A stretch of DNA of 61,430 nucleotides from Gammaproteobacteria bacterium (GTDB lineage: Bacteria; Pseudomonadota; Gammaproteobacteria; UBA6429; Thiohalophilaceae). How positions within the stretch are numbered: the stretch's first letter is position 1; every line of letters starts with the position of its first letter. The notes under the pieces were generated by a model. The model was given only the letters and a program-made list of their open reading frames with translations, was not told where the DNA came from and did no database searches. Shown here in pieces: positions 1 to 61,430 of this stretch. Both the position numbers and the translations under genes were made by a program. The stretch lies in assembly GCA_022712915.1 (NCBI GenBank), contig JAFLJQ010000214.1:1-61430 (forward strand), read 5' to 3'.

Positions 1-135
1 TTGAGCGTTTGTTCCAGAAACTTAAAAACTTTCGCCGCATAGCGACGCGCTACGAGAAACTAAAACGAAATTATCAAGCAATGCTCTATCTTGGCGCTTC
101 GATGATATGGCTCGCTTGATGATTGTTAACACCCC
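1..135 (+). mobile_element. Right end of an IS5-family insertion sequence (transposase C-terminus)
   Basis: The frame starting at base 3 runs into a TGA at 117-119 and reads ERLFQKLKNFRRIATRYEK followed by about 19 more residues ending MIWLA. That is the very conserved C-terminus of IS5-family (IS427/IS1031-like) DDE transposases. The rest of the transposase lies outside the window to the left. The element probably ends near base 135, because homology of the opposite-strand TIR gene begins again at CTAG (136-139), a tetranucleotide that fits the YTAR target preference of some IS5 groups. The family call is firm. The exact terminus is inferred, since the other end cannot be seen. Confidence 0.8.
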
Positions 136-499
136 CTAGTAGATCAGTTGGAAAGTGTAGATCAATATTTCTTGGTTTTAGAATAAAGCACCTTTCTTTA
201 CCGATTGAACCAATAAATAAGTCAAGTTCAAATAGTACATTATTTCTAACTATTGTCTTTTGTTGGTTCTTAATAACAGCCATATCGTCAGGTGAGAAAA
301 TAAATAATGCAAAATCGACAGACATAGCCTTTTTAGTTAATGAATCTATTGTACTGTTTGAAAGTTCAAATGTACCATTTCGCCATATAGTAACTTCTGC
401 CTGATGATCTAAATTTAAGTTTACCGCATCAGCAATATTAAGGCTCTCAACTGACGACCCTATAAATATTCTTGGTTTTCTATTCATTAAGATTCTCAA
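86..499 (-). pseudogene. TIR-like nucleotide-binding protein, 3' end replaced by an IS
   Basis: The 137-residue product begins MNRKPRIFIGSSVESLNIAD and contains the NVLFELDLFIG motif with the glutamate expected at the active centre. This matches the predicted nucleotide-binding TIR-like family (PF10137), which occurs alone or fused in CBASS/Pycsar-type anti-phage effectors and degrades NAD when triggered. Intact members continue after the DLLG motif for about 25 residues. Here the match stops exactly at DLLG and the last 17 codons lie in or at the edge of the IS5-family end. I therefore read it as truncated and probably inactive. The start could be either of two nearby ATGs (499 or 487), and the second gives the normal N-terminus. 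No cyclase or sensor partner is visible in the window. Confidence 0.7.
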
Positions 500-570
500 A
501 TATTGTTAATTTTTGATAAGTGAAAAATGGTGGCAGATTTATTTTATAGAGTCAATTTTGTTATGTAATA

Positions 571-948
571 TCAATGGATTTGATTAAGCATAAAACTCTC
601 GCAGTTTTTGCAGTATGTGACATATTCCTTTTCATTACATTGGATATTCGCAAGCCCACCGACATCTATGCTCCAGGTGCAGAAACCTCCTTTATATTTA
701 AAACTGCCATGAACCCAGCATGAGTAATAATCGTGCTCATGATGGGCTTCATTACTGTCTATTTCTTTTGCCTGTTTAAAATAGGTTTTGACCTGTTCTT
801 GATTGAGTTTGAACATTCCACAGAGTTTTCCGGCTTTTTTACCTTCATACCCGGTGCCTTTTATTTTGATATCTGTGATATCGTTAAATTTTCCGGATTC
901 GCAAGCGGATAGGATGAAAATGAATAAAAATAGGATAATTTTTTTCAT
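571..948 (-). CDS. Small lipoprotein, candidate immunity protein for the adjacent amidase
   Basis: A 125-residue protein starts with a lipoprotein signal (MKKIILFLFIFILSAC, with Cys16 as the lipidation site), so the mature part should sit in the periplasm. The mature region is rich in cysteine and aromatic residues (HDYYSCWVHGSFKYKGG, then a final CKNC pair). The pattern reminds me of small proteins with a CY.SG.L.F..G....W.I......L core that lie beside secreted peptidoglycan hydrolases. Its ATG is only 4 bases after the stop of the broken amidase on the same strand, as in effector-immunity pairs. The immunity role is inferred from position and export signal. The reading frame itself is intact. 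Confidence 0.6.
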   Translation of the reverse strand: MKKIILFLFIFILSACESGKFNDITDIKIKGTGYEGKKAGKLCGMFKLNQEQVKTYFKQAKEIDSNEAHHEHDYYSCWVHGSFKYKGGFCTWSIDVGGLANIQCNEKEYVTYCKNCESFMLNQIH

Positions 949-952
949 GCTA

Positions 953-1575
953 TTACCATTTTTCTGTTGATGCTTCGGTTACATTTTTGCGTGAGATTTT
1001 AGGGTGGGTGTAAACATCCTCGTCATCAAGGTTCAGGAGTTTATATAGTTCATTGATTAGTCATTTCAGGGAGGTGTTTTGGTTACTGTTTATACTTTCG
1101 TATACCTTTGAACCCGGTTTCCCTCCTGGTTTTGCTTTGCCTACTATTTCAATACCAATTGAATCCTCATTCATGGGATACCGAGCAGGGTACGTTTTTT
1201 CTTTTTCATGGTTATAAAAATTTTTGACTCTACGGATAATTTAAGACCTTTTTGGTGATATATCATAGTAGCTAAAGCAAGGCCCGCCTTGGTGCAGGCT
1301 TTGGTCTCATAACATTTACTTAATATTTTACCGACATGGGCACATTTTTGGTTGAGGAGGGCTGTTTGGGTAATGTAGCCTTTTTTATCGATCAGGAAGT
1401 GAGCACCTGTTGTGCTTTTTGCATTGTATTTATTGAAAGTCTGTTGAGCGGCATCGCTATTAGTTTGGTGAACAATAATGGCATTTACTGTATACATTTT
1501 GCCTTTATGTAAGCCGGGATATATTTTTACTGTGACCTTGTGGTCAATAAGCTTTCCATTGATTATTGATGACAT
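953..1575 (-). pseudogene. N-acetylmuramoyl-L-alanine amidase (Amidase_2), frameshifted and with a stop
   Basis: The first frame (1575 down to 1171) carries the N-terminal part of an AmpD-like zinc amidase: VNAIIVHQTNSDAAQQTF with the first zinc-ligand histidine, then STGAHFLIDKKGYI. It has a strong ribosome site (AAGGAGG). Past an A-rich run at about 1188-1202 the match shifts frame and continues RYPMNEDSIGIEIVG, a core motif of the family, and ends THPKISRKNVTEASTEKW just before the lipoprotein gene. A TGA at 1061-1063 stands where a tryptophan codon is expected. One indel plus one nonsense change make this a pseudogene. Intact relatives cleave peptidoglycan and some are type VI secretion effectors. 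No secretion genes are seen here. Confidence 0.75.
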
Positions 1576-1669
1576 ATTTCCTCCTTGATCCTGAATATTT
1601 ATGGAATATCACCTTGAGAGTACAAGATTTCCTATGTCTATGCTAGTGGATAAGCCCCCTCAGATGGCG

Positions 1670-1843
1670 CGTTGTGATGTTTGGCTTTCTTAAAAAATAA
1701 GATTAGGGGCATCAGGGATGATGTACAGGGATGTACTAATTTCGCGGGAGGCAGGGATGCCGGGAGCGATGATGCCGGTTTGCAGCCGGGCCAGGGATGG
1801 CCCGTCTGCGAACCCCAACAAGAAAGCTAAACATCACAACACG
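1670..1843. repeat. 174-bp palindromic element with 22-24 bp inverted arms
   Basis: The left arm at 1670-1691 (CGTTGTGATGTTTGGCTTTC and two more bases) is repeated almost perfectly in inverted orientation at 1820-1843. Between them lie GATG-rich segments (CAGGGATG at least twice) and an inner hairpin, GGGCCA-GGGA-TGGCCC, around 1787-1804 flanked by TTTGCAG and CTGCGAA. The whole can fold into one long stem with an inner stem. Similar GATG-rich palindromes occur as dispersed repeats between genes in gammaproteobacteria. I see no coding sequence. It occupies most of the 364-bp gap between the amidase remnant and the SDR gene. Confidence 0.6.
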
Positions 1844-1939
1844 TTTTTGCCATCATTATAAAAGGTATATTCAAATCAGCAGGTTCATCATGAGATTGCC
1901 GTGTCGCAAAAAAATGCTCCTCGCAACGACGGATAAAAA

Positions 1940-2692
1940 CTACCCCTGCAAATTAAACTGCTGCCCAGTAACCCCCTTCGAATCCCCCCCAAGTAAATAC
2001 AAATACCCTCCAACAATTTCCTTCGGTAGAACCCAGGTATTAGGATCGATCCCTGGAAACACTCTCACCCACATCGCAGTATGAACTGCTCCTGGATCAA
2101 CGCTGTTGACGCGTATGTTGGTATTATTTTCAGTTTCATCGGCCAATATCTGCATCATGTTTTCGATGCCGGCGTTGGAGATGGCGTAGGCTCCCCAATA
2201 GGCACTGCCTTTGCGGCCGACGTCGGATGAGGTGAAGATTATGCTGGCATCGTCTGATTTTTTTAACAGTGGTAGGCAGGCCTGGGTGAGTAGGAAGGGG
2301 GCGGTGAGGTTGACCTGCATGGTCTTGTTCCATTCTTCTGCACTGTATTGTTCGAAGGGGCTGCGTATGCCAAGGTGGGCGGCGTTGTGTATTAGGCCGT
2401 CGAGTTGGCCGAATTCTTTTTCGATGGTGGTGATGATGTTGTCGTAATCGACTGGGGTTGCGCCGCCTAAATCAATGGGGATGATGGCGGCTTGCGGGTG
2501 TCCGGCTTGTTCAACTTCATCGTAGACCATTTCCAGTTTGGCTGTGGTTTTGCCAAGCAGGATTACCGTGGCACCCTGGGCGGCGCTGGCCTTTGCGATA
2601 GCGGTGCCGATGCCATCACCGGCTCCGGTGATGAGGATGATGCGGTCTTTGAGGTGGTTGGCCGGGGCCTGGTAGTTGTGGATTGTGTTCAC
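1940..2692 (-). CDS. YciK-like short-chain dehydrogenase
   Basis: A 250-residue SDR. The nucleotide-binding loop is TGAGDGIG near residue 20, followed by HNAAHLG and the active-site region SSDVGRKGSAYWGAYAISN. The family is the YciK type, whose substrate is unknown, and length and order match. The start is taken as GTG at 2692, because that gives the normal N-terminus and lies one base after the hpnE stop. An earlier ATG at 2782 would run through the end of hpnE. The usual catalytic YxxxK reads YAISN, so the lysine is an asparagine. In Pseudomonas yciK follows the mupP and ubiG genes. Here hpn genes and rmuC have come between. Confidence 0.8.
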   Translation of the reverse strand: MNTIHNYQAPANHLKDRIILITGAGDGIGTAIAKASAAQGATVILLGKTTAKLEMVYDEVEQAGHPQAAIIPIDLGGATPVDYDNIITTIEKEFGQLDGLIHNAAHLGIRSPFEQYSAEEWNKTMQVNLTAPFLLTQACLPLLKKSDDASIIFTSSDVGRKGSAYWGAYAISNAGIENMMQILADETENNTNIRVNSVDPGAVHTAMWVRVFPGIDPNTWVLPKEIVGGYLYLLGGDSKGVTGQQFNLQG

Positions 2693-2693
2693 G

Positions 2694-4076
2694 TTATTGT
2701 CCTGCTGGTTGCTCGCTTGATGTTTCCAATTGTATTGTTTCGATAATTTGCCGGGCGCATTGTAAACCACTTCGTACTGCACCTTCGAGGGTGGCGGGGT
2801 AGCCGGTGTTGGTGTAATCGCCTGCTAGCCAGAGTCCTTCAAGTGGTGTTTTGTTTTCCGGTCGTATCTGGTTGATATTGCTGGTGCAGTGGAAAGTGGC
2901 ACGTTTTTCACGAATTATTAGGGAATCATTAGCTTCTGGCCAGTTGGGGAAGAGCAGGGAGATCTCTTTTTTGACTTGCTCAATGAGTTGTTCATTGTCC
3001 AGTTCCATATGGAGTCCTTCGCTACTGATAACCACGGCCATCAGGCCCGGTTGATTATAGATGGCACGATCAAACAACCATTGTGCATGACCACCGAGGG
3101 TACCTAGCATGTGATGTCCTGTGGTGATGTCCGGTGGGTATTGTAAATAGATAGTGCAGACCGGTTGATAATGGTATTGGCCAAGTTGTTGTTCAATATA
3201 ATGCAGGTCAGTGTGGCCGCTGATTAAACTATGGCAGGTGTGAGGTGCAGTGGCAATGATGACATGGTCGGCACTGACTATTTGCTCGTCAATCAATAAA
3301 CCGCAGAGTTTATTGTTCTTTATCTCGAACCCGCTAACACGTTGGCCAAGCTTGATGGTATTGCCTTTTTTTTCAATATACAGAGTTGCCGGGTCGGGTA
3401 ACAGGCTGCCAAGGTCATCGCGGGCATAAAGAAGATCGGCATCATGGCTATGATTACGAAAACTGTCGTGCAGTACACGTAAAAAAATATGGGCCGAGGC
3501 TTGAGTGATTGGGGTATTCATGATGGCGATGCAAAGTGGTTCCCAGAATTTTTCTACCAGGCTGGCGGGTTGTTTATAGCGTTGCATCAATTCAGTTACT
3601 GAGATGTCGCCCTTGAATTTGAAGGCATGCATAAATAGGCGGGCACCAAATTGCAGGGCGCGCAGTCGCTCATGCAAGCTTAAGCCTCTACATACAAGCA
3701 AGGCGAGCAATAAATGGAAGGGGGCGGGTAGTCGAGAGGCCTTGAGTTTGATTGTTTGACGTTTGAGTGGATTTCGGATGTTGAGATCCAATGGTTGGCG
3801 CAGGAATTTTTTATTCAGATCCACGCCGAGGAATTCCATCAGACTGAGGGTTTCCTTGTAGGCACCGATTATAAGATGCTGGCCATTGTCGACACGCAGT
3901 TTGCCAAAAGGTACACGCCGTGCCCGACCACCCAGTTGGCGTGCTGATTCAAACAGGGTCACTTTGATTTCTGGTTGACGTGACAATTCAACGGCGGCGG
4001 CGAGTCCAGCCCAGCCTCCACCGATGATGGCAATGTGTTTTGGGTTTAGCGGTGTGTTGGGTTCAGTCGTAGCCAT
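2694..4076 (-). CDS. hpnE: Hydroxysqualene dehydroxylase (FAD-dependent)
   Basis: A 460-residue flavoprotein of the amine-oxidase fold. The dinucleotide-binding motif GGGWAGLAAAVEL is at about residue 20, and a GGRAR motif and a C-terminal FAD contact (GLWLAGDYTNTGYPATLEGA) follow. HpnE removes the hydroxyl group from hydroxysqualene to give squalene, the last of three steps from farnesyl diphosphate. It overlaps the end of hpnD by 31 bases and is transcribed with it. Squalene can feed hopanoids or C30 carotenoids. No squalene-hopene cyclase lies in this window, so the final product is open. Confidence 0.88.
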   Translation of the reverse strand: MATTEPNTPLNPKHIAIIGGGWAGLAAAVELSRQPEIKVTLFESARQLGGRARRVPFGKLRVDNGQHLIIGAYKETLSLMEFLGVDLNKKFLRQPLDLNIRNPLKRQTIKLKASRLPAPFHLLLALLVCRGLSLHERLRALQFGARLFMHAFKFKGDISVTELMQRYKQPASLVEKFWEPLCIAIMNTPITQASAHIFLRVLHDSFRNHSHDADLLYARDDLGSLLPDPATLYIEKKGNTIKLGQRVSGFEIKNNKLCGLLIDEQIVSADHVIIATAPHTCHSLISGHTDLHYIEQQLGQYHYQPVCTIYLQYPPDITTGHHMLGTLGGHAQWLFDRAIYNQPGLMAVVISSEGLHMELDNEQLIEQVKKEISLLFPNWPEANDSLIIREKRATFHCTSNINQIRPENKTPLEGLWLAGDYTNTGYPATLEGAVRSGLQCARQIIETIQLETSSEQPAGQ

Positions 4077-4924
4077 TTTTTATACCGGCGTTTTTCCTGG
4101 CGAATGGTTTTCCATGCTAGCCAGAGTTTGCGTAAGGGGGTGAGTTTGATGCGGTGTTGCAGCACACGATAGCCATCATTCACTATCTCATCCAGAGTGC
4201 TCTGATATATACGGGCCATCACCAGCCCGACCCGTTGGTTGTAACGGTCGGCTTCGGGCAGTTCGTTTATAGCCTTGTCATAATAATTTTGTGCACGTTG
4301 CATCTGGAATTTCATGAGTTCAATAAACTTATCTGATGTTCTGCCTTGTATAATATCGTTTTCGCTGACATTAAATTGTTGTAACTCATCTTGAGGTAGA
4401 TATATACGATTGCGTTGAGCGTCTTCATGGACATCCCGTAGGATATTGGTCAGTTGAAAGGCCATGCCAAGGTCATGTGCGTATTTTTGTGTTTTGCGAT
4501 CTTGGTAGCCGAATATCTCTGCTGCCAGTAAACCAACGACACTGGCGACGCGATGGCAATACAGGGACAGATCCTTGAAATTGTCATAACGACTCTGCTG
4601 TAAATCCATTTCCATTCCATTGATGATTTCTTCGAATTGTTCCTGTGGTAAGTTGAACTGTGCAATAGCGGGCATGAGTGCCTGGGTAACAGGGTGTTGT
4701 GGCTGACCTTTGAAAAGAGCTTGGATTTCATCTCGCCACCACTGTAGTTTAGTTTGCTTGATATGAGAATCGATATTTGAATCGACAATATCATCGACTT
4801 CACGGCAGAAGGCATATAGGGCGATAATGGCCTTGCGTTGTTGTTCTGGCAAAAACAGGAAGCTGTAATAAAAACTGGAACCACTTTTGGCGGCTTTGTC
4901 CTGACAATATTGTTCGGGGGTCAT
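4046..4924 (-). CDS. hpnD: Presqualene diphosphate synthase
   Basis: A 292-residue trans-isoprenyl diphosphate synthase. The first aspartate-rich motif is in CREVDDIVDS (about residue 40), and the second is NILRDVHEDAQRNRIYLP. HpnD joins two farnesyl diphosphates to presqualene diphosphate. The start at 4924 gives the standard N-terminus (MTPEQYCQDKAAKSGSSFYY). The ribosome-binding sequence AAAGGTG, 5 bases before the ATG, lies inside the terminal repeat of a MITE-like element inserted directly upstream, so the element supplies the translation signal. The gene overlaps hpnE downstream. Confidence 0.88.
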   Translation of the reverse strand: MTPEQYCQDKAAKSGSSFYYSFLFLPEQQRKAIIALYAFCREVDDIVDSNIDSHIKQTKLQWWRDEIQALFKGQPQHPVTQALMPAIAQFNLPQEQFEEIINGMEMDLQQSRYDNFKDLSLYCHRVASVVGLLAAEIFGYQDRKTQKYAHDLGMAFQLTNILRDVHEDAQRNRIYLPQDELQQFNVSENDIIQGRTSDKFIELMKFQMQRAQNYYDKAINELPEADRYNQRVGLVMARIYQSTLDEIVNDGYRVLQHRIKLTPLRKLWLAWKTIRQEKRRYKKWLRLNPTHR

Positions 4925-5122
4925 AAGGGCACCTTTAAAAATACACTGTCAACACTGGCTGCATTAAAAACAAGCTCAAAATGCTTATGTACATAAAAAT
5001 TATTCACTCCCGCCCATCCATGGGCTTCGCGAAATAAGTACATCCATGTACAAAACTGTGATTTTTTACTTGTTTTTGCTTTGCTATCATCTGCTTGATT
5101 GAATTTTTAGAGGTGCCCATAA
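4923..5122. repeat. MITE-like element with 16-bp terminal inverted repeats and ATAA target duplication
   Basis: GGGCACCTTTAAAAAT (4927-4942) and ATTTTTAGAGGTGCCC (5103-5118) are inverted repeats matching at 15 of 16 positions. They bound a 192-bp element with no open frame. The same tetranucleotide ATAA flanks both ends (4923-4926 and 5119-5122), as expected for a target-site duplication. The element sits between hpnC and hpnD, and its hpnD-side terminus contains the Shine-Dalgarno sequence of hpnD. An inner palindromic stretch around CATCCATG and GTACAT is also visible. Non-autonomous transposition is inferred. No transposase for it is seen here. Confidence 0.7.
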
Positions 5123-5144
5123 TATAGAATGAGTATAAGGTGGT

Positions 5145-5993
5145 TTATTTATGCATCGTGGCATGCCAGAGCATGCTTAAGCCATCTCGCTTATTGAGTC
5201 TTGGGCGGGCAAATACATTACCATTGTTATTTGTCAGTTTTTTGCATATTAGCAAACCACCTGCGATGATCATTCGTAGTTCAAACCCCATTCGGCCAGT
5301 CAGTATTGTACCCAATTGCTTGCCTGATACCAGCATGTCTTGGGCACGCTGGATCTGGAATGTCATCAAATTCTGCATTGCGCTGTCAGAAATTTGCATT
5401 TTGAAGTGATTTTCAGTCACGGCATATTGTTGCATTTCTTCAAGCGGGATGTATATGCGCTCATTTTCTGAATAATCCTGTAGCAGATCCTGATAGAAGT
5501 TGATGAGTTGCAGGGCGGTGCATATTGCATCAGCGTGTTGTATGGCTTCATCTGAGACGTGTTGGTTCAAGTGGACCAGAAGCCGTCCGATGGGATTGGC
5601 CGAGAGTTGGCAATAAAATTGTAACTCAGAAAAGTCTGCATAGCGTTTTTTACTAATATCCATCTTGAAGGCTGTCAACAGGTCATGAAATAACTGTACG
5701 GGTAATTGATGCTGTTGTATGACATGGGCAAGGGCGATAAATATCGGAGCTTGATGGTCGGTAATTGAATCAAGTTGTTGGCCGTATTGCTTTAACTGCT
5801 GGATACGTTGCTCTGCCGGGATCTCGCCCTCATCGGCAAGGTCATCAGCAGTACGGGCAAAGGCATAAATGACGGCAATAGGGCGGCGTAGATGTTTGGG
5901 TAAAAACCAGGAGGCAACGGGAAAATTCTCATAGTGATCACGTACAATTTGCTCACAGTGCTGATAGGCTTTTTCTAAGCGGGTATCTTGCAA
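5145..5993 (-). CDS. hpnC: Hydroxysqualene synthase
   Basis: A 282-residue relative of HpnD and phytoene/squalene synthases. It has ARTADDLADEGE as the first aspartate-rich motif (about residue 45) and FYQDLLQDYSENERIYIP as the second. HpnC converts presqualene diphosphate to hydroxysqualene. The start is a TTG at 5993, preceded by AGGA at a suitable distance, and no ATG fits the family's N-terminus better. It is the first gene of hpnC-hpnD-hpnE, now separated from hpnD by the MITE-like element. A promoter would lie in the short gap shared with the divergent small gene at 6053. Confidence 0.86.
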   Translation of the reverse strand: MQDTRLEKAYQHCEQIVRDHYENFPVASWFLPKHLRRPIAVIYAFARTADDLADEGEIPAEQRIQQLKQYGQQLDSITDHQAPIFIALAHVIQQHQLPVQLFHDLLTAFKMDISKKRYADFSELQFYCQLSANPIGRLLVHLNQHVSDEAIQHADAICTALQLINFYQDLLQDYSENERIYIPLEEMQQYAVTENHFKMQISDSAMQNLMTFQIQRAQDMLVSGKQLGTILTGRMGFELRMIIAGGLLICKKLTNNNGNVFARPRLNKRDGLSMLWHATMHK

Positions 5994-6052
5994 GTGTTTA
6001 TTCCTGTGGTATCGTTAGCGGCATGACGGCTCTATACGGGAGCCATACGAGT

Positions 6053-6265
6053 ATGTATGAAATGAATATTAAGTTTAAAAATTTGTTGTTTGGTTTGTTT
6101 ATCGGTTTGTTACTGGGTCTGTGGTTTGGCGTCAATATTGGCAAGGGCCGTAGTATTGTGGCTAATCCATTTGCCCACCAGAGTTTTTCACAAAAGGTTA
6201 AAAGTACGGTGGGTGCAAGTGTGGAACGCATAGGTCAGGAAATTAAAGGCCAAAGAGATAATTGA
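6053..6265 (+). CDS. Small single-pass membrane protein, unknown
   Basis: A 70-residue product with one strong transmembrane segment near the N-terminus (LLFGLFIGLLLGLWFGVNIG) followed by a polar tail. I do not recognise a family. The chosen ATG has GGGAG about 10 bases upstream. An ATG at 6023 would add 10 residues without a ribosome site. The frame is on the plus strand in a short gap between genes on the other strand, and it does not overlap rmuC. It is probably real, given the hydrophobic-polar design and the start signal, but that is a judgement. Confidence 0.5.
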   Translation: MYEMNIKFKNLLFGLFIGLLLGLWFGVNIGKGRSIVANPFAHQSFSQKVKSTVGASVERIGQEIKGQRDN

Positions 6266-6281
6266 GTCATTTACGATTTGT

Positions 6282-7556
6282 TCAGGAATCTTCCAACTCA
6301 AACTGTAGTGCGTCGAGTTGACGTGGCATGGTTTCAATTTTTTGTGCAGGTTCAGTTTTCTTGCCGGGGCTGATGCCCATTTCTTTAAACTTGCGGGCGC
6401 TGGGTAGAATGCGTGTATCAAATGAGCCAACACTGTTATTGTAGTGTTTGACACTACTTTCCAGACTCTTACCGAGTTTATTTAGGTGCTCAGTATAGGT
6501 CATCAGGCGTTGATAAAGTTGTTCACCGGTTTGCTTGATGTGTTCGGCGTTATCGGCCAGTTTTTCCTGACGCCAGCCATAACCTATAGCACGTAGTAGT
6601 GCGACAAAACTGGTTGGGGTGGCAAGAATAACCTGTTTACTCAGGGCCTCTTCGAGCAAGGAACGATCCTCATCCAGTGCTGCGCTGAGGAATTGATCGC
6701 CGGGGATGAATAACACTACAAATTCTGGTGTGTGGGCAAATTGTTTCCAGTAGCTCTTGTCGGCCAGTTCGTTGACTCGCTTTTTGACATTACGTGCGTG
6801 GCGTATGAGTTCGTGTTTACGGGTGGCATCGTCCGTGGCCTCAATGGCATTGAGATAGGCATCCAGGGGGGTTTTGACATCCACTACAATCTCGCGTTTG
6901 TCCGGCATGCGGATCACCATGTCGGGACGCAGACGGCCGTTTTCAGTGTTAATATTTTCCTGTTCGTAAAAATCACAGTACTCGACCATGCCGGATAGTT
7001 CGGCCAGTCGCTTGAGGGTCATTTCACCCCATTGACCCCGTACCTCGGGACGGCGCAGGGCCTGTACCAGATTACGGGTTTCACCTTGTAAGGATTCTTG
7101 CATTTTAGCCATGTTTTGCAAATGGGCATGCAGGGTGCCATAGGACTCTTTACGATCTTTTTCGATGTTTTGGATCTGTTGCTCGGTCTTGTCCAGGGCT
7201 TCTTTGATGGGCTTGACCATATTCTCGATGGCCTTCTCTTTTTGTGCCAGATCGCCCTCGGAGCGGGTCTGGAATTGCTTGAGGTTCTGTTCGGCCAGCT
7301 TGAGGAATTCCTCGCTGTTGTGTTTTAGAGCTTGACTGGAAAGGTGGCTGAAGGTCTCGGCAAACTGTTCTTTGGCCTGGCTGAGGGCGGTCAGTTTTTC
7401 TTCACTATTGCGCCGCTCTAGCTCTAGTGTGGTGGAGAGTTCGATGTTTTGTTGTTTCAGTTGGGCTATTTTTTGTTGTAAAAATAAATAGCTAAACAGG
7501 CCACCAATGAGGGCCGAGATGCTGGCAAGGAGGGTATAAATGAGTGATTCAGACAT
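6282..7556 (-). CDS. rmuC: RmuC-family DNA recombination protein
   Basis: A 424-residue protein. It has an N-terminal membrane segment (residues 5-26), a long coiled coil (about 30-170) and the RmuC domain with RRPEVRGQWGEMTLKRLAE and FIPGDQFLSAALDEDRSL. RmuC proteins are predicted membrane-anchored nucleases that limit inversions at short repeats. The start at 7556 (MSESLIYTLLAS) gives the typical N-terminus, and the frame can be read up to 7634 but those residues do not fit. It is transcribed alone or behind the downstream-facing phosphatase, with a palindromic repeat in the gap. Confidence 0.85.
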   Translation of the reverse strand: MSESLIYTLLASISALIGGLFSYLFLQQKIAQLKQQNIELSTTLELERRNSEEKLTALSQAKEQFAETFSHLSSQALKHNSEEFLKLAEQNLKQFQTRSEGDLAQKEKAIENMVKPIKEALDKTEQQIQNIEKDRKESYGTLHAHLQNMAKMQESLQGETRNLVQALRRPEVRGQWGEMTLKRLAELSGMVEYCDFYEQENINTENGRLRPDMVIRMPDKREIVVDVKTPLDAYLNAIEATDDATRKHELIRHARNVKKRVNELADKSYWKQFAHTPEFVVLFIPGDQFLSAALDEDRSLLEEALSKQVILATPTSFVALLRAIGYGWRQEKLADNAEHIKQTGEQLYQRLMTYTEHLNKLGKSLESSVKHYNNSVGSFDTRILPSARKFKEMGISPGKKTEPAQKIETMPRQLDALQFELEDS

Positions 7557-7626
7557 GGTTTCGAGTATACAGGAATGGGGGCCTCGAACTAAACCCAACA
7601 TAGAGGTTTGGCAATAAAACAAGATA

Positions 7627-7700
7627 AACCGCAAAGGACACTAAGAAACGCTATGTTTTTAAAGATGTTTACTTTGCGTTTCTTAGCGTCCTTCGCGGTT
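7627..7700. repeat. Hairpin repeat with 25-bp arms
   Basis: The arms at 7627-7651 and 7676-7700 are inverted copies matching at 23 of 25 positions (core CTAAGAAACGC and its complement), around a 24-base spacer. Both mismatches can form G-U pairs in RNA. Sequences of the type AACCGC-AAGGAC-CTAAGAAACGC are common as dispersed intergenic repeats in bacteria. Position downstream of the phosphatase gene allows a role in transcript ending or mRNA stability. Confidence 0.65.
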
Positions 7701-7722
7701 AGATTGTAGTACTGGGATGTTT

Positions 7723-8406
7723 TTAGTCCAGCCAGTTGAGGATCTCGCTTGCCTGGTTAATTCGACCATCGGCAGGCCAGTCATCGGGTTGATCTTGCTC
7801 GGAAAGGTAGCCGAACATGGCGATGAGGGTGGTCATTCCGGCGGCATGACCGGCCACGATATCTCGTTCGGCATCACCTATATATAGACATTCGGTCGCC
7901 TGACTGCCTGCCAGCTTGCAGGCATGTAACAGGGGGGCGGGGTGGGGCTTGCGTTCGGGTAGGCTGTCACCACTGATCACACAGGCGGCTCGTTGTCTTA
8001 TACCCAGGGCTTCGAGCAAGGGTTCCGTTAGCCCGGCGGGTTTGTTGGTGACGACGCCCCAGTTCATGTTGCGTTCTTCCAGAGTATCGAGCAAAGTTGC
8101 CATGCCGGGAAATAAGGTGGTGTGGGTTTTGATATTGGTTTGATACAGGCTGATGTATTCTTTACGGAGTGTTTCAAAACCCTCATCACCCGGTTCTTTC
8201 TGGAATCCTACTTTTAAAAGTGCGATGGAACCGTGAGAGGCGGCCGGGCGAATGGTTTCTAGTGGCAGCTCATCAAGTCCATATTGTGCGCGTAACAGGT
8301 TGAGGGCATAGGCCAGATCCGGTGCGGTATCGGCCAGGGTGCCATCGAGATCAAACAGGATCGTGCGAATTTTGTTCAAGGTGTTGATCAGGCCGGCTTT
8401 TGGCAA
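7723..8406 (-). CDS. HAD phosphatase, MupP or phosphoglycolate phosphatase type
   Basis: A 227-residue haloacid-dehalogenase phosphatase. Motif I is [14 protein letters not shown] (about residue 18), motif II region is VVTNKP, and motif IV is YIGDAERDI. In Pseudomonas the gene in this place, between ubiG and yciK, is MupP, which dephosphorylates N-acetylmuramate 6-phosphate in cell-wall recycling. The RPAASHGS segment also fits that subgroup. Classical Gph (2-phosphoglycolate) is the alternative and cannot be excluded by reading. The start overlaps the end of ubiG by 19 bases, so the two are probably translationally coupled. Confidence 0.82.
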
Positions 8407-9098
8407 TGCATCAGGTAATTGACGCTGACGTCATAACCTAGACTGTATTTTTTATTCAGAGGGTTATAACTCATGCCGGTCAGTTCCCGGACACTCAAGT
8501 CCGCTTCGCGTACCCAATTTTCCAACTCGGAAGGGCGAATGAATTTATTGTAATCATGAGTGCCTTTGGGTAGCAATTTAAGCAGGTATTCGGCACCTAT
8601 GATGGCCAGCATATACGATTTGGGGTTGCGGTTTAATGTGGATAAAAAGACATGGCCACCGGGTTTGACCAGATCGGCACAGGCCTTGATCACTGAGGCG
8701 GGATCAGGGACGTGTTCGAGCATCTCAAGACAGGTGACGACATCAAATTGTTCGGCTTGCTTTGCGGCTAGTTCTTCGGCTGTACTTCGTTTGTAGTTGA
8801 CCTCGACGCCGGATTCTAATTTGTGTAATTGGGCCACCGATAAGGGAGCCTCACCCATATCAATACCGGTCACGATGGCTCCGCGCTGGGCCATACTTTC
8901 TGAGAGAATGCCACCGCCACAACCGACATCGGCCACTTGTTTGCCTTTCAGACCGGCACGGCGATCGATGTAATCCAGGCGCAGAGGGTTGATATCATGC
9001 AGGGGTTTGAATTCGCTATGGGGATCCCACCAGCGTGAGGCCAGGGCCTCAAATTTTGCCACTTCGGCGGGGTCGACATTGAGTGTTTGTGTATTCAT
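8388..9098 (-). CDS. ubiG: Ubiquinone O-methyltransferase
   Basis: A 236-residue class I SAM methyltransferase. The SAM-binding motif is [16 protein letters not shown] (about residue 58), with [13 protein letters not shown] as the post-motif. It catalyses both O-methylations of ubiquinone biosynthesis at the membrane. Length and the C-terminal GMSYNPL segment fit UbiG. It is followed by the overlapping HAD phosphatase on the same strand and preceded by mtaD after a 42-base gap, so an mtaD-ubiG-phosphatase transcript is likely. Confidence 0.9.
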
Positions 9099-9140
9099 AG
9101 CGGGAGCTTATCTTACCTTAGTTTTGATTTGACAGAAAAA

Positions 9141-10448
9141 TTAGTGGGCTAGTTTATGGTGCCAGCTACGCGTTTTGTCCAGAATGGCAGCGGTATCCAG
9201 TGTGGTCAACTCTCGTCCCTTGAGTAGATGCTTGCCTGCCACCCAGACATCAGTGACACGTTCACGGCCGGTAGCATAGACCAGTTGGGAAACGGGGTTG
9301 TATAAAGGCTCGGCCTCGATACCAGAAAGATCTACAGCAATCAGATCGGCGGCCTTGCCTGTTTCGAGTGAACCGATCTCCTGTTCCAGTCCCAGTGCCC
9401 TAGCACCATTAATCGTGGCCATACGCAATACCTCTTCCGCCGGCACGGCGCTGGCATCATTAGCCACGGACTTGGCTAGCAGGGCGGCGGTACGCATTTC
9501 ACTGAACATATCCAGGTCGTTATTACTGGCCGCCCCATCGGTACCCAATGCCACATTTACGCCAGCCTGTTGCAATTTATGTAGGGGACAAAAGCCACTG
9601 GCCAGTTTGAGATTGGATTCTGGACAGTGCACCACATGCGCACCGCTACTGGCATAGTGAGCAATTTCCTGATCGGTCAGTTGGGTCATGTGTACGCTGA
9701 CCAGATGGGGATTGAGCAGACCCAGTTTTTCCAGTCGGGCCAGGGGGCGCATGCGTAGTTCTTTTTCAGATTCACTGACTTCATGAGCTGTTTCATGCAC
9801 ATGGATGTGAATGGGAATATCCAGTTCTTCAGCCAGGGTGCAGATTTGTGTCAGTGGGGCATCGGCCACGGTATACGGGGCATGAGGAGCAAAGGCTGTT
9901 TGGATAAGTGGCTTATTACGTAACTGGTCATGTAATTCAATGCCTTTGCTGATGTATTCATCGGCATCTTGTGCCCAGGCCGAGGGAAAATTGATCACGA
10001 TCAGTCCTACTACGGTACGCATCCCGGCCTGTTCTGCAGCGCGGGCGGTCTCTTCCGGGAAGAAATACATGTCGTTAAAACAGGTGGTGCCTCCTCGTAG
10101 CATTTCAGCACAGGCCAACAGGCTACCATCATAGACAAATTCGGCACTGACGAATTTTTGTTCAGTCGGCCAGATGTGTTTATTGAGCCATTCCATCAGG
10201 GGCAAGTCGTCGGCCATGCCGCGCATTAGACTCATGGCGGCATGACCGTGGGCATTAATGAGTCCCGGCAGTAAGGCGTGGCCCGGTAAATCGATACGGT
10301 TTGTGGCTTGATAGCGATGGATTTCTTTTATCGGTAGCAGTTCGATAATACGTCCATCATGAATGGCAACGGCATAATCTGAATGAACCATGCCATGGGG
10401 CTCGATGGGAATGACCCATTTGGCGGTAATGAGGCTATCTATTTGCAT
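9141..10448 (-). CDS. mtaD: 5-methylthioadenosine/S-adenosylhomocysteine deaminase (TRZ/ATZ hydrolase)
   Basis: A 435-residue amidohydrolase. Metal-binding motif [18 protein letters not shown] is at about residue 65, followed by [10 protein letters not shown] and [12 protein letters not shown]. In Pseudomonas the gene in the same place deaminates methylthioadenosine, the by-product of polyamine and quorum-signal synthesis. The divergent neighbour is mtnA of the methionine salvage pathway, which supports that substrate. Other nucleoside or chlorohydrolase specificities exist in the family. Start ATG at 10448. Confidence 0.85.
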
Positions 10449-10478
10449 GAAGCAGAAGATACAGGATTCATGGGAACA

Positions 10479-10526
10479 GATACAAGTTTTGGATAGTTTG
10501 GTCGGTAATGATTATTTACTTGTATC
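10479..10526. promoter_or_regulatory. Inverted repeat in the mtaD/mtnA divergent promoter region
   Basis: GATACAAGT (10479-10487) and ACTTGTATC (10518-10526) form a perfect 9-bp inverted repeat with a 30-base spacer in the 109-bp gap between the divergent mtaD and mtnA starts. The geometry suits an operator pair for one regulator controlling both genes, or a cruciform. No regulator is identified. Confidence 0.4.
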
Positions 10527-10557
10527 AACCGACAGGTCTCTTGTATCTTACGCCGTT

Positions 10558-11601
10558 ATGACACATCAACTTGATTCAATACGCCCCATTGTCTGGCAAG
10601 ACGATCATCTCGAATTACTCGATCAACGCATTTTGCCAACCGAATACCAATTTATATCTTACACCGATGTACATGCCGTTGCCGATGCAATTCGGGATAT
10701 GGTGGTGCGCGGTGCGCCTGCCATAGGAATTACGGCTGCCTATGGAGTTGTGCTGGCCGCCCGGAAACGCTATGCCGAGAGTGCGGGAAATTGGCTCTCT
10801 GCGATACAGGAAGATTTTGAATATCTTGCCGCCTCGAGACCCACGGCAGTGAATTTGTTCTGGGCCATTGAGCGCATGAAACAGTGTTGTACGAATATAA
10901 AAGGTGATCCTGAACCTCGTTTGTTACAAGAAGCGCATGCCATTCTACAAGAGGATATTGCGGCGAATTATCGTATGGGTGAATTGGGGGCATCACTTAT
11001 TGATGCTGGATCCAGTGTTTTGACCCATTGTAATGCCGGGGCGTTGGCCACAGGGGGCTATGGAACGGCCCTTGGTGTGATTCGCAGTGCCTATAGTCAA
11101 GGCAAAATCACCGAAGTGCATGCCGATGAAACCCGTCCTTGGATGCAAGGTGCAAGATTAACTGCCTGGGAGTTATTGCAAGAAGGCATTTCGGTGGAAT
11201 TGAACACCGATGGGGCCGCCGCCTGGCTTATGAAACAGGGCAAAGTGCAGTGGGTTATTGTCGGTTCTGATCGCATTGCCGCCAATGGTGATGTGGCCAA
11301 CAAAATTGGCACCTACAATCTGGCTGTGTTGGCCAAGCATCATGGTGTGAAGTTTATGGTGGCAGCTCCGACCTCTACTATTGATATGAGTGTGGCCTCC
11401 GGTGAAGATATTCCTATTGAAAGTCGGGATACGGCAGAAATTCTGTCTTTAGGTGGACAAAGACTGGCTGCAGAAGGGGCCGGTGCCTGGAATCCGGTGT
11501 TTGATGTGACACCAGCCGAGTTGGTTGATGCCATCGTGACGGAAAAGGGCATCATAGAAAAACCAAATCTCAGTAAGGTCAAACAACTCATGTCTGATTG
11601 A
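10558..11601 (+). CDS. mtnA: S-methyl-5-thioribose-1-phosphate isomerase
   Basis: A 347-residue protein of the eIF2B-like fold. It has [13 protein letters not shown], the catalytic-cysteine segment [18 protein letters not shown] and the catalytic-aspartate segment [18 protein letters not shown]. MtnA isomerises methylthioribose 1-phosphate to methylthioribulose 1-phosphate in methionine salvage. The ATG at 10558 gives the family's N-terminus and length, whereas the open frame reaching back to 10390 overlaps mtaD and is not convincing. Other salvage genes are not in the window. Confidence 0.92.
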
Positions 11602-11731
11602 TAGTTATCCTTTGGTTACCTAAATATGGTAGGCATGATTCATGGTGCGTGATTTCATGGTTTAAATCATAAAAATAAAATTAAGATAAAACAAACCAAA
11701 TAAAAAATAAGCAGAAAGATAAAGGAAAACT

Positions 11732-12850
11732 ATGTCACAAGAAGATGTCAGTGCCTCGAAACAACCTGTTAATTACCAGGTTTTGATTCCACAGGAATAT
11801 TACGGTGGTCAGCAGGATGATGAAATTAGCCTGATTGATCTGTTTTTAATCTTATGGCGGAAAAAGCTCTGGATTATTGGGCTGACGGGGCTGATTATGG
11901 TGATGTCCATTTTTTATGCCCTTTCATTATCACCTGTTTATCAGACAACGGCCTATTTGCTTCCGCCTCAAGGGAAAAATATTGAGATTTTAAATTTGTT
12001 TTCTGAACCAAGAGAAAATAAAGATGGTGTGCTGGAGCCCGCGTATACCGTTAAAACTGTTTATGAACAGGTCATGAATAATTTCAAATCTCGCCAATAT
12101 CAATGGGCGTTTTTTAATCAAAACGATCTTATTAAGCTGTATGTAAAAGAGCCTGATGCAGATATTCGACCAAGGGATGTATTTAATGGGGCGTTTTATT
12201 CTGCGTTGAAGGTTGAGGACAAGGAGGGGGGAGAGCAAACGATCTCTTTTTCCTATGGTGACAAACAAGAGGTTGTTCGGCTATTAAATCAATATATCGC
12301 CTTTATTAATGAGGCGACGGTAAAGGCCTTGCTGGGTGAGGTGATAGGTGGTGTTCAATTTGAGAAGCAAAAGGTTCAACAGAAAATTGAACAATTGAGG
12401 CAGGATGCCTTGTTGCAGCGGCAGGATAGAATTTTACAGATCAAGGAACAATTAAATATTGCCCGTAAACTCAATATTCATACTAGTAAATCATCTGCTG
12501 GTTCTTCAGTGTCGATAGATGGACAGGAATTACCCCCTCACTATAGTGAGGGAACTAAGTTTCTGAAGATTAAGTTGGATAGTTTAAGCAACCGGAAATC
12601 TGATGATCCTTATATTACAGGGTTGCGACCATTGCAGGCCAGATTGACGGTATTGGATAAAGCTAAAATTGATGCAAGTCAGGTACGGGCCTTTAATATC
12701 GACCAGGAGGCATTGGAGCCAAAATACCCGATTAAACCTAAAAAGCGCCTAATTGTTATGCTTGGTTTTATTGTTGGCCTCATGCTGAGTGTCTTCGCTG
12801 CCTTTGTATGGCATTTTATTGAAAAATTTCGGCAAGAACAGGGTGTTTGA
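11732..12850 (+). CDS. wzz: Wzz-type polysaccharide chain-length determinant
   Basis: A 372-residue inner-membrane protein with two membrane segments, at about residues 47-67 and 340-362. Between them is a long periplasmic coiled-coil part rich in Gln and Glu. The C-terminal membrane segment is preceded by the proline-rich KYPIKPKKR typical of Wzz proteins. These set the length of Wzy-polymerised O-antigen or capsule. A clear ribosome site (AAAGGA) precedes the ATG. It lies 18 kb from the sugar locus, between mtnA and gyrA, so it may be a separate insertion in the housekeeping block. No wzy is recognised in the window. Confidence 0.85.
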   Translation: MSQEDVSASKQPVNYQVLIPQEYYGGQQDDEISLIDLFLILWRKKLWIIGLTGLIMVMSIFYALSLSPVYQTTAYLLPPQGKNIEILNLFSEPRENKDGVLEPAYTVKTVYEQVMNNFKSRQYQWAFFNQNDLIKLYVKEPDADIRPRDVFNGAFYSALKVEDKEGGEQTISFSYGDKQEVVRLLNQYIAFINEATVKALLGEVIGGVQFEKQKVQQKIEQLRQDALLQRQDRILQIKEQLNIARKLNIHTSKSSAGSSVSIDGQELPPHYSEGTKFLKIKLDSLSNRKSDDPYITGLRPLQARLTVLDKAKIDASQVRAFNIDQEALEPKYPIKPKKRLIVMLGFIVGLMLSVFAAFVWHFIEKFRQEQGV

Positions 12851-12978
12851 GTATGTTCGATGGGTATGACTCCGCGGCTGCTCTTATATGCATATAAATA
12901 TTTAGAGTGTGCAGGCTGAGATTTATATGTCTCAGCCTCCAGCGTCTCTTATTCTGTTTCTCACGCCGTTTTCCTTTG

Positions 12979-13007
12979 ATGCAGTACTCTACACTGCATG
13001 TTATAAT
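12979..13007 (+). promoter_or_regulatory. gyrA promoter: extended -10 with overlapping palindrome
   Basis: TGTTATAAT (12999-13007) is an extended -10 element (TG, one base, TATAAT). The palindrome ATGCAGT-N7-ACTGCAT (12979-12999) lies directly upstream and overlaps the expected -35 position, where no good hexamer is seen. An extended -10 can work without a -35. The palindrome could bind a regulator or respond to supercoiling. The distance to the gyrA GTG is about 60 bases. Confidence 0.5.
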
Positions 13008-13066
13008 CTCTCCCTTAAATTGTCTGAGTTTGTCCGAAATTGAAAAGCTGAGGAAAATGTTCATCT

Positions 13067-15613
13067 GTGACTGAATTTGCCAAAGAAATCCTTCCGGTCA
13101 ATATAGAAGAGGAAATGAAACAGTCCTACCTGGATTACGCCATGAGCGTGATTGTGGGACGTGCCCTGCCTGATGTACGTGATGGTCTGAAGCCGGTTCA
13201 CCGCCGTGTGTTATTTGCTATGCGTGAGTTGGGTAATGACTGGAATAAGCCTTACAAGAAATCGGCTCGTGTGGTGGGTGATGTGATTGGTAAGTATCAT
13301 CCCCATGGTGATACGGCAGTATATGACACCATCGTACGTATGGCTCAGCCTTTTTCTTTGCGTTATATGCTGGTCGATGGTCAGGGTAACTTCGGTTCTG
13401 TTGACGGTGACTCCCCGGCAGCCATGCGTTATACCGAAGTGCGTATGTCAAAAATTGCCCATGAAATCCTGGCTGATCTTGACAAGGAGACCGTCGATTT
13501 TGCCGCCAATTATGATGAGTCGGAACATGAGCCCGTGGTCATGCCGGCCCGGATTCCCAATTTATTGGTTAATGGTTCAACCGGTATTGCGGTCGGCATG
13601 GCCACTAATATACCTCCACATAATCTCACCGAAGTCACTAATGCTTGTTTGGCACTGATCGAGAACCCGGAGATTGCTATTGTTGATCTCATGCAGTTTG
13701 TACCGGGTCCTGATTTTCCTACCGCAGCCATTATCAATGGCGCCAGGGGTATCGCCGAGGCTTATGCTACAGGGCGTGGTCGTATCTATGTTCGTGCCCG
13801 TACCGAGATCGAGGAAGATCCCAAGAACGGTAAGCAGACCATTATCGTTACGGAATTACCTTATCAGGTCAATAAGGCTCGCTTGTTGGAGCGTATTGCA
13901 GAACTGGTTAAAGAGAAAAAAATCGAAGGCATTACAGAGCTGCGTGATGAGTCAGACAAGGACGGCATGCGTATGGTCATTGAATTACGTCGTGGCGAAG
14001 TGGCCGAGGTGATGATCAACAATCTTTATAAACACACCCAGATGCAGAGTGTGTTTGGTATCAACATGGTGGCCCTGGTCGATGGGCAGCCGCGCTTGTT
14101 GAACCTCAAACAAATTCTCGAAGCCTTTGTCCGTCATCGTCGTGAGGTGGTAACACGCCGTACCGTATTTGATCTACGCAAGGCCCGTGAACGCGCTCAT
14201 ATTCGTGAAGGTCTGGCTGTGGCCCTGGCTAATATCGATCCGATTATAGCCTTACTTAAGGCCGCTCCTAATCCGGCTGAGGCTAAGGTACAGTTAATGG
14301 CCTCGGGTTGGGAACCCGGCGTGGTATTGCAAATGTTGGGGCGAACCGGTTCCGAGTCTTCCCGACCTGATGGCCTGCCAAAATCTTTTGGTCTGGTGGA
14401 TGGCAAGTATCGCTTGTCCGCCGTCCAGGCTCAGGCCATCCTTGATATGCGTCTGCATCGCCTGACCGGTCTGGAACATGACAAGATCATTAAGGAATAT
14501 GAAGAACTACTGGTGATCATTGCTGGTTTGCTGGAAATTTTGGGTAATCATGAACGGTTGATGCAGGTGATCAAGGATGAATTGAATGAGATCATGCAAC
14601 AGTATGGTGATGAACGCCGTACTGAAATCCGCTCTAGTCAGGAAGACCTGTCTATTGAAGATTTGATTATGGAAGAAGATGTTGTGGTGACGCTGTCCCA
14701 TGAAGGTTATGCCAAGGCACAGCCCATCACAACGTATAGTGCGCAACGAAGAGGGGGGCGTGGCAAAGCCGCGACATCGGTCAAAGATGAAGATTTTATT
14801 GATAAACTTTTTATAGCTAATACGCACGACACTATTCTGTGTTTCTCCAGCCGAGGTAAGGTGTACTGGCTGAAGGTCTATGAGTTGCCTCAGGCCAGTC
14901 GTACGGCACGGGGTAAACCGATTATTAATCTGTTGCCTCTGGAAGAGGGGGAGCGCATTAATGCCATTTTACCGATTCGTGAATATACCGAAGATCAATT
15001 TATATTCTTTGCCACAGCCAATGGCACGGTCAAGAAAACACCGTTACCCGATTTTTCTCGGCCCCGTTCCTCAGGCATTATTGCCATCGAGCTGCGTTTG
15101 GAAGACAAACTTATCGGTGTTGAATTGACCAATAGCAATAAGGATGTCTTGCTATTTAGCAGTGGTGGTAAGGCGATACGCTTTAACGAGCAGGATGTGC
15201 GTCCGATGGGTCGAGCCTCAGTAGGGGTGCGTGGCGTCAAACTGAAGAAAGGGAATGAAGTCATTTCCATGATCATCGTTGATGAAGGCCATGTCTTGAC
15301 AGTAACGGAACATGGTTTTGGTAAACTGACACCGGTAGAAGATTATCCTCTGCATGGCCGTGGTGGGGTGGGAGTGATCTCCATCCAGACAACAGACAGA
15401 AATGGTTTGGTGACCGGTGCTGAACTGGTCAGTCAGGAAGATGAGATCATGCTGATTACCAACAGTGGCACTCTGGTTCGAACTCGCGTTGAAGAGATAT
15501 CTGTTATGGGGCGCAATACTCAGGGTGTTAAGCTCATTAGCCTTGGGGATGATGAGAGCTTGTCCGGTGTGGAACGTATTGCCAATATTTCGGAAGACGA
15601 AGCAGAAGAATAA
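13067..15613 (+). CDS. gyrA: DNA gyrase subunit A
   Basis: An 848-residue type IIA topoisomerase subunit. The catalytic tyrosine is Tyr122 ([10 protein letters not shown]). The quinolone-determining region reads [12 protein letters not shown], so position 83 is Thr rather than the Ser of E. coli, and position 87 is Asp. The C-terminal wrapping domain starts with the GyrA box QRRGGRG near residue 560. Together with GyrB it introduces negative supercoils. The start is GTG at 13067, with GAGGAAAA about 10 bases upstream. A perfect hairpin follows the stop. Confidence 0.97.
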
Positions 15614-15634
15614 TCCCGTTTGATTCGTGTCAGG

Positions 15635-15660
15635 TCGCCCTGAACAAACCATCAGGGCGA
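15635..15660 (+). terminator. Hairpin after gyrA
   Basis: TCGCCCTGA (15635-15643), an 8-base loop and TCAGGGCGA (15652-15660) form a perfect 9-bp stem just after the gyrA stop. There is only a weak T-rich stretch downstream, so it may attenuate or process the transcript rather than end it fully. Confidence 0.6.
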
Positions 15661-15696
15661 TTGTCGTAGGTTCTTATTATCAGGAGTCGTATAGAA

Positions 15697-16779
15697 ATGT
15701 CGCGTATATTTAATTTTAGTGCTGGCCCAGCTGTGTTGCCTCAGGCTGTACTGGGACGTGCTCGAGAAGAAATGTTGGATTGGCAAGGGTCAGGCATGTC
15801 GGTGATGGAAATGAGTCATCGTGGCAAGGCCTTTATGTCGATTGCCGAAAAGGCCGAGGCTGATTTGCGTGAACTGATGGCGATTCCGGATGATTACAGT
15901 GTGTTGTTCCTGCAAGGCGGGGCCAGTAGTCAGTTTGCCATGGTGCCTATTAATTTGCTGCGCGGTAAAAATAAGGCCGATTATATCAATACTGGTGCGT
16001 GGTCAAAAAAGGCCATTGCTGAGGCCAAACGTTATTGTGAGGTCAACGTTGCTGCTACCGATGAAGCCAATAACTTCACCCGCGTACCTGCTCAAAGTGA
16101 ATGGCAACTGGATAAAGATGCTGCTTATGTACATTTTACACCAAACGAAACTATCGGTGGTGTTGAGTTTCCATTTTTACCGGAGACAGGTAGTGTGCCG
16201 TTAGTGGCGGATATGTCATCCACTATACTCTCGCGACCGATTGATGTTTCTAAATATGGTGTTATTTATGCCGGGGCACAAAAGAATATCGGCCCGGCCG
16301 GTTTGACTGTGGTGATTGTTCGAAAAGATCTGATTGGACAGAGCCTTGATGGTATGCCGAGCATGTTTGATTATGCCATTCATGACAAAAATGATTCTAT
16401 GTACAATACGCCACCGACCTATGGTTGGTACCTGGCCGGATTGGTCTTTGAGTGGATTAAAGAACTGGGTGGTTTGCAGGCCATGGCCGAAATCAATCAG
16501 CGCAAGGCGGGTAAACTCTATACCGCAATTGACGGTTCTGGTTTTTATGCCAGCCCGGTAGAACCTGTTTGCCGTTCCTTGATGAATGTGCCTTTTACTC
16601 TGGCCAATGCTGATTTGGATAAAGCCTTCCTGGCTGAAGCCGAAAAGATCGGATTGACGAGCTTAAAAGGTCATCGCTCAGTCGGTGGCATGCGTGCGAG
16701 TATCTACAATGCCATGCCAGAAGAGGGTATTGATGCCCTGGTTTCGTTTATGGCTGAGTTTGAAAAGTCGCACGGATAA
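15697..16779 (+). CDS. serC: Phosphoserine aminotransferase
   Basis: A 360-residue PLP enzyme of fold type I. It starts MSRIFNFSAGPAVLP, and the PLP-binding lysine is in YAGAQKNIGPAGLT. The C-terminal GHRSVGGMRASIYNAM segment contacts phosphate. SerC makes 3-phosphoserine from 3-phosphohydroxypyruvate and also acts in PLP synthesis. A good ribosome site (CAGGAG) precedes the ATG. It stands first in a run of plus-strand amino-acid genes, followed by serA. Confidence 0.95.
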   Translation: MSRIFNFSAGPAVLPQAVLGRAREEMLDWQGSGMSVMEMSHRGKAFMSIAEKAEADLRELMAIPDDYSVLFLQGGASSQFAMVPINLLRGKNKADYINTGAWSKKAIAEAKRYCEVNVAATDEANNFTRVPAQSEWQLDKDAAYVHFTPNETIGGVEFPFLPETGSVPLVADMSSTILSRPIDVSKYGVIYAGAQKNIGPAGLTVVIVRKDLIGQSLDGMPSMFDYAIHDKNDSMYNTPPTYGWYLAGLVFEWIKELGGLQAMAEINQRKAGKLYTAIDGSGFYASPVEPVCRSLMNVPFTLANADLDKAFLAEAEKIGLTSLKGHRSVGGMRASIYNAMPEEGIDALVSFMAEFEKSHG

Positions 16780-16837
16780 TAATGGGTATATTTATGAACC
16801 CAACATTAGATATTAAGTTTTAATAAGTGAAATGATT

Positions 16838-18004
16838 ATGCATAAAATTCTGACTCTAAATAATATTTCTGTTGCCGGTTTGGAACGTTTGCCGCGCGAT
16901 GGCTATGAAGTTGCGTCTGAAATTCAGCATCCGGATGCTATTTTGTTACGTTCCTTCAAAATGCACGATATGGCTATTCCTGACACCTTAAAGGCCGTTG
17001 GCCGAGCCGGTGCCGGGGTAAATAATATTCCGGTGGATAAAATGTCCGCCAAGGGTATTCCTGTATTTAATGCCCCCGGTGCCAATGCCAATGCAGTAAA
17101 AGAATTGGTGCTGGCAGGTATGCTGCTTGGTTCACGTAATCTTTGTCAGGCATGGGATTTTGCCCGTCAGCTTGAGGGAACAGATGAAGAAATCACCAAA
17201 CAAGTTGAGGCCGGTAAGAAAAATTTTGGTGGTTTTGAATTACCTGGACGCACGCTGGGAGTGATTGGTCTGGGCGCGATTGGGCGCTATGTTGCCAATG
17301 CCGCGCTGGATCTGGGTATGAACGTTATTGGTTTTGATCCCGGTATTACTGTTGAGGGGGCTTGGCAGTTGTCCTCGTCTGTTGAGAAGGCGCCATCCGT
17401 TGATGCGCTCTTAAGTCAGGTGGATTATGTCACCTTTCATGTGCCCTTGGTGGATGTGACCAAAAATATGCTTAATGCTGGACGTCTCAAGTTGATGAAA
17501 GATAATGTGGTCATACTCAATTTTTCACGTAATGGCATTATTGATGATGAGGCCGTCTCTAAGGCGATTAAAAGTGGTAAGGTCTATTCTTATGTCTGTG
17601 ATTTTCCGAGTAACTTGTTGAAGAATCATGAGCGGGTCATTACTTTGCCGCATTTGGGTGCCTCTACCCGTGAGGCGGAAGATAATTGCGCTATTATGGT
17701 AGCAAATCAGGTTCGCGATTATCTGGAAAACGGTAACATCAAACATTCTGTTAACTTTCCAGAGGTGAAAATGGATCGCACTGAGGGTTATCGTCTCACC
17801 GTCGTTAATAGCAATGTGCCTAATATGGTCGGTCAGATATCTTCTGCTCTGGCGCGCAAGGAACTGAATATTATTGACATGCTCAATAAATCGCGTGGTG
17901 ACATTGCCTATACCGTTATTGATATTGATAAACCTGCTGGGGATGATTTGTTGCAGGAAATCGTCGGGATTGAAGGTGTATTGGCCGTGCGGGCCTTAGC
18001 ATAG
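16838..18004 (+). CDS. serA: D-3-phosphoglycerate dehydrogenase
   Basis: A 388-residue protein of the short SerA form. The NAD-binding motif is GVIGLGAIGRYVANAA (about residue 140), and the catalytic Arg-Glu-His set lies in the LNFSRNG and LPHLGASTREAE regions. A C-terminal ACT domain (about 315-388) is present. It oxidises 3-phosphoglycerate, the first step of serine synthesis, and hands its product to SerC next door. The ATG at 16838 (MHKILTLNNIS) matches relatives. An ATG two codons earlier at 16832 is equally open. Confidence 0.93.
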   Translation: MHKILTLNNISVAGLERLPRDGYEVASEIQHPDAILLRSFKMHDMAIPDTLKAVGRAGAGVNNIPVDKMSAKGIPVFNAPGANANAVKELVLAGMLLGSRNLCQAWDFARQLEGTDEEITKQVEAGKKNFGGFELPGRTLGVIGLGAIGRYVANAALDLGMNVIGFDPGITVEGAWQLSSSVEKAPSVDALLSQVDYVTFHVPLVDVTKNMLNAGRLKLMKDNVVILNFSRNGIIDDEAVSKAIKSGKVYSYVCDFPSNLLKNHERVITLPHLGASTREAEDNCAIMVANQVRDYLENGNIKHSVNFPEVKMDRTEGYRLTVVNSNVPNMVGQISSALARKELNIIDMLNKSRGDIAYTVIDIDKPAGDDLLQEIVGIEGVLAVRALA

Positions 18005-18031
18005 TTGCAAATTCAGTTATAAAATAATGCG

Positions 18032-19114
18032 ATGAGTGAACCATTATCTAAATTACGTGAACGTATCGATGGACTGGATAAACAGATCCAGTTGTTAATA
18101 TCTGAGCGGGCCTCTATCGCTGAACAGGTGGCCAAAAGCAAGCAGCAGGTAGAGGGTGACAAGGCTCTGTTTTATCGTGCAGAACGTGAGGCTGATGTAT
18201 TACGTAGGGTTAAGGAACGCAATACCGGCCCCTTGAGTGACGATGAAATCGCTCGTTTGTTTCGGGAAATTATGTCGGCCTGTCTTGCTTTGGAACAGCC
18301 CTTAAAAATCGCCTATTTGGGCCCGGCTGGCACATTTACCCAGTCTGCCGCATTAAAACATTTTGGCCATTCTGTTCATACTTTACCACTGGCAACCATT
18401 ACCGATGTTTTTACAGAGGTTGAGGCAGAAGCCGCGTCCTATGGTGTGGTGCCGATTGAAAATTCAACCGAAGGTGTTGTCAATCATACTCTTGATGAAT
18501 TTATTAATTCTGAACTGCATGTCTGCGGTGAGGTTGAGCTGCGTATTCACCAATGTCTGATGGGTAAAAATACGGACCTGAATAAGATCAGCAAGATATA
18601 TTCCCATCGCCAATCGCTCGGCCAATGCCGTCGTTGGCTCGATACTCATCTGGCCAATGTTGAGCGCATCAAGGTTAGCAGCAATGCCGAAGCGGCCAGG
18701 ATGGCCGCTGAAGATTTTTCAGCGGCAGCAATTGCGGGTGATATGGCGGCAGAGCTTTATGGTCTGGATATTTTGTCATGCAATATTGAGGATGAAACCA
18801 ATAACACCACACGCTTTTTAATTATCGGCAAGCGGGCTACGCCATCAAGTGGAGATGACAAGACATCTCTTTTGGTTAGCGCAGATAATAAGCCTGGCTC
18901 TCTATTCAGAATGCTGGAACCTTTAGCACGAAATGGTATTTCCATGACCCGGATCGAATCTCGGCCATCGCGTCAGGGCATGTGGAATTATGTTTTTTTT
19001 GTTGATATAGAAGGCCATAAAGATGAGCCATCGATAAGCAAGGCGCTCATAGAATTGAGTGAGACAGCCGGTATGCTTAAAATACTGGGATCCTATCCTC
19101 GTGCCGTTTTGTAA
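18032..19114 (+). CDS. pheA: Bifunctional chorismate mutase/prephenate dehydratase
   Basis: A 360-residue fusion in the usual order. The AroQ-type chorismate mutase covers about residues 1-85 (LRERIDGLDKQIQLLISER). Prephenate dehydratase covers about 90-270, with AYLGPAGTFTQSAA and the catalytic TRF in NNTTRFLIIG. A C-terminal ACT domain covers about 280-358, with ESRPSR for phenylalanine feedback. It makes phenylpyruvate from chorismate. The gene follows serA by 27 bases and is probably cotranscribed. Confidence 0.95.
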   Translation: MSEPLSKLRERIDGLDKQIQLLISERASIAEQVAKSKQQVEGDKALFYRAEREADVLRRVKERNTGPLSDDEIARLFREIMSACLALEQPLKIAYLGPAGTFTQSAALKHFGHSVHTLPLATITDVFTEVEAEAASYGVVPIENSTEGVVNHTLDEFINSELHVCGEVELRIHQCLMGKNTDLNKISKIYSHRQSLGQCRRWLDTHLANVERIKVSSNAEAARMAAEDFSAAAIAGDMAAELYGLDILSCNIEDETNNTTRFLIIGKRATPSSGDDKTSLLVSADNKPGSLFRMLEPLARNGISMTRIESRPSRQGMWNYVFFVDIEGHKDEPSISKALIELSETAGMLKILGSYPRAVL

Positions 19115-19157
19115 TAAATCGCAAACGCATTACTTAATCTGAAATGGAGAGCATTAA

Positions 19158-20585
19158 ATGATAATCCAGCCCGTGATACTTTCTGGCGGTTCAGGTTCAC
19201 GCTTGTGGCCATTATCCCGAGAGCTTTATCCCAAACAGTTATTAGCGCTCGTCTCCGATAATACCATGTTGCAAGAGACCGTTGTCCGTCTGGAAGGGCT
19301 TGAGGGTGTTAATGCGGCTATTGTTATTTGCAATGAAGAGCATCGCTTTATGGTGGCGGAACAACTTCGTCAGGTTGATCAAATGGCAGACAATATTATT
19401 CTGGAACCGGTAGGTCGTAACACGGCACCGGCCCTGAATTTGGCGGCTCTGCTCGCAAAGCCCGATGCGATTTTATTGGTTATGCCTGCCGATCATGTCA
19501 TACGAGATGTGCCCGCGTTTCAGCAGGCCATCACTGAGGCCTCCAGCCTGGCTGAGCAGGATTATCTTGTGACCTTCGGCATCAAACCTACTGGCCCGGA
19601 AACCGGTTATGGCTATATTCGTCGTGGTGAGAGAATCGAGGCGTTTGCTTCGGCCGTTGCGATCGATTCGTTTGTTGAGAAACCCGATCTTGCGACAGCA
19701 GAAAAATATACGACGAGTCATGATTATCTGTGGAACAGTGGCGTATTCATGATGAAGGCTTCGGTCTGGCTGGAGGCTATAAAACACTTTGAGCCTGATA
19801 TGGCCAGGGCGTGTGAGGCATCGTTCATCAAGGGTCAGCAGGATAATGATTTTTTCCGTGTTGATAAACAAAGTTTTGCTCATTGTCCTAGTAACTCTAT
19901 TGATTATGCCGTGATGGAACGCGTTACTGGCGACGGGAGTGCATCATTCAAGTCTGCGATGGTGCCTCTGGATGCCGGTTGGTCTGATGTGGGTGTTTGG
20001 TCGGCCTTGTGGGCTGTTGGCGAGAAGAATGAACAGGGTAATGTTATTAAGGGTGAGGTTTTCTTGCATAACACCAAAGACTCATTGATGATTTCTGATG
20101 AGCGTCTGTTGGTGGGGATTGGTCTTGAGAATACCGTTGTTGTTGAAACAGCCGATGCTATTCTGGTGGCCAACAAGGATCATGTGCAGGATGTGAAAAA
20201 GGCTGTGGAATGGTTGAAACAGCAAAAACGCTCTGAACATATGAGTCACCGGCGCGTATTTCGCCCCTGGGGTTCCTATGAAAGTATTGATGAGGGTGAG
20301 CGCTATCAGGTAAAACGTATTACGGTGAATCCGGGTGCCGCCTTGTCCCTACAAATGCATCATCATCGTGCGGAACACTGGGTTGTGGTAAAGGGAACGG
20401 CCAAGGTGACGCGGGATGATGAAACTTTTCTGGTGACAGAGAACCAGTCTACTTATATTCCAATAGGTACAAGGCATCGACTGGAAAATAATGGTGCCAT
20501 TCCTTTGGAAATGATTGAGGTGCAATCAGGCTCTTATCTGGGTGAAGATGATATCGTCCGTTTTGAAGATAAGTACGGCCGTTAA
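19158..20585 (+). CDS. manC: Mannose-1-phosphate guanylyltransferase/mannose-6-phosphate isomerase
   Basis: A 475-residue bifunctional protein. The N-terminal nucleotidyltransferase has LSGGSGSRLWPLSRELYPKQ and FVEKPD. The C-terminal cupin isomerase domain has RPWGSYESIDEGERYQVKR and LQMHHHRAEHW. It supplies GDP-mannose for exopolysaccharide or LPS. Its place is odd, between pheA and hisC inside the aromatic amino-acid run, with 43- and 36-base gaps. Base composition is like its neighbours, so the insertion may be old. The sugar locus 11 kb downstream has no GDP-mannose-using gene I recognise. Confidence 0.93.
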   Translation: MIIQPVILSGGSGSRLWPLSRELYPKQLLALVSDNTMLQETVVRLEGLEGVNAAIVICNEEHRFMVAEQLRQVDQMADNIILEPVGRNTAPALNLAALLAKPDAILLVMPADHVIRDVPAFQQAITEASSLAEQDYLVTFGIKPTGPETGYGYIRRGERIEAFASAVAIDSFVEKPDLATAEKYTTSHDYLWNSGVFMMKASVWLEAIKHFEPDMARACEASFIKGQQDNDFFRVDKQSFAHCPSNSIDYAVMERVTGDGSASFKSAMVPLDAGWSDVGVWSALWAVGEKNEQGNVIKGEVFLHNTKDSLMISDERLLVGIGLENTVVVETADAILVANKDHVQDVKKAVEWLKQQKRSEHMSHRRVFRPWGSYESIDEGERYQVKRITVNPGAALSLQMHHHRAEHWVVVKGTAKVTRDDETFLVTENQSTYIPIGTRHRLENNGAIPLEMIEVQSGSYLGEDDIVRFEDKYGR

Positions 20586-20621
20586 TTTTTTATATATTTA
20601 TAATGGTTTGTAAATAAACCC

Positions 20622-21734
20622 ATGACCCCGCTTAATTATGATGAACTGGCTGTGCCGGGTGTTCGTACTTTAACCCCTTATCAACCCGGTAAACCCACCG
20701 AGGATTTACAACGTGAATATGGCATCACGGATGTTATTAAACTAGCCTCAAATGAAAACCCTATGGGCCCCAGTCCTCAAGCCTTATTGGCAATTAAAAA
20801 AGAATTGCATGAACTGGCGCGATACCCTGATGGTAACGGTTTTAAGCTGAAACAGGCTTTGGCCAGTCGATATGAACTTAATATTGATCAGTTTACCCTC
20901 GGTAATGGTTCAAATGATCTGTTAGACGTCATTGCCCGTACCTTTGCTTCAGTGGGAGACGAGATCCTTTTTTCACAACATGCCTTTGCTGTTTACCCAC
21001 TGGTGACCCAGGCGATAGGGGCTCGTGCTGTCGTGACGCCGGCTCTTAACTGGGGGCATGATCTGGTTGCTATGGTTAAGGCGATCACCGGTAAGACACA
21101 GGTGATTTTTTTGGCCAACCCGAATAATCCTACCGGTACCTGGTTTACTAAATCACAACTTGAGTCATTTTTATCGCGGGTGCCTCAACGGGTGATGGTG
21201 GTGCTGGATGAAGCCTATTTTGAGTATGCTTGCCCGAATGAGGCTGAATATCCTGATGGATTGACGTTACTGGGACAATATCCAAACCTGATCATCACCC
21301 GAACCTTTTCTAAGGCCTATGGGCTGGCCGGTCTGCGGGTAGGGTATGCTGCTACTCATCCTGATATAGCTAATCTGCTGAATCGTGTTCGGCAACCTTT
21401 TAATGTCAACAGCCTGGCGCTTTGTGGCGCAACGGCTGCTTTATCAGATCAGGATCATATTCGTACTTCGGTCGAATTGAACAACAAAGGTATGCAGCAG
21501 TATGGGGATGGTTTCAGCTGTCTTGGCCTGGAATATATTCCATCGTTGGGTAATTTTATCAGTGTCAATGTGGGTGATAATGCCTTAGGTGTGTATGATT
21601 CGTTGTTACGAGCCGGGGTGATTGTTCGCCCGGTTGAGAATTATGCCATGCCCGGTTTTCTAAGGATCAGCATTGGTACGGAAGCGGAAAATGCACGAGC
21701 CATTTCTGCATTACAGCAAATAATAATGCCTTAA
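20622..21734 (+). CDS. hisC: Histidinol-phosphate aminotransferase (aromatic-cluster copy)
   Basis: A 370-residue fold type I PLP aminotransferase. The motif SNENPMGPSPQA is at about residue 45, and the PLP lysine is in TRTFSKAYGLAGLRVGY. In this aroma-gene context HisC-type enzymes often act on imidazole-acetol phosphate and also on prephenate or aromatic keto acids. It directly precedes tyrA with an overlap or near-overlap, so coupling is likely. Confidence 0.92.
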   Translation: MTPLNYDELAVPGVRTLTPYQPGKPTEDLQREYGITDVIKLASNENPMGPSPQALLAIKKELHELARYPDGNGFKLKQALASRYELNIDQFTLGNGSNDLLDVIARTFASVGDEILFSQHAFAVYPLVTQAIGARAVVTPALNWGHDLVAMVKAITGKTQVIFLANPNNPTGTWFTKSQLESFLSRVPQRVMVVLDEAYFEYACPNEAEYPDGLTLLGQYPNLIITRTFSKAYGLAGLRVGYAATHPDIANLLNRVRQPFNVNSLALCGATAALSDQDHIRTSVELNNKGMQQYGDGFSCLGLEYIPSLGNFISVNVGDNALGVYDSLLRAGVIVRPVENYAMPGFLRISIGTEAENARAISALQQIIMP

Positions 21735-21744
21735 GGTGACTGGA

Positions 21745-22605
21745 TTGTTTATTCAAAAACTATGCATTATTGGTGTTGGTCTGATGGGGGGATCGCTGGC
21801 GCGAGCCTTGCGGCAGGCTGGCATGGTGGGTGAGATTGTCGGTTGCGGTCGCGATGCGGAACACTTGGCCAAAGCTAAAGCCCTCGATGTGATTGATCGT
21901 TATAGTACCGATGTGGCTGAGGCGATTAGCGGTGCTGATCTGATTGTTGTGGCGGTGCCCATGCAGGCCATGGAGACTGTTTTCCGGGCTATGCAGGGAT
22001 ATATTGATAAGCAGGCGGTCATGACAGATGTTGGCAGTGTGAAAGGCAGTGCTGTGGCGGCGGCAAAAAGAGTGTTTGGTGAAGTGCCCGAAAATTATAT
22101 CCCCGGTCATCCTATTGCGGGTACGGAGAAAAATGGTGTTGAGGCCTCGTTTGCTGAATTGTTTCAGGAACGGCGCGTGATCATGACCCCCCTGGAAAAT
22201 AGCCGAGTTGATGCCATCGATAAGGTCCGAGCCATGTGGCAGGCCTGCGGTGCTGAGGTGGTGACCATGGGAGTTGAACACCATGATGAGGTACTGGCTG
22301 CAACCAGTCATTTACCTCATATGCTGGCCTATGCCCTGGTTGATACATTGGCGCGGATGGATGATAGTCAGGAAATATTTTCTTATGCTGCGGGTGGCTT
22401 TCGGGATTTTACCCGTATTGCTTCCAGTCACCCTCAAATGTGGCATGACATTTGTCTAGCCAATCAGGCTGCCCTTAAGAAGGTATTACACCGCTTTCAT
22501 GATGACCTGCAATTGTTGATTGATGCTATTGATAATGGCGATAGCGAATATCTTAAAATCACATTCACACGGGCCAAGTTGGCTCGTGATACTTATGTTA
22601 GTTAG
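21745..22605 (+). CDS. tyrA: Prephenate dehydrogenase
   Basis: A 286-residue NAD(P)-dependent dehydrogenase. The Rossmann motif is IGVGLMGGSLARAL at the N-terminus, followed by VTDVGSVKGS and the substrate segment GHPIAGTEKNGVEAS with the catalytic histidine further on (ATSHLPH). It decarboxylates prephenate for tyrosine synthesis. I prefer TTG at 21745, because AAGGTG ends 6 bases before it. A GTG at 21736 is in the same frame but lies within that ribosome site. It is followed by aroA. Confidence 0.92.
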   Translation: MFIQKLCIIGVGLMGGSLARALRQAGMVGEIVGCGRDAEHLAKAKALDVIDRYSTDVAEAISGADLIVVAVPMQAMETVFRAMQGYIDKQAVMTDVGSVKGSAVAAAKRVFGEVPENYIPGHPIAGTEKNGVEASFAELFQERRVIMTPLENSRVDAIDKVRAMWQACGAEVVTMGVEHHDEVLAATSHLPHMLAYALVDTLARMDDSQEIFSYAAGGFRDFTRIASSHPQMWHDICLANQAALKKVLHRFHDDLQLLIDAIDNGDSEYLKITFTRAKLARDTYVS

Positions 22606-22638
22606 TTTTAGAAGTGCTATCAGGAATCCATAGTTAAT

Positions 22639-23952
22639 ATGAGTTCAGAAAGAGAATCACGTTTTAAGATCCAGCCGGGTGGTAAATTGACGGGTAAAAT
22701 TCGTGTACCTGGCGATAAATCCATTTCTCATCGCAGTATTATGCTCGGTGCCATTGCAGACGGTACGACCGAAGTCAGTGGTTTTCTTGACGGGGAAGAC
22801 AATCTGGCAACGTTGAATGCCTTTCGTGAGATGGGCGTCAATATACAAGGTCCTGATAATGGCCGAGTAGTGATTGAAGGTGTCGGTCTGCACGGTCTGA
22901 AAAAACCAACTAAAGCCCTTTGTCTGGGGAATGCTGGGACATCCATGCGACTGATGACGGGATTGTTGGCAGCACAAGCCTTTGATAGTGAATTAACCGG
23001 TGACATATCTTTGAGTTCCCGTCCCATGCGTCGGGTGACTGAGCCTTTGGCGACCATGGGGGCTAAAACGGCTACTACTGAAACGGGCACGCCACCGATA
23101 AAGATTAGCGGCGGCCAGACCCTGAAAGGGATTGATTATGTCATGCCAGTGGCCAGTGCCCAGGTAAAATCCTGTTTATTACTGGCTGGGCTTTATGCCG
23201 AGGGTCGGACTTGCATCACTGAACCGGCTCCAACCCGTGACCATACCGAGCGTATGTTGCAAGGTTTAGGTTATTCCGTGGAAACGGACGACAGCCATAT
23301 TTGTTTGACCGGTGGCGGCAAACTTAATGCCACAAAAATTGATGTCCCTGCTGATATTTCCTCCGCGACTTTTTTTATGGTGGGTGCAAGTATTGCCTCT
23401 GGTTCCGATATTACCCTTGAGCATGTGGGTATGAATCCTACCCGGATTGGTGTTATCAATATCCTGCGCCTGATGGGGGCCGATATTACGCTCAACAATG
23501 AAAAGACCGTAGGCGGGGAGCCGGTGGCCGATATTCGTGTTCGGGCAGCAAAACTAAAGGGTATTCGAATCCCTGAGGATCAGGTGCCCTTGGCAATCGA
23601 TGAATTTCCTGCACTATTTGTGGCGGCGGCCTGTGCCGAGGGTGAGACGGTCTTGACGGGGGCGCGTGAGTTGCGGGTCAAGGAGAGTGACCGGATCCAG
23701 GCTATGGCCGATGGCTTGCAGATTCTGGGTATTGATGCCCAGCCGACTGAGGATGGTATGGTTATTCAAAGTGGTCAACTGGGAAGCGGTACAGTTGAGA
23801 GTCATGGGGATCACCGCATTGCTATGTCTTTTGCCATGGCAGGACTTCGTTCTCGTGGAGAAATCGTCATTAATGATTGTGCCAATGTCGATACTTCATT
23901 TCCGGGTTTTGTCACACTGGCGGCTAACATGGGGTTAAATATTAGTGAGTAA
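22639..23952 (+). CDS. aroA: 3-phosphoshikimate 1-carboxyvinyltransferase (EPSP synthase)
   Basis: A 437-residue two-domain enzyme. It has [16 protein letters not shown] at the N-terminus, [13 protein letters not shown] (about residue 95) and the C-terminal [15 protein letters not shown]. It joins phosphoenolpyruvate and shikimate 3-phosphate in the step targeted by glyphosate. Position 97 onwards reads NAGTSMR, where many class I enzymes have NAGTAMR. Active-site residue assignment to class I or II would need an alignment. It overlaps cmk by 8 bases. Confidence 0.95.
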
Positions 23953-24631
23953 TATTTCCGTTTTGACGATTGATGGCCCTAGTGGCTCGGGCAAAGGGAC
24001 AATTAGTCTATTGCTGGCACAAAAATTGGGTTGGCACATGCTCGATAGTGGTGCTTTATATCGTTTGGTCGCTTTTGGAGCAGAAAAGCATCAAATAGAC
24101 CTTCAGGATGAGGTGAAATTGGCCGACTATGCCAGGACGTTGGATGTTCGGTTTGAACAGGCTGATGATCGTGATGAATTGGCGACCTTTCTGGAAGGTG
24201 AAGATGTAACTCAGGGTATCCGCACAGAGACGGCAGGGAATGCGGCTTCCAAGGTTGCCGCCATCCAGGTCGTGCGGAATGCCCTGTTGGCTCGGCAACG
24301 AGACTTCAATCAGGCCCCTGGACTAGTGGCGGATGGCCGGGATATGGGCACCACTATTTTCCCTGATGCGGGATTAAAAATATTCCTTACTGCTAGTATG
24401 GAAGAACGGGCCGATAGGCGTTATAAACAGTTGAAAGGCAAGGGAATAGATGTTAGTCTTCCGGCCCTCCTCACGGAGATAGCCGAACGCGATGCCCGCG
24501 ATAGCCAGAGAACGGCCTCCCCCTTAAAACCTGCGGTGGATGCCATTCAGTTGGACACCTCGAATTTGTCAATTGATGAGGTGATACAACGGGTAGAGCA
24601 GTTGTGTCAGCAACGCTTTGATATAAGCTGA
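23945..24631 (+). CDS. cmk: Cytidylate kinase
   Basis: A 228-residue nucleoside monophosphate kinase. The P-loop is [13 protein letters not shown] at the N-terminus, and the [13 protein letters not shown] motif is near residue 130. It phosphorylates CMP and dCMP. The start is GTG at 23945, within the end of aroA, so translation is probably coupled. The aroA-cmk-rpsA order is typical of gammaproteobacteria. Confidence 0.95.
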
Positions 24632-24746
24632 GCTGGATCGGTATTTTTGGTGGCCTGACACGCAATGTGATCACGGTCATATTATCAACCCGCAATAATA
24701 TGCGGCTCAACCATTGGTCAGATTGTGTGACCTTAGGCAGAATAGA

Positions 24747-26423
24747 ATGAGCGTAAGTTTTGCAGAAATGTTTGAAGAGAGCCTGTCCAGGGCTAAAATG
24801 ACCCCCGGTTCAATTATCACTGGCACTATTGTGCAGGTCAGTGACGATTTTGTTGTTGTAAACGCTGGATTGAAATCAGAAGGCGTAATTCCTATTGAGC
24901 AATTTGCGAATGACAGCGGCGAAATTAATGTCAACGTCGGCGATGTCGTCGAAGTGGCGATCGATTCACTGGAAGACGGCTTCGGTGAAACCCGACTGTC
25001 TCGTGAAAAAGCCAAGCGCGCTGAAGCGTGGACGCGTTTGGAAGCGGCGCATGAAGCGAATGAAACTGTTGTCGGCATGATTGCCGATAAGGTTAAGGGT
25101 GGCTTTACCGTTGATTTAGGTGATATCCGTGCCTTCTTGCCAGGTTCACTGGTTGATGTCCGCCCAGTACGCGATACAAGCTACCTGGAAGGCAAGGATC
25201 TGGAATTCAAGGTTATCAAGTTGGATCAACGTCGTAACAATGTTGTTGTCTCACGTCGTGCTGTTGTTGAAGCCGAGGGTGGTGAAGAACGCGAAGCTAT
25301 GATGGCTAATATGGACGAAGGTTCTGTCGTGAAGGGTGTGGTGAAGAACCTGACCGATTATGGTGCCTTCGTTGACCTGGGTGGTGTTGATGGTTTGCTG
25401 CATATCACGGACATGGCTTGGCGTCGAGTTAAACACCCAAGCGAAATCGTTAATGTTGGTGATGAAATTGATGTCAAAGTTCTACGTTTTGACAAAGAAA
25501 AAATGCGCGTTTCACTAGGTCTGAAACAAATGGGCGATGATCCTTGGGTTGATATTGCACGTCGTTATCCAGAACACACACGTTTGTTCGGCAAGGTGAC
25601 CAATATTGCTGATTACGGTTGTTTTGTTGAGATCGAAGATGGTGTTGAAGGGCTGGTTCACGTCTCTGAAATGGATTGGACGAACAAAAACATTCATCCT
25701 AGCAAAGTTGTTCAATTAGGCGAGGAAGTGGAAGTTGTTGTACTGGACATCGACGAAGAACGTCGTCGTATTTCTTTGGGTATGAAGCAGTGTCAGGCTA
25801 ATCCCTGGGAAAGTTTTTCTGCAACGCACAACAAGAACGACAAGGTCAGCGGTGGTATTAAGTCTATTACTGACTTTGGTATCTTTATTGGTTTGGACGG
25901 TGGTATTGATGGTCTGGTTCATCTGTCGGATATCTCCTGGAACATACCAGGTGAAGAAGCGGTGCGAAACTACAAGAAAGGCGACGAAGTGGAAGCCATT
26001 GTTTTATCTGTTGATCCTGAGCGCGAGCGTATCTCTCTCGGCATCAAGCAGATGGAAAAAGACCCTGCATCCAATTTTATGACTGATAATCCAAAAGGAA
26101 GCATCCTTAAGGGTACGGTTCGGGAAATTGATGCCAAAGGTGCTATTATTGATCTTGGTGATGGTGTGGAAGGTTATTTACGAGCCTCGGAAATTTCCCG
26201 CGACAAGATTGAAGATGCTCGCACCATGTTGAACGTTGGTGATGAAGTGGAAGCTAAATTTACTGGTATGGATCGCAAAAATCGCACCATATCATTGTCT
26301 ATCAAAGCGAAAGACAATGATGATGAAAAAGGTGTGATTGAAGACTATGCGCGTACTGGCTCTGCTGCCGCGACTACTACATTGGGTGATCTGCTAAAAG
26401 AACAGATGGATACAAACGACTAG
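24747..26423 (+). CDS. rpsA: 30S ribosomal protein S1
   Basis: A 558-residue protein with six S1 RNA-binding repeats. Repeat signatures such as [40 protein letters not shown] and [20 protein letters not shown] recur about every 85 residues. It brings structured mRNA to the ribosome. The ATG at 24747 ([13 protein letters not shown]) is the family start. The preceding 115-base leader is free of genes and is probably structured, since S1 represses its own translation in relatives. Confidence 0.96.
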
Positions 26424-26483
26424 TGTGTGAATGGGGGGTAACCAGTTTATCCCCTATCGATGCCTATTTTTTTGGGGGTGACA

Positions 26484-26789
26484 ATGACAAAATCTGAGCT
26501 AATCGAAATTCTGGCGCAAAAACAGAAGCAGTTGGCTTTTAAAGATGTTGAACTGGCTGTCAAGACTATGTTGGAACACATGGCGCAGAACTTGGCAAAT
26601 GGTGATCGCATAGAAATACGTGGTTTTGGTAGTTTTTCTTTGCATTATCGTCCTCCCAGAGTGGGTCGGAATCCCAAGACAGGTGACTCTGTTACGCTGG
26701 AAGCCAAGCACGTTCCTCATTTCAAGCCCGGAAAGGAAATGCGAGAGCGTGTTAATGAAAGTATGCAGCGGGTAGAGATCCTTAACTGA
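26484..26789 (+). CDS. ihfB: Integration host factor subunit beta
   Basis: A 101-residue DNA-bending protein of the HU/IHF family. It starts [14 protein letters not shown] and includes the conserved [18 protein letters not shown] and RNPKTG segment of the arm that inserts a proline into DNA. It pairs with IhfA. The ATG at 26484 follows GGGGGTG as ribosome site. The earlier in-frame ATG at 26460 has none. A strong terminator follows. Confidence 0.95.
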
Positions 26790-26825
26790 GATTGCTTGAT
26801 AGCGTTAGTAAGATTAAGATAAACG

Positions 26826-26854
26826 GCATGGGTTTGATATCCATGCTTTTTTTT
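26826..26854 (+). terminator. Rho-independent terminator after ihfB
   Basis: GCATGG (26826-26831) pairs with CCATGC (26841-26846) over a 9-base loop and is followed by eight T residues (26847-26854). It closes the rpsA-ihfB transcript. Confidence 0.8.
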
Positions 26855-26911
26855 GTTTGCTTGTAAGGTGATTATGATTATACATTCGGCTTCTTTTTCA
26901 GGGGTGTTGGC

Positions 26912-27205
26912 ATGAAACGGATCATCAGCTTTGTAGTAATCCTTTTACTCATGTTGACAGGCATTCTTTTTGCTGTTTTAAATTCACAATATGTCCAGTT
27001 GAATTATTATTTTGGTTCAAAAGATCTGGCGCTTTCATTGTTGCTGATCATGACTATTATATTTGGAACCTTGTTGGGTATTTTGGTCAGTGCAGGTCAT
27101 TTATTGAAGGCCAGACATGATATCTCTCGTTTGAAAAAAGGTATCCAACTGGCTGAGAAAGAAGTATCAAACCTGCGAACTATTCCCATCAAAGATACTC
27201 ACTGA
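26912..27205 (+). CDS. lapA: Lipopolysaccharide assembly protein A
   Basis: A 97-residue protein with two membrane segments (about residues 3-22 and 42-62). The conserved QYVQLNYYFGSKDLALSLLL lies between them, and a basic cytoplasmic coiled tail follows. LapA belongs with LapB and FtsH in control of LpxC and so of LPS amount. Its stop overlaps the lapB start (TGATG), so the two are translated together. Confidence 0.9.
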   Translation: MKRIISFVVILLLMLTGILFAVLNSQYVQLNYYFGSKDLALSLLLIMTIIFGTLLGILVSAGHLLKARHDISRLKKGIQLAEKEVSNLRTIPIKDTH

Positions 27206-28374
27206 TGTTGCTGGAAACCCTGTTTTTGTTATTACCTGTAGCGGCTATTTCAGGCTGGGTGGCGGGTCGGCGAAGTAAACCAGATGTTCAGGATGCCCGG
27301 CAGAATACAATTTCGCCTATCTATCTGAAAGGCTTGAACTACTTACTTAATGAGCAACCTGATAAGGCCATCGATGTTTTTATTAAGTTACTTGAAGTAG
27401 ATAGTGATACTATTGAGACCCATCTTGCACTAGGAAGTTTGTTCCGGCGGCGTGGCGAAGTCGATCGAGCCATTCGAATACATCAAAATCTGATTGCCCG
27501 TCCTAGTTTGACAAAAGAGCAAAGATCCCAGTCTTTATTTGAACTGGGACAGGATTACTTGCGGGCGGGTTTACTAGATCGGGCCGAAGCACTTTTTTCT
27601 GATCTTATTGTCAGTGCACCGCATACGGAAGTGGCACTGAATTACCTAATTGACATCTATCAGCAGGAAAAGGATTGGGAAAAGGCTATTGAAACAGCCC
27701 GTCGTATAGAAGTGAAAACGGGTAATAAGCAGTATATGCGGGTTGCGCACTATTATTGTGAGCTGGCAGAACAAGCAATACAAAAAGGCGATAAAATCCG
27801 TGCTCATAAATTGGTCAAAAAAGCACTTAATACAAATAAAAATAGTGTCAGGGCCAGTTTATTGGATGGAAAACTGGAAATTCAGAATGGAAATGATAAA
27901 ACAGCTATCAAGTCTTTGAGGCGAGTTGAACAACAGGACATATCTTATCTTGGTGAAGCGATTCCTTTGTTGGTTGAATGCTATCAGCGCCAGGGGAGAA
28001 TGGATGATTTGGTGAGCTATCTGGAACAACTTATGACCCAACAGCAGGCTGTATCTGCCGTGCTGGTATTATCGGAACAGATTCAGAAGCAAAAGGGTGA
28101 AACGGAAGCTATTCACTTTGTCACCGAGTCCTTAAAAAAGCACCCATCCCTCAAGTTGATGGATAAGTTGATCGACCTGAACATCAAACAAACAGCAGAG
28201 CCTGTTCGAGAGAAACTGGAAATATTAAAAACAGTCACTTCAAAGTTATTGGCGAACAAGTCCGTTTACCAGTGTCATTTATGTGGTTTTAGTAGTAAAC
28301 AACTCTATTGGCAATGTCCAGGTTGTCGAACCTGGGATAGTCTTAAATTGATACAAGGTGCTGAGGGAGATTAA
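27205..28374 (+). CDS. lapB: Lipopolysaccharide assembly protein B
   Basis: A 389-residue protein. It has an N-terminal membrane anchor, about nine TPR-like helical repeats, and a C-terminal rubredoxin-type metal site formed by two CxxC pairs (CHLCGF and CPGC). LapB recruits LpxC to the FtsH protease and so limits LPS synthesis. It is coupled to lapA and is followed by pyrF with an overlap or near-overlap, as in E. coli. Confidence 0.92.
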
Positions 28375-28378
28375 ATTT

Positions 28379-29074
28379 TTGCCTGATTCAAAAATTATTA
28401 TTGCACTGGATTATCCTGCTGCAGAGGAAGCTAGGTCATTTTACAAACAGGTCGATCCTGCCCGATGTCGTGTGAAGGTAGGCAAAGAACTCTTTACTCG
28501 AGCAGGTCCTGATTTTGTCAGAGAGCTGGTCGATGCTGGATTTGATGTCTTTCTGGATTTGAAATTCCATGATATTCCCAATACGGTTGCCCAGGCCTGT
28601 CGTGCTGCGGCAGAGCTTGGTGTTTGGATGTTAAATGTTCATGCTCTAGGTGGACGCGCTATGCTGGAGGCGGCTCGAGAAGGTATAGACATGTCTACTC
28701 ATTCACCATTATTGATTGCGGTTACCATATTAACCAGTATGAGGGAGGCTGATCTTAAAGATATTGGCATTAATACTTCTGTTGCTGAACAGGTTCAGCG
28801 TCTGGCTTATTTGGCTAAATTGTGCAAACTGGATGGGGTGGTTTGCTCGCCACATGAGGTTGTAGCATTGCGTGCAACGTTAGGAGATAAAAGTTGTCTG
28901 GTGACGCCAGGTATCCGTCCAAAGGGAAGTGAAACAGGCGATCAAAAACGAGTCATGACCCCTAAACAAGCGATTGACCTTGGAGCCAGTTATCTGGTTA
29001 TTGGTCGACCGATTACCCAGGCTAATGATCCTATGGTGATTTTGGCGGATATTGAACAGGAATTAGTTAGTTAA
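28379..29074 (+). CDS. pyrF: Orotidine 5'-phosphate decarboxylase
   Basis: A 231-residue TIM-barrel enzyme. It has IIALDYP at the N-terminus, the catalytic [14 protein letters not shown] (Asp-Lys-Asp array) near residue 60, and TPGIRPKG near residue 180. It makes UMP. The start is uncertain. TTG at 28379 has AGGGAG about 9 bases upstream, and GTG at 28358 is also in frame and would overlap lapB by 17 bases. Confidence 0.92.
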
Positions 29075-29203
29075 AATTAAATTTTGTAGGCCTCATCCTA
29101 CAATATAATCAGACAATTCCTATAGTGAGTTTGTTGTGCCAAGTATAAAGTTACACACGTAATATAAACCATATGTCAAACAACAAGGAGAAAGGAGTCT
29201 CAT

Positions 29204-29473
29204 ATGAACTTCATTAAAAAAACCATTTTTGCCATTATTTTTGTATTTATCACGGCTGTCGCTTATGCAGGGCCTGTCAATATTAATACTGCCACTGCAG
29301 ATAGTTTGGCTGCTAACATCAAGGGCGTTGGTAAGAAAAAGGCAGAAGCTATTATTGCATACCGGCAGGCTAATGGGCCCTTTAAATCAGCTGAAGAGCT
29401 CTTAAAGGTTAAGGGTATAGGTCCAAAATTACTTGTAAATAATAAGGATAATTTGCTTATATCTAACAAGTAG
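29204..29473 (+). CDS. ComEA-like helix-hairpin-helix protein
   Basis: An 89-residue protein with a cleavable signal peptide (about residues 1-22, ending AYAG). A tandem helix-hairpin-helix DNA-binding unit (VNINTATADSLAANIKGVGK and LLKVKGIGPK) follows. Such proteins bind incoming DNA in the periplasm during natural transformation. A strong ribosome site (AAGGAG) precedes it, and a good terminator follows, so it is a single-gene unit. Confidence 0.88.
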   Translation: MNFIKKTIFAIIFVFITAVAYAGPVNINTATADSLAANIKGVGKKKAEAIIAYRQANGPFKSAEELLKVKGIGPKLLVNNKDNLLISNK

Positions 29474-29493
29474 TTAACTACTAAACCTCATAT

Positions 29494-29522
29494 AAAAGGC
29501 GTCTATTAAGACGCCTTTTTTT
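29494..29522 (+). terminator. Rho-independent terminator after the comEA-like gene
   Basis: GGCGTCT (29498-29504) and AGACGCC (29509-29515) form a 7-bp stem with a 4-base loop. It is flanked by A residues on the left and a run of T residues to 29522, so it can also work on the other strand. It separates the housekeeping block from the polysaccharide locus. Confidence 0.88.
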
Positions 29523-29562
29523 ATACTTGCATTTTTGTAAGCATGGTTTAGACTTGCACTAT

Positions 29563-29577
29563 GTTCAATAGTTGAAC
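29563..29577. promoter_or_regulatory. Palindrome GTTCAA-TAG-TTGAAC, candidate operator of the EPS regulator
   Basis: A perfect 6+6 bp palindrome with a 3-base centre lies 15 bases before the preferred ATG of the MarR-type regulator. Winged-helix MarR dimers bind such sites, so self-control is plausible. The palindrome covers the alternative TTG start (29572), which argues for the downstream ATG. Confidence 0.4.
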
Positions 29578-29592
29578 GCAAACGAATACTCA

Positions 29593-29955
29593 ATGATGGA
29601 TGATGAAATGGCTTATAAGTTACTGAAACTGGTTCAGGAAGAACCTAATATAAGCCAGCGTGAAATTGCTAAAGAGCTTGGCATCAGCCTCGGCAAGGCA
29701 AATTATTGCCTCAAGGCTGTTATGGAACGGGGTTTGGTTAAGGCCAAGAACTTTTATAGAAGTGAGAATAAACGTGGCTACATTTATTTGTTAACTAATA
29801 AAGGGATTAATGAAAAGGCACTCGTGACTTTTCGATTTTTAAAGTGCAAAATGGATGAATATGAAGCACTTAAAACCGAAATTGCCCAGATAAAACAAGA
29901 TGCAGATGGGTTAAAACAGAAAGAGGGAAACTTCTCTGAGGAAGCAAGTAAGTGA
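29593..29955 (+). CDS. MarR-type EPS-associated transcriptional regulator
   Basis: A 120-residue winged-helix protein with NISQREIAKELGISLGKANY as helix-turn-helix, then KAKNFYRSENKRGYIYLLT as wing, and a C-terminal coiled tail. This fits the small MarR family found at the start of exopolysaccharide loci. The ATG at 29593 is preferred. A TTG at 29572 is in frame but sits in the palindrome. It precedes rfaH by 72 bases. Confidence 0.85.
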   Translation: MMDDEMAYKLLKLVQEEPNISQREIAKELGISLGKANYCLKAVMERGLVKAKNFYRSENKRGYIYLLTNKGINEKALVTFRFLKCKMDEYEALKTEIAQIKQDADGLKQKEGNFSEEASK

Positions 29956-30027
29956 TTTCTGTTTATTTAGTGGCAATTATGGCGAGTAATTATTAAAACT
30001 GTAATAGACAGAAGATAGTTGGCAACC

Positions 30028-30546
30028 ATGACTAAACAAGCATCTGATGCACGTAGTTGGTACCTGATCTATACTAAGCCGCGAGCAGAGAAGTTGGCCC
30101 AGGAAAACCTGCAAAGGCAGGAGTTTGTTACCTATTTGCCACTCATACAGGAAACACATCGTATTCGTGGCAAGTATGCATCACGCATTGAGCCGATGTT
30201 TCCTCGCTACCTGTTTATTCAACTCAACTGTACTACTGACAACTGGTCTCCGATTCGCTCTACTCTAGGTGTTTCATCTATTGTTCGTTTTGGCACTTAC
30301 CCTATGCAGGTACCAGAATCCTTACTGGAAATACTGCAAAAAAATGAAGATGACAATGGGAGCCAGTCAATGACAGAAAAAGAATTTCAAACCGGTGATT
30401 GTATTCGTATTATAGAAGGTGCGATGGCCGGGCTCGAAGGGATTTATGAAAGCAAAACTAGCAAGGAACGCGTAATAATTTTATTGAATATAGCAGGTCA
30501 ATATACCCGTGTGAATATGACACGACACGACTTGCAGCTTGCATAA
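30028..30546 (+). CDS. rfaH: RfaH-like transcription antiterminator
   Basis: A 172-residue NusG paralogue. The N-terminal NGN domain (about residues 8-105) starts SWYLIYTKPRAEKLAQENL and includes IEPMFPRYLFIQL, as in RfaH. The C-terminal KOW-like part (about 120-172) has GDCIRIIEGAMAGLEGIY. RfaH binds paused RNA polymerase at ops sites and prevents Rho-dependent stopping in long surface-sugar operons. An exact ops sequence lies 62 bases after its stop, before the first sugar-locus gene. The ATG at 30028 is chosen over the TTG at 30019. Confidence 0.9.
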   Translation: MTKQASDARSWYLIYTKPRAEKLAQENLQRQEFVTYLPLIQETHRIRGKYASRIEPMFPRYLFIQLNCTTDNWSPIRSTLGVSSIVRFGTYPMQVPESLLEILQKNEDDNGSQSMTEKEFQTGDCIRIIEGAMAGLEGIYESKTSKERVIILLNIAGQYTRVNMTRHDLQLA

Positions 30547-30607
30547 TAGAAAAAATCACTTTTCTATTTAACAGTCCTGTCTTGTACGTTAACCGTGTAC
30601 ATGGCAT

Positions 30608-30620
30608 GGCGGTAGCGTGC
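30608..30620 (+). promoter_or_regulatory. ops element (RfaH recruitment site)
   Basis: GGCGGTAGCGTGC is identical to the core ops pause sequence of E. coli RfaH-controlled operons. It lies in the 271-bp untranslated gap between rfaH and the ABC transporter gene, on the coding strand. This suggests that everything from 30818 onward is transcribed in an RfaH-dependent way from a promoter upstream of this point. The rest of the gap shows nothing else I can name. Confidence 0.88.
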
Positions 30621-30817
30621 CTGAATTACATTTGAAGAGAATGGTTAGCGATCGCTGAATGATGATAAAGATGATAGGTTGTGATATTTTTAGTGTTATT
30701 AAATTTAACTTTATACCTGTTTCCCGCTATTTTATTATCTACGATAGCCCCGCGTCATTTACTGGAAGCGTAAATTTTAAGCCAAATGACATGCCAACGC
30801 AGTAATAAATAACAATC

Positions 30818-32620
30818 GTGATAGAGTCTAAAATTTCATCCCCTTGTCTCTCTGCCTTGCTGGTTCAGCTTTTTCGACATATCAGCCGTCGCCGTCGATA
30901 TCAATTTATGTTGTTGCTTGGTTTGACGCTGGCTAGTGCATTTGCAGAAGTTGTCAGTCTTGGGGCCGTGTTGCCATTCATAGGCATTCTCACTCAACCA
31001 GAAAAAGTATTTCTTCATCCCGCAATGGCGGGTGTTGTTCAATCGTTAGGGATTGTATCGGCAGAAAACTTAGTATTACCAATTACAATTGCATTTTCAG
31101 TGGCGGCCATACTTGCCGGAGGCCTACGTCTCTTATTATTATGGGTTAGTATTCGGCTCACAAATGCCACTGGCGCAGATCTTAGTACGGAGGTCTATCG
31201 CCGAACACTCTATCAACCCTACCGCGTGCATGTGGCCCGCAGCAGTAGTGAGATTATTAGCGGGATTACGCAAAAAGTAGGGACTTCTATGGGTGTGTTG
31301 ATATCTGTTGTAACCGTAGTTACTTCAACCATATTATTTTCTGCCATTCTGACCACGCTATTTCTGATTGACCCAATGATAGCAAGTACGGCAGTGCTCA
31401 GTTTTGGAATTGGATACGGAATTATTGCCTGGAATATACGTCATCGATTGGTACGTAACAGCCAATGTATCGCACAAGAGCAGACTCAGGTTGTTAAGTC
31501 TTTACAGGAAGGTCTAGGTGCCATTCGTGATGTAATTGTTGATGGCACACAGGCGATATATTGTCAGTCCTATACTAAATCTATTCGACGTCTTCAGCGA
31601 GCAGGCGGTGAAAACCGGTATATAAATCAAGCTCCGCGATATGCTATGGAGACTCTGGGTATGGTGCTAATTGCAGTTATCGCATATGTATTGAGCAATA
31701 GAACAGGTGGTGTGGGGGCTGCATTACCGGTGCTGGGTGCGCTAGCAATCGGTGCACAGCGGCTGCTTCCACTATTGCAACAATTATATGGTAATTGGTC
31801 GGTCGTAGCAGGGAGTCAAGCTTCACTGACTGATGTACTTGATTTGCTTGAACAACCTCTTCCGGAAGATGCCTGCCAAGCAGTACATGCATCACCGCCT
31901 ACATTTAAAGATACAATTAGTTTCGATAACGTACGCTTTTGCTATGGTATTGATGGCCCTTGGGTGTTAGATGGAATCAACCTAACGATACACAAAGGGG
32001 CTCGAATTGGCTTTGCCGGTAGTACCGGTAGTGGTAAAAGCACTGCATTGGATCTGCTAATGGGTTTGCTTGAACCTACGGAGGGAAAGATTTTGGTGGA
32101 TGGACAGCCGATTAGTAGCGATCTTCGGCCAGCATGGCAGCGTACTACTATAGCTCATGTGCCGCAAAATATTTTTCTGTCTGACGCGTCTATTGCTGAG
32201 AATATAGCCTTCGGAATCAGACCAGAACAGATCGATATGGAACGAGTTCGGCAGGCCGCTAATCAAGCTCAAATTGACGAGTTCATCGAAAGTAGTCCAG
32301 AAAGTTATAATGCAGTTGTGGGTGAACGTGGTGTTCGCCTTAGTGGTGGCCAGCGTCAGCGTATTGGTATTGCACGAGCGCTTTATAAGCAGGCAACAGT
32401 ACTTATATTCGATGAAGCTACCAGTGCGCTGGACAATGCCACAGAAAAAGCGGTGATGAGCGCTATCGAAAATCTTGACAATCAACTTACTATTTTGATT
32501 ATTGCACATCGGATTAGCACTCTTCAGAATTGCGATACCATTGTGCACTTGGAACATGGAAAAATAGTATCTCAAAACTCATATGAGCATTTTATAAATG
32601 ACAGTACGGCCGCCCGATAA
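30818..32620 (+). CDS. ABC transporter (ATPase-permease fusion), probable lipid-linked sugar flippase
   Basis: A 600-residue half-transporter. It has six membrane helices in the first 330 residues and then an ATPase with Walker A GSTGSGKST, signature LSGGQRQRIGIARAL, Walker B VLIFDEATSALD and the H-loop IIAHR. MsbA/PglK-type proteins of this design flip lipid-linked oligosaccharides. As the first gene of the sugar operon and with no Wzx seen here, it is the best flippase candidate. The start is GTG at 30818. Function is inferred from fold and place. Confidence 0.8.
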   Translation: MIESKISSPCLSALLVQLFRHISRRRRYQFMLLLGLTLASAFAEVVSLGAVLPFIGILTQPEKVFLHPAMAGVVQSLGIVSAENLVLPITIAFSVAAILAGGLRLLLLWVSIRLTNATGADLSTEVYRRTLYQPYRVHVARSSSEIISGITQKVGTSMGVLISVVTVVTSTILFSAILTTLFLIDPMIASTAVLSFGIGYGIIAWNIRHRLVRNSQCIAQEQTQVVKSLQEGLGAIRDVIVDGTQAIYCQSYTKSIRRLQRAGGENRYINQAPRYAMETLGMVLIAVIAYVLSNRTGGVGAALPVLGALAIGAQRLLPLLQQLYGNWSVVAGSQASLTDVLDLLEQPLPEDACQAVHASPPTFKDTISFDNVRFCYGIDGPWVLDGINLTIHKGARIGFAGSTGSGKSTALDLLMGLLEPTEGKILVDGQPISSDLRPAWQRTTIAHVPQNIFLSDASIAENIAFGIRPEQIDMERVRQAANQAQIDEFIESSPESYNAVVGERGVRLSGGQRQRIGIARALYKQATVLIFDEATSALDNATEKAVMSAIENLDNQLTILIIAHRISTLQNCDTIVHLEHGKIVSQNSYEHFINDSTAAR

Positions 32621-32660
32621 TTAGCAAAGTTGGAAAAAAATAAGCCCAGTTAGTGCATCA

Positions 32661-32906
32661 TATGATTTTAGTAATCGGCCAATGCGACAGGATATTCGCG
32701 AGGAGCAGTGTCGGTACAAAGAAACTGGAGCAGTTTATATTAAACTACTTAAAGCATTCACAAAAGACACGAACATGCTCGTAGAAAAAATTTCGTTATT
32801 TGAAATGGAGTAAGTAGAAAGCTACGAGATTGATGCCGAGGTAGACTTTGTTGTGCTAGAGACATTAATGAAATCAATGTCTGTTTTGCTACCAAAGCAT
32901 AGGTAG
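32661..32906 (+). pseudogene. Remnant of a NeuA-type CMP-sugar cytidylyltransferase
   Basis: The frame from 32661 reads YDFSNRPMRQDIREEQCRYK, then ETGAVYI and EKISLFEME. It meets a TAA and continues in the same frame VESYEIDAEVDFVVLETLM. This is the C-terminal third of an acylneuraminate cytidylyltransferase, with an in-frame stop and no N-terminal part. An intact, different copy lies at 39290. The remnant suggests that an older sugar-acid cassette was replaced here. Confidence 0.75.
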
Positions 32907-32949
32907 CTTTAGAAAGCATCTTATTTTATTAACGGTGAGTTAAAAAGAT

Positions 32950-33840
32950 ATGAAAATTAGGGCTGGTGATTCGGTCTTGGTTTATGGGGATGAGAAAAGA
33001 ATGACTTTGAAAAACAATATATTATCATTGTTGACTAGAAAAACGATAGAAAAAAATAGAATATTTAAAGGGCTTCATGAAGGTGAGAGTTGCTACGTTT
33101 TTGGTAACGGAGCATCGTTAAAGTATTACGATTTAGAGATGTTTAGCGACAGAACTTCAATAGGTTGTAATGCTCTTTTTGTTCATCGTGATTTTAAAAA
33201 ACTTAATATTAAGTATTACTACACAGGGCATCCTTTTTTTTATTATCCATATTGGATAAACCCATATACTAATGAGCTTGTAAAAAATACTCTTGGGGCT
33301 TTGTATAAAGAAAAGATTTCTCGTAGTAAAGATGTTTCATATTTCATGAGTGTGAGTAATTACTTTGGTATTAACGGTAGTAATATCAATTTTTCCTATC
33401 ATTTTAACAAACCATTTACTGGTTTTGATGGATGTAAATTAGATAAGGAGTTTACATCAATGGCTTCTGGATTGGCTGGGATGCTGGGCTTAGCAATTTA
33501 TATGGGATTTAAAAATATTACCCTTGTGGGGTGTGATTATTCATTTTCTCCACGGTCGGAGGGTCATTTCTATCAGTTTGGTAGGTTTTCTGATACATAT
33601 CACGAGCAGCCTGCAAATGAAATATTCTTGCGTGCTGCATCTGCAGTGGCTGATGTGCAAACGCTTGTTCCAACTGATAATTATACGGGACATATATTGC
33701 CGCACATTTCTTATAAAGAATTAATTGGCGATGAGCCAGTGTATAAAGAAAATAATGAGATTGTATTAAAAGATGATTTATCAACACTCAATTCTAGTGG
33801 CATGCCTTATCAGATTTTCCAAAAGAAAAGAGATAGATAG
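32950..33840 (+). CDS. Unknown polysaccharide-locus protein with DUF115/sialyltransferase-like nucleotide motif
   Basis: A 296-residue protein I do not firmly recognise. Near residue 47 it has CYVFGNGASLK, then SIGCNALF, and near residue 190 ITLVGCDYSF. The spacing of an early GxGxSL motif and a later VGxDxxF motif is seen in DUF115/Maf-type proteins and in GT42-like sialyltransferases, which use CMP-activated sugars. That fits the neighbouring CMP-sugar genes but is an inference. AT-rich like the rest of the locus. A ribosome site GGTGAG precedes the ATG. Confidence 0.6.
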   Translation: MKIRAGDSVLVYGDEKRMTLKNNILSLLTRKTIEKNRIFKGLHEGESCYVFGNGASLKYYDLEMFSDRTSIGCNALFVHRDFKKLNIKYYYTGHPFFYYPYWINPYTNELVKNTLGALYKEKISRSKDVSYFMSVSNYFGINGSNINFSYHFNKPFTGFDGCKLDKEFTSMASGLAGMLGLAIYMGFKNITLVGCDYSFSPRSEGHFYQFGRFSDTYHEQPANEIFLRAASAVADVQTLVPTDNYTGHILPHISYKELIGDEPVYKENNEIVLKDDLSTLNSSGMPYQIFQKKRDR

Positions 33841-34064
33841 TTCAGCTATCAGGTAATGTACGAAATGTTAAACATGGCTTTTAGCATCGAATAGATTTTT
33901 GTGTGGATTCTCACATTTAGAACATAACTTCAAGAGTTATGATTGAAGAATGAAGTCAAGTATTTAAAAAAATTGTAAACGTTGGAAAGACAGGTTTACT
34001 TGCTAGTTCACTTGAGGTTGATATTTCAAGTCATGGGTTTTATCGGGCACACAAAGAGGAATAT

Positions 34065-34823
34065 ATGCGGTTCACGGATCAAAGAATTTTAATAACGGGT
34101 GCGGGTGGACAATTGGGTGCTAGTTTTGCACGCTCATTCGTTGATGAGGGAGCAAAGCTTTGGTTAGCAGATAGCTCTTCGGAGAATTTATCTAAAACAA
34201 TTAAACTCCTTCCCTCTGATTGTATTTTAGATAGTTTAGTATTTGATGTTTCTAAACCTGAAGAAGTTGCTAATGCTTTCTCACAAATAAATGAAAGTGG
34301 TAGAGCATTGGATATATTGGTTAATAATGCTGGGATCGGAGTATTTACGCCTTTTTGGGAGCGTGATTATAATGAATTTATGCATGTTATGTCTGTCAAT
34401 GCAGGCGGGACCTTTCTATGCATACGAGAGGCACTTCGGTTAATGAAAGATAATAGTAATGGCAGTATAGTAAATATTGGTTCTATTTATGGTGTAGTAA
34501 GTAGTGACCCTAGTATCTACACTGATTGCGCAAGAATGAATTCAGAAGTTTATAGTGCATCTAAAGCCGCTGTTATTCAAATGACAAAGTATTTTGCAGT
34601 GCACGCGGCTGAACTTGGAGTTCGAGTTAATTGTGTGAGTCCTGGTGGGGTTTTTAATAACCAGGGTGATGAGTTTGTTGAAAACTATTCTAATCGTACA
34701 CCTATGCATCGAATGGCTGATGAAAACGAAATCTGTGGGGCTGTGAAATTTTTAGCTTCTTCAGAATCTAAATATGTGTCTGGTCAAAATATTATTGTGG
34801 ATGGTGGCCTTACATCATGGTAG
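34065..34823 (+). CDS. Short-chain dehydrogenase of the sugar-acid module
   Basis: A 252-residue classical SDR. The nucleotide-binding loop is TGAGGQLGASFARSF, followed by NNAGIG and the catalytic YSASKAAV. The C-terminal SGQNIIVDGG is typical. It overlaps the next gene by 7 bases, which suggests a shared pathway. Such SDRs in sugar-acid loci oxidise or reduce a sugar hydroxyl or keto group. The substrate is unknown. The 224-bp gap before it holds no gene I can identify. Confidence 0.82.
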   Translation: MRFTDQRILITGAGGQLGASFARSFVDEGAKLWLADSSSENLSKTIKLLPSDCILDSLVFDVSKPEEVANAFSQINESGRALDILVNNAGIGVFTPFWERDYNEFMHVMSVNAGGTFLCIREALRLMKDNSNGSIVNIGSIYGVVSSDPSIYTDCARMNSEVYSASKAAVIQMTKYFAVHAAELGVRVNCVSPGGVFNNQGDEFVENYSNRTPMHRMADENEICGAVKFLASSESKYVSGQNIIVDGGLTSW

Positions 34824-37192
34824 ATCACTCTGTTGTTATTTTTGGTGCTGGAATGTCAGGGCTTGTTACTGGCTATGAATTCGCTCGACGGGGTGTGCCG
34901 GTAAGAATTATTGAAAGGTTATCAGTGCCAGGTGGTTTGGCACGGACTGAGCGGTTTTCAGATTATTATATCGATGCTGGCCCTCATTTATTTCATACAT
35001 CAAATCCTGAGATTATTGCTTATTGGCAGAACATCTTTCCAGGCGCTTTTCGTTCGCCTTCCTTGTACGGAAAAAATTATGTTAAAGGACAGTTTTTTGA
35101 TTACCCTCTTACAGAAGATACACTTAAGCAATTCCCGATTGAAATATTTGAACAAATAAAATGTGAATTGGATGCAAAAGATTCCGCTAAATTAAGCTCC
35201 GCTAAAAATTATCGAGAATACATGGAAGCATTGGCTGGGCCTACACTGCAAAAAATATTTTACGATAAATATCCAGAAAAATTATGGGGGATGTCAACGG
35301 ATGAGCTTTCTGCAAATTGGGCGCCCCAACGAATTGAAATTCGTACCGAAAAGAAACCATTTCATGCTGATCAATGGTCGGCTGTCGCAAAAAATGGCTG
35401 TGGACATCCTCTTGAATTACTAGCGGATAAAATTGTAGAGCTAGGTGGGGTTATAGATTTTGATACGGAAGTGATTGGTGTACATCTTGATGGCAATGTA
35501 ATCAGCAAGGTGGATACCAATTCGGGTGAAATAAATATCAATTCTACTGATATTGTTATATCAACATTACCTATTAATGTTAATTCAGGCTTTCTAAATG
35601 TAAGTTGTAATTTAACATTTCGGAATATAAAGCTTGTCATCATTGCAACAACGGGGCCAGATCCATTTCCTAAAGATGCTGATTGGTTATATTTTGATGA
35701 TGCCGACATTATCTTCCACCGCGCAGGTTTACAGACACGCTTTAGTGATATTGGTATTCCAGAAGGCTGGTCAATTTTATGTTGTGAGATTGCATATACT
35801 TCGGGCGACAGTGTATCAAGTATGCAAGAGAAAGAACTTGTTGATCATGTAGTGAGTGATTTAGAAAAACTTGGTTTTGTAAATCCATTAGAAATTGTGA
35901 AGTCACACTATATGGACCTGGGCCCACTTTATCCCGGTTATAGAGTCGGTTACGAAGAAGAGTTGCAGCGAGTAATAAGTGAGTTGGAACAAACGGGTAA
36001 TTTTTATTTTACAGGGACTCTCGCAGATTTCTCATATGCTGATTTCCAAATATTGTGTGCCAAAGCAATAGATCTTGTAGATATGATTCAAGATCCGGGT
36101 TCAGCATTCAATCGGGTTGCTCGTGTTAAGAAAAGAATTACTAAATTTAACAGTGTTGTAACAATCGGTAGAAATTTAATCGGGAAGGATTATTCACCAT
36201 ATATAATTGGCGAAATTGGTTTGTGTCATAACGGTAGTGTTGATATCGCAAAGAAATTGGTTGACGCATGTGTAGAGGCAGGCTGCCAAGCAGTTAAATT
36301 TCAGACTTTTAACTCTGAACGAATATCCGCTAAAGTTCTCGACTCTCGGCATCATGAAGATATTCTTGATTTAGAAGAAAATATGCATCAACTTTTTAAT
36401 AGGTTGATTTTCTCATTTGAAGAGCTTGATGAAATATTTTCTTATGCTCGCTCAAGAAATATAGATGTTTTCTCTACGCCGTTTGATATCGAATCACTAC
36501 GCTTACTAGAAAAACTTGAAGTACCCGCATATAAAATAGCCTCAATGGACGTGGTTAACTTGCCACTTATCCGTGAAGTAGCTATGACGATGAAGCCAAT
36601 CATAATGTCTACAGGCATGACAACGCTGGGTGATATTGAAGAAGCGGTTAATACTATTTTAGAAGTGGGTAATCCAAACTTAATATTATTGCATTGTGTT
36701 TCTAGTTACCCTGCTTCAGCAGCAGAGTCCAATTTACGGATGATTGAAACTCTGGCTAGAACATTTCAAGTCGTTACAGGGTTCTCTGACCATTTTCCAG
36801 ATATATTTTTGGTTCCAGCGGCAATTTCATTGGGTGCGAGAGTCATAGAGAAACATGTGACATTGGACAGGTCAATGAAAGGGCCCGATCATATATTTTC
36901 TCTCGAGCCAAAAAATATCAAATTGCTTGTGAAACAATCTGAAACAACATTTACGGCTTTAGGTAATGGTATAAAGGGAATTTCTACAAGTGAATATCGT
37001 ACAATACAAAAATTGCGTCGTAGTATTTTTGCGCGAAAAGATATTCCAGCCGGGACAGTGATTACAAAAGATATGCTCATAATAAAATCTCCAGGTATTG
37101 GTATTATGCCAAAGTACCTTGATTTAATTATTGGTAGAACTGCAATGGCAGATATTGAATCTGATCATCCAATAACATGGAAAAAGATTTAA
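34817..37192 (+). CDS. Fusion: FAD-dependent oxidoreductase + NeuB-type sugar-acid synthase with SAF domain
   Basis: A 791-residue protein with two enzymes in one frame. Residues 1 to about 425 form an FAD oxidoreductase of the UDP-galactopyranose mutase/protoporphyrinogen oxidase type: VVIFGAGMSGLVTGYEF, PGGLARTE, and DAGPHLFHTSN. After a short linker, residues about 458-725 are a sialic-acid-synthase barrel: GEIGLCHNG (465-473), CQAVKFQTF, FSTPFD, STGM, LLHCVSSYP, EKHVTLD and GPDHIFSLEP. Residues about 734-790 are the SAF antifreeze-like domain (RRSIFARKDIPAGTVITKDM). The second half should condense phosphoenolpyruvate with an aldose. The usual NHNG reads CHNG. I know of no such fusion. It could channel an oxidised or rearranged aldose to the synthase. 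The frame is continuous across the junction. Confidence 0.85.
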   Translation: MVDHSVVIFGAGMSGLVTGYEFARRGVPVRIIERLSVPGGLARTERFSDYYIDAGPHLFHTSNPEIIAYWQNIFPGAFRSPSLYGKNYVKGQFFDYPLTEDTLKQFPIEIFEQIKCELDAKDSAKLSSAKNYREYMEALAGPTLQKIFYDKYPEKLWGMSTDELSANWAPQRIEIRTEKKPFHADQWSAVAKNGCGHPLELLADKIVELGGVIDFDTEVIGVHLDGNVISKVDTNSGEININSTDIVISTLPINVNSGFLNVSCNLTFRNIKLVIIATTGPDPFPKDADWLYFDDADIIFHRAGLQTRFSDIGIPEGWSILCCEIAYTSGDSVSSMQEKELVDHVVSDLEKLGFVNPLEIVKSHYMDLGPLYPGYRVGYEEELQRVISELEQTGNFYFTGTLADFSYADFQILCAKAIDLVDMIQDPGSAFNRVARVKKRITKFNSVVTIGRNLIGKDYSPYIIGEIGLCHNGSVDIAKKLVDACVEAGCQAVKFQTFNSERISAKVLDSRHHEDILDLEENMHQLFNRLIFSFEELDEIFSYARSRNIDVFSTPFDIESLRLLEKLEVPAYKIASMDVVNLPLIREVAMTMKPIIMSTGMTTLGDIEEAVNTILEVGNPNLILLHCVSSYPASAAESNLRMIETLARTFQVVTGFSDHFPDIFLVPAAISLGARVIEKHVTLDRSMKGPDHIFSLEPKNIKLLVKQSETTFTALGNGIKGISTSEYRTIQKLRRSIFARKDIPAGTVITKDMLIIKSPGIGIMPKYLDLIIGRTAMADIESDHPITWKKI

Positions 37193-38268
37193 TGACACAC
37201 ATGCATGACGAAATCGATAGAATTTTAGTAAACGTAAATGCTCAGGCAAAAAAGCAAGATAAGCTATCTGGTTTTTGTATAGGTAATACCCGTAAAATAA
37301 ATTCTACCGGACTATATTTTTCTCCAATACGAAATACTGCTAAATTAGTTGCTGGAAGTGTAATTGTCTACAGTGCTGATCAGGCTGGGACTCTGGCTCA
37401 ATATATTGACGGAAAGGTGGATTACATATTAGTTGACACAGAAAAAAAAATTAGTCCAGAGCTCTATACTGATGAAAATGTTGGTAATGTTGAACGAACA
37501 GTACGAGAAAATGTGACTACATCGAAGATACTTACCTATAAAGGTAATGATTTGACGGTGGATTCAATTGAAAATCTGATAGCTGAAATATTGTCTTCAT
37601 ATCCGCGAGGATTGAGTGGGAAAAATGCTACAATTATTGGCGCAGGGAATATCGGTTCGAAATTGGCGCTTAAACTTGTTGAGCGCGGTATGAATGTTAC
37701 TATTACCCGCCGTAATCAAGAAAAATTAGAGGCAATTGTTACAGCACTGAATTATATTAAGCCGGCTGAAACAATATCATCTGTTACTGGTACAGCTGAT
37801 AACATGATGGCGGCGAGCGGTGCAAATCTTCTTGTTGGTTTAACTAATGGTAATCCAAGTATAACTCCAGAGATGATTGATGCGCTGGCTCCTGGGGCTA
37901 TTTTGCTTGATGCCGGGAAGGGATGTTTTACACAGGATGCAGTACAGCTAGCAATGAATATGGGTATGTCAATTTATCGTGCAGATATACGGCCAGGATT
38001 CGCTGGACATTCAGAAATGGTACTTAATACAGAACAGCTTGTGAAAAACACACTAGGACGTAAAGTTATTTGTGGTGTACCTATTGTGTCAGGTGGTTTA
38101 TTAGGGAGAATGAATGAAGTGGTGGTTGATAATGTAAATGCACCACAATCGATTTTTGGTCTTGCTAATGGTATGGGTGATTTTATTCGTAATCTAAATC
38201 CTATGCAGCAAGAACTTATTACTATAGTTGAAAATTATTTGGATAAAAATAATGGATCTTTAAGTTAA
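37192..38268 (+). CDS. NAD(P)-binding Rossmann protein of the sugar-acid module, family unknown
   Basis: A 358-residue protein. A clear Rossmann motif follows residue 148 (GKNATIIGAGNIGSKLALKL), then TRRNQEKL, which suggests NADP use. C-terminal to it are LLDAGKGCFT, YRADIRPGFAGHSE and VPIVSGGLLGRMNEVVVDN. The layout recalls shikimate-dehydrogenase/glutamyl-tRNA-reductase-like enzymes, but I cannot name a family. The start is taken as ATG at 37192, overlapping the stop of the fusion gene (TAATG), so the two are coupled. An ATG at 37177 is also in frame. It may act on the sugar-acid precursor or product. Confidence 0.7.
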   Translation: MTHMHDEIDRILVNVNAQAKKQDKLSGFCIGNTRKINSTGLYFSPIRNTAKLVAGSVIVYSADQAGTLAQYIDGKVDYILVDTEKKISPELYTDENVGNVERTVRENVTTSKILTYKGNDLTVDSIENLIAEILSSYPRGLSGKNATIIGAGNIGSKLALKLVERGMNVTITRRNQEKLEAIVTALNYIKPAETISSVTGTADNMMAASGANLLVGLTNGNPSITPEMIDALAPGAILLDAGKGCFTQDAVQLAMNMGMSIYRADIRPGFAGHSEMVLNTEQLVKNTLGRKVICGVPIVSGGLLGRMNEVVVDNVNAPQSIFGLANGMGDFIRNLNPMQQELITIVENYLDKNNGSLS

Positions 38269-38353
38269 AGAATAGTTATTGAAGAAATTTTTGAATAAAT
38301 CAAGATATCAACGATGATTATTTGTTAAGTACTGTATTTCATGTGGAGCTAAA

Positions 38354-39232
38354 TTGATGGAAAAATTATTAAAAGAGTTAGAGCAATATATGGATGAGCA
38401 AGTACCATGCGTTGTTTGCAACAATACTGAATTTACTAAGTGGGCTTCTCAAGATTATTTACACGCTATGAAGTGTGATGAATGCGGAATGGTGTCAGTT
38501 AATCCTCACTTTACTGAGGAAGGGTTGGATAAGTTTTATAGCGGTTATTATAAAAATAGAGCTGAAGATTCCGAGTTATCAAATTTAAGAAAAAAAATGT
38601 ATGTTGAAGACAGGAACTGGATTCAAAATCATGTTAATAGTGGTAAAGTTTTGGATGTAGGATGTTCGGATGGAAGTTTCTTGAGTTTTTTTGATAATAA
38701 CTTATGGGATAAGAATGGTATAGACTTAACTGGTGATGCTCTTGATATAGCAAGAGAAAAACATGGGGTGTCAACCTATTGTGGAAAAATATGGGAAACC
38801 GATGTTGGTGAAGGATATGATTTAGTTATGATGAGGGGAGTAATTGAACATTTTAAGGATCCAATAATTGTATTGAAAAAATGTGTTGAAATATTGAAAC
38901 CGAATGGATTGTTATATATCACTGCGACACCAGCTGGAAATTCATTCGCATTTAATGTTTATAGGCATAAGTGGAGAATGTTCACACCATATGAACATAT
39001 ACATTTCTTCACAGTAGATTTATTGACTAATGTTTTAAGAGAGATGGGAATGAGTTCACTTGCTAGGCACTATCAGTACGAAGAGACTCCTTATGCAAAC
39101 ATTGATAATGATTACAAAAAAATCAGAGATGACATTATTAAAATTAATAAAGAAAAATCATTAGATAGTATAACTTCATCCCCCCCATTTCCTGGTAGCA
39201 TGATAACGGCAGTATGGAAAAAATTTGAGTGA
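38354..39232 (+). CDS. Class I SAM methyltransferase with N-terminal zinc ribbon
   Basis: A 292-residue protein. Two CxxC pairs near residues 19-50 (CVVC and CDEC) form a zinc ribbon. The SAM motif VLDVGCSDGSFLSFF is at about residue 98, and MRGVIEHFKDP follows. Methyltransferases of this design modify sugars in surface polysaccharide loci. Lying between the synthase and the cytidylyltransferase, it may methylate the sugar acid or a neighbouring residue. Confidence 0.8.
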   Translation: MMEKLLKELEQYMDEQVPCVVCNNTEFTKWASQDYLHAMKCDECGMVSVNPHFTEEGLDKFYSGYYKNRAEDSELSNLRKKMYVEDRNWIQNHVNSGKVLDVGCSDGSFLSFFDNNLWDKNGIDLTGDALDIAREKHGVSTYCGKIWETDVGEGYDLVMMRGVIEHFKDPIIVLKKCVEILKPNGLLYITATPAGNSFAFNVYRHKWRMFTPYEHIHFFTVDLLTNVLREMGMSSLARHYQYEETPYANIDNDYKKIRDDIIKINKEKSLDSITSSPPFPGSMITAVWKKFE

Positions 39233-39289
39233 TTTGCATTTGATTCTTAACAACAGAATGTTAAAGATGGAAAATAAAAGAGCGGCAAC

Positions 39290-39988
39290 GTGAATCTAAT
39301 TACAGTCATTCCTGCTAGGGGCGGTAGCAAGAGTATTCCTTTTAAAAACATACAGCTATTGAATGGGAAACCATTGATTGCGTATACTATTGAATACTCG
39401 AAAAAATGTGCTTCTGTTTCTCACACAGTCGTATCTACAGACTCTAAAAAAATAGCTGAAATTGCAAAAGAACATGGTGCGGAAGTACCCTTTTTAAGGC
39501 CTGCTGAGATTTCGGGTGATGAAGCGCAGGATTTTCCAGTAATACAGCATGCTCTGAACGAGCTTGAGTTTTTTTATCAAAAGCAGATTGATGCAATTGT
39601 TTGGTTACGTCCCACATCCCCCTTACGGCCCGAAAATTTAATTGAACGTGCTGTAGAACTATTAGATTTACATCCACAATGTACCTCTATTAGGTCGATG
39701 GTAAAAAGCAATGAGCATCCATATCGACAGTGGGTTGCGATAGGTGATTTCATTGAGGGATTTGTCGGCGATATAAATGAGCCCTACAATCTACCTAGGC
39801 AGAAACTTCCAAGAGTACTCTTTCAGTCAGGTGATATCGAATTAGTCAGAAGAGAAACTATTATTAATGGTTCAATGTCGGGGGGGAAAATTTCTCCATT
39901 GATTGTTAAGCGGGAAGACATGTTGGATATTGATCATGTGGATGATTTGAGAAATGCAGATCTTAAGTTGAAATCAGATAACAAATAA
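39290..39988 (+). CDS. CMP-sugar-acid cytidylyltransferase (NeuA/LegF/PseF-like)
   Basis: A 232-residue nucleotidyltransferase. The CTP-binding motif IPARGGSKSIPFKNI is at the N-terminus, followed by VVSTDSKKIA, WLRPTSPLR and the C-terminal DIDHVDDL. It activates a nonulosonic-type sugar acid to the CMP form, so it is the natural partner of the NeuB half of the fusion protein. The start is GTG at 39290. It is intact, unlike the remnant at 32661. Confidence 0.87.
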   Translation: MNLITVIPARGGSKSIPFKNIQLLNGKPLIAYTIEYSKKCASVSHTVVSTDSKKIAEIAKEHGAEVPFLRPAEISGDEAQDFPVIQHALNELEFFYQKQIDAIVWLRPTSPLRPENLIERAVELLDLHPQCTSIRSMVKSNEHPYRQWVAIGDFIEGFVGDINEPYNLPRQKLPRVLFQSGDIELVRRETIINGSMSGGKISPLIVKREDMLDIDHVDDLRNADLKLKSDNK

Positions 39989-40122
39989 CAAAGGAAGCTT
40001 GCATTCGGGCGTGATAAATACGTCATGGAAGAATGTTTTATGTTGGCTTGTTGAGTGCGGCACTAAATCGTTTAGTTTAGCCATGATCTATTATTATCAG
40101 TCTCTGAATTAGCCATCAATCT

Positions 40123-40998
40123 ATGTCTAGTAAAATTATTTTGGGAACAGCCAAATTTGGTATTTCTGGCTATGGATTCTCTTCGGGAAACCATTATTCA
40201 TCAACTCATGAGTTACTTCAAAAGGCGAAAGAGTTAGGGGTTGATACTCTAGACACTTCTCCTCGATATGGTGACGCTGAAAAACAGATTGGTGATTACC
40301 ATAAATGTAATCCTAATTCGTTCAAAGTTTGTTCAAAGGTTGACGGCCTAATGCCAAACGATGTTCACTCGGAAAGAAATATATTTAGATCCGTAGAAAA
40401 AACAATAACTTTATCTTGTGTTTCTCAAATTGAGATCTTGTACCTACATCAAAATGAGCTGGATATTATAAGTGATCATAATATTTTAGAAGCTCTAGTT
40501 AAAATAAAAGAAAGTGGCATTGTTAAAAAGGTAGGGACTTCTGTTTACTCTCCTGGAGAGTGTGAGTTTTCTTTAAATAGCGATGTATATGATGTTATAC
40601 AGGCGCCTATTAGTATCTTGGATACATATATGTATTCTAAGCTGATTGAAATGAATAGAAATAAAAATGAGATTATTGCTAGGTCGGTCTTCCTCCAGGG
40701 AACATTATTTAATCGAGAAGACATTCGCAATAAAATAAAACAGGCTGAACCTATGTTGGAATATTTGGATCAGGTTGATTGTCTAGTGAAAAAATACGGA
40801 TCGAATTTATTGAGTTTAGCTTGTTCCTTTGTGTTGACATTGCCGCATGTTACAAACTTTATTGTAGGAACGGCTAGTCTACAAAATTTAGTAAGGATTG
40901 TGGGCGCAGCAGGGGTTAATATTCCAGGAGAATTATTTGTGGAAGTTAAGGCCCTGAGTAACCAATATAAGGAATGGGGTAACCCTAGAAATTGGTAG
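40123..40998 (+). CDS. Aldo/keto reductase
   Basis: A 291-residue TIM-barrel reductase. It has GTAKFGISGYGFSSG at the N-terminus, DTLDTSPRYGDAEKQIG with the catalytic Asp and Tyr, and LYLHQNEL. Such enzymes in surface-sugar loci reduce a sugar aldehyde or keto group with NADPH. It lies right after the cytidylyltransferase and adds a fourth redox enzyme to the module. The 134-bp gap before it holds nothing I can name. Confidence 0.82.
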   Translation: MSSKIILGTAKFGISGYGFSSGNHYSSTHELLQKAKELGVDTLDTSPRYGDAEKQIGDYHKCNPNSFKVCSKVDGLMPNDVHSERNIFRSVEKTITLSCVSQIEILYLHQNELDIISDHNILEALVKIKESGIVKKVGTSVYSPGECEFSLNSDVYDVIQAPISILDTYMYSKLIEMNRNKNEIIARSVFLQGTLFNREDIRNKIKQAEPMLEYLDQVDCLVKKYGSNLLSLACSFVLTLPHVTNFIVGTASLQNLVRIVGAAGVNIPGELFVEVKALSNQYKEWGNPRNW

Positions 40999-41088
40999 AG
41001 TGTGGCTTCTTGTATTGTTCAGCTTAAAATGTTTTTTGTATATTAGGGTGACTTTTGAGTTCATTTGAATTAATTTTTTGGAAAATTT

Positions 41089-42849
41089 ATGGATAAGGAA
41101 AGATATCTTATAACTACGGCTGATGAGCGAACATGGAAGTTCGATCGACCGGTATTGTTTTTAACAGATAATTGCTGTCGTTACGCGCGTAAGAATATTT
41201 GGTCTAATATGGATGCAGTTGTTTCTAAACCATATGGTGTGTTGGCTGCGCAAAAAAATGATGATCTTGCGTACATCCATACAGTAGTTAATCAGCTTCT
41301 AATTGAATTAGTAGAGCAACTTAATAAACATCATGGAACTAATCATAGTTCGCGTTACTGGAGCATTGTGCTTGGTCACTGGCTTTTGAACTATGTTAAA
41401 GTTGCTTACAATCGATATCGCACTGTGCAGCAAGCTTTGAAAATATATAGCATAAATGGCACGATGGTAATTGACGCCAATTGCTATGACTTAACTACTA
41501 GAGATTTAAGTGAATTTCTTGGCGCGTGTAATGATAGTGCCTGGAATAATGTTTTTTATTCAAAGATTATTTATTTTTTAGATGGTAGCAATATTGAATG
41601 TTATGCTGGATCTCTTGGAGATGAGGTTCGTTTTTCCATGAAGAATACGGATTTTCCTTCATGGAAGTCAAATCTGAAAAATTATGCTTTAAATAGGCTA
41701 GGCAAATTTTTTTCCATGTTCGGAAAAGAAGATGATGTATTTATTATTAATACTTATATGCCTATATTATATGAAATAAAGTTGTATCTGAGTCTCGGTC
41801 AGTCCCCTAAGTTTTGGCGTCGTCAACAATTAGACATTAAGGAGAAAGATTCAATAGTAAGGAAAAAATTTAGCCTCAATACTGAGTCCCATCTTGGCTT
41901 TGAATGTTTTGCTAGGTCTATTTTACCGGAAGTGATCCCAACTTGTTACCTAGAAGGTTACAATAAACTTGTTGAACAAGTTGAATCTTTGCCTTGGCCT
42001 TCCAGTCCTAAATTCATTTTCACATCAAATAATTTTTATAGTGATGAATTGTTTAAAGTATGGGCCGGCTCGAAAGTTGAGTCGGGCACACCATATTATG
42101 TTGGTCAACATGGTAACTGTCAGGCATATAGGGGGCATTCTTTCTGGCCTGAATATCATAATAGTGATAAATTTTTCTCGTGGGGCTGGACTAGCAATAA
42201 TCACAGAATTGTTCCAGCTTTTATTTTTAAAACGTTAGGACGAAAAAATAAAAAAATCGATCATAAGGGAGGAATTCTATTAATAGAGCTTCATTCACCA
42301 TCCTGGTCTAGCCCTGAAGATAGTGAATATGAATATGGAATTTATCAAGATGAGCAGTTTAATTTTGTTGATGCATTACCGGAGAATATTCAAAAGGAAT
42401 TGACGGTTCGTCTTCATTCGGCTCATTATAATTATCACTGGTCAGATGAAAAACGTTGGCTGGATCGACACCCTCAAGTAAAAATAGAGATAGGCGCAAT
42501 GTCTATTGAAAAGTTAATTTCTAGAAGTCGACTAATTGTACATTCATATGATTCTACGGGAATCCTTGAGACACTGGCTTTGAATATTCCTACGATGTGT
42601 TTTTGGCAAGGCGGATTGGACCACCTTTTACCTGATGCAAAACCGTACTATGAGCTGCTTAGGTCTGCCAAAATACTTGTTGACACCCCTGAGCAGGCCG
42701 CAGAAATGATAGCGATGCATTGGGATAATATAAGCAAGTGGTGGGAAAGTGAAAAGGTTCAGAATGCCCGCACTGTATTTTGTGAGCAATATGCAAGGTT
42801 AGATGATGAGCCCATTAAAACGCTAAGAAAACTACTCGTGGAAGGCTAG
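41089..42849 (+). CDS. LIC12162-family putative transferase
   Basis: A 586-residue protein starting MDKERYLITTADERTWKFD. The N-terminal YLITT...TW pattern and total length fit the LIC12162 family first noted in Leptospira O-antigen loci. Its members are thought to be transferases for surface sugars. The C-terminal half has GQHGNCQAYRG and HSYDSTGILETLALNIPT, which resemble the nucleotide-sugar site of GT-B-like transferases. With CMP-sugar genes beside it, transfer of the activated sugar acid is a fair guess. Confidence 0.78.
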   Translation: MDKERYLITTADERTWKFDRPVLFLTDNCCRYARKNIWSNMDAVVSKPYGVLAAQKNDDLAYIHTVVNQLLIELVEQLNKHHGTNHSSRYWSIVLGHWLLNYVKVAYNRYRTVQQALKIYSINGTMVIDANCYDLTTRDLSEFLGACNDSAWNNVFYSKIIYFLDGSNIECYAGSLGDEVRFSMKNTDFPSWKSNLKNYALNRLGKFFSMFGKEDDVFIINTYMPILYEIKLYLSLGQSPKFWRRQQLDIKEKDSIVRKKFSLNTESHLGFECFARSILPEVIPTCYLEGYNKLVEQVESLPWPSSPKFIFTSNNFYSDELFKVWAGSKVESGTPYYVGQHGNCQAYRGHSFWPEYHNSDKFFSWGWTSNNHRIVPAFIFKTLGRKNKKIDHKGGILLIELHSPSWSSPEDSEYEYGIYQDEQFNFVDALPENIQKELTVRLHSAHYNYHWSDEKRWLDRHPQVKIEIGAMSIEKLISRSRLIVHSYDSTGILETLALNIPTMCFWQGGLDHLLPDAKPYYELLRSAKILVDTPEQAAEMIAMHWDNISKWWESEKVQNARTVFCEQYARLDDEPIKTLRKLLVEG

Positions 42850-43070
42850 TTGTACGTTCAGGGGAGTGTTTTATTTTATACTACCGGTTTAATGCTGTGC
42901 TGAATCAGGTCGGTGTAAACTTACAGCAGTATAAAGTTGCATCGTCAAAAAAGATAAAATTGCAGGTGACGTTGTGGTAAATGTAATTTAAGACTCTTTT
43001 CCATTTTGTATGACATCTCATATTGCCTGAGATACATTACAATTATTTTGTGTAACACTGAGTGAACTCG

Positions 43071-44099
43071 ATGAAAATTTCTATTTGTATACCCACTTAT
43101 AATCGTGCCAGGCATTTAGAAAATTGTCTAAACTCAATTATCTTGTGTGGTGCGCAATCTGATTTAAAATTCCAAGTGTGTGTGTCTGATAATTGCTCAA
43201 CTGACAATACAGAAGAAGTGGTTCGTAAAGCCCAGTCTAGCATTGATGTTAAATATAAAAAAAATACGAACAATATTGGTATTGCAAGGAACATCCTTAA
43301 TGTTGCTGCGATGGCTGAGGGTGATTTTATATGGCTTATAGGTGATGATGATTTGTTAATGCCGAATGCGATAATAGAGATTGATTCTCTATTTGAGTTG
43401 CATCCAAACGTCGACTTTTTCTATGTTAATTCATTCCATTTAAATACTGAATATGTAGAAAAATTTTCGTCGCCTTTTGATACTGCAAATTTACCCAGTA
43501 ATATGCTCCCATTTTCTCAATGGCCTATCGCAGGTGAAATGAAATTTATTGATTTAATTAACCCTAAAATATCGTTTGATTTTTTAGGGGGGATATTTTT
43601 ATCTGTTTTTAGACGGAAAAACTGGGATGATAATGTAGGTGTTCTTGATGAAATGGCAATGTCAGATGCTCGTGCATTTTCTTATTTAGATAATACTTTT
43701 CCGCACGTTAAAATTTTCGCAAGAGCATTCTCTACTTCAAAAGCTTACTTTAATACTAAACCACTAAATGTTTGTTTAACGGGCGTGCGTGAATGGTCAG
43801 TAATGTATCCTTTTATCCATAGCGTACGTTTAGTCGAAGCTCTAGGTGAGTATCGAAAAAATGGACTGCCATATTTGAGATATATCCGGTGCAGAAACTA
43901 TGCGCTTAATCACTTCATGCCGGATTTTGCAAACATGCTTCTTGATAAAAACAATTCTGGTTATAGATATATTAATCCATTTACTCTGATTCTAGAAAAC
44001 TGCATGTACCCTAATTTTTATTTGTCAGCTATTTGGTTTTTTGGGAGACGGTTGCGAAAACTTGTATTTGGCTTCTTCAGTCGTTTATTTGGAAGATGA
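43071..44099 (+). CDS. Family 2 glycosyltransferase
   Basis: A 342-residue GT-A protein. The N-terminus is ISICIPTYNRARHLENCLNS, and the metal and sugar-nucleotide motif is IGDDDLLMPNA near residue 95. The ATG at 43071 starts the canonical fold. The open frame reaches a GTG at 43062. A short basic C-terminus may touch the membrane. It is the first gene of the second module. The 221-bp gap before it is AT-rich and shows no gene. Confidence 0.82.
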   Translation: MKISICIPTYNRARHLENCLNSIILCGAQSDLKFQVCVSDNCSTDNTEEVVRKAQSSIDVKYKKNTNNIGIARNILNVAAMAEGDFIWLIGDDDLLMPNAIIEIDSLFELHPNVDFFYVNSFHLNTEYVEKFSSPFDTANLPSNMLPFSQWPIAGEMKFIDLINPKISFDFLGGIFLSVFRRKNWDDNVGVLDEMAMSDARAFSYLDNTFPHVKIFARAFSTSKAYFNTKPLNVCLTGVREWSVMYPFIHSVRLVEALGEYRKNGLPYLRYIRCRNYALNHFMPDFANMLLDKNNSGYRYINPFTLILENCMYPNFYLSAIWFFGRRLRKLVFGFFSRLFGR

Positions 44100-44293
44100 T
44101 TTAGGGCCTATCAGTTGTGGCGTCTGTATTTTTGAACTAGACTCGGAGTTTAAAATGTATTCGGAAGGATTCTGACAATTAGAAATCTTTTTGTTATAAT
44201 TTTTTTGAAAATGTATTAATTGAAAGTATTACAATCCAATAATTTGGTGTCGGACCTCTTTTTTATTATTCAACTTTAACAGAAGTGATAAAA

Positions 44294-45538
44294 ATGAAAA
44301 ATTCATTTAATAAAATTAATATGTGTGAAGTATGTGGAAATCCCGATCTTGTTCCTGTTTTAGATTTGGGGTTGCATCCAATGTGTGACGACCTTGTGCC
44401 TGTCGGTGATGATAGGAAGTGTCGTGAGTATCCAATAGAGATTCTTTTTTGTGAAAGATGTTTAACTGCGCATCAACGGTTTCAGGTTCCTAAAAAGGAG
44501 TTATTTCCCAGCTCTTATCATTACCGTTCACGTTTCACTGCGGATGTATTAAAAGGTATGTCAAGTCTTGTTGATGCATGTACTCAGAGGTTCGGTGATC
44601 TTTTAGGAAAGAAGGTGCTTGATATTGGGTGTAATGACGGTAGTTTATTGGGTTTTTTTTGCAAAAAAGGTGCGACTACAATAGGTGTTGAGCCAACTGA
44701 TGCATATCTTGACGCGAAAGAGAAAGGTCATATCACATACAACAATTATCTATCAGAAGACATAGCTCGGACCATTGTTGAGTCTCATGGTAATCCTGAC
44801 ATTATTACATTTACAAACGTTTTTGCGCATATCGAAAATCTTCATGAGGTCATTAGCTCTCTGAAAAAGCTTATTTCTCCAAATACAGTAATTGTGATTG
44901 AGAATCATTATCTTGGTTCAGTGCTAGATGGTAGCCAATTTGATACTTTTTACCATGAGCATCCGCGTACATATAGCTATACATCGTTTGTTCACATGGC
45001 AGCCTCTTTAGGCGTTAAGTTACTTGATGTGGAGTTCCCATCAAGATACGGCGGAAATATTAGGGTGTTTTTAGGCGATACAGATGTTGCTTCAAACGAT
45101 AGCGCTGTTGACAGGGGAGAGCTGAGCAAGCGAGAAAGCCATTTTCTTAACGATTTTACCGCGCTACGGAAAAATGTGGAGATCTGGTCTGAAACTAAGA
45201 TGAAATTTCTGGATGACCTTGTAACGAAACATGGAAAACTTAGAGCAAAGGCATTTCCTGGTCGAGCTGCAATTCTTGTTAAACTGCTTGGTTTGAATGA
45301 AAATCAGATTTCAGTAGTATATGAGAAACCTGGTTCTCTCAAAATAGGCCAATATTTACCTGGTACACGTATACCAATCTGCTCAGACGACGAGCTTTTC
45401 GCTTTAGCTGATAAGACACAGCCATTGTTGAATATGGCGTGGCATATTCCATGTGAGATTCGTAGTTATTTGTCTGATCATGGTTATACAGGGCCAATAG
45501 TAGATATACTTTGTGCTGATGATTTCACACAGAAGTAA
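44294..45538 (+). CDS. NDP-hexose C-methyltransferase (TylC3/TcaB9-like)
   Basis: A 414-residue three-part enzyme. An N-terminal zinc domain carries CEVC and CERC pairs, a central SAM domain has VLDIGCNDGSLLGFF, and a C-terminal domain completes it. Between the last two is the active-site strip ENHYLGSVLDGSQFDTFYHE with the His and Glu residues used by sugar C-3 methyltransferases. These enzymes put a methyl branch on 4-keto-6-deoxyhexoses. The CDP-glucose dehydratase nearby would make such a substrate. ATG at 44294. A GTG at 44285 is in frame. Confidence 0.82.
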   Translation: MKNSFNKINMCEVCGNPDLVPVLDLGLHPMCDDLVPVGDDRKCREYPIEILFCERCLTAHQRFQVPKKELFPSSYHYRSRFTADVLKGMSSLVDACTQRFGDLLGKKVLDIGCNDGSLLGFFCKKGATTIGVEPTDAYLDAKEKGHITYNNYLSEDIARTIVESHGNPDIITFTNVFAHIENLHEVISSLKKLISPNTVIVIENHYLGSVLDGSQFDTFYHEHPRTYSYTSFVHMAASLGVKLLDVEFPSRYGGNIRVFLGDTDVASNDSAVDRGELSKRESHFLNDFTALRKNVEIWSETKMKFLDDLVTKHGKLRAKAFPGRAAILVKLLGLNENQISVVYEKPGSLKIGQYLPGTRIPICSDDELFALADKTQPLLNMAWHIPCEIRSYLSDHGYTGPIVDILCADDFTQK

Positions 45539-45544
45539 ATAAGG

Positions 45545-46486
45545 GTGTTTGCTATTCTTGGCTCGGGTTTCGGTATCTATGGGTATCTGCCTACTTTGGT
45601 TGACAGATGTTCGCAGCGCATTGTTTTGCCGGAGCGATATCGCGTTCGTTTTAATGAGAGGCATGAACTTGCCTTTTTTTCGAGTTATGTGCAGTGGGAA
45701 GTGGACGAGAATGCTGCGTTGAATTGTGCTGAGGGAGTTGTTCTCGCATTACGGCCAATCAATCAATGTGAGTGGGTTCGTCGATGCGTTGCTCATTCCA
45801 AGATTGATTTTATGCTTCTAGAGAAACCACTCGCTCATACGCCTGAAATTGCGGCTGAAATATTTGATTGTTTGATTAATTCGCAGAAAACGTTTCGTAT
45901 AGGCTACACTTTTCGATACACAGATTGGGGGCAGTGGATATTAAATTCCTTTAAAAAAGCTGGATGCCCCCCACTCTCTATTCATTGGAGTTTTTTTGCT
46001 CACCATTTCCGCCATGATTTGCTCAACTGGAAGCGTTTTAATTCAATGGGTGGCGGTGCTATTCGTTTCTATGGTATCCATATTATTGCTTTGTTGGCAG
46101 AAGCAGGTTATCACAATGTGACATTGTCACGAGCATTCGGTTCATCTTTAGATGAAGCTGAAAAGTGGATTGCCATATTCGTTGGGCCCGGTCTTCCAGA
46201 ATGTGAGGTTGTTGTTGACACAAGGTCTACTTTTGATGAATTTAGCGTTGAGTATACTTCCAATCCTTGTGGTGGGTTAACTACTGCTTTTTCAAATCTA
46301 AAAGATCCTTTCGATTCAGAAAATGAGGTTTGTCAGCCGGATGGGATTGATCCGCGTGTATCTGTACTGGCTCCGCTTTGTCGTTCGCTTTGGGAGGGCG
46401 TCACTAGTGAGTACGATTGGTATGATGCGACGATTACCCTTTGGCATAACATCGAAAAAAAGACTCGATTTGAGATTTGTAACTGA
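45545..46486 (+). CDS. Gfo/Idh/MocA-type oxidoreductase, shortened
   Basis: A 313-residue protein with the NAD-binding start FAILGSGFGIYGYLPTLV and the family's LLEKPLAHTPE motif near residue 100. It begins at a GTG six bases after the methyltransferase stop. The first Rossmann part is short. The C-terminal substrate domain is only loosely recognisable. It probably oxidises or reduces a nucleotide sugar in the C-methyl-sugar path. Confidence 0.65.
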   Translation: MFAILGSGFGIYGYLPTLVDRCSQRIVLPERYRVRFNERHELAFFSSYVQWEVDENAALNCAEGVVLALRPINQCEWVRRCVAHSKIDFMLLEKPLAHTPEIAAEIFDCLINSQKTFRIGYTFRYTDWGQWILNSFKKAGCPPLSIHWSFFAHHFRHDLLNWKRFNSMGGGAIRFYGIHIIALLAEAGYHNVTLSRAFGSSLDEAEKWIAIFVGPGLPECEVVVDTRSTFDEFSVEYTSNPCGGLTTAFSNLKDPFDSENEVCQPDGIDPRVSVLAPLCRSLWEGVTSEYDWYDATITLWHNIEKKTRFEICN

Positions 46487-46520
46487 ATAGTAAAAGTGTT
46501 GTTATTGCCACTGATAATGT

Positions 46521-46545
46521 GATGTGATGTGATGTGATGTGATGT
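46521..46545. repeat. Five tandem copies of GATGT
   Basis: A 25-bp perfect microsatellite with unit GATGT starts 35 bases after the stop of the Gfo/Idh gene. A sixth imperfect unit (AATGT) precedes it. Such tracts change length by slipped pairing. Nothing downstream for 870 bp is coding, so an effect on expression of rfbF is only possible through the leader. Confidence 0.75.
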
Positions 46546-47414
46546 GGATATAGGGTGTTTGTTATTAGTAATTAGTACCGTTAATATTAAAGATTAGTGG
46601 ACATATTATTAATAGTATTGAGACCAGTTTCAAAGTTATTGGAGAAGTGCTGTGTTTTGTTTTAGATAGTAATGGAGAAAAACATAATCAGTGTTAAGCA
46701 TTAATGAAATAGAGTGTTTATTGTTCTCATCCGTTTATAAAACTGTACACCTTAATGTGAGGCCTTAGACGCTACTCAGTTATATAATAGTGACGATACT
46801 TTGATGCTGATTTTATGATCTCTTTGTTGAAAATCGATGCGCAAACGCGACGCCTTATTATTCCTCGATTGACCGATCAACATATGCCACGTCTCTATAT
46901 GACTGATGTGACATCAATATGGTTGTCAACGATATTGCAACCTCGGTGGCTCTACATTTCGCTTCAGTATTAGCCTTTATTCTTAAACTGTGAATATGAT
47001 GACGGAGTTGGTTACCAGGAAATAACCACCCTCGGTTCACTCTTTAAGGCAGTAAAAGAACCGGGGCTAGAGGTTGTAGATTTTTTAATAATGCATTTGA
47101 ATGGGATAATATATTACAGTTACCCATTCTTTAATAGAAGATATTTAGAATACTATTGGAGGTAGTCAATTCAAATGTGTAATCCAGAGGATGTGCAGGT
47201 ATTGAAAATAGTAGTGTGCAAAAATCATACGCATATAAAATACAGCCTAAAGGCCTCGTTCCTTCTTGTTAAGCGTCTTAATGGCTGATCCTGCATGTGG
47301 CTGAAGATGAGTTATCGAAGCATGCTTATTTGAGTGTATTATTCAAGTAATCAAAAGAATACAACATTAATTTAAATGAAAAAATATTTAATGATCAGTA
47401 TGGAGATATAGAAT
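46546..47414. other. 869-bp stretch without an identifiable gene
   Basis: AT-rich DNA with stop codons in all frames. Short open segments (for example 46858-47040 on the minus strand) show no family I know. It lies between the two halves of the second sugar module and may be the scar of a deleted gene or element. A promoter for rfbF is possible near 47360-47400 but not evident. Confidence 0.6.
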
Positions 47415-48191
47415 ATGAAAGTTGTCATTCTGGCAGGAGGATATGGGACACGTATTAGAGATGTCGCTGATGATATCCCTAAACCAATGATACCTATCGG
47501 GCCTTATCCAATTCTTTGGCATATTATGAAAACATATGCTCATTTTGGCCATAAAGAATTTGTCGTCTGCCTTGGATATAAAGGCCAAGCAATTAAAGAT
47601 TTTTTTCTAAACTATGAGCCTTATACAAGAGACTTCACTATAAGCTTTGGTGAAGGTGGCGGAGTGAACTATCACAGTCAGCATGACGAGTCAGATTGGA
47701 AGGTAACACTTGCAGATACTGGCTTACGTTCAATGACAGGATCACGTATTTTAAAAATTCGTGATTATGTTGATGGTGAAGATTTTTTATTTACCTATGG
47801 TGATGGAGTCAGTGATGTTGATATTGATAGTTTGATAGCATTCCATAAATCACATAGAAAAATCTTAACTGTCACTGGTGTGCGGCCTCCAGGGCGTTTT
47901 GGAGAGATGGTTGCTTCATCAGATGGAAATATAATTGAGTTTAATGAAAAGCCTCAAGCTACAGCTGGTCGGATTTCTGGGGGATATTTTGTCGCGAGTT
48001 CAAAAATATTTGAATACCTTGTTAATAGCGAAAGTCTAGTGTTTGAGAAAGAGCCAATGCGTCAATTAGTTAAAGACCAACAACTCATGATGTATGAACA
48101 TGATGGGTTTTGGCAGCCAATGGACACTAGTCGTGAATATCAGCTGTTGAATTCTCTTTATGAGAATGGAGAGGCGCCATGGGTTCGTTAA
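47415..48191 (+). CDS. rfbF: Glucose-1-phosphate cytidylyltransferase
   Basis: A 258-residue nucleotidyltransferase. It has VVILAGGYGTRIRD at the N-terminus, YGDGVSDVDIDSL near residue 132 and the C-terminal FWQPMDTSREY. It makes CDP-glucose from CTP and glucose 1-phosphate. It overlaps rfbG by 13 bases, so both are made together. Confidence 0.93.
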   Translation: MKVVILAGGYGTRIRDVADDIPKPMIPIGPYPILWHIMKTYAHFGHKEFVVCLGYKGQAIKDFFLNYEPYTRDFTISFGEGGGVNYHSQHDESDWKVTLADTGLRSMTGSRILKIRDYVDGEDFLFTYGDGVSDVDIDSLIAFHKSHRKILTVTGVRPPGRFGEMVASSDGNIIEFNEKPQATAGRISGGYFVASSKIFEYLVNSESLVFEKEPMRQLVKDQQLMMYEHDGFWQPMDTSREYQLLNSLYENGEAPWVR

Positions 48192-49261
48192 GTATGCGTG
48201 ATATTTTGTCATCATACGCAGGCAAACGAGTGTTTGTGACTGGTCATACCGGCTTTAAGGGCGTCTGGCTGACGTATCTTTTAAATAAGCTAGGTGCGGA
48301 TGTTAGGGGGTTTGCGCTAGCACCGGAGTCTGCGCCAAACCATTTTGAATTACTCCATATGCAGTCCAAAATCGATCATGTTGTTGGCGACATACGTGAC
48401 GCTTCAGCTCTGAATAATGCAATACAAGAGTTTCAGCCTGAATTTGTATTTCATTTGGCGGCCCAAGCACTAGTTAAACGATCCTATGAAGATCCTGTTG
48501 AAACGTTCAGTACGAATGTGGTGGGATCGGTGAATTTATTAGATTCGGTGAGGAAATGCGATTCAGTCAGATCATTGGTCTATATTACTTCTGATAAGTG
48601 CTATGAAAATGTTGAGTGGATTTGGGGTTACCGCGAAAATGACAGAATAGGTGGGCATGATCCTTATAGTGCATCCAAAGGCGCCGCCGAGGTTGTTTTT
48701 TCTGCGTATGCACGGTCATACTTTTCATCAAGGCCAGAATTAGGGGCAGCTACAACGCGTGCAGGAAATGTAATTGGGGGGGGGGATTGGGCAGTTGATC
48801 GCATTATTCCTGACTGTATACGTTCTATTGAAAATGATGTTCCCATCAAGTTACGCAACCCTAATGCTACTCGTCCTTGGCAGCATGTATTAGAACCCTT
48901 GTCAGGATATCTATTGCTTGGTGGGCAGTTACGGATACATCCCGATAAATATTCTAGCTCATGGAATTTTGGACCTTCAACTACTGAAGTGCGTACTGTT
49001 GAAGATGTAACTTCTACAATTATTAGTCATTTGGGGCGTGGCTCAATAGAGCTTGAAATTGGACAAAAAAAACTCCATGAAGCAAATTTACTTCAATTAA
49101 ATTGTGATAAAGCATCACAGTTATTAGGCTGGTCCCCACGATGGGGAGTCGAGAAAACCTTAGCAGCTACCGCTGAATGGTTTAAGGTGTATATGGAAGG
49201 AGGGGATGTTGAAAGCATTACCTGTGCTCAGCTGCATGATTATTTTCCGGAGTTGTCATGA
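48179..49261 (+). CDS. rfbG: CDP-glucose 4,6-dehydratase
   Basis: A 360-residue extended SDR. The NAD loop is VTGHTGFKGVWLTYLL, followed by YITSDKCYENVEW and the catalytic DPYSASKGAAE. It turns CDP-glucose into CDP-4-keto-6-deoxyglucose. The partner rfbH, which would remove the 3-hydroxyl, is not in the window, so the sugar probably keeps oxygen at C-3. The start at 48179 overlaps rfbF. An ATG at 48194 is also possible. Confidence 0.93.
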   Translation: MGSLSMRDILSSYAGKRVFVTGHTGFKGVWLTYLLNKLGADVRGFALAPESAPNHFELLHMQSKIDHVVGDIRDASALNNAIQEFQPEFVFHLAAQALVKRSYEDPVETFSTNVVGSVNLLDSVRKCDSVRSLVYITSDKCYENVEWIWGYRENDRIGGHDPYSASKGAAEVVFSAYARSYFSSRPELGAATTRAGNVIGGGDWAVDRIIPDCIRSIENDVPIKLRNPNATRPWQHVLEPLSGYLLLGGQLRIHPDKYSSSWNFGPSTTEVRTVEDVTSTIISHLGRGSIELEIGQKKLHEANLLQLNCDKASQLLGWSPRWGVEKTLAATAEWFKVYMEGGDVESITCAQLHDYFPELS

Positions 49262-49707
49262 TCGAAGGGGTTGTTGTTACACCGTTGCGCCAAATATTTG
49301 ATGAGCGCGGTAAGGTTATGCATATGCTTCGCGAGGACTCGTCAGTTTTTTCAAGATTTGGTGAGGTCTATTTTTCGTGCACATATCCTGAGGCTATAAA
49401 AGCCTGGCATTTACATAAAGAAATGACACTTAACTATGCTGCTATTCACGGCGCAATTAAATGTGTACTTTATGATGACCGGCCTGATAGTAAAACTCGT
49501 GGTTGTGTTGAAGAATATTTTTTGTCGCCTGAAAACTATTGCTTGCTTACAGTTCCTCCTCTTGTTTGGAATGGCTGGAAAGGGATTGGAAATGAAATTT
49601 CTATAGTCGCTAATTGCGCCACAATTCCTCATGATCCTAATGAGATTGAGCGAAAGCCAGCATTTGATCCCTGCATCCCTTATGATTGGAATATCAAGCA
49701 TAAGTGA
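49258..49707 (+). CDS. RmlC-like sugar epimerase (cupin)
   Basis: A 149-residue cupin resembling dTDP-4-dehydrorhamnose 3,5-epimerase. It has KAWHLHKEMTLNYAAIHG with the catalytic-type histidine, IKCVLYDDRPDSKTRG, and the later VWNGWKGIGNE. It is shorter than true RmlC (about 180 residues). Its ATG overlaps the rfbG stop by 4 bases, so its substrate is most likely the CDP-4-keto-6-deoxyglucose made by RfbG. Confidence 0.8.
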   Translation: MIEGVVVTPLRQIFDERGKVMHMLREDSSVFSRFGEVYFSCTYPEAIKAWHLHKEMTLNYAAIHGAIKCVLYDDRPDSKTRGCVEEYFLSPENYCLLTVPPLVWNGWKGIGNEISIVANCATIPHDPNEIERKPAFDPCIPYDWNIKHK

Positions 49708-49763
49708 TGTGGTACTTATAATTTCTGAACAGACTTATTTTGTTTACTTTAGCTAGTTAAATT

Positions 49764-50711
49764 ATGAAGTTGCTTATTACTGGTGGTTTTGGCTATTTGG
49801 GTGGCCGCTTAGCTCAACATTTGGTGGCCCATACAACCCATGAGATTATTCTTGGTTCAAGGACACTAACTGATTCACCGGCATGGTTGCCGCAAATAAA
49901 AGTTGTTCAGACTTTGTGGAATTCACCGTCTGAACTCGAAGATATTTGTGAAAACGTTGACGCTGTTGTTCATATGGCGGGGATGAACGCCCAGGAATGC
50001 GCAACTAATTCTGCTGCTGCCTTTGAAATGAATGCTGTTGCTACGGCTCGTCTTGTGCAGGCAGCTGCTCAAAAAAAGGTAAAACGATTTATTTATCTAT
50101 CTACTGCCCATGTGTATGGTAGCCCTCTAGTTGGAGTGATTGACGAGAAAAATTGCCCTGTATCTATTCATCCCTACGCTACAAGTCACAGGGCAGGTGA
50201 AGATGTGGTTAGAGCGGCCCACCAAAATAAAGAAATTGATGGAATAGTGGTTCGTCTCTCCAATTCATTTGGCGCACCCGCACATAGAGATGTAAATTGC
50301 TGGATGTTGTTAGTGAATGATCTTTGCCGCCAAGCTATTACCACCGAGCGCATGGTGTTGCGATCGTCGGGCCAGCAACATAGAGATTTTATTACGTTAA
50401 CTAATACATGTAGAGCTATAGAATATCTATTAGTTGCCCCCTCAGAAAAGCTTGGTGATGGTCTATTTAATGTTGGCGGTGCGTGGAGTCCAACGATATT
50501 TGAAATGACACAGAAAGTTGCGGAGCGCATTTATGCCTTAACAGGCAGTAGGCCAGAAATACGATGTGAAGTAATGGTTGATGATGAGCCCCAAGAGTCC
50601 CTTGATTATAAAAATACCAAACTGGTAAGAAGTGGTTTTTTGAGTATTGATGACAATGTTGATCAAGAAATTGATCAACTTATTAAGTTTTGTATGGTGA
50701 ATTTTAGTTGA
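49764..50711 (+). CDS. NAD-dependent epimerase/dehydratase (4-ketoreductase candidate)
   Basis: A 315-residue extended SDR. The NAD loop is LLITGGFGYLGGRLAQHL, followed by YLSTAHVYGSP and the active-site strip HPYATSHRAGED. The usual YxxxK here has His in place of Lys, which I have seen in some members of this group, so it may still be active. It probably reduces the 4-keto group to finish the CDP-6-deoxy sugar. It lies just before the last glycosyltransferase. Confidence 0.78.
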   Translation: MKLLITGGFGYLGGRLAQHLVAHTTHEIILGSRTLTDSPAWLPQIKVVQTLWNSPSELEDICENVDAVVHMAGMNAQECATNSAAAFEMNAVATARLVQAAAQKKVKRFIYLSTAHVYGSPLVGVIDEKNCPVSIHPYATSHRAGEDVVRAAHQNKEIDGIVVRLSNSFGAPAHRDVNCWMLLVNDLCRQAITTERMVLRSSGQQHRDFITLTNTCRAIEYLLVAPSEKLGDGLFNVGGAWSPTIFEMTQKVAERIYALTGSRPEIRCEVMVDDEPQESLDYKNTKLVRSGFLSIDDNVDQEIDQLIKFCMVNFS

Positions 50712-50716
50712 ATTGT

Positions 50717-51622
50717 ATGAAACCACTGATTTCAATTGTTATTCCCACATACAACAGGGCCCCCGACCTCGAGCGAGCATTAAAGTCCGTATTCGCTCAG
50801 ACCTATCCGGTATGGGAAGTGCTGATTGTAGATAATCACTCAAATGACAATACTGATAATTTAATTGGCGGTTTAGACGAGCCAAGAATAAAGTTACTTA
50901 AAATTCATAATGATGGAATAATTGCTGCGTCAAGAAATAAAGGGGTTAGGTACGCTTCTGGTGAATACATTGCATTCCTTGATTCTGATGATTGGTGGTT
51001 ACCTACGAAACTTGAACAATCGCTAAAATGTTTAGAGCAGGGTGCTGACGTGGTCTACCATGATCTTTTTTTGGCAAAAAAAGTGAATCAAAAATATTTT
51101 TGGACTAAAATAAAAAGCCGAAATCTTATAAGTCCTGTGTTTAATGATCTTATTATAAATGGAAATACTTTAAGTAATTCGAGCGTGGTGATTAGGCGCG
51201 ATATTCTTGAACAAATAGATGGTTTTTCAGAGGAGAAAGAGCTTGTTGCTGCAGAGGACTATGATGGATGGCTACGAGCAGCAAAGATTACTGAAAAATT
51301 TCGTAAAATTAATAAGACTCTAGGTTATTACTGGGTTGGGAGTGGTAATATGAGCAACCCAAGGCGGACATTACAAATACTAGAGGCGATGGCATCCCGT
51401 TATCCCAATACAGCTATTAACTTAGGACAAGAAAGTAGTTGTTATTTGCATATCTATATTAAGGGTAGGGCATATTACAAATTAAAGTCCTACCATATGG
51501 CAAAGAAGAATTTTAAACTAGTTAATTTAGGTCAGGCACCTTATATAATTTATGCTAAGAGCATATGGATGCTGTTATTGATTAATATATATTATATCCC
51601 TAAATATCGTATATTTAATTAG
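50717..51622 (+). CDS. Family 2 glycosyltransferase
   Basis: A 301-residue GT-A protein. It has ISIVIPTYNRAPDLERALKS at the N-terminus, VDNHSNDNT, and the metal motif FLDSDDWWLP near residue 93. It is the last gene of the polysaccharide locus and likely adds one residue of the repeat unit. The ATG at 50717 is preferred over a TTG at 50708 that overlaps the previous gene. Confidence 0.84.
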   Translation: MKPLISIVIPTYNRAPDLERALKSVFAQTYPVWEVLIVDNHSNDNTDNLIGGLDEPRIKLLKIHNDGIIAASRNKGVRYASGEYIAFLDSDDWWLPTKLEQSLKCLEQGADVVYHDLFLAKKVNQKYFWTKIKSRNLISPVFNDLIINGNTLSNSSVVIRRDILEQIDGFSEEKELVAAEDYDGWLRAAKITEKFRKINKTLGYYWVGSGNMSNPRRTLQILEAMASRYPNTAINLGQESSCYLHIYIKGRAYYKLKSYHMAKKNFKLVNLGQAPYIIYAKSIWMLLLINIYYIPKYRIFN

Positions 51623-51893
51623 CATATTTGTTTCTAGCATAAGGGGTTAGATCTTGAGGTGTCACCACAAAATAATAATAAAAAATAATGATTTAGGTAT
51701 AAATGTATTTGGGTAGATACGCATTGCATCGCTTGATCTTTTTGTTGGTGACGAAATACAACAGGAGAACGACAATATATGCCACCTAAGTACTGAATAA
51801 CGAATTATATGTAAAGTATCAAGGGATACACCAAAAACGATGGAGTGCATTAATGATGATGGTTGAAGTCTTAATAATAGGAAAGAACTCTCT

Positions 51894-52800
51894 ATGACAG
51901 GATTAGGTCGTTCAATCCCTGACGAGAGCTATGAAAAACACCAAATTAGAAAAGCAGATTGCCTGATAGGCAATCTTTATATCAACCATGAACGTCAAGC
52001 CATTTATCGGGCCTTAGCCAAATTAGCTATTGGAACCTGTCTCCAATCGATTATCCATGTTGATTGGTCAGATCTCACTCCCGATCGAGAGTTTTATTTG
52101 GTACGTGCAATCGACCCTGTTGGTGGTCGGGCCTTGCCAGTCTATGAAGCGTTGCATAGACAAAAAACTATGCCAATCCAAAAGTTAAAAAATGATGTTT
52201 GTAAAAGTTAAAAGAGATCTAGCCTGCCGACGGTTGTCCCATTATGGTGACCGATTCAGAATTTAAAACCCCTTGGTTTCGTTCTGTCATATTGATTGGT
52301 TGGGATTTTATCGGTCGCGTGGGTGACCACATTATGGTGAGTCTACAGGGTGAGGTGGGTTGGGAACGAACAGATGATATCTTTGCAACTGCAACAGGGC
52401 ATGTACGTTATTAGGGTAATATTGATTTTGTCCATAAAACACTCTTAGCATGGCATGCCTATTTATTAAAGAAAAAAGCACAAGGGAGAGTAAAGAAAAA
52501 TAGTTTGGGTCAACGAGGTGCCTCAAAAAACAGCGAAAAGAATGCCCACCGGGAACGTACTTCCTGATGAATTGTTACTTCTTTATCAGGCGGAACAAAA
52601 ATCACAACACGAGTGATCAACATCTACAAAACTCAGATGCAAATCGAAGAGGTTTTTCGTGACATGAAAATTTACGCTGGGGTTTTAGATTACGAGAAGC
52701 TAAATTGACAACGACATACCGTTATGAGAATTTAATGTTGGTTGGTTCGTTAGCAACATTCGTCATTTGGTTGATGGGTAAAGTGACTGAGTTAAAATAA
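51894..52800 (+). pseudogene. Decayed IS4-family transposase
   Basis: The first segment (51894-52211) reads MTGLGRSIPDESYEKHQIRK and HVDWSDLTPDREFYLVRA, containing the first catalytic Asp. After a frameshift, around 52232, VTDSEFKTPWFRSVILIGWD carries the second Asp. After more stops, IEEVFRDMK near 52640 carries the Glu. All three parts are in order but separated by frameshifts and stops, so the element is dead. Its outer ends are not clear. The 51623-51893 stretch includes degenerate N-terminal sequence. Confidence 0.8.
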
Positions 52801-52993
52801 TAGCAATATCGGTATCAAGCTAAGATAACTTAAATACGAAATATATTGTCGACCTTCTTTCTTGGCTGTCAGGTGTTTCGTAAATCATCATTGATATTTC
52901 AAAAAAATGAATATGATGAATGTTGTGGCATAGTTAATTTGGCCACCTAACAAGAGGTGATATTATCCCCCTCGCAACATGATAGGTGACAAA

Positions 52994-53305
52994 ATGACAA
53001 AGAAAAGCAGACCGACCTTTAAGCCCGAATTTCGCTTAGAAGTAGCCCAATTGGTGGTTGACCAAGGTTATTCTATCCGAGAAGCCTCCAGTGCGATGAA
53101 CGTGGGCAAATCCACCGTTGATAACTGGGTGCGGCAACTCAAGAATGAACGCCATGGCATTGCCGATCAACCCAATGCCTTAACGCCAGAACAGCGAAAA
53201 ATAAAAGAACTGGAAAAGAGAATTAAACGAATTGAGTTGGAGAAAGAAATCCTAAAAAAGGCTACGGCTCTCTTGATGTCCGACGCGATGAACAATTTAC
53301 GATGA
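52994..53305 (+). CDS. IS3-family transposase OrfA
   Basis: A 103-residue helix-turn-helix protein (PTFKPEFRLEVAQLV, then MNVGKSTVDNWVRQLKNE) with a C-terminal leucine-zipper-like tail, typical of OrfA in IS3-family elements. A run AAAAAAG (53254-53260) is the classic -1 frameshift site that yields OrfAB. An ATG at 52979 is in frame but gives an atypical start. Confidence 0.88.
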   Translation: MTKKSRPTFKPEFRLEVAQLVVDQGYSIREASSAMNVGKSTVDNWVRQLKNERHGIADQPNALTPEQRKIKELEKRIKRIELEKEILKKATALLMSDAMNNLR

Positions 53306-53922
53306 TCGAGCAACTCAAAGAGAGCTATGCCGTTAACCTGCTTTGCCAGACATTTGAAGTGCATCGCAGCAGCTATAAATACTGGGTCAAACGTTCCACG
53401 GCTATTCATCCAGAACGGTTGAAAGAAATCGCCGTGATAAAGTCGATATATCACGAAAGCAAAGGCTCTGCCGGTGCCAGAACGATAGCGAGTATCGCAA
53501 TAGAGCGCGGCACCGCATTAAGTCGCTACCGCGCCAGAGGGTTGATGAAACGGTGTCAGCTCGTGAGCTGCCAGCAAGCCAAACATGCGTATAAGAAGAC
53601 AAAACAAGAACACCTAGCTATCCCAAACCATCTGAATAGAGAATTTGATGTTGCTACGCCCAATCAAGTTTGGTGTGGTGACGTTACGTATATCTGGGTC
53701 GGCAAACGTTGGGCTTATTTAGCGATAGTGATGGATTTATTTTCCCGTAAACCAATTGGTTGGGCGATGTCATTTTCGCCTGACAGTCAGTTGACAAAGG
53801 ATGCCTTGGCGATGGCCTTTGAATCACGAGGACGACCTAAAGAGGTCATGTTTCATTCTGACCAAGGTTGCCACTACACCAGTCAGCCGTTTCAACAATT
53901 TGTAGCGGCTCACGATAATTGA
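53302..53922 (+). pseudogene. IS3-family transposase OrfB, truncated
   Basis: The 206-residue remainder has the first two catalytic Asp residues (NQVWCGDVTYIWVG and FHSDQGCHYTS) of the rve integrase fold. It breaks off at about 53905, before the third catalytic residue (the Glu in the usual NCWDN...E segment). Full OrfB is about 280 residues. The break marks the boundary with the phage-like DNA to the right. Confidence 0.85.
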
Positions 53923-54121
53923 GGTAACATTTCACGATAAATGGCAAATCGTAATTATGCACTATATGAAATATATGTTTCACTTTTTGAAGTAAAAGAA
54001 CTGAGATATATTAAGGTATAGTCATTCAAGCCTGATTTGACAGATAGCGTCTGATCACAGATATCCGCTATCGGGAAGCGAAGAACGAGCACAGTTTTTT
54101 ACATCCACTGGAGGCCCTTTA
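53923..54121. other. Junction region between truncated IS3 and prophage remnant
   Basis: This 199-bp stretch follows the break in OrfB. It contains TTTCACGATAAATGGC and related repeats of CACGATAA (53913 and 53933) that could be transposase-binding sites at a phage end. A hairpin GATAGCG/CGCTATC lies at 54043-54072, downstream of the last minus-strand gene. A 26-codon frame at 53941 starts MANRNYALYEIYVS, but I do not call it a gene. Confidence 0.4.
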
Positions 54122-54370
54122 TTAGCGATTATTTTGCATAGGCTCTGATACGCGCCTGTTAGGCCACGCATCACAAATAATTCGCTGCGCTGTTGCAAAA
54201 GCACAGTCTCTGTGCATAGCAAGCCCCTTAACAACACCTGGTTCTAGCTGTAGATCGTAAACTACAGATGGCCCAGTTATTGACTCTCCACAACATGCAC
54301 AGACTGTACCACCATTGTGTATTTCAAATGGATGATTTTTTATATTTTGACCAGATTCGTAAAAAGACAT
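54122..54370 (-). CDS. Small zinc-finger-like protein, unknown
   Basis: An 82-residue protein with a CACC pair near residue 25 and an HRDC pair near residue 53, an arrangement that fits a small treble-clef zinc site. No family is recognised. It is the last of four minus-strand genes at the far end of the phage-like segment, 13 bases after the gene at 54384. Confidence 0.5.
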   Translation of the reverse strand: MSFYESGQNIKNHPFEIHNGGTVCACCGESITGPSVVYDLQLEPGVVKGLAMHRDCAFATAQRIICDAWPNRRVSEPMQNNR

Positions 54371-54383
54371 CTCTATTTACCCT

Positions 54384-54614
54384 TTATTTTAGTTTCTTAA
54401 CTTCGCGAAGAACATTAATAAAATCATCCGCCGCTAAGCGTAAATCTAATGGATTTATATGGCGGTATTTTTTTTTGTACTCCTCTGGAGAGAGCATTGT
54501 GTTATTCATTATGGTATCTGCCTCCGTTCCTTCAAGCTGTTTAGTTAGATGTTCAAATCGTACTTTGAGAAGGTCTTGGTATTTTTGAAGAGATGATCTG
54601 TGTATATGTCCCAT
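54384..54614 (-). CDS. Unknown small helical protein
   Basis: A 76-residue, charged, probably helical protein starting MGHIHRSSLQKYQDLLK. There is no recognised domain. It lies between two other unknown minus-strand genes with short gaps, which supports its being real. Confidence 0.45.
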   Translation of the reverse strand: MGHIHRSSLQKYQDLLKVRFEHLTKQLEGTEADTIMNNTMLSPEEYKKKYRHINPLDLRLAADDFINVLREVKKLK

Positions 54615-54701
54615 GTTTTTTCTCGTTAAGATTTAATAACAGGCCACCTAGTAAGTTGTTATCTAGGCCGTAGCTTATGGTGGTTACGGATAATTTTATT
54701 A

Positions 54702-55256
54702 TTAAGCATCATATACTTCTTGAATTTTCTGAATAGTACTTAACCATCTACCTTTGTTCACACATGAGTCAGTTACCCACTTAGATGCCTCAAGTAGAAG
54801 CGTAGATTTTCTAGGCATGATATGAATCTGATTAGTTGCTTCTTGTTCTGTTTCTAGGCCAGAATGGTCAAGCACGTAGAATACTGATGCTGCAATCTCT
54901 AATGCGTCAGATACTGTGTATTTATTGTTTTTTCCGGGAAATTTTTCGGAGACATAGTTAATTATTTCCATCGCCATTTCTTCTTCAATAGATGGCTCCA
55001 CATCAACATTGTTTTTTACGGCAACAGCATATTTTTTAATCTGTACAGTTCCTGGAAAACCAGTCATTTCATCAGTTATCAAATTTGACATTTCCCTTAC
55101 TTGTTGATCGCCTAGCCCCGAAGTTAATTCAACCCAATCACTTTCAACCCTTTTAAAATCAGGCGCGTATTCTTTTCCCCATGTATTTATAAAACTATTG
55201 TACATTGCATGAAGAGCAAATCTTGTGGGGTTCGTATTCATTATAAAATCACTCAT
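54702..55256 (-). CDS. Unknown protein of the prophage cargo region
   Basis: A 184-residue soluble protein with no family I recognise. It contains several acidic and aromatic segments and no membrane helix or signal. The ATG at 55256 or a second ATG five codons later may start it. It sits 70 bases after the MUG113-type gene on the same strand. Confidence 0.5.
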   Translation of the reverse strand: MSDFIMNTNPTRFALHAMYNSFINTWGKEYAPDFKRVESDWVELTSGLGDQQVREMSNLITDEMTGFPGTVQIKKYAVAVKNNVDVEPSIEEEMAMEIINYVSEKFPGKNNKYTVSDALEIAASVFYVLDHSGLETEQEATNQIHIMPRKSTLLLEASKWVTDSCVNKGRWLSTIQKIQEVYDA

Positions 55257-55325
55257 TGTTAAATTTTATGCCTAACATTTTCCATAACAGCCAGTTCAAA
55301 CCCTGTAACAATAAGAGTGAAGCTT

Positions 55326-56084
55326 TTAACTGCCGTGATTGATGGTCTGTTTAACACTTTTTCTTATAACATCCTGTACTTCTGAATGAAATATTTCAGT
55401 TTCTGTTGGCTCTCTCATTAATGTGCACAAACTGTCCGTTTTTCGATAAAGTATGATTGCTTCATTTACATGCATGTCATCTATTTCATACCACTCCCGG
55501 CTATAATTTTGTGGAGAAAAAGCCTTCTTTAATTCATTTTCTATTACATCGTAATTTTCTATATGCAACCAATTAAATGAATTCAATTCTGTTTTGGCCT
55601 CAGATTGGACATCTCGTTTCCTTGCTTCGGGATGTTGAGTAGTCCTCCCAACTTTAAAAGCTGTTTGCCCCTGAATATTGAAAAAATATACGTAGCCTCT
55701 TTTCCCTTGATGAAATCTCAGCCCAATATGATTTTCCTTCAACCACTCCTTCCATATATCAATCATGGTCTCAATAATGACTTCATCATTTTTAGCCGAC
55801 AAGGGTAAATGCCTATATAAACCGTAGAGAGTCTCTGATTCAAAATCATTTACTCCCGAACTTTTTGCCCAAAAAGGATTATTAGGGATATCGCAAAAAT
55901 CAGAGGCAAAACACCCTATAGAATCACCCCTATTTTTTTGGCGCTTAATATACGAACTAAACTTAACCATATCAAGTACTTCGTTTTTTTGATTCGCTGT
56001 TACTAATATGAACCCTGTTGGGTCAGTATACTGAATATAACAAATGTCTAATATTGGTGTACAACTATAAATGACATATCTCAT
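55326..56084 (-). CDS. T5orf172/MUG113-type (GIY-YIG-like) protein
   Basis: A 252-residue protein. The C-terminal part (about residues 130-205) has GYVYFFNIQGQTAFKVGRTT and later ENELKKAFSPQNYSREWYEI. That is the T5orf172/MUG113 domain, a relative of GIY-YIG nucleases found in phages and mobile DNA. The first 120 residues are not recognised. It may be a nuclease and is the first of four unknown genes that look like phage cargo. Confidence 0.7.
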   Translation of the reverse strand: MRYVIYSCTPILDICYIQYTDPTGFILVTANQKNEVLDMVKFSSYIKRQKNRGDSIGCFASDFCDIPNNPFWAKSSGVNDFESETLYGLYRHLPLSAKNDEVIIETMIDIWKEWLKENHIGLRFHQGKRGYVYFFNIQGQTAFKVGRTTQHPEARKRDVQSEAKTELNSFNWLHIENYDVIENELKKAFSPQNYSREWYEIDDMHVNEAIILYRKTDSLCTLMREPTETEIFHSEVQDVIRKSVKQTINHGS

Positions 56085-56425
56085 TATACGCGCGCCCTCA
56101 CATTATTAAAAACCAGTAAATCGAGAACACATGTATCATGCGACATTCTTTATCTGGCTTAGTAATTATAAGGAAAACAATTTAATTTGAATGATCGCTT
56201 CGGTTACAAATAAGACTTACAAGCTGATACTGCCAGTTTGATTAAAGCATAACTTAATACAATGGCATGGTGGTTTCTCTTACATCGGCTGTCAATAGTA
56301 CTGACTACTCAAGTGGGGCTGCCCCCATTTTTGAAAATCATTATAACATTTTGTTACTTATGATTCAGCCAGGGAGCAATACCCGGAACAACATTTCTAA
56401 GCCCTTTGTGACTTGATTGCTTAAA
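56085..56425. other. 341-bp stretch without a gene
   Basis: AT-rich DNA between the MUG113-type gene and the baseplate hub gene. All frames are interrupted. A short GC-rich palindromic piece, GGGGCTGCCCC, at 56316-56326 may help end transcription of the hub gene. Promoters for the cargo genes could lie here, but none is clear. Confidence 0.5.
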
Positions 56426-57502
56426 CTAACGTAGTAGTTTCAGTGTTTCTTTAGATATCCCAGTATTACTGTTCTGCTCAACATCTTCAGGCAACAACTC
56501 GTAGTTTTCTTTTCGAGAAAGCAGCAGTTCAGTGAGGCTGCCACCTTGATCCAAAGTCTGAATTACCGACACAATTAACAACTGACCTTCAATACCAAGG
56601 GTAGGTATCGACACTGACACTAGCTCATTAGGTTCCCATACTTTGGAATTTGCTGACCACCCTTGTACTGTAACCGTAACATGCCGACTCTTAGCGCGAC
56701 GAATATTTCGCACCCATCTCACCCTATCACGCATCGATATTGTTTCAGCAATATCCTCACATTGAAAAACCATTGGTCTTTCCCGAGATATGACACTATC
56801 ATCAATGGTTGCTTCCGGGTGAAGAAAAGATTCAATAGAAGCATTATCACTACCTGGACCTTGGCCACGAATGATGTAGCGATTATGGCGCTGACTATCA
56901 CTACGGAGCAATTCTGCGCTTAAGACGTTTTCTCCTTCAACGATAAAATTAGGATTGACAGTATGGCCCGCCCGTGTGATTAACAGCCCGCCCAGGCCGT
57001 CACTCATAAGGAGTGCTGCTTTTTGCTTGGCTGCACGCGCCAGATTTTCCCAAACAGTTTCGTACGGCTGAATTGCCCATTGATTAAATGGACTATTTAT
57101 CCCAACCTTATCAACGGCAATAATGGAATATGGTTTACATAGAATTTCAGCTATCTGTAATAGACTTTTATTTTTTAAGCTGCTTGTTTTATCGCCATTC
57201 AGCAGTGCCGTGCAATCTATAATATCTCCTACCCTGTCACGACCAGTAACCTTAACTGCATGTGAATGAGCATCAAAATTTTCCTCAATGCGTTCCACAT
57301 AACCAGTAATCACGGGCAGATCATCCAAAAGAACCGAGCATTCTTTGCCAAGCTCAATTGGGTTGTTTTGTAATTTTTGCTGCCAACGATCTGTTAATTT
57401 TAATGCGAAAGCACCTGATGCTTGCTCAATACCACGCTGCACCTTAAGTCCAGTCCAACCACTATAGATATAACCACCAAGTTTTAACTGTGCTTCTGAC
57501 AT
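56426..57502 (-). CDS. Mu gpP-like baseplate hub protein
   Basis: A 358-residue protein resembling the phage Mu gpP/gp44 hub. The start is GYIYSGWTGLKVQRGIEQAS, followed by FALKLTDRW and VLLDDLPVITGYVERIEENF. A later YIIRGQGPGSDNAS and LVSVSIPTLGIEGQLLIVS match the hub barrel. In Mu the hub joins tail tube, spike and baseplate. Ribosome site GAGGTG precedes the ATG. The tail genes that normally flank it are missing. Confidence 0.82.
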   Translation of the reverse strand: MSEAQLKLGGYIYSGWTGLKVQRGIEQASGAFALKLTDRWQQKLQNNPIELGKECSVLLDDLPVITGYVERIEENFDAHSHAVKVTGRDRVGDIIDCTALLNGDKTSSLKNKSLLQIAEILCKPYSIIAVDKVGINSPFNQWAIQPYETVWENLARAAKQKAALLMSDGLGGLLITRAGHTVNPNFIVEGENVLSAELLRSDSQRHNRYIIRGQGPGSDNASIESFLHPEATIDDSVISRERPMVFQCEDIAETISMRDRVRWVRNIRRAKSRHVTVTVQGWSANSKVWEPNELVSVSIPTLGIEGQLLIVSVIQTLDQGGSLTELLLSRKENYELLPEDVEQNSNTGISKETLKLLR

Positions 57503-57519
57503 AAATCACCTCAAGAAAA

Positions 57520-57660
57520 TTATTTATTGATTTTTGGCTCTAGCAAAGGGATTAAATCAAGAGCCTCAGGTGGCAACACTTCCAGTTCTGTGCTCTGACC
57601 ACCCAACCAAAATATATTTTACCGTTTGTTTTTATTTGGATGTCACTCTTATCAATCCTG
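57520..57660 (-). pseudogene. 3' remnant of a phage gene
   Basis: One frame ends GQSTELEVLPPEALDLIPLL, and after four more residues comes a stop at 57520-57522, just upstream of the hub gene. A second frame upstream reads RIDKSDIQIKTNGKIYF, so a frameshift divides it. This may be the tail of the gene that precedes gpP in Mu-like phages (DNA circularisation protein). It is too short to be sure. Confidence 0.35.
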
Positions 57661-57718
57661 TTGTTATCACATGAACAAAAAAGAGCAGGGTTTATTCGCA
57701 CGGGAGAAAAACGTGTTA

Positions 57719-57742
57719 GTCGGGTGTTAGCAGCCACCCGAC
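57719..57742 (-). terminator. Hairpin after the phage protease gene
   Basis: GTCGGGTG (57719-57726) and CACCCGAC (57735-57742) form a perfect 8-bp stem with an 8-base loop, lying just beyond the protease stop on the minus strand. A T run follows a few bases further in the minus direction. An outer pair AGCAGGG/CCCTGCT lengthens the structure. Confidence 0.6.
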
Positions 57743-57757
57743 ACCCTGCTCAAAGGC

Positions 57758-58525
57758 TCATGAACTACTATCACACATGGTTTTGTAAAAATCCTTTGGC
57801 TCTATATTTCCCGCTTTGCACATGGCCAACTGCTGTTTAGATAACCCATATGTGATCTCTTCTTTAAAGCCCTCATTTAGGTTATCAAGAAAATCTTTTT
57901 CGGCTATCCCATGAGTGCGGCAAAGTGCTATTTGCTGATTGGATAATTTTGTAATCATTTTTGGATTGCTATTCAGATAAGATAAGCTTGATTCATATTT
58001 CGCTGCCGCAACGGATGCAATATCATTCATTCCATCAATGGCTGCATAGTTCACAAGTGCGGCCATATTGACGGCGAGTATATGACCAGTCGTTTTGTTG
58101 TAAACAATCACTGGTGAGATGTAGCGATATTCTTTATTTGCAATTGCTTTTGCGGCGGCAGGTGTCCACTCGATATTTGTTGCAAATAGTCCGGCACCTT
58201 CACGCCATTGCATATCAGTGCCTTTGTACCACCCTGCAGCGGGTGCAGGCTGCCCATTCTTTTCGGCGTAAAGAGTCTGATGTTCATAATCAATCAGGAA
58301 CCTGTCTTTTTGCAGAAAGGCTTGTTCAATTACTGTGGCGGCAAGAACGGCATCAATATACCAACCAGGCAACCCTTCGGGCCGACCATCACGTGCACGA
58401 AACAATCCGGCTGGTGTGAGTTGAATATCTTGCGTAGCAGATAACAATTCAAATGGTTCGCCAACACAGGCTGCAATCGAAAGGTTTGAATTGTGATAGC
58501 GATTTATAAAGGTAGTTTTATTCAT
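57758..58525 (-). CDS. Mu gpI-like phage protease/scaffold protein
   Basis: A 255-residue protein of the Mu I family, which trims head proteins during capsid assembly. It has PAGLFRARDGRPEGLPGWYI, DYEHQTLYAEKNGQPAPAAG and YRYISPVIVY, as in Mu I. The usual C-terminal scaffold part (total about 350 residues) is shortened, although the two final LSxQQxAxCxxxGI-type repeats are present. The ATG at 58525 is preferred, and one at 58534 touches the previous stop. The major head gene that normally follows is missing. Confidence 0.8.
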   Translation of the reverse strand: MNKTTFINRYHNSNLSIAACVGEPFELLSATQDIQLTPAGLFRARDGRPEGLPGWYIDAVLAATVIEQAFLQKDRFLIDYEHQTLYAEKNGQPAPAAGWYKGTDMQWREGAGLFATNIEWTPAAAKAIANKEYRYISPVIVYNKTTGHILAVNMAALVNYAAIDGMNDIASVAAAKYESSLSYLNSNPKMITKLSNQQIALCRTHGIAEKDFLDNLNEGFKEEITYGLSKQQLAMCKAGNIEPKDFYKTMCDSSS

Positions 58526-58534
58526 GGTTATCAT

Positions 58535-58828
58535 CTACTTTGAAAGGTATTGTTCCAAGGTCACGGTGGCAATATACTGGTTAGCCATCTCATTCATGAC
58601 CCTGGCCATCTCAGATTTCAGACCCGCCATCAATGCAACCGCATCTTGTTCCGCACGTTTTGCTGTGTGATAAATTTCACGTTGTTTATCCAGTTCTACT
58701 CCTGAGCCATTTCGGTTTTTCATGGCATGACTATGCCATATTTTGCAAATGCCCAGCCTAAGCTTGCCTTCAACATATTTTGCAGCCAGCCCATTATAAA
58801 TTACGCGGTTTTCTTCTAGGGTTGCCAT
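58535..58828 (-). CDS. Unknown small phage protein
   Basis: A 97-residue protein, mostly helical by composition, with no family I recognise. It lies 4 bases after the coiled-coil gene and abuts the protease gene, so the four genes from mor on form one tight operon. Confidence 0.5.
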   Translation of the reverse strand: MATLEENRVIYNGLAAKYVEGKLRLGICKIWHSHAMKNRNGSGVELDKQREIYHTAKRAEQDAVALMAGLKSEMARVMNEMANQYIATVTLEQYLSK

Positions 58829-58832
58829 ATAG

Positions 58833-59912
58833 CTATTCTCCTTGCTGCACCGGGTAAATTACGCCTTGTTGAGATAACCGTTCAATCTCTTGATTGACTT
58901 CACTGTCAACTAAAAACGCTGAACTCTGCATATCAAAGAGAGCATCCACTGAAGAATTATTGGAAAGGTTTTTATTTTGATTGGCAATAAGCGTCATAGG
59001 TAAAAATGTTTGCTTCCACTTATGATGCAGAAAAACGGCTCCATGATGATGGCCAATATCTGTGCCCATTTTATCAAGTGCAGCCAGTCGCTTAATTTTA
59101 TCAACCAGCATATGAGCCAGTTCCTGATATTCTCTGGCAGTTTGCTCTGCTTCTGTAATAAGAAATTGCTCAATCACTTGAGGGATCATATTTTTAAGGC
59201 GGTTAAGTTCAGCTGTCTCATCCTCAAGCCTCCGCTGCAAACCGGTAACCGTCTGGCGAGAATTTCGCAGTTGCTCCATCTGTTGAGTCTGATTTTTCTT
59301 GAACGCTTCATCAATTTCTGCAATCTTTTTGTCAAGATTGACCAATTCATCATTTTTCGCATCACCAAGAGAAATCCGCGCCAATAACTCTTCACGTTCG
59401 ACCATTAGATCATCAAGCGGATCCTTGCCTTCGCTCGCATGATGTCCAACTTCTTCCTGGTCAGCAATCAACGACTGTAATTCTGCCACTTTCATCTCGG
59501 CATTCTCAATATGCTGTTGATGTGCCAGCACTTGATTAATAGATGTGTCCTGATCGCAAGCTACAAGTTTTTTCTCAAGAGCCTCAAGTTGTATGCACAG
59601 CTCATTTAATTCTCTTTCACTCTGATCGTGATTTTCCTGGGTAGCCTGAAGTTTCTGTTCAGCATCTCTCAGAGCTGATTCATACTCTGAGCATTTTTTA
59701 TCACTGTTATGCTCACGCTCAACACTGCTGCTATATCCATTCACTTTTTGCTTTATAGGGATAAGCTCTCTTTCGAGCCGTTGAATGTGGGAGCGTAGAC
59801 TGGATTTTTTGCTTTTTACATCATCAATCTGAATCGCTATATTCTGTTTGTCATTTATCCGGCAGACCAAAGAATGATAAGTTCCGGGGGTTGTTTTTTT
59901 TGCTGCCTTCAT
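58833..59912 (-). CDS. Long coiled-coil phage protein, unknown
   Basis: A 359-residue protein. Residues about 20-270 are nearly continuous heptad-like coiled coil rich in Glu, Gln, Lys and Leu. The last 90 residues are more globular. It starts 2 bases after the mor stop. Lysis genes usually follow the activator gene in Mu-like phages, so its presence here is unusual. Confidence 0.6.
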   Translation of the reverse strand: MKAAKKTTPGTYHSLVCRINDKQNIAIQIDDVKSKKSSLRSHIQRLERELIPIKQKVNGYSSSVEREHNSDKKCSEYESALRDAEQKLQATQENHDQSERELNELCIQLEALEKKLVACDQDTSINQVLAHQQHIENAEMKVAELQSLIADQEEVGHHASEGKDPLDDLMVEREELLARISLGDAKNDELVNLDKKIAEIDEAFKKNQTQQMEQLRNSRQTVTGLQRRLEDETAELNRLKNMIPQVIEQFLITEAEQTAREYQELAHMLVDKIKRLAALDKMGTDIGHHHGAVFLHHKWKQTFLPMTLIANQNKNLSNNSSVDALFDMQSSAFLVDSEVNQEIERLSQQGVIYPVQQGE

Positions 59913-59914
59913 AA

Positions 59915-60355
59915 TTATTGTTCCTTAATGGTTAACTGGTATTTTCGGAAGATGTAATAAATGCACCGCTCTGACAAATCAAACTGTTGAGTCAGCTTTA
60001 CTACAGTGACACCACTTTTATGAAGCTGAATAATTTTCTGGTCACGCAAAAAACATCTAAGCTTTTGTGCTTTTGCAATAGCCAAACGATCTCCAGAATA
60101 TCTTTCAGACAGCCTCTTTACAGAATCTAGGCTAAGATGTTTTTTAAGTTCTGTATTGTTGCTGAATAAATCTGAAGAAATGCAAATGTAATGACCGCCA
60201 TATTTTTCAATTAACACAAGCACCTCTGATAGAGGAATAATGTTTAGCAAGTCAAGTAATGAAGCAGGAAGAAGTTTCAGAATGGATTCTTCTGAGGCAT
60301 ATTTAAATAGCCCTTCTGCTGTAAAACTAATTTGTGTTTTTTCATTTGTTTCCAT
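59915..60355 (-). CDS. Mor-family transcriptional activator
   Basis: A 146-residue protein with the Mor/C layout. An N-terminal dimer part includes LVLIEKYGGHYICI, and a C-terminal helix-turn-helix includes RDQKIIQLHKSGVTVVKL and CIYYIFRKYQL. In Mu, Mor switches on middle transcription by binding a spaced palindrome and recruiting RNA polymerase. Two palindromes lie just upstream of its start. Confidence 0.82.
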   Translation of the reverse strand: METNEKTQISFTAEGLFKYASEESILKLLPASLLDLLNIIPLSEVLVLIEKYGGHYICISSDLFSNNTELKKHLSLDSVKRLSERYSGDRLAIAKAQKLRCFLRDQKIIQLHKSGVTVVKLTQQFDLSERCIYYIFRKYQLTIKEQ

Positions 60356-60365
60356 GGCCTGAATT

Positions 60366-60408
60366 GTTTCATGCGAAACAAAAGGCGTTTAGCCTGAAAG
60401 GCTTCAGG
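60366..60408. promoter_or_regulatory. Two adjacent palindromes upstream of the mor-like gene
   Basis: GTTTC-ATGC-GAAAC (60366-60379) and CCTGAA-AGGC-TTCAGG (60393-60408) are perfect palindromes starting 11 bases before the mor ATG. They may be operators for a phage repressor or for Mor itself. The full 303-bp gap up to the gp36-like gene holds these, the terminator at 60609 and no gene I accept. Confidence 0.45.
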
Positions 60409-60602
60409 GCAAATGCATACTATGGGACAAAGAAGCACAGCCCTAATTATTACATCGAAGTCAATAACAATAGCTTTAAAGCTCATATTCATATGATTTC
60501 CTCTAAACAAACTTGCCACCTAAAAAACTTCCACCAGAAGGCGGTTAACTCGCCATCAAAACGTTTAATCATTTTTTTTAACACCCTTTAATAGCCCGTA
60601 AC

Positions 60603-60631
60603 AAAAAACGCCCCAGAAAAGCTCTGAGGCG
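60603..60631 (-). terminator. Rho-independent terminator after the gp36-like gene
   Basis: On the minus strand CGCCTCAGAG pairs with CTGGGGCG over a small loop (60609-60631) and is followed by six T residues (60603-60608). It ends the transcript of the gp36-like gene, so mor has its own promoter. Confidence 0.8.
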
Positions 60632-60658
60632 CTATAACCATAAAAGTTGCGAATCAAA

Positions 60659-61099
60659 TCAAACGCTCATCGACATAGGGCCGAGTGAGATATCTCCTTT
60701 TGAAATATGCTTTAAAAAGTTAATACTATGGATATAGTGTTTTTTTATATGTTCTGTCACGGCATCACCATAGAGATGGTATCGGGCAATGTTGCAAGCT
60801 ATGCGTATCAGTGAGGGGTGCCCAGTAATCTGTGGCAGGTACTTGGTTAAGTGGGTATCCATTTCAATTGATGCCTCGGCGATAGCTTTGTATAGTTTGT
60901 CACCACTGAGGTTGCAAAGGTTATCTTCATTACTTACATGGATAAGTTCTTCTTCACCAAAACGATAAATCATGTCATGCTCTGTACAATAAGCTATTAA
61001 CGGATTCCCGTCTGGCTGCGTATCACATACATATGTTTGTGGTGGCCAAAGTGCATAGATAATTTTTTGAACCGATCGAATTACAGGGGGAGCCGTCAT
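60659..61099 (-). CDS. Mu-like gp36 (DUF1320) phage protein
   Basis: A 146-residue protein. It has AYCTEHDMIYRFGEEELIHVSN, abridged here to its motif core YRFGEEELI, then AEASIEMDTHLTKYLP and RIACNIARYHLYGD. These match the DUF1320/gp36 family of Mu-like phages, thought to act at the head-tail neck. Its ATG abuts the stop of the upstream gene. In Mu-like genomes it lies downstream of the protease and capsid genes, whereas here it is upstream of mor. Confidence 0.82.
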   Translation of the reverse strand: MTAPPVIRSVQKIIYALWPPQTYVCDTQPDGNPLIAYCTEHDMIYRFGEEELIHVSNEDNLCNLSGDKLYKAIAEASIEMDTHLTKYLPQITGHPSLIRIACNIARYHLYGDAVTEHIKKHYIHSINFLKHISKGDISLGPMSMSV

Positions 61100-61294
61100 C
61101 TATTTATCCTCTTTGGTTTTATTGCCCTGATTTGTATTCCGGCTCTCCATATCCTTTAATGCTTCAATTACCTTCCGTGCAATGTCCATACTTAAAAACC
61201 GGGGGTGAGTAGTATGAAAAAAACGCTCTAGCCAGTGACGAAATGGTTCATCAGTTTTTTCACCAAATACATTGATTCGCAGTCCATCGATATA
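61100..61294 (-). pseudogene. 3' part of a phage gene, interrupted near 61290
   Basis: The frame reads IDGLRINVFGEKTDEPFRHW and then FLSMDIARKVIEALKDMES, and stops at 61100-61102, abutting the gp36 start. Upstream it is closed by a TAG at 61295-61297, where a different sequence with palindromes begins. The 64 codons are probably the C-terminal end of the gene before gp36. The rest was removed by an insertion or lies elsewhere. Confidence 0.5.
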
Positions 61295-61309
61295 CTAATA
61301 AGTACGTTA

Positions 61310-61346
61310 ATTATGCGACATAATATTAAGATAATCTCTATCTTAA
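61310..61346. repeat. Paired palindromes at a mobile-element boundary
   Basis: ATTATG-CGA-CATAAT (61310-61324) and TTAAGATA-ATCTC-TATCTTAA (61326-61346) are two perfect palindromes side by side. The first resembles the kind of site bound by tyrosine recombinases. The second overlaps the stop codon of a minus-strand reading frame. Together they look like the terminus of an element that has entered the phage gene to the left. Confidence 0.5.
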
Positions 61347-61429
61347 ATATAGGCTAAATTTGGATCTTTGAAAAAACCTTTAACCGTATTCTTAAGTTTG
61401 CCTAGTTGGCTTAAGTATCGCCTCACAAT
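61343..61429 (-). CDS. C-terminal end of an unidentified gene (partial)
   Basis: The minus-strand frame from 61429 down to a TAA at 61343-61345 reads IVRRYLSQLGKLKNTVKGFF and eight more residues ending LAYI. The basic, regular composition looks like coding sequence. It is the end of a gene that lies mostly beyond the window. As it borders palindromic DNA, it may be the recombinase or another gene of the inserted element. No family is assigned. Confidence 0.35.
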   Translation of the reverse strand: MVRRYLSQLGKLKNTVKGFFKDPNLAYI

Positions 61430-61430
61430 A

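Follow-up and report, generated by a model that had tools for sequence, protein, structure and literature searches.

A flavoprotein with UDP-galactopyranose mutase-like features fused to a NeuB-type synthase, a possible new way of feeding sugar into sialic-acid-type pathways

The fusion gene and its neighbourhood

The window analysed here, a 61,430-nucleotide stretch of gammaproteobacterial DNA, carries at 34817-37192 on the forward strand a gene that encodes 791 amino acids in a single open frame, closed by a stop codon at 37190-37192. The N-terminal half of the protein matches the Pfam families Amino_oxidase (residues 13-400, E 3.6e-21) and NAD_binding_8 (residues 8-71), and the C-terminal half matches NeuB (residues 481-720, 1.5e-81) and SAF (residues 734-790, 4.1e-13), with positions 1-241 of 241 in the NeuB model (PF03102) and 1-61 of 63 in the SAF model covered, such that barrel and SAF domain are both full length. 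The original prediction of an in-frame fusion between a GLF/protoporphyrinogen-oxidase-like flavoprotein and a complete NeuB is borne out by this frame, by the Pfam matches and by copies in other genomes, and we regard the fusion as genuine with near certainty. The features of the gene and its flanks are as follows.

34065..34823, +, SDR-family dehydrogenase (PF13561/PF00106); its last 7 bases (ATGGTAG) are shared with the fusion gene
34817..36106, +, FAD half of the fusion, residues 1-430; predicted UDP-galactopyranose mutase (UGM)-type fold, FAD GxGxxG motif, Arg172 and Arg302 at the positions of the two UGM catalytic arginines
36107..36178, +, linker, residues 431-454; in frame in all six aligned fusions
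36179..37009, +, NeuB TIM-barrel half, approximately residues 455-731
37016..37186, +, SAF (antifreeze-like) domain, residues 734-790; Ser758 where Neisseria NeuB (NmNeuB) has Arg314
37192..38268, +, conserved Rossmann NAD(P)-binding partner, no curated family; overlaps the fusion stop by 1 base (TAATG)
38354..39232, +, SAM methyltransferase (PF13489)
39290..39988, +, CMP-sugar (PseF-like) cytidylyltransferase (PF02348; TIGR03584 131.6 bits, below the cut-off of 205.7)
40123..40998, +, aldo/keto reductase (PF00248)

Several of these neighbours recur with the fusion. A profile of the partner protein, whose gene also has an in-frame upstream ATG at 37177, retrieved eight genomes, every one of which carries the fusion. 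Cytidylyltransferase homologues 57-60% identical to that of the window immediately follow the fusion in G905, G858 and G877 and lie one gene further away in G881, and in all four genomes an aldo/keto reductase homologue directly follows the cytidylyltransferase. A 50% identical homologue of the methyltransferase sits beside the fusion tail in G933 (locus L044), and homologues of the SDR were recorded at L001, L002, L043, L045, L046 and L047. The same cluster also contains a CDP-glucose branch at 47415-49707.

Recurrence and origin of the fusion

The same join occurs in distantly related bacteria. The architecture, for which the original prediction had suggested a search, was found intact in eight genes, each from a different genome and one of them the window's, and a ninth copy (G933) is severed only by contig ends; part of the candidate scoring admitted at most two candidates per genome. 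Two full-length copies (L001 and L002) are 74 and 75% identical to the window protein over residues 1-791, those of G883, G881 and G905 are full length at 41-43% identity, and those of G858 and G877 are likewise intact. Conservation of a two-domain frame of some 800 amino acids at about 42% identity is not expected by chance. The alternative raised at the outset, that two genes had been joined by sequencing or assembly error, could draw on the fragmentation of the window genome (274 contigs) and on the other members being MAGs or mostly fragmented genomes, but it fails because independent copies from separate genomes, with FAD halves 31-75% identical to the window's in the seven other intact cases, carry the same uninterrupted join, and we reject it as having virtually no chance of being correct. 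No split pair of separate genes was seen among the genomes that carry the fusion.

In a tree of 47 rows the fused NeuB halves (n = 8) form one clade with 100/100 support, indicating that the fusion probably arose once, as a single ancient event. The FAD-half tree, which omits L006 and L132, similarly gathers its eight fused rows and a second copy of the window half on one branch (100/98). Spread by viruses was considered and rejected, as none of the pattern matches to viral sequences was confirmed for the fusion (0/65), the FAD half (0/19) or the L151 oxidoreductase (0/4) in scans that start from short patterns and may miss distant kin. Plasmid records held no single place covering 80% of the window fusion (0/179) or of the G883 fusion (0/158), and no match to the NAD-binding partner protein. 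A published fusion of NeuB with a flavoprotein was not found in the open-licence PMC literature, and fusion-type terms are absent from PMC7371886.

Affinities of the two halves

The NeuB half resembles the NeuB/SpsE/PseI synthases (PF03102 plus SAF) in its complete barrel and SAF domain and in its active site. By alignment, E466, K494, K573, S657-D658-H659, E678 and H680 of the window correspond to E25, K53, K129, S213-D214-H215, E234 and H236 of NmNeuB, of which E25, K53, K129, H215, E234 and H236 are the catalytic and metal residues. Its best match among solved structures is SpsE (1vli, E 2.9e-50), followed by PseI (8h2c) and NmNeuB. On these sequence grounds the half is very probably an aldose-PEP synthase. 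It differs from the known synthases in being joined to a flavoenzyme, in scoring below the equivalog cut-offs for both N-acetylneuraminate synthase (TIGR03569, 331.6 versus 399.65) and pseudaminic acid synthase (TIGR03586, 311.1 versus 340.25), and in having lost the SAF arginine, which is Ser or Gly in the six distinct fusions. Of 132 NeuB-like frames surveyed, the count excludes 87 that do not extend to the SAF domain; the 40 other NeuB rows, some of them near-copies (L048-L050) and a few of them frames that exceed a NeuB in length (L009, L018), have Arg at this position in 31 cases, Ser in five and Met in four, so the arginine is common but not universal. This loss is the substitution that the fusions share. 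The CHNG motif that the original prediction had singled out is present at residues 470-473, but its suggested role in substrate choice finds weak footing and we rejected it as a specificity switch, the motif being private to the window among the fusions compared and reading NHNG in the five others aligned.

The FAD half is, in its predicted structure (pLDDT 84.9; residues 304-312 below 50), of UGM-type fold. The best structural matches of the model are UGMs (3mj4_F, Z 36.5, rmsd 2.9 over 357 aligned residues), with protoporphyrinogen oxidases next (Z 29.7), although the 44 viral UGMs among its alignment rows bias it towards UGM. A model of the whole fusion from three alignment rows was unusable (pLDDT 37.9). 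Fold, FAD motif and a set of active-site residues are shared with UGM; identity in structural alignments is only 17-22%, and a 100/100 branch of the FAD-half tree, which included no eukaryotic UGM, separates the fused halves from bacterial and viral UGMs. The half scores 50.3 bits against the UGM equivalog TIGR00031, whose cut-off is 303.75. Within NCBIfam it is the PRK07208 models that score best (top 167.1 bits versus a cut-off of 389), all five of those matching falling below their cut-offs. Standalone NAD(P)/FAD-dependent oxidoreductases, for which "PRK07208-type" is our own label, the PRK07208 scores being those of the fused half, come closest among standalone proteins both in profile score and in tree position (85/78). 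They differ from the window half in being only 23-26% identical to it, and none of those seen is joined to NeuB.

Profile alignment places R174 and R280 of Klebsiella UGM (KpUGM) on R172 and R302 of the window, and Y314, Y349, D351, Y155, W160 and H60 on Y372, Y407, D409, Y152, W157 and H57, the KpUGM numbering being derived from alignments. Both arginines and the Tyr/Asp/Trp/His set are invariant in the six aligned fusions and in all nine fused halves. As listed in Table 3 of PMC3624792, R174, Y185, R280 and Y314 of KpUGM contact the diphosphate, Y349 contacts the sugar, Y155 stacks on uracil and W160 is important. The same source gives R343 as a contact of the FAD pyrophosphate; this arginine is lost from the fused halves, which have Thr or Ala there in nine of nine. 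Of the 11 other flavoproteins compared, 9 have both catalytic arginines too, uncharacterised oxidoreductases among them, so the pair marks a superfamily rather than mutase activity.

The match of R280 to R302 lies in a weak profile segment (0.1 bits), and realignments vary with how the UGMs are cut. C-terminal pieces beginning 20 or 12 residues before R280 place it on R302 in 44 of 44 cases, those beginning 5 residues before it do so in none of 44 (gaps), and mixed N- and C-terminal pieces leave gaps as well. The alignment behind the FAD-half model misplaces this middle region, setting R302 against Gln in 43 of 44 UGM rows, and an alignment combining the whole fusion, UGMs and NeuBs was dropped when the UGM C-terminal halves fell on the NeuB half. 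The alignment with UGM chain 4dsg places R302 against an Arg.

A proposed two-headed enzyme and its alternatives

We propose, with a probability of roughly 0.4, that the fusion is a two-headed enzyme whose UGM-like flavin half supplies the aldose for NeuB in a CMP-activated 3-deoxy-ulosonic-acid (nonulosonic-acid-like) pathway. The flavin half would bind a nucleotide-diphosphate sugar and attack its anomeric carbon through N5 of the reduced flavin, a UGM-like and redox-neutral reaction in which the ring opens by way of an iminium. The sugar used by the NeuB half would in this way be rearranged or released, and the flavin half would stand in for the NeuC/LegG/PseG hydrolase on which known pathways rely. 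The NeuB half would condense this aldose with PEP, the neighbouring cytidylyltransferase would yield the CMP-sugar, and the SDR, NAD-binding partner, aldo/keto reductase and methyltransferase may tailor precursor or product. UGM-like chemistry in the flavin half has about an even chance, and direct supply of the NeuB substrate, a coupling that we infer, slightly less than that. A more specific and unlikely version casts the flavin half as a retro-UGM, that is, a flavin-dependent NDP-sugar hydrolase, serving an undescribed ulosonic acid with an acceptor that lacks the usual N-acetyl contact. Reduced flavin N5 would attack C1 of the NDP-sugar, the NDP would leave, and ring opening would give a flavin iminium from which water, or else the active site of NeuB, takes the open-chain aldose; NeuB would thus receive the linear aldehyde that it requires.

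The original prediction had the aldose "oxidised or rearranged"; the retained residues tentatively favour the second, in the form of a UGM-like, redox-neutral reaction of a nucleotide sugar, and speak less for a free aldose being oxidised. That the flavin half belongs instead to the true redox enzymes (oxidases or dehydrogenases) of the PRK07208/protoporphyrinogen-oxidase side, oxidising a sugar or sugar-derived intermediate before condensation, seems unlikely. The top PRK07208 scores, the position in the tree and the protoporphyrinogen oxidases as next structural neighbours would suit such an enzyme; against it stand the sub-threshold scores of those models, the UGM-type GPH..HT loop kept in all fused halves, and Asp409, present in nine of nine fused halves as in the two annotated UGMs, but Asn in six of the eight other relatives that align a residue at this position. 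A UGM-like RITE loop is present in the G883 and g389 fusions and absent from the window. Slightly less likely again is a division of labour in which each half serves a step of its own and the fusion secures no more than co-expression or assembly, the flavin half making, for example, a furanose CMP-ulosonate or the furanose of another sugar of the same polysaccharide. UGM-family enzymes do change the ring size of activated sugars, as described in PMC3624792, and a CDP-glucose branch lies in the cluster; yet CMP-sugars have a single phosphate, while the arginines kept here correspond to contacts with a diphosphate, and the genomes with the fusion offered no split form.

Legionaminic-acid pathways (C. 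jejuni/Plesiomonas ptm-leg; B. subtilis sps) likewise combine a NeuB-type synthase with a cytidylyltransferase. SpsG is a hydrolase, and no LegG/SpsG-type gene was found among the window cluster genes scanned. In the legionaminic-acid pathways, by contrast, LegG or SpsG is a separate enzyme that precedes the synthase, according to PMC4481668 and PMC7439481. Plesiomonas PtmA, a 254-residue flagella modification protein in PMC4481668, is close to the SDR here in size.

Every nonulosonic-acid pathway known to us has a step that frees the aldose for the synthase. A UGM-superfamily flavoenzyme joined to the synthase, in genomes with no NeuC or PseG above cut-off, points to a different solution to this step that could be tested with one protein, and the fusion may represent a route, not described so far, by which sugar enters a sialic-acid-type pathway. 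If so, UGM chemistry would reach further than ring contraction, pointing to an as yet undescribed CMP-ulosonic acid at the bacterial surface.

The host genome of the window (G000) has one NeuB-type match, the fusion itself. In G000, G061, G062 and G883 there was no NeuC (TIGR03568) above cut-off and no PseG (TIGR03590) at E<=1e-5, absences that are not final given that G000 is 97.8% complete; sub-threshold NeuC-like genes are present in G000, G061 and G062. The five g389 genomes do have NeuC above cut-off, on contigs other than that of the fusion, and G905 also has PseG and G877 a weak PseG match.

Architecture of the fusion and its NeuB half

The fusion is encoded as one uninterrupted 791-residue frame that overlaps the SDR gene upstream by 7 bases and the partner gene downstream by 1 base, an arrangement resembling that of a tight operon.

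34065-34823 (+): SDR
34817-37192 (+): flavoprotein-NeuB fusion
37192-38268 (+): partner, a Rossmann NAD(P)-binding protein

In Pfam, the N-terminal 400 residues of the fusion match Amino_oxidase and NAD_binding_8, residues 481-720 cover the NeuB domain end to end, and residues 734-790 form the SAF domain. The nearest solved proteins to the NeuB half are SpsE, PseI and Neisseria NeuB (NmNeuB), and alignment to solved NeuB-type proteins shows the catalytic and metal residues retained. The position of NmNeuB E134 is Asp578 in the window fusion; Asp occupies it in 17 rows, 5 being fusions and 12 coming from the other 40 NeuB rows. Cys470 of the window fusion aligns with Asn in the 5 other aligned fusions and in 37/40 other NeuB rows. 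The SAF-domain Arg314 of NmNeuB is replaced by Ser758, with Ser or Gly at this position in the six distinct fusions and Arg (31), Ser (5) or Met (4) in the 40 other rows. Within the aligned stretches shown, the PDB sequences of 1xuu and 4ipi/4ipj differ at Arg314, the latter two reportedly being variants made to show its importance for ManNAc use. In five NeuBs that lack this fusion (L010, L048, L049, L050 and L109), four of them on viral contigs, the SAF arginine is replaced by Ser and the Asp of the SDH motif by Gly.

The flavin half and a proposed source of the aldose

A sequence search of solved structures with the flavin half returned UDP-galactopyranose mutases (UGMs). Residues R174, R280, Y314, Y349, D351, Y155, W160 and H60 of the Klebsiella enzyme (KpUGM) correspond to R172, R302, Y372, Y407, D409, Y152, W157 and H57 of the fusion, respectively, and all eight are invariant in the six aligned fusions and in 9/9 fused halves. 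Table 3 of PMC3624792 gives R174, Y185, R280 and Y314 as diphosphate contacts of KpUGM and Y349 as a sugar contact. The pairing of R280 with R302 is the least secure, falling in one 0.1-bit profile segment; it is also Arg-on-Arg in the alignment with UGM chain 4dsg, and realignments show it for 44 of 44 UGMs or for none, depending on how the UGMs are cut. KpUGM R343, an FAD-pyrophosphate contact, is lost (Thr or Ala in 9/9 fused halves). Both catalytic-type arginines (R172 and R302 positions) are shared by 9 of the 11 other flavoprotein relatives compared, so they mark a superfamily trait and not mutase activity.

Among NCBIfam models, PRK07208 is preferred for the flavin half, all scores lying below cut-off. 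In a tree whose UGMs were bacterial and viral only, the fused flavin clade is separated from these UGMs with 100/100 support and adjoins standalone oxidoreductases (85/78). The structure predicted from a 47-row alignment (pLDDT 84.9) has UGMs as first neighbours (Z 36.5), followed by protoporphyrinogen oxidases (29.7); since 44 of the 47 rows are viral UGMs, this ranking should not be read as independent evidence.

NeuB requires a free aldose. Pfam annotation of 19 plus-strand ORFs between 30019 and 53922 of the window, extended to NCBIfam for most of them, gave no NeuC/LegG- or PseG-type gene. Genome-wide, the host genome, G061, G062 and G883 hold no NeuC over cut-off and no PseG at E<=1e-5; the best NeuC-profile scores in the first three are 61-69 bits against a cut-off of 235.9, and G883 has no match. 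Sub-threshold NeuC-profile matches are common, as 9 of 14 well-known control genomes match and 2 exceed the cut-off. The only NeuB match in the host genome is the fusion itself. The five genomes of genus g389 that carry the fusion have NeuC over cut-off on contigs other than the fusion's, and PseG is present in G905 and weak in G877. Among pathways for comparison, that of the B. subtilis sps genes (PMC7439481) has a separate SpsG, and the Plesiomonas Leg cluster described in PMC4481668 has a separate LegG.

Since the usual hydrolases were not found in the host genome and the flavoprotein joined to the synthase has active-site residues of the nucleotide-sugar type, we tentatively favor (probability about 0.4) a reading in which UGM-like chemistry of the flavin half on an NDP-sugar would supply the aldose to the NeuB half, whose condensation is predicted from strong homology. 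An oxidative role of the flavin half is less probable, and an unrelated role slightly less probable still. No published description of a flavoprotein-NeuB fusion was found in the open-licence PMC literature.

Distribution and history of the fusion

A scan of genome contigs yielded two full-length relatives, L001 from a Burkholderiales MAG (74% identical to the window fusion) and L002 from an HGW-Betaproteobacteria-3 MAG (75%). When 398 genomes sampled from the phylum were scanned with the partner profile, 8 matched: the window's own, G1151 (equated with L002's genome by contig number and coordinates) and six others. These loci led to more distant fusions in G883, G881 and G905, with 41-43% whole-length identity to the window fusion. 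The fusion is present in 8/8 genomes that have the partner. A six-fusion profile was run on 18 genomes from the family to which G881 belongs and matched five, all among the seven of genus g389; four of these fusions are intact and that of G933 is interrupted by contig ends. In the class of G883 the profile matched 4 of 78 genomes, as a fusion in G883 only and as NeuB alone in three. The fusion is otherwise rare across the genomes searched: a relatives search matched 12 of 58 genomes at 1e-30, full length only in the window's own, stricter cut-offs returned only the window's own genome from 40 at order level and 369 at class level, and the family that includes L002's genome gave matches in 10 of 399 genomes, L002 itself being the one full-length case.

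The FAD-half profile matched 12 of 299 genomes, seven with fused and five with standalone proteins (best standalone E-value 7.3e-61; fused 1.9e-216 or better), and no adjacent pair of separate FAD-half and NeuB genes was seen in the genomes searched. In a tree of 47 rows the eight fused NeuB halves group together (100/100), which is most simply explained by a single fusion event with later spread. Within the window's genus, the two further genomes searched, one only 75% complete, gave no match, and the genome of L002, one of the two nearest, belongs to another family of the same class, which together suggest horizontal transfer.

Neighboring genes and the wider cluster

The partner accompanies each fusion lineage; it has a Rossmann domain and belongs to no curated family. 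The window protein and its homologs also show a distinct N-terminal domain and a conserved K-x-N-D ahead of the Rossmann domain, a layout reminiscent of AroE/FolD. In g389 the partner is not the gene immediately after the fusion. G881, G905 and G858 have both on one contig, in G877 the two are on different contigs, and G933 has the partner on the contig that carries the NeuB tail. The SDR adjoins the partner in four loci (L043, L045, L046 and L047).

A PseF-like cytidylyltransferase and an aldo/keto reductase are common to the window and g389 clusters. Upstream of the SDR, both L001 and L002 carry a class III aminotransferase, assigned by Pfam for the L002 copy, to which the L001 copy is 84% identical. 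Both also have a cytidylyltransferase whose SpsF-like name is inferred from 29% identity to the cytidylyltransferase part of a second, different NeuB fusion that the G883 cluster also contains (L042:5543-7300 (-)), in which the NeuB barrel precedes a CTP_transf_3 cytidylyltransferase. Between fusion and cytidylyltransferase, G881 has an Antibiotic_NAT gene (aminoglycoside 3-N-acetyltransferase family; L043:5951-6760 (+)), hinting at an amino sugar.

The wider polysaccharide cluster of the window includes the following.

30019-30546: NusG-like protein at the head of the cluster, which may act as an operon-specific antiterminator
41089-42849: LIC12162-family transferase (378 bits, over the cut-off of 225), which may be the enzyme that transfers the CMP-sugar
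47415-49707: a distinct CDP-sugar branch of this cluster, made up of a glucose-1-phosphate cytidylyltransferase, a CDP-glucose 4,6-dehydratase and an RmlC-like epimerase
53302-53922: partial IS3-family transposase close to the cluster end, covering positions 93-299 of the 369 in the profile
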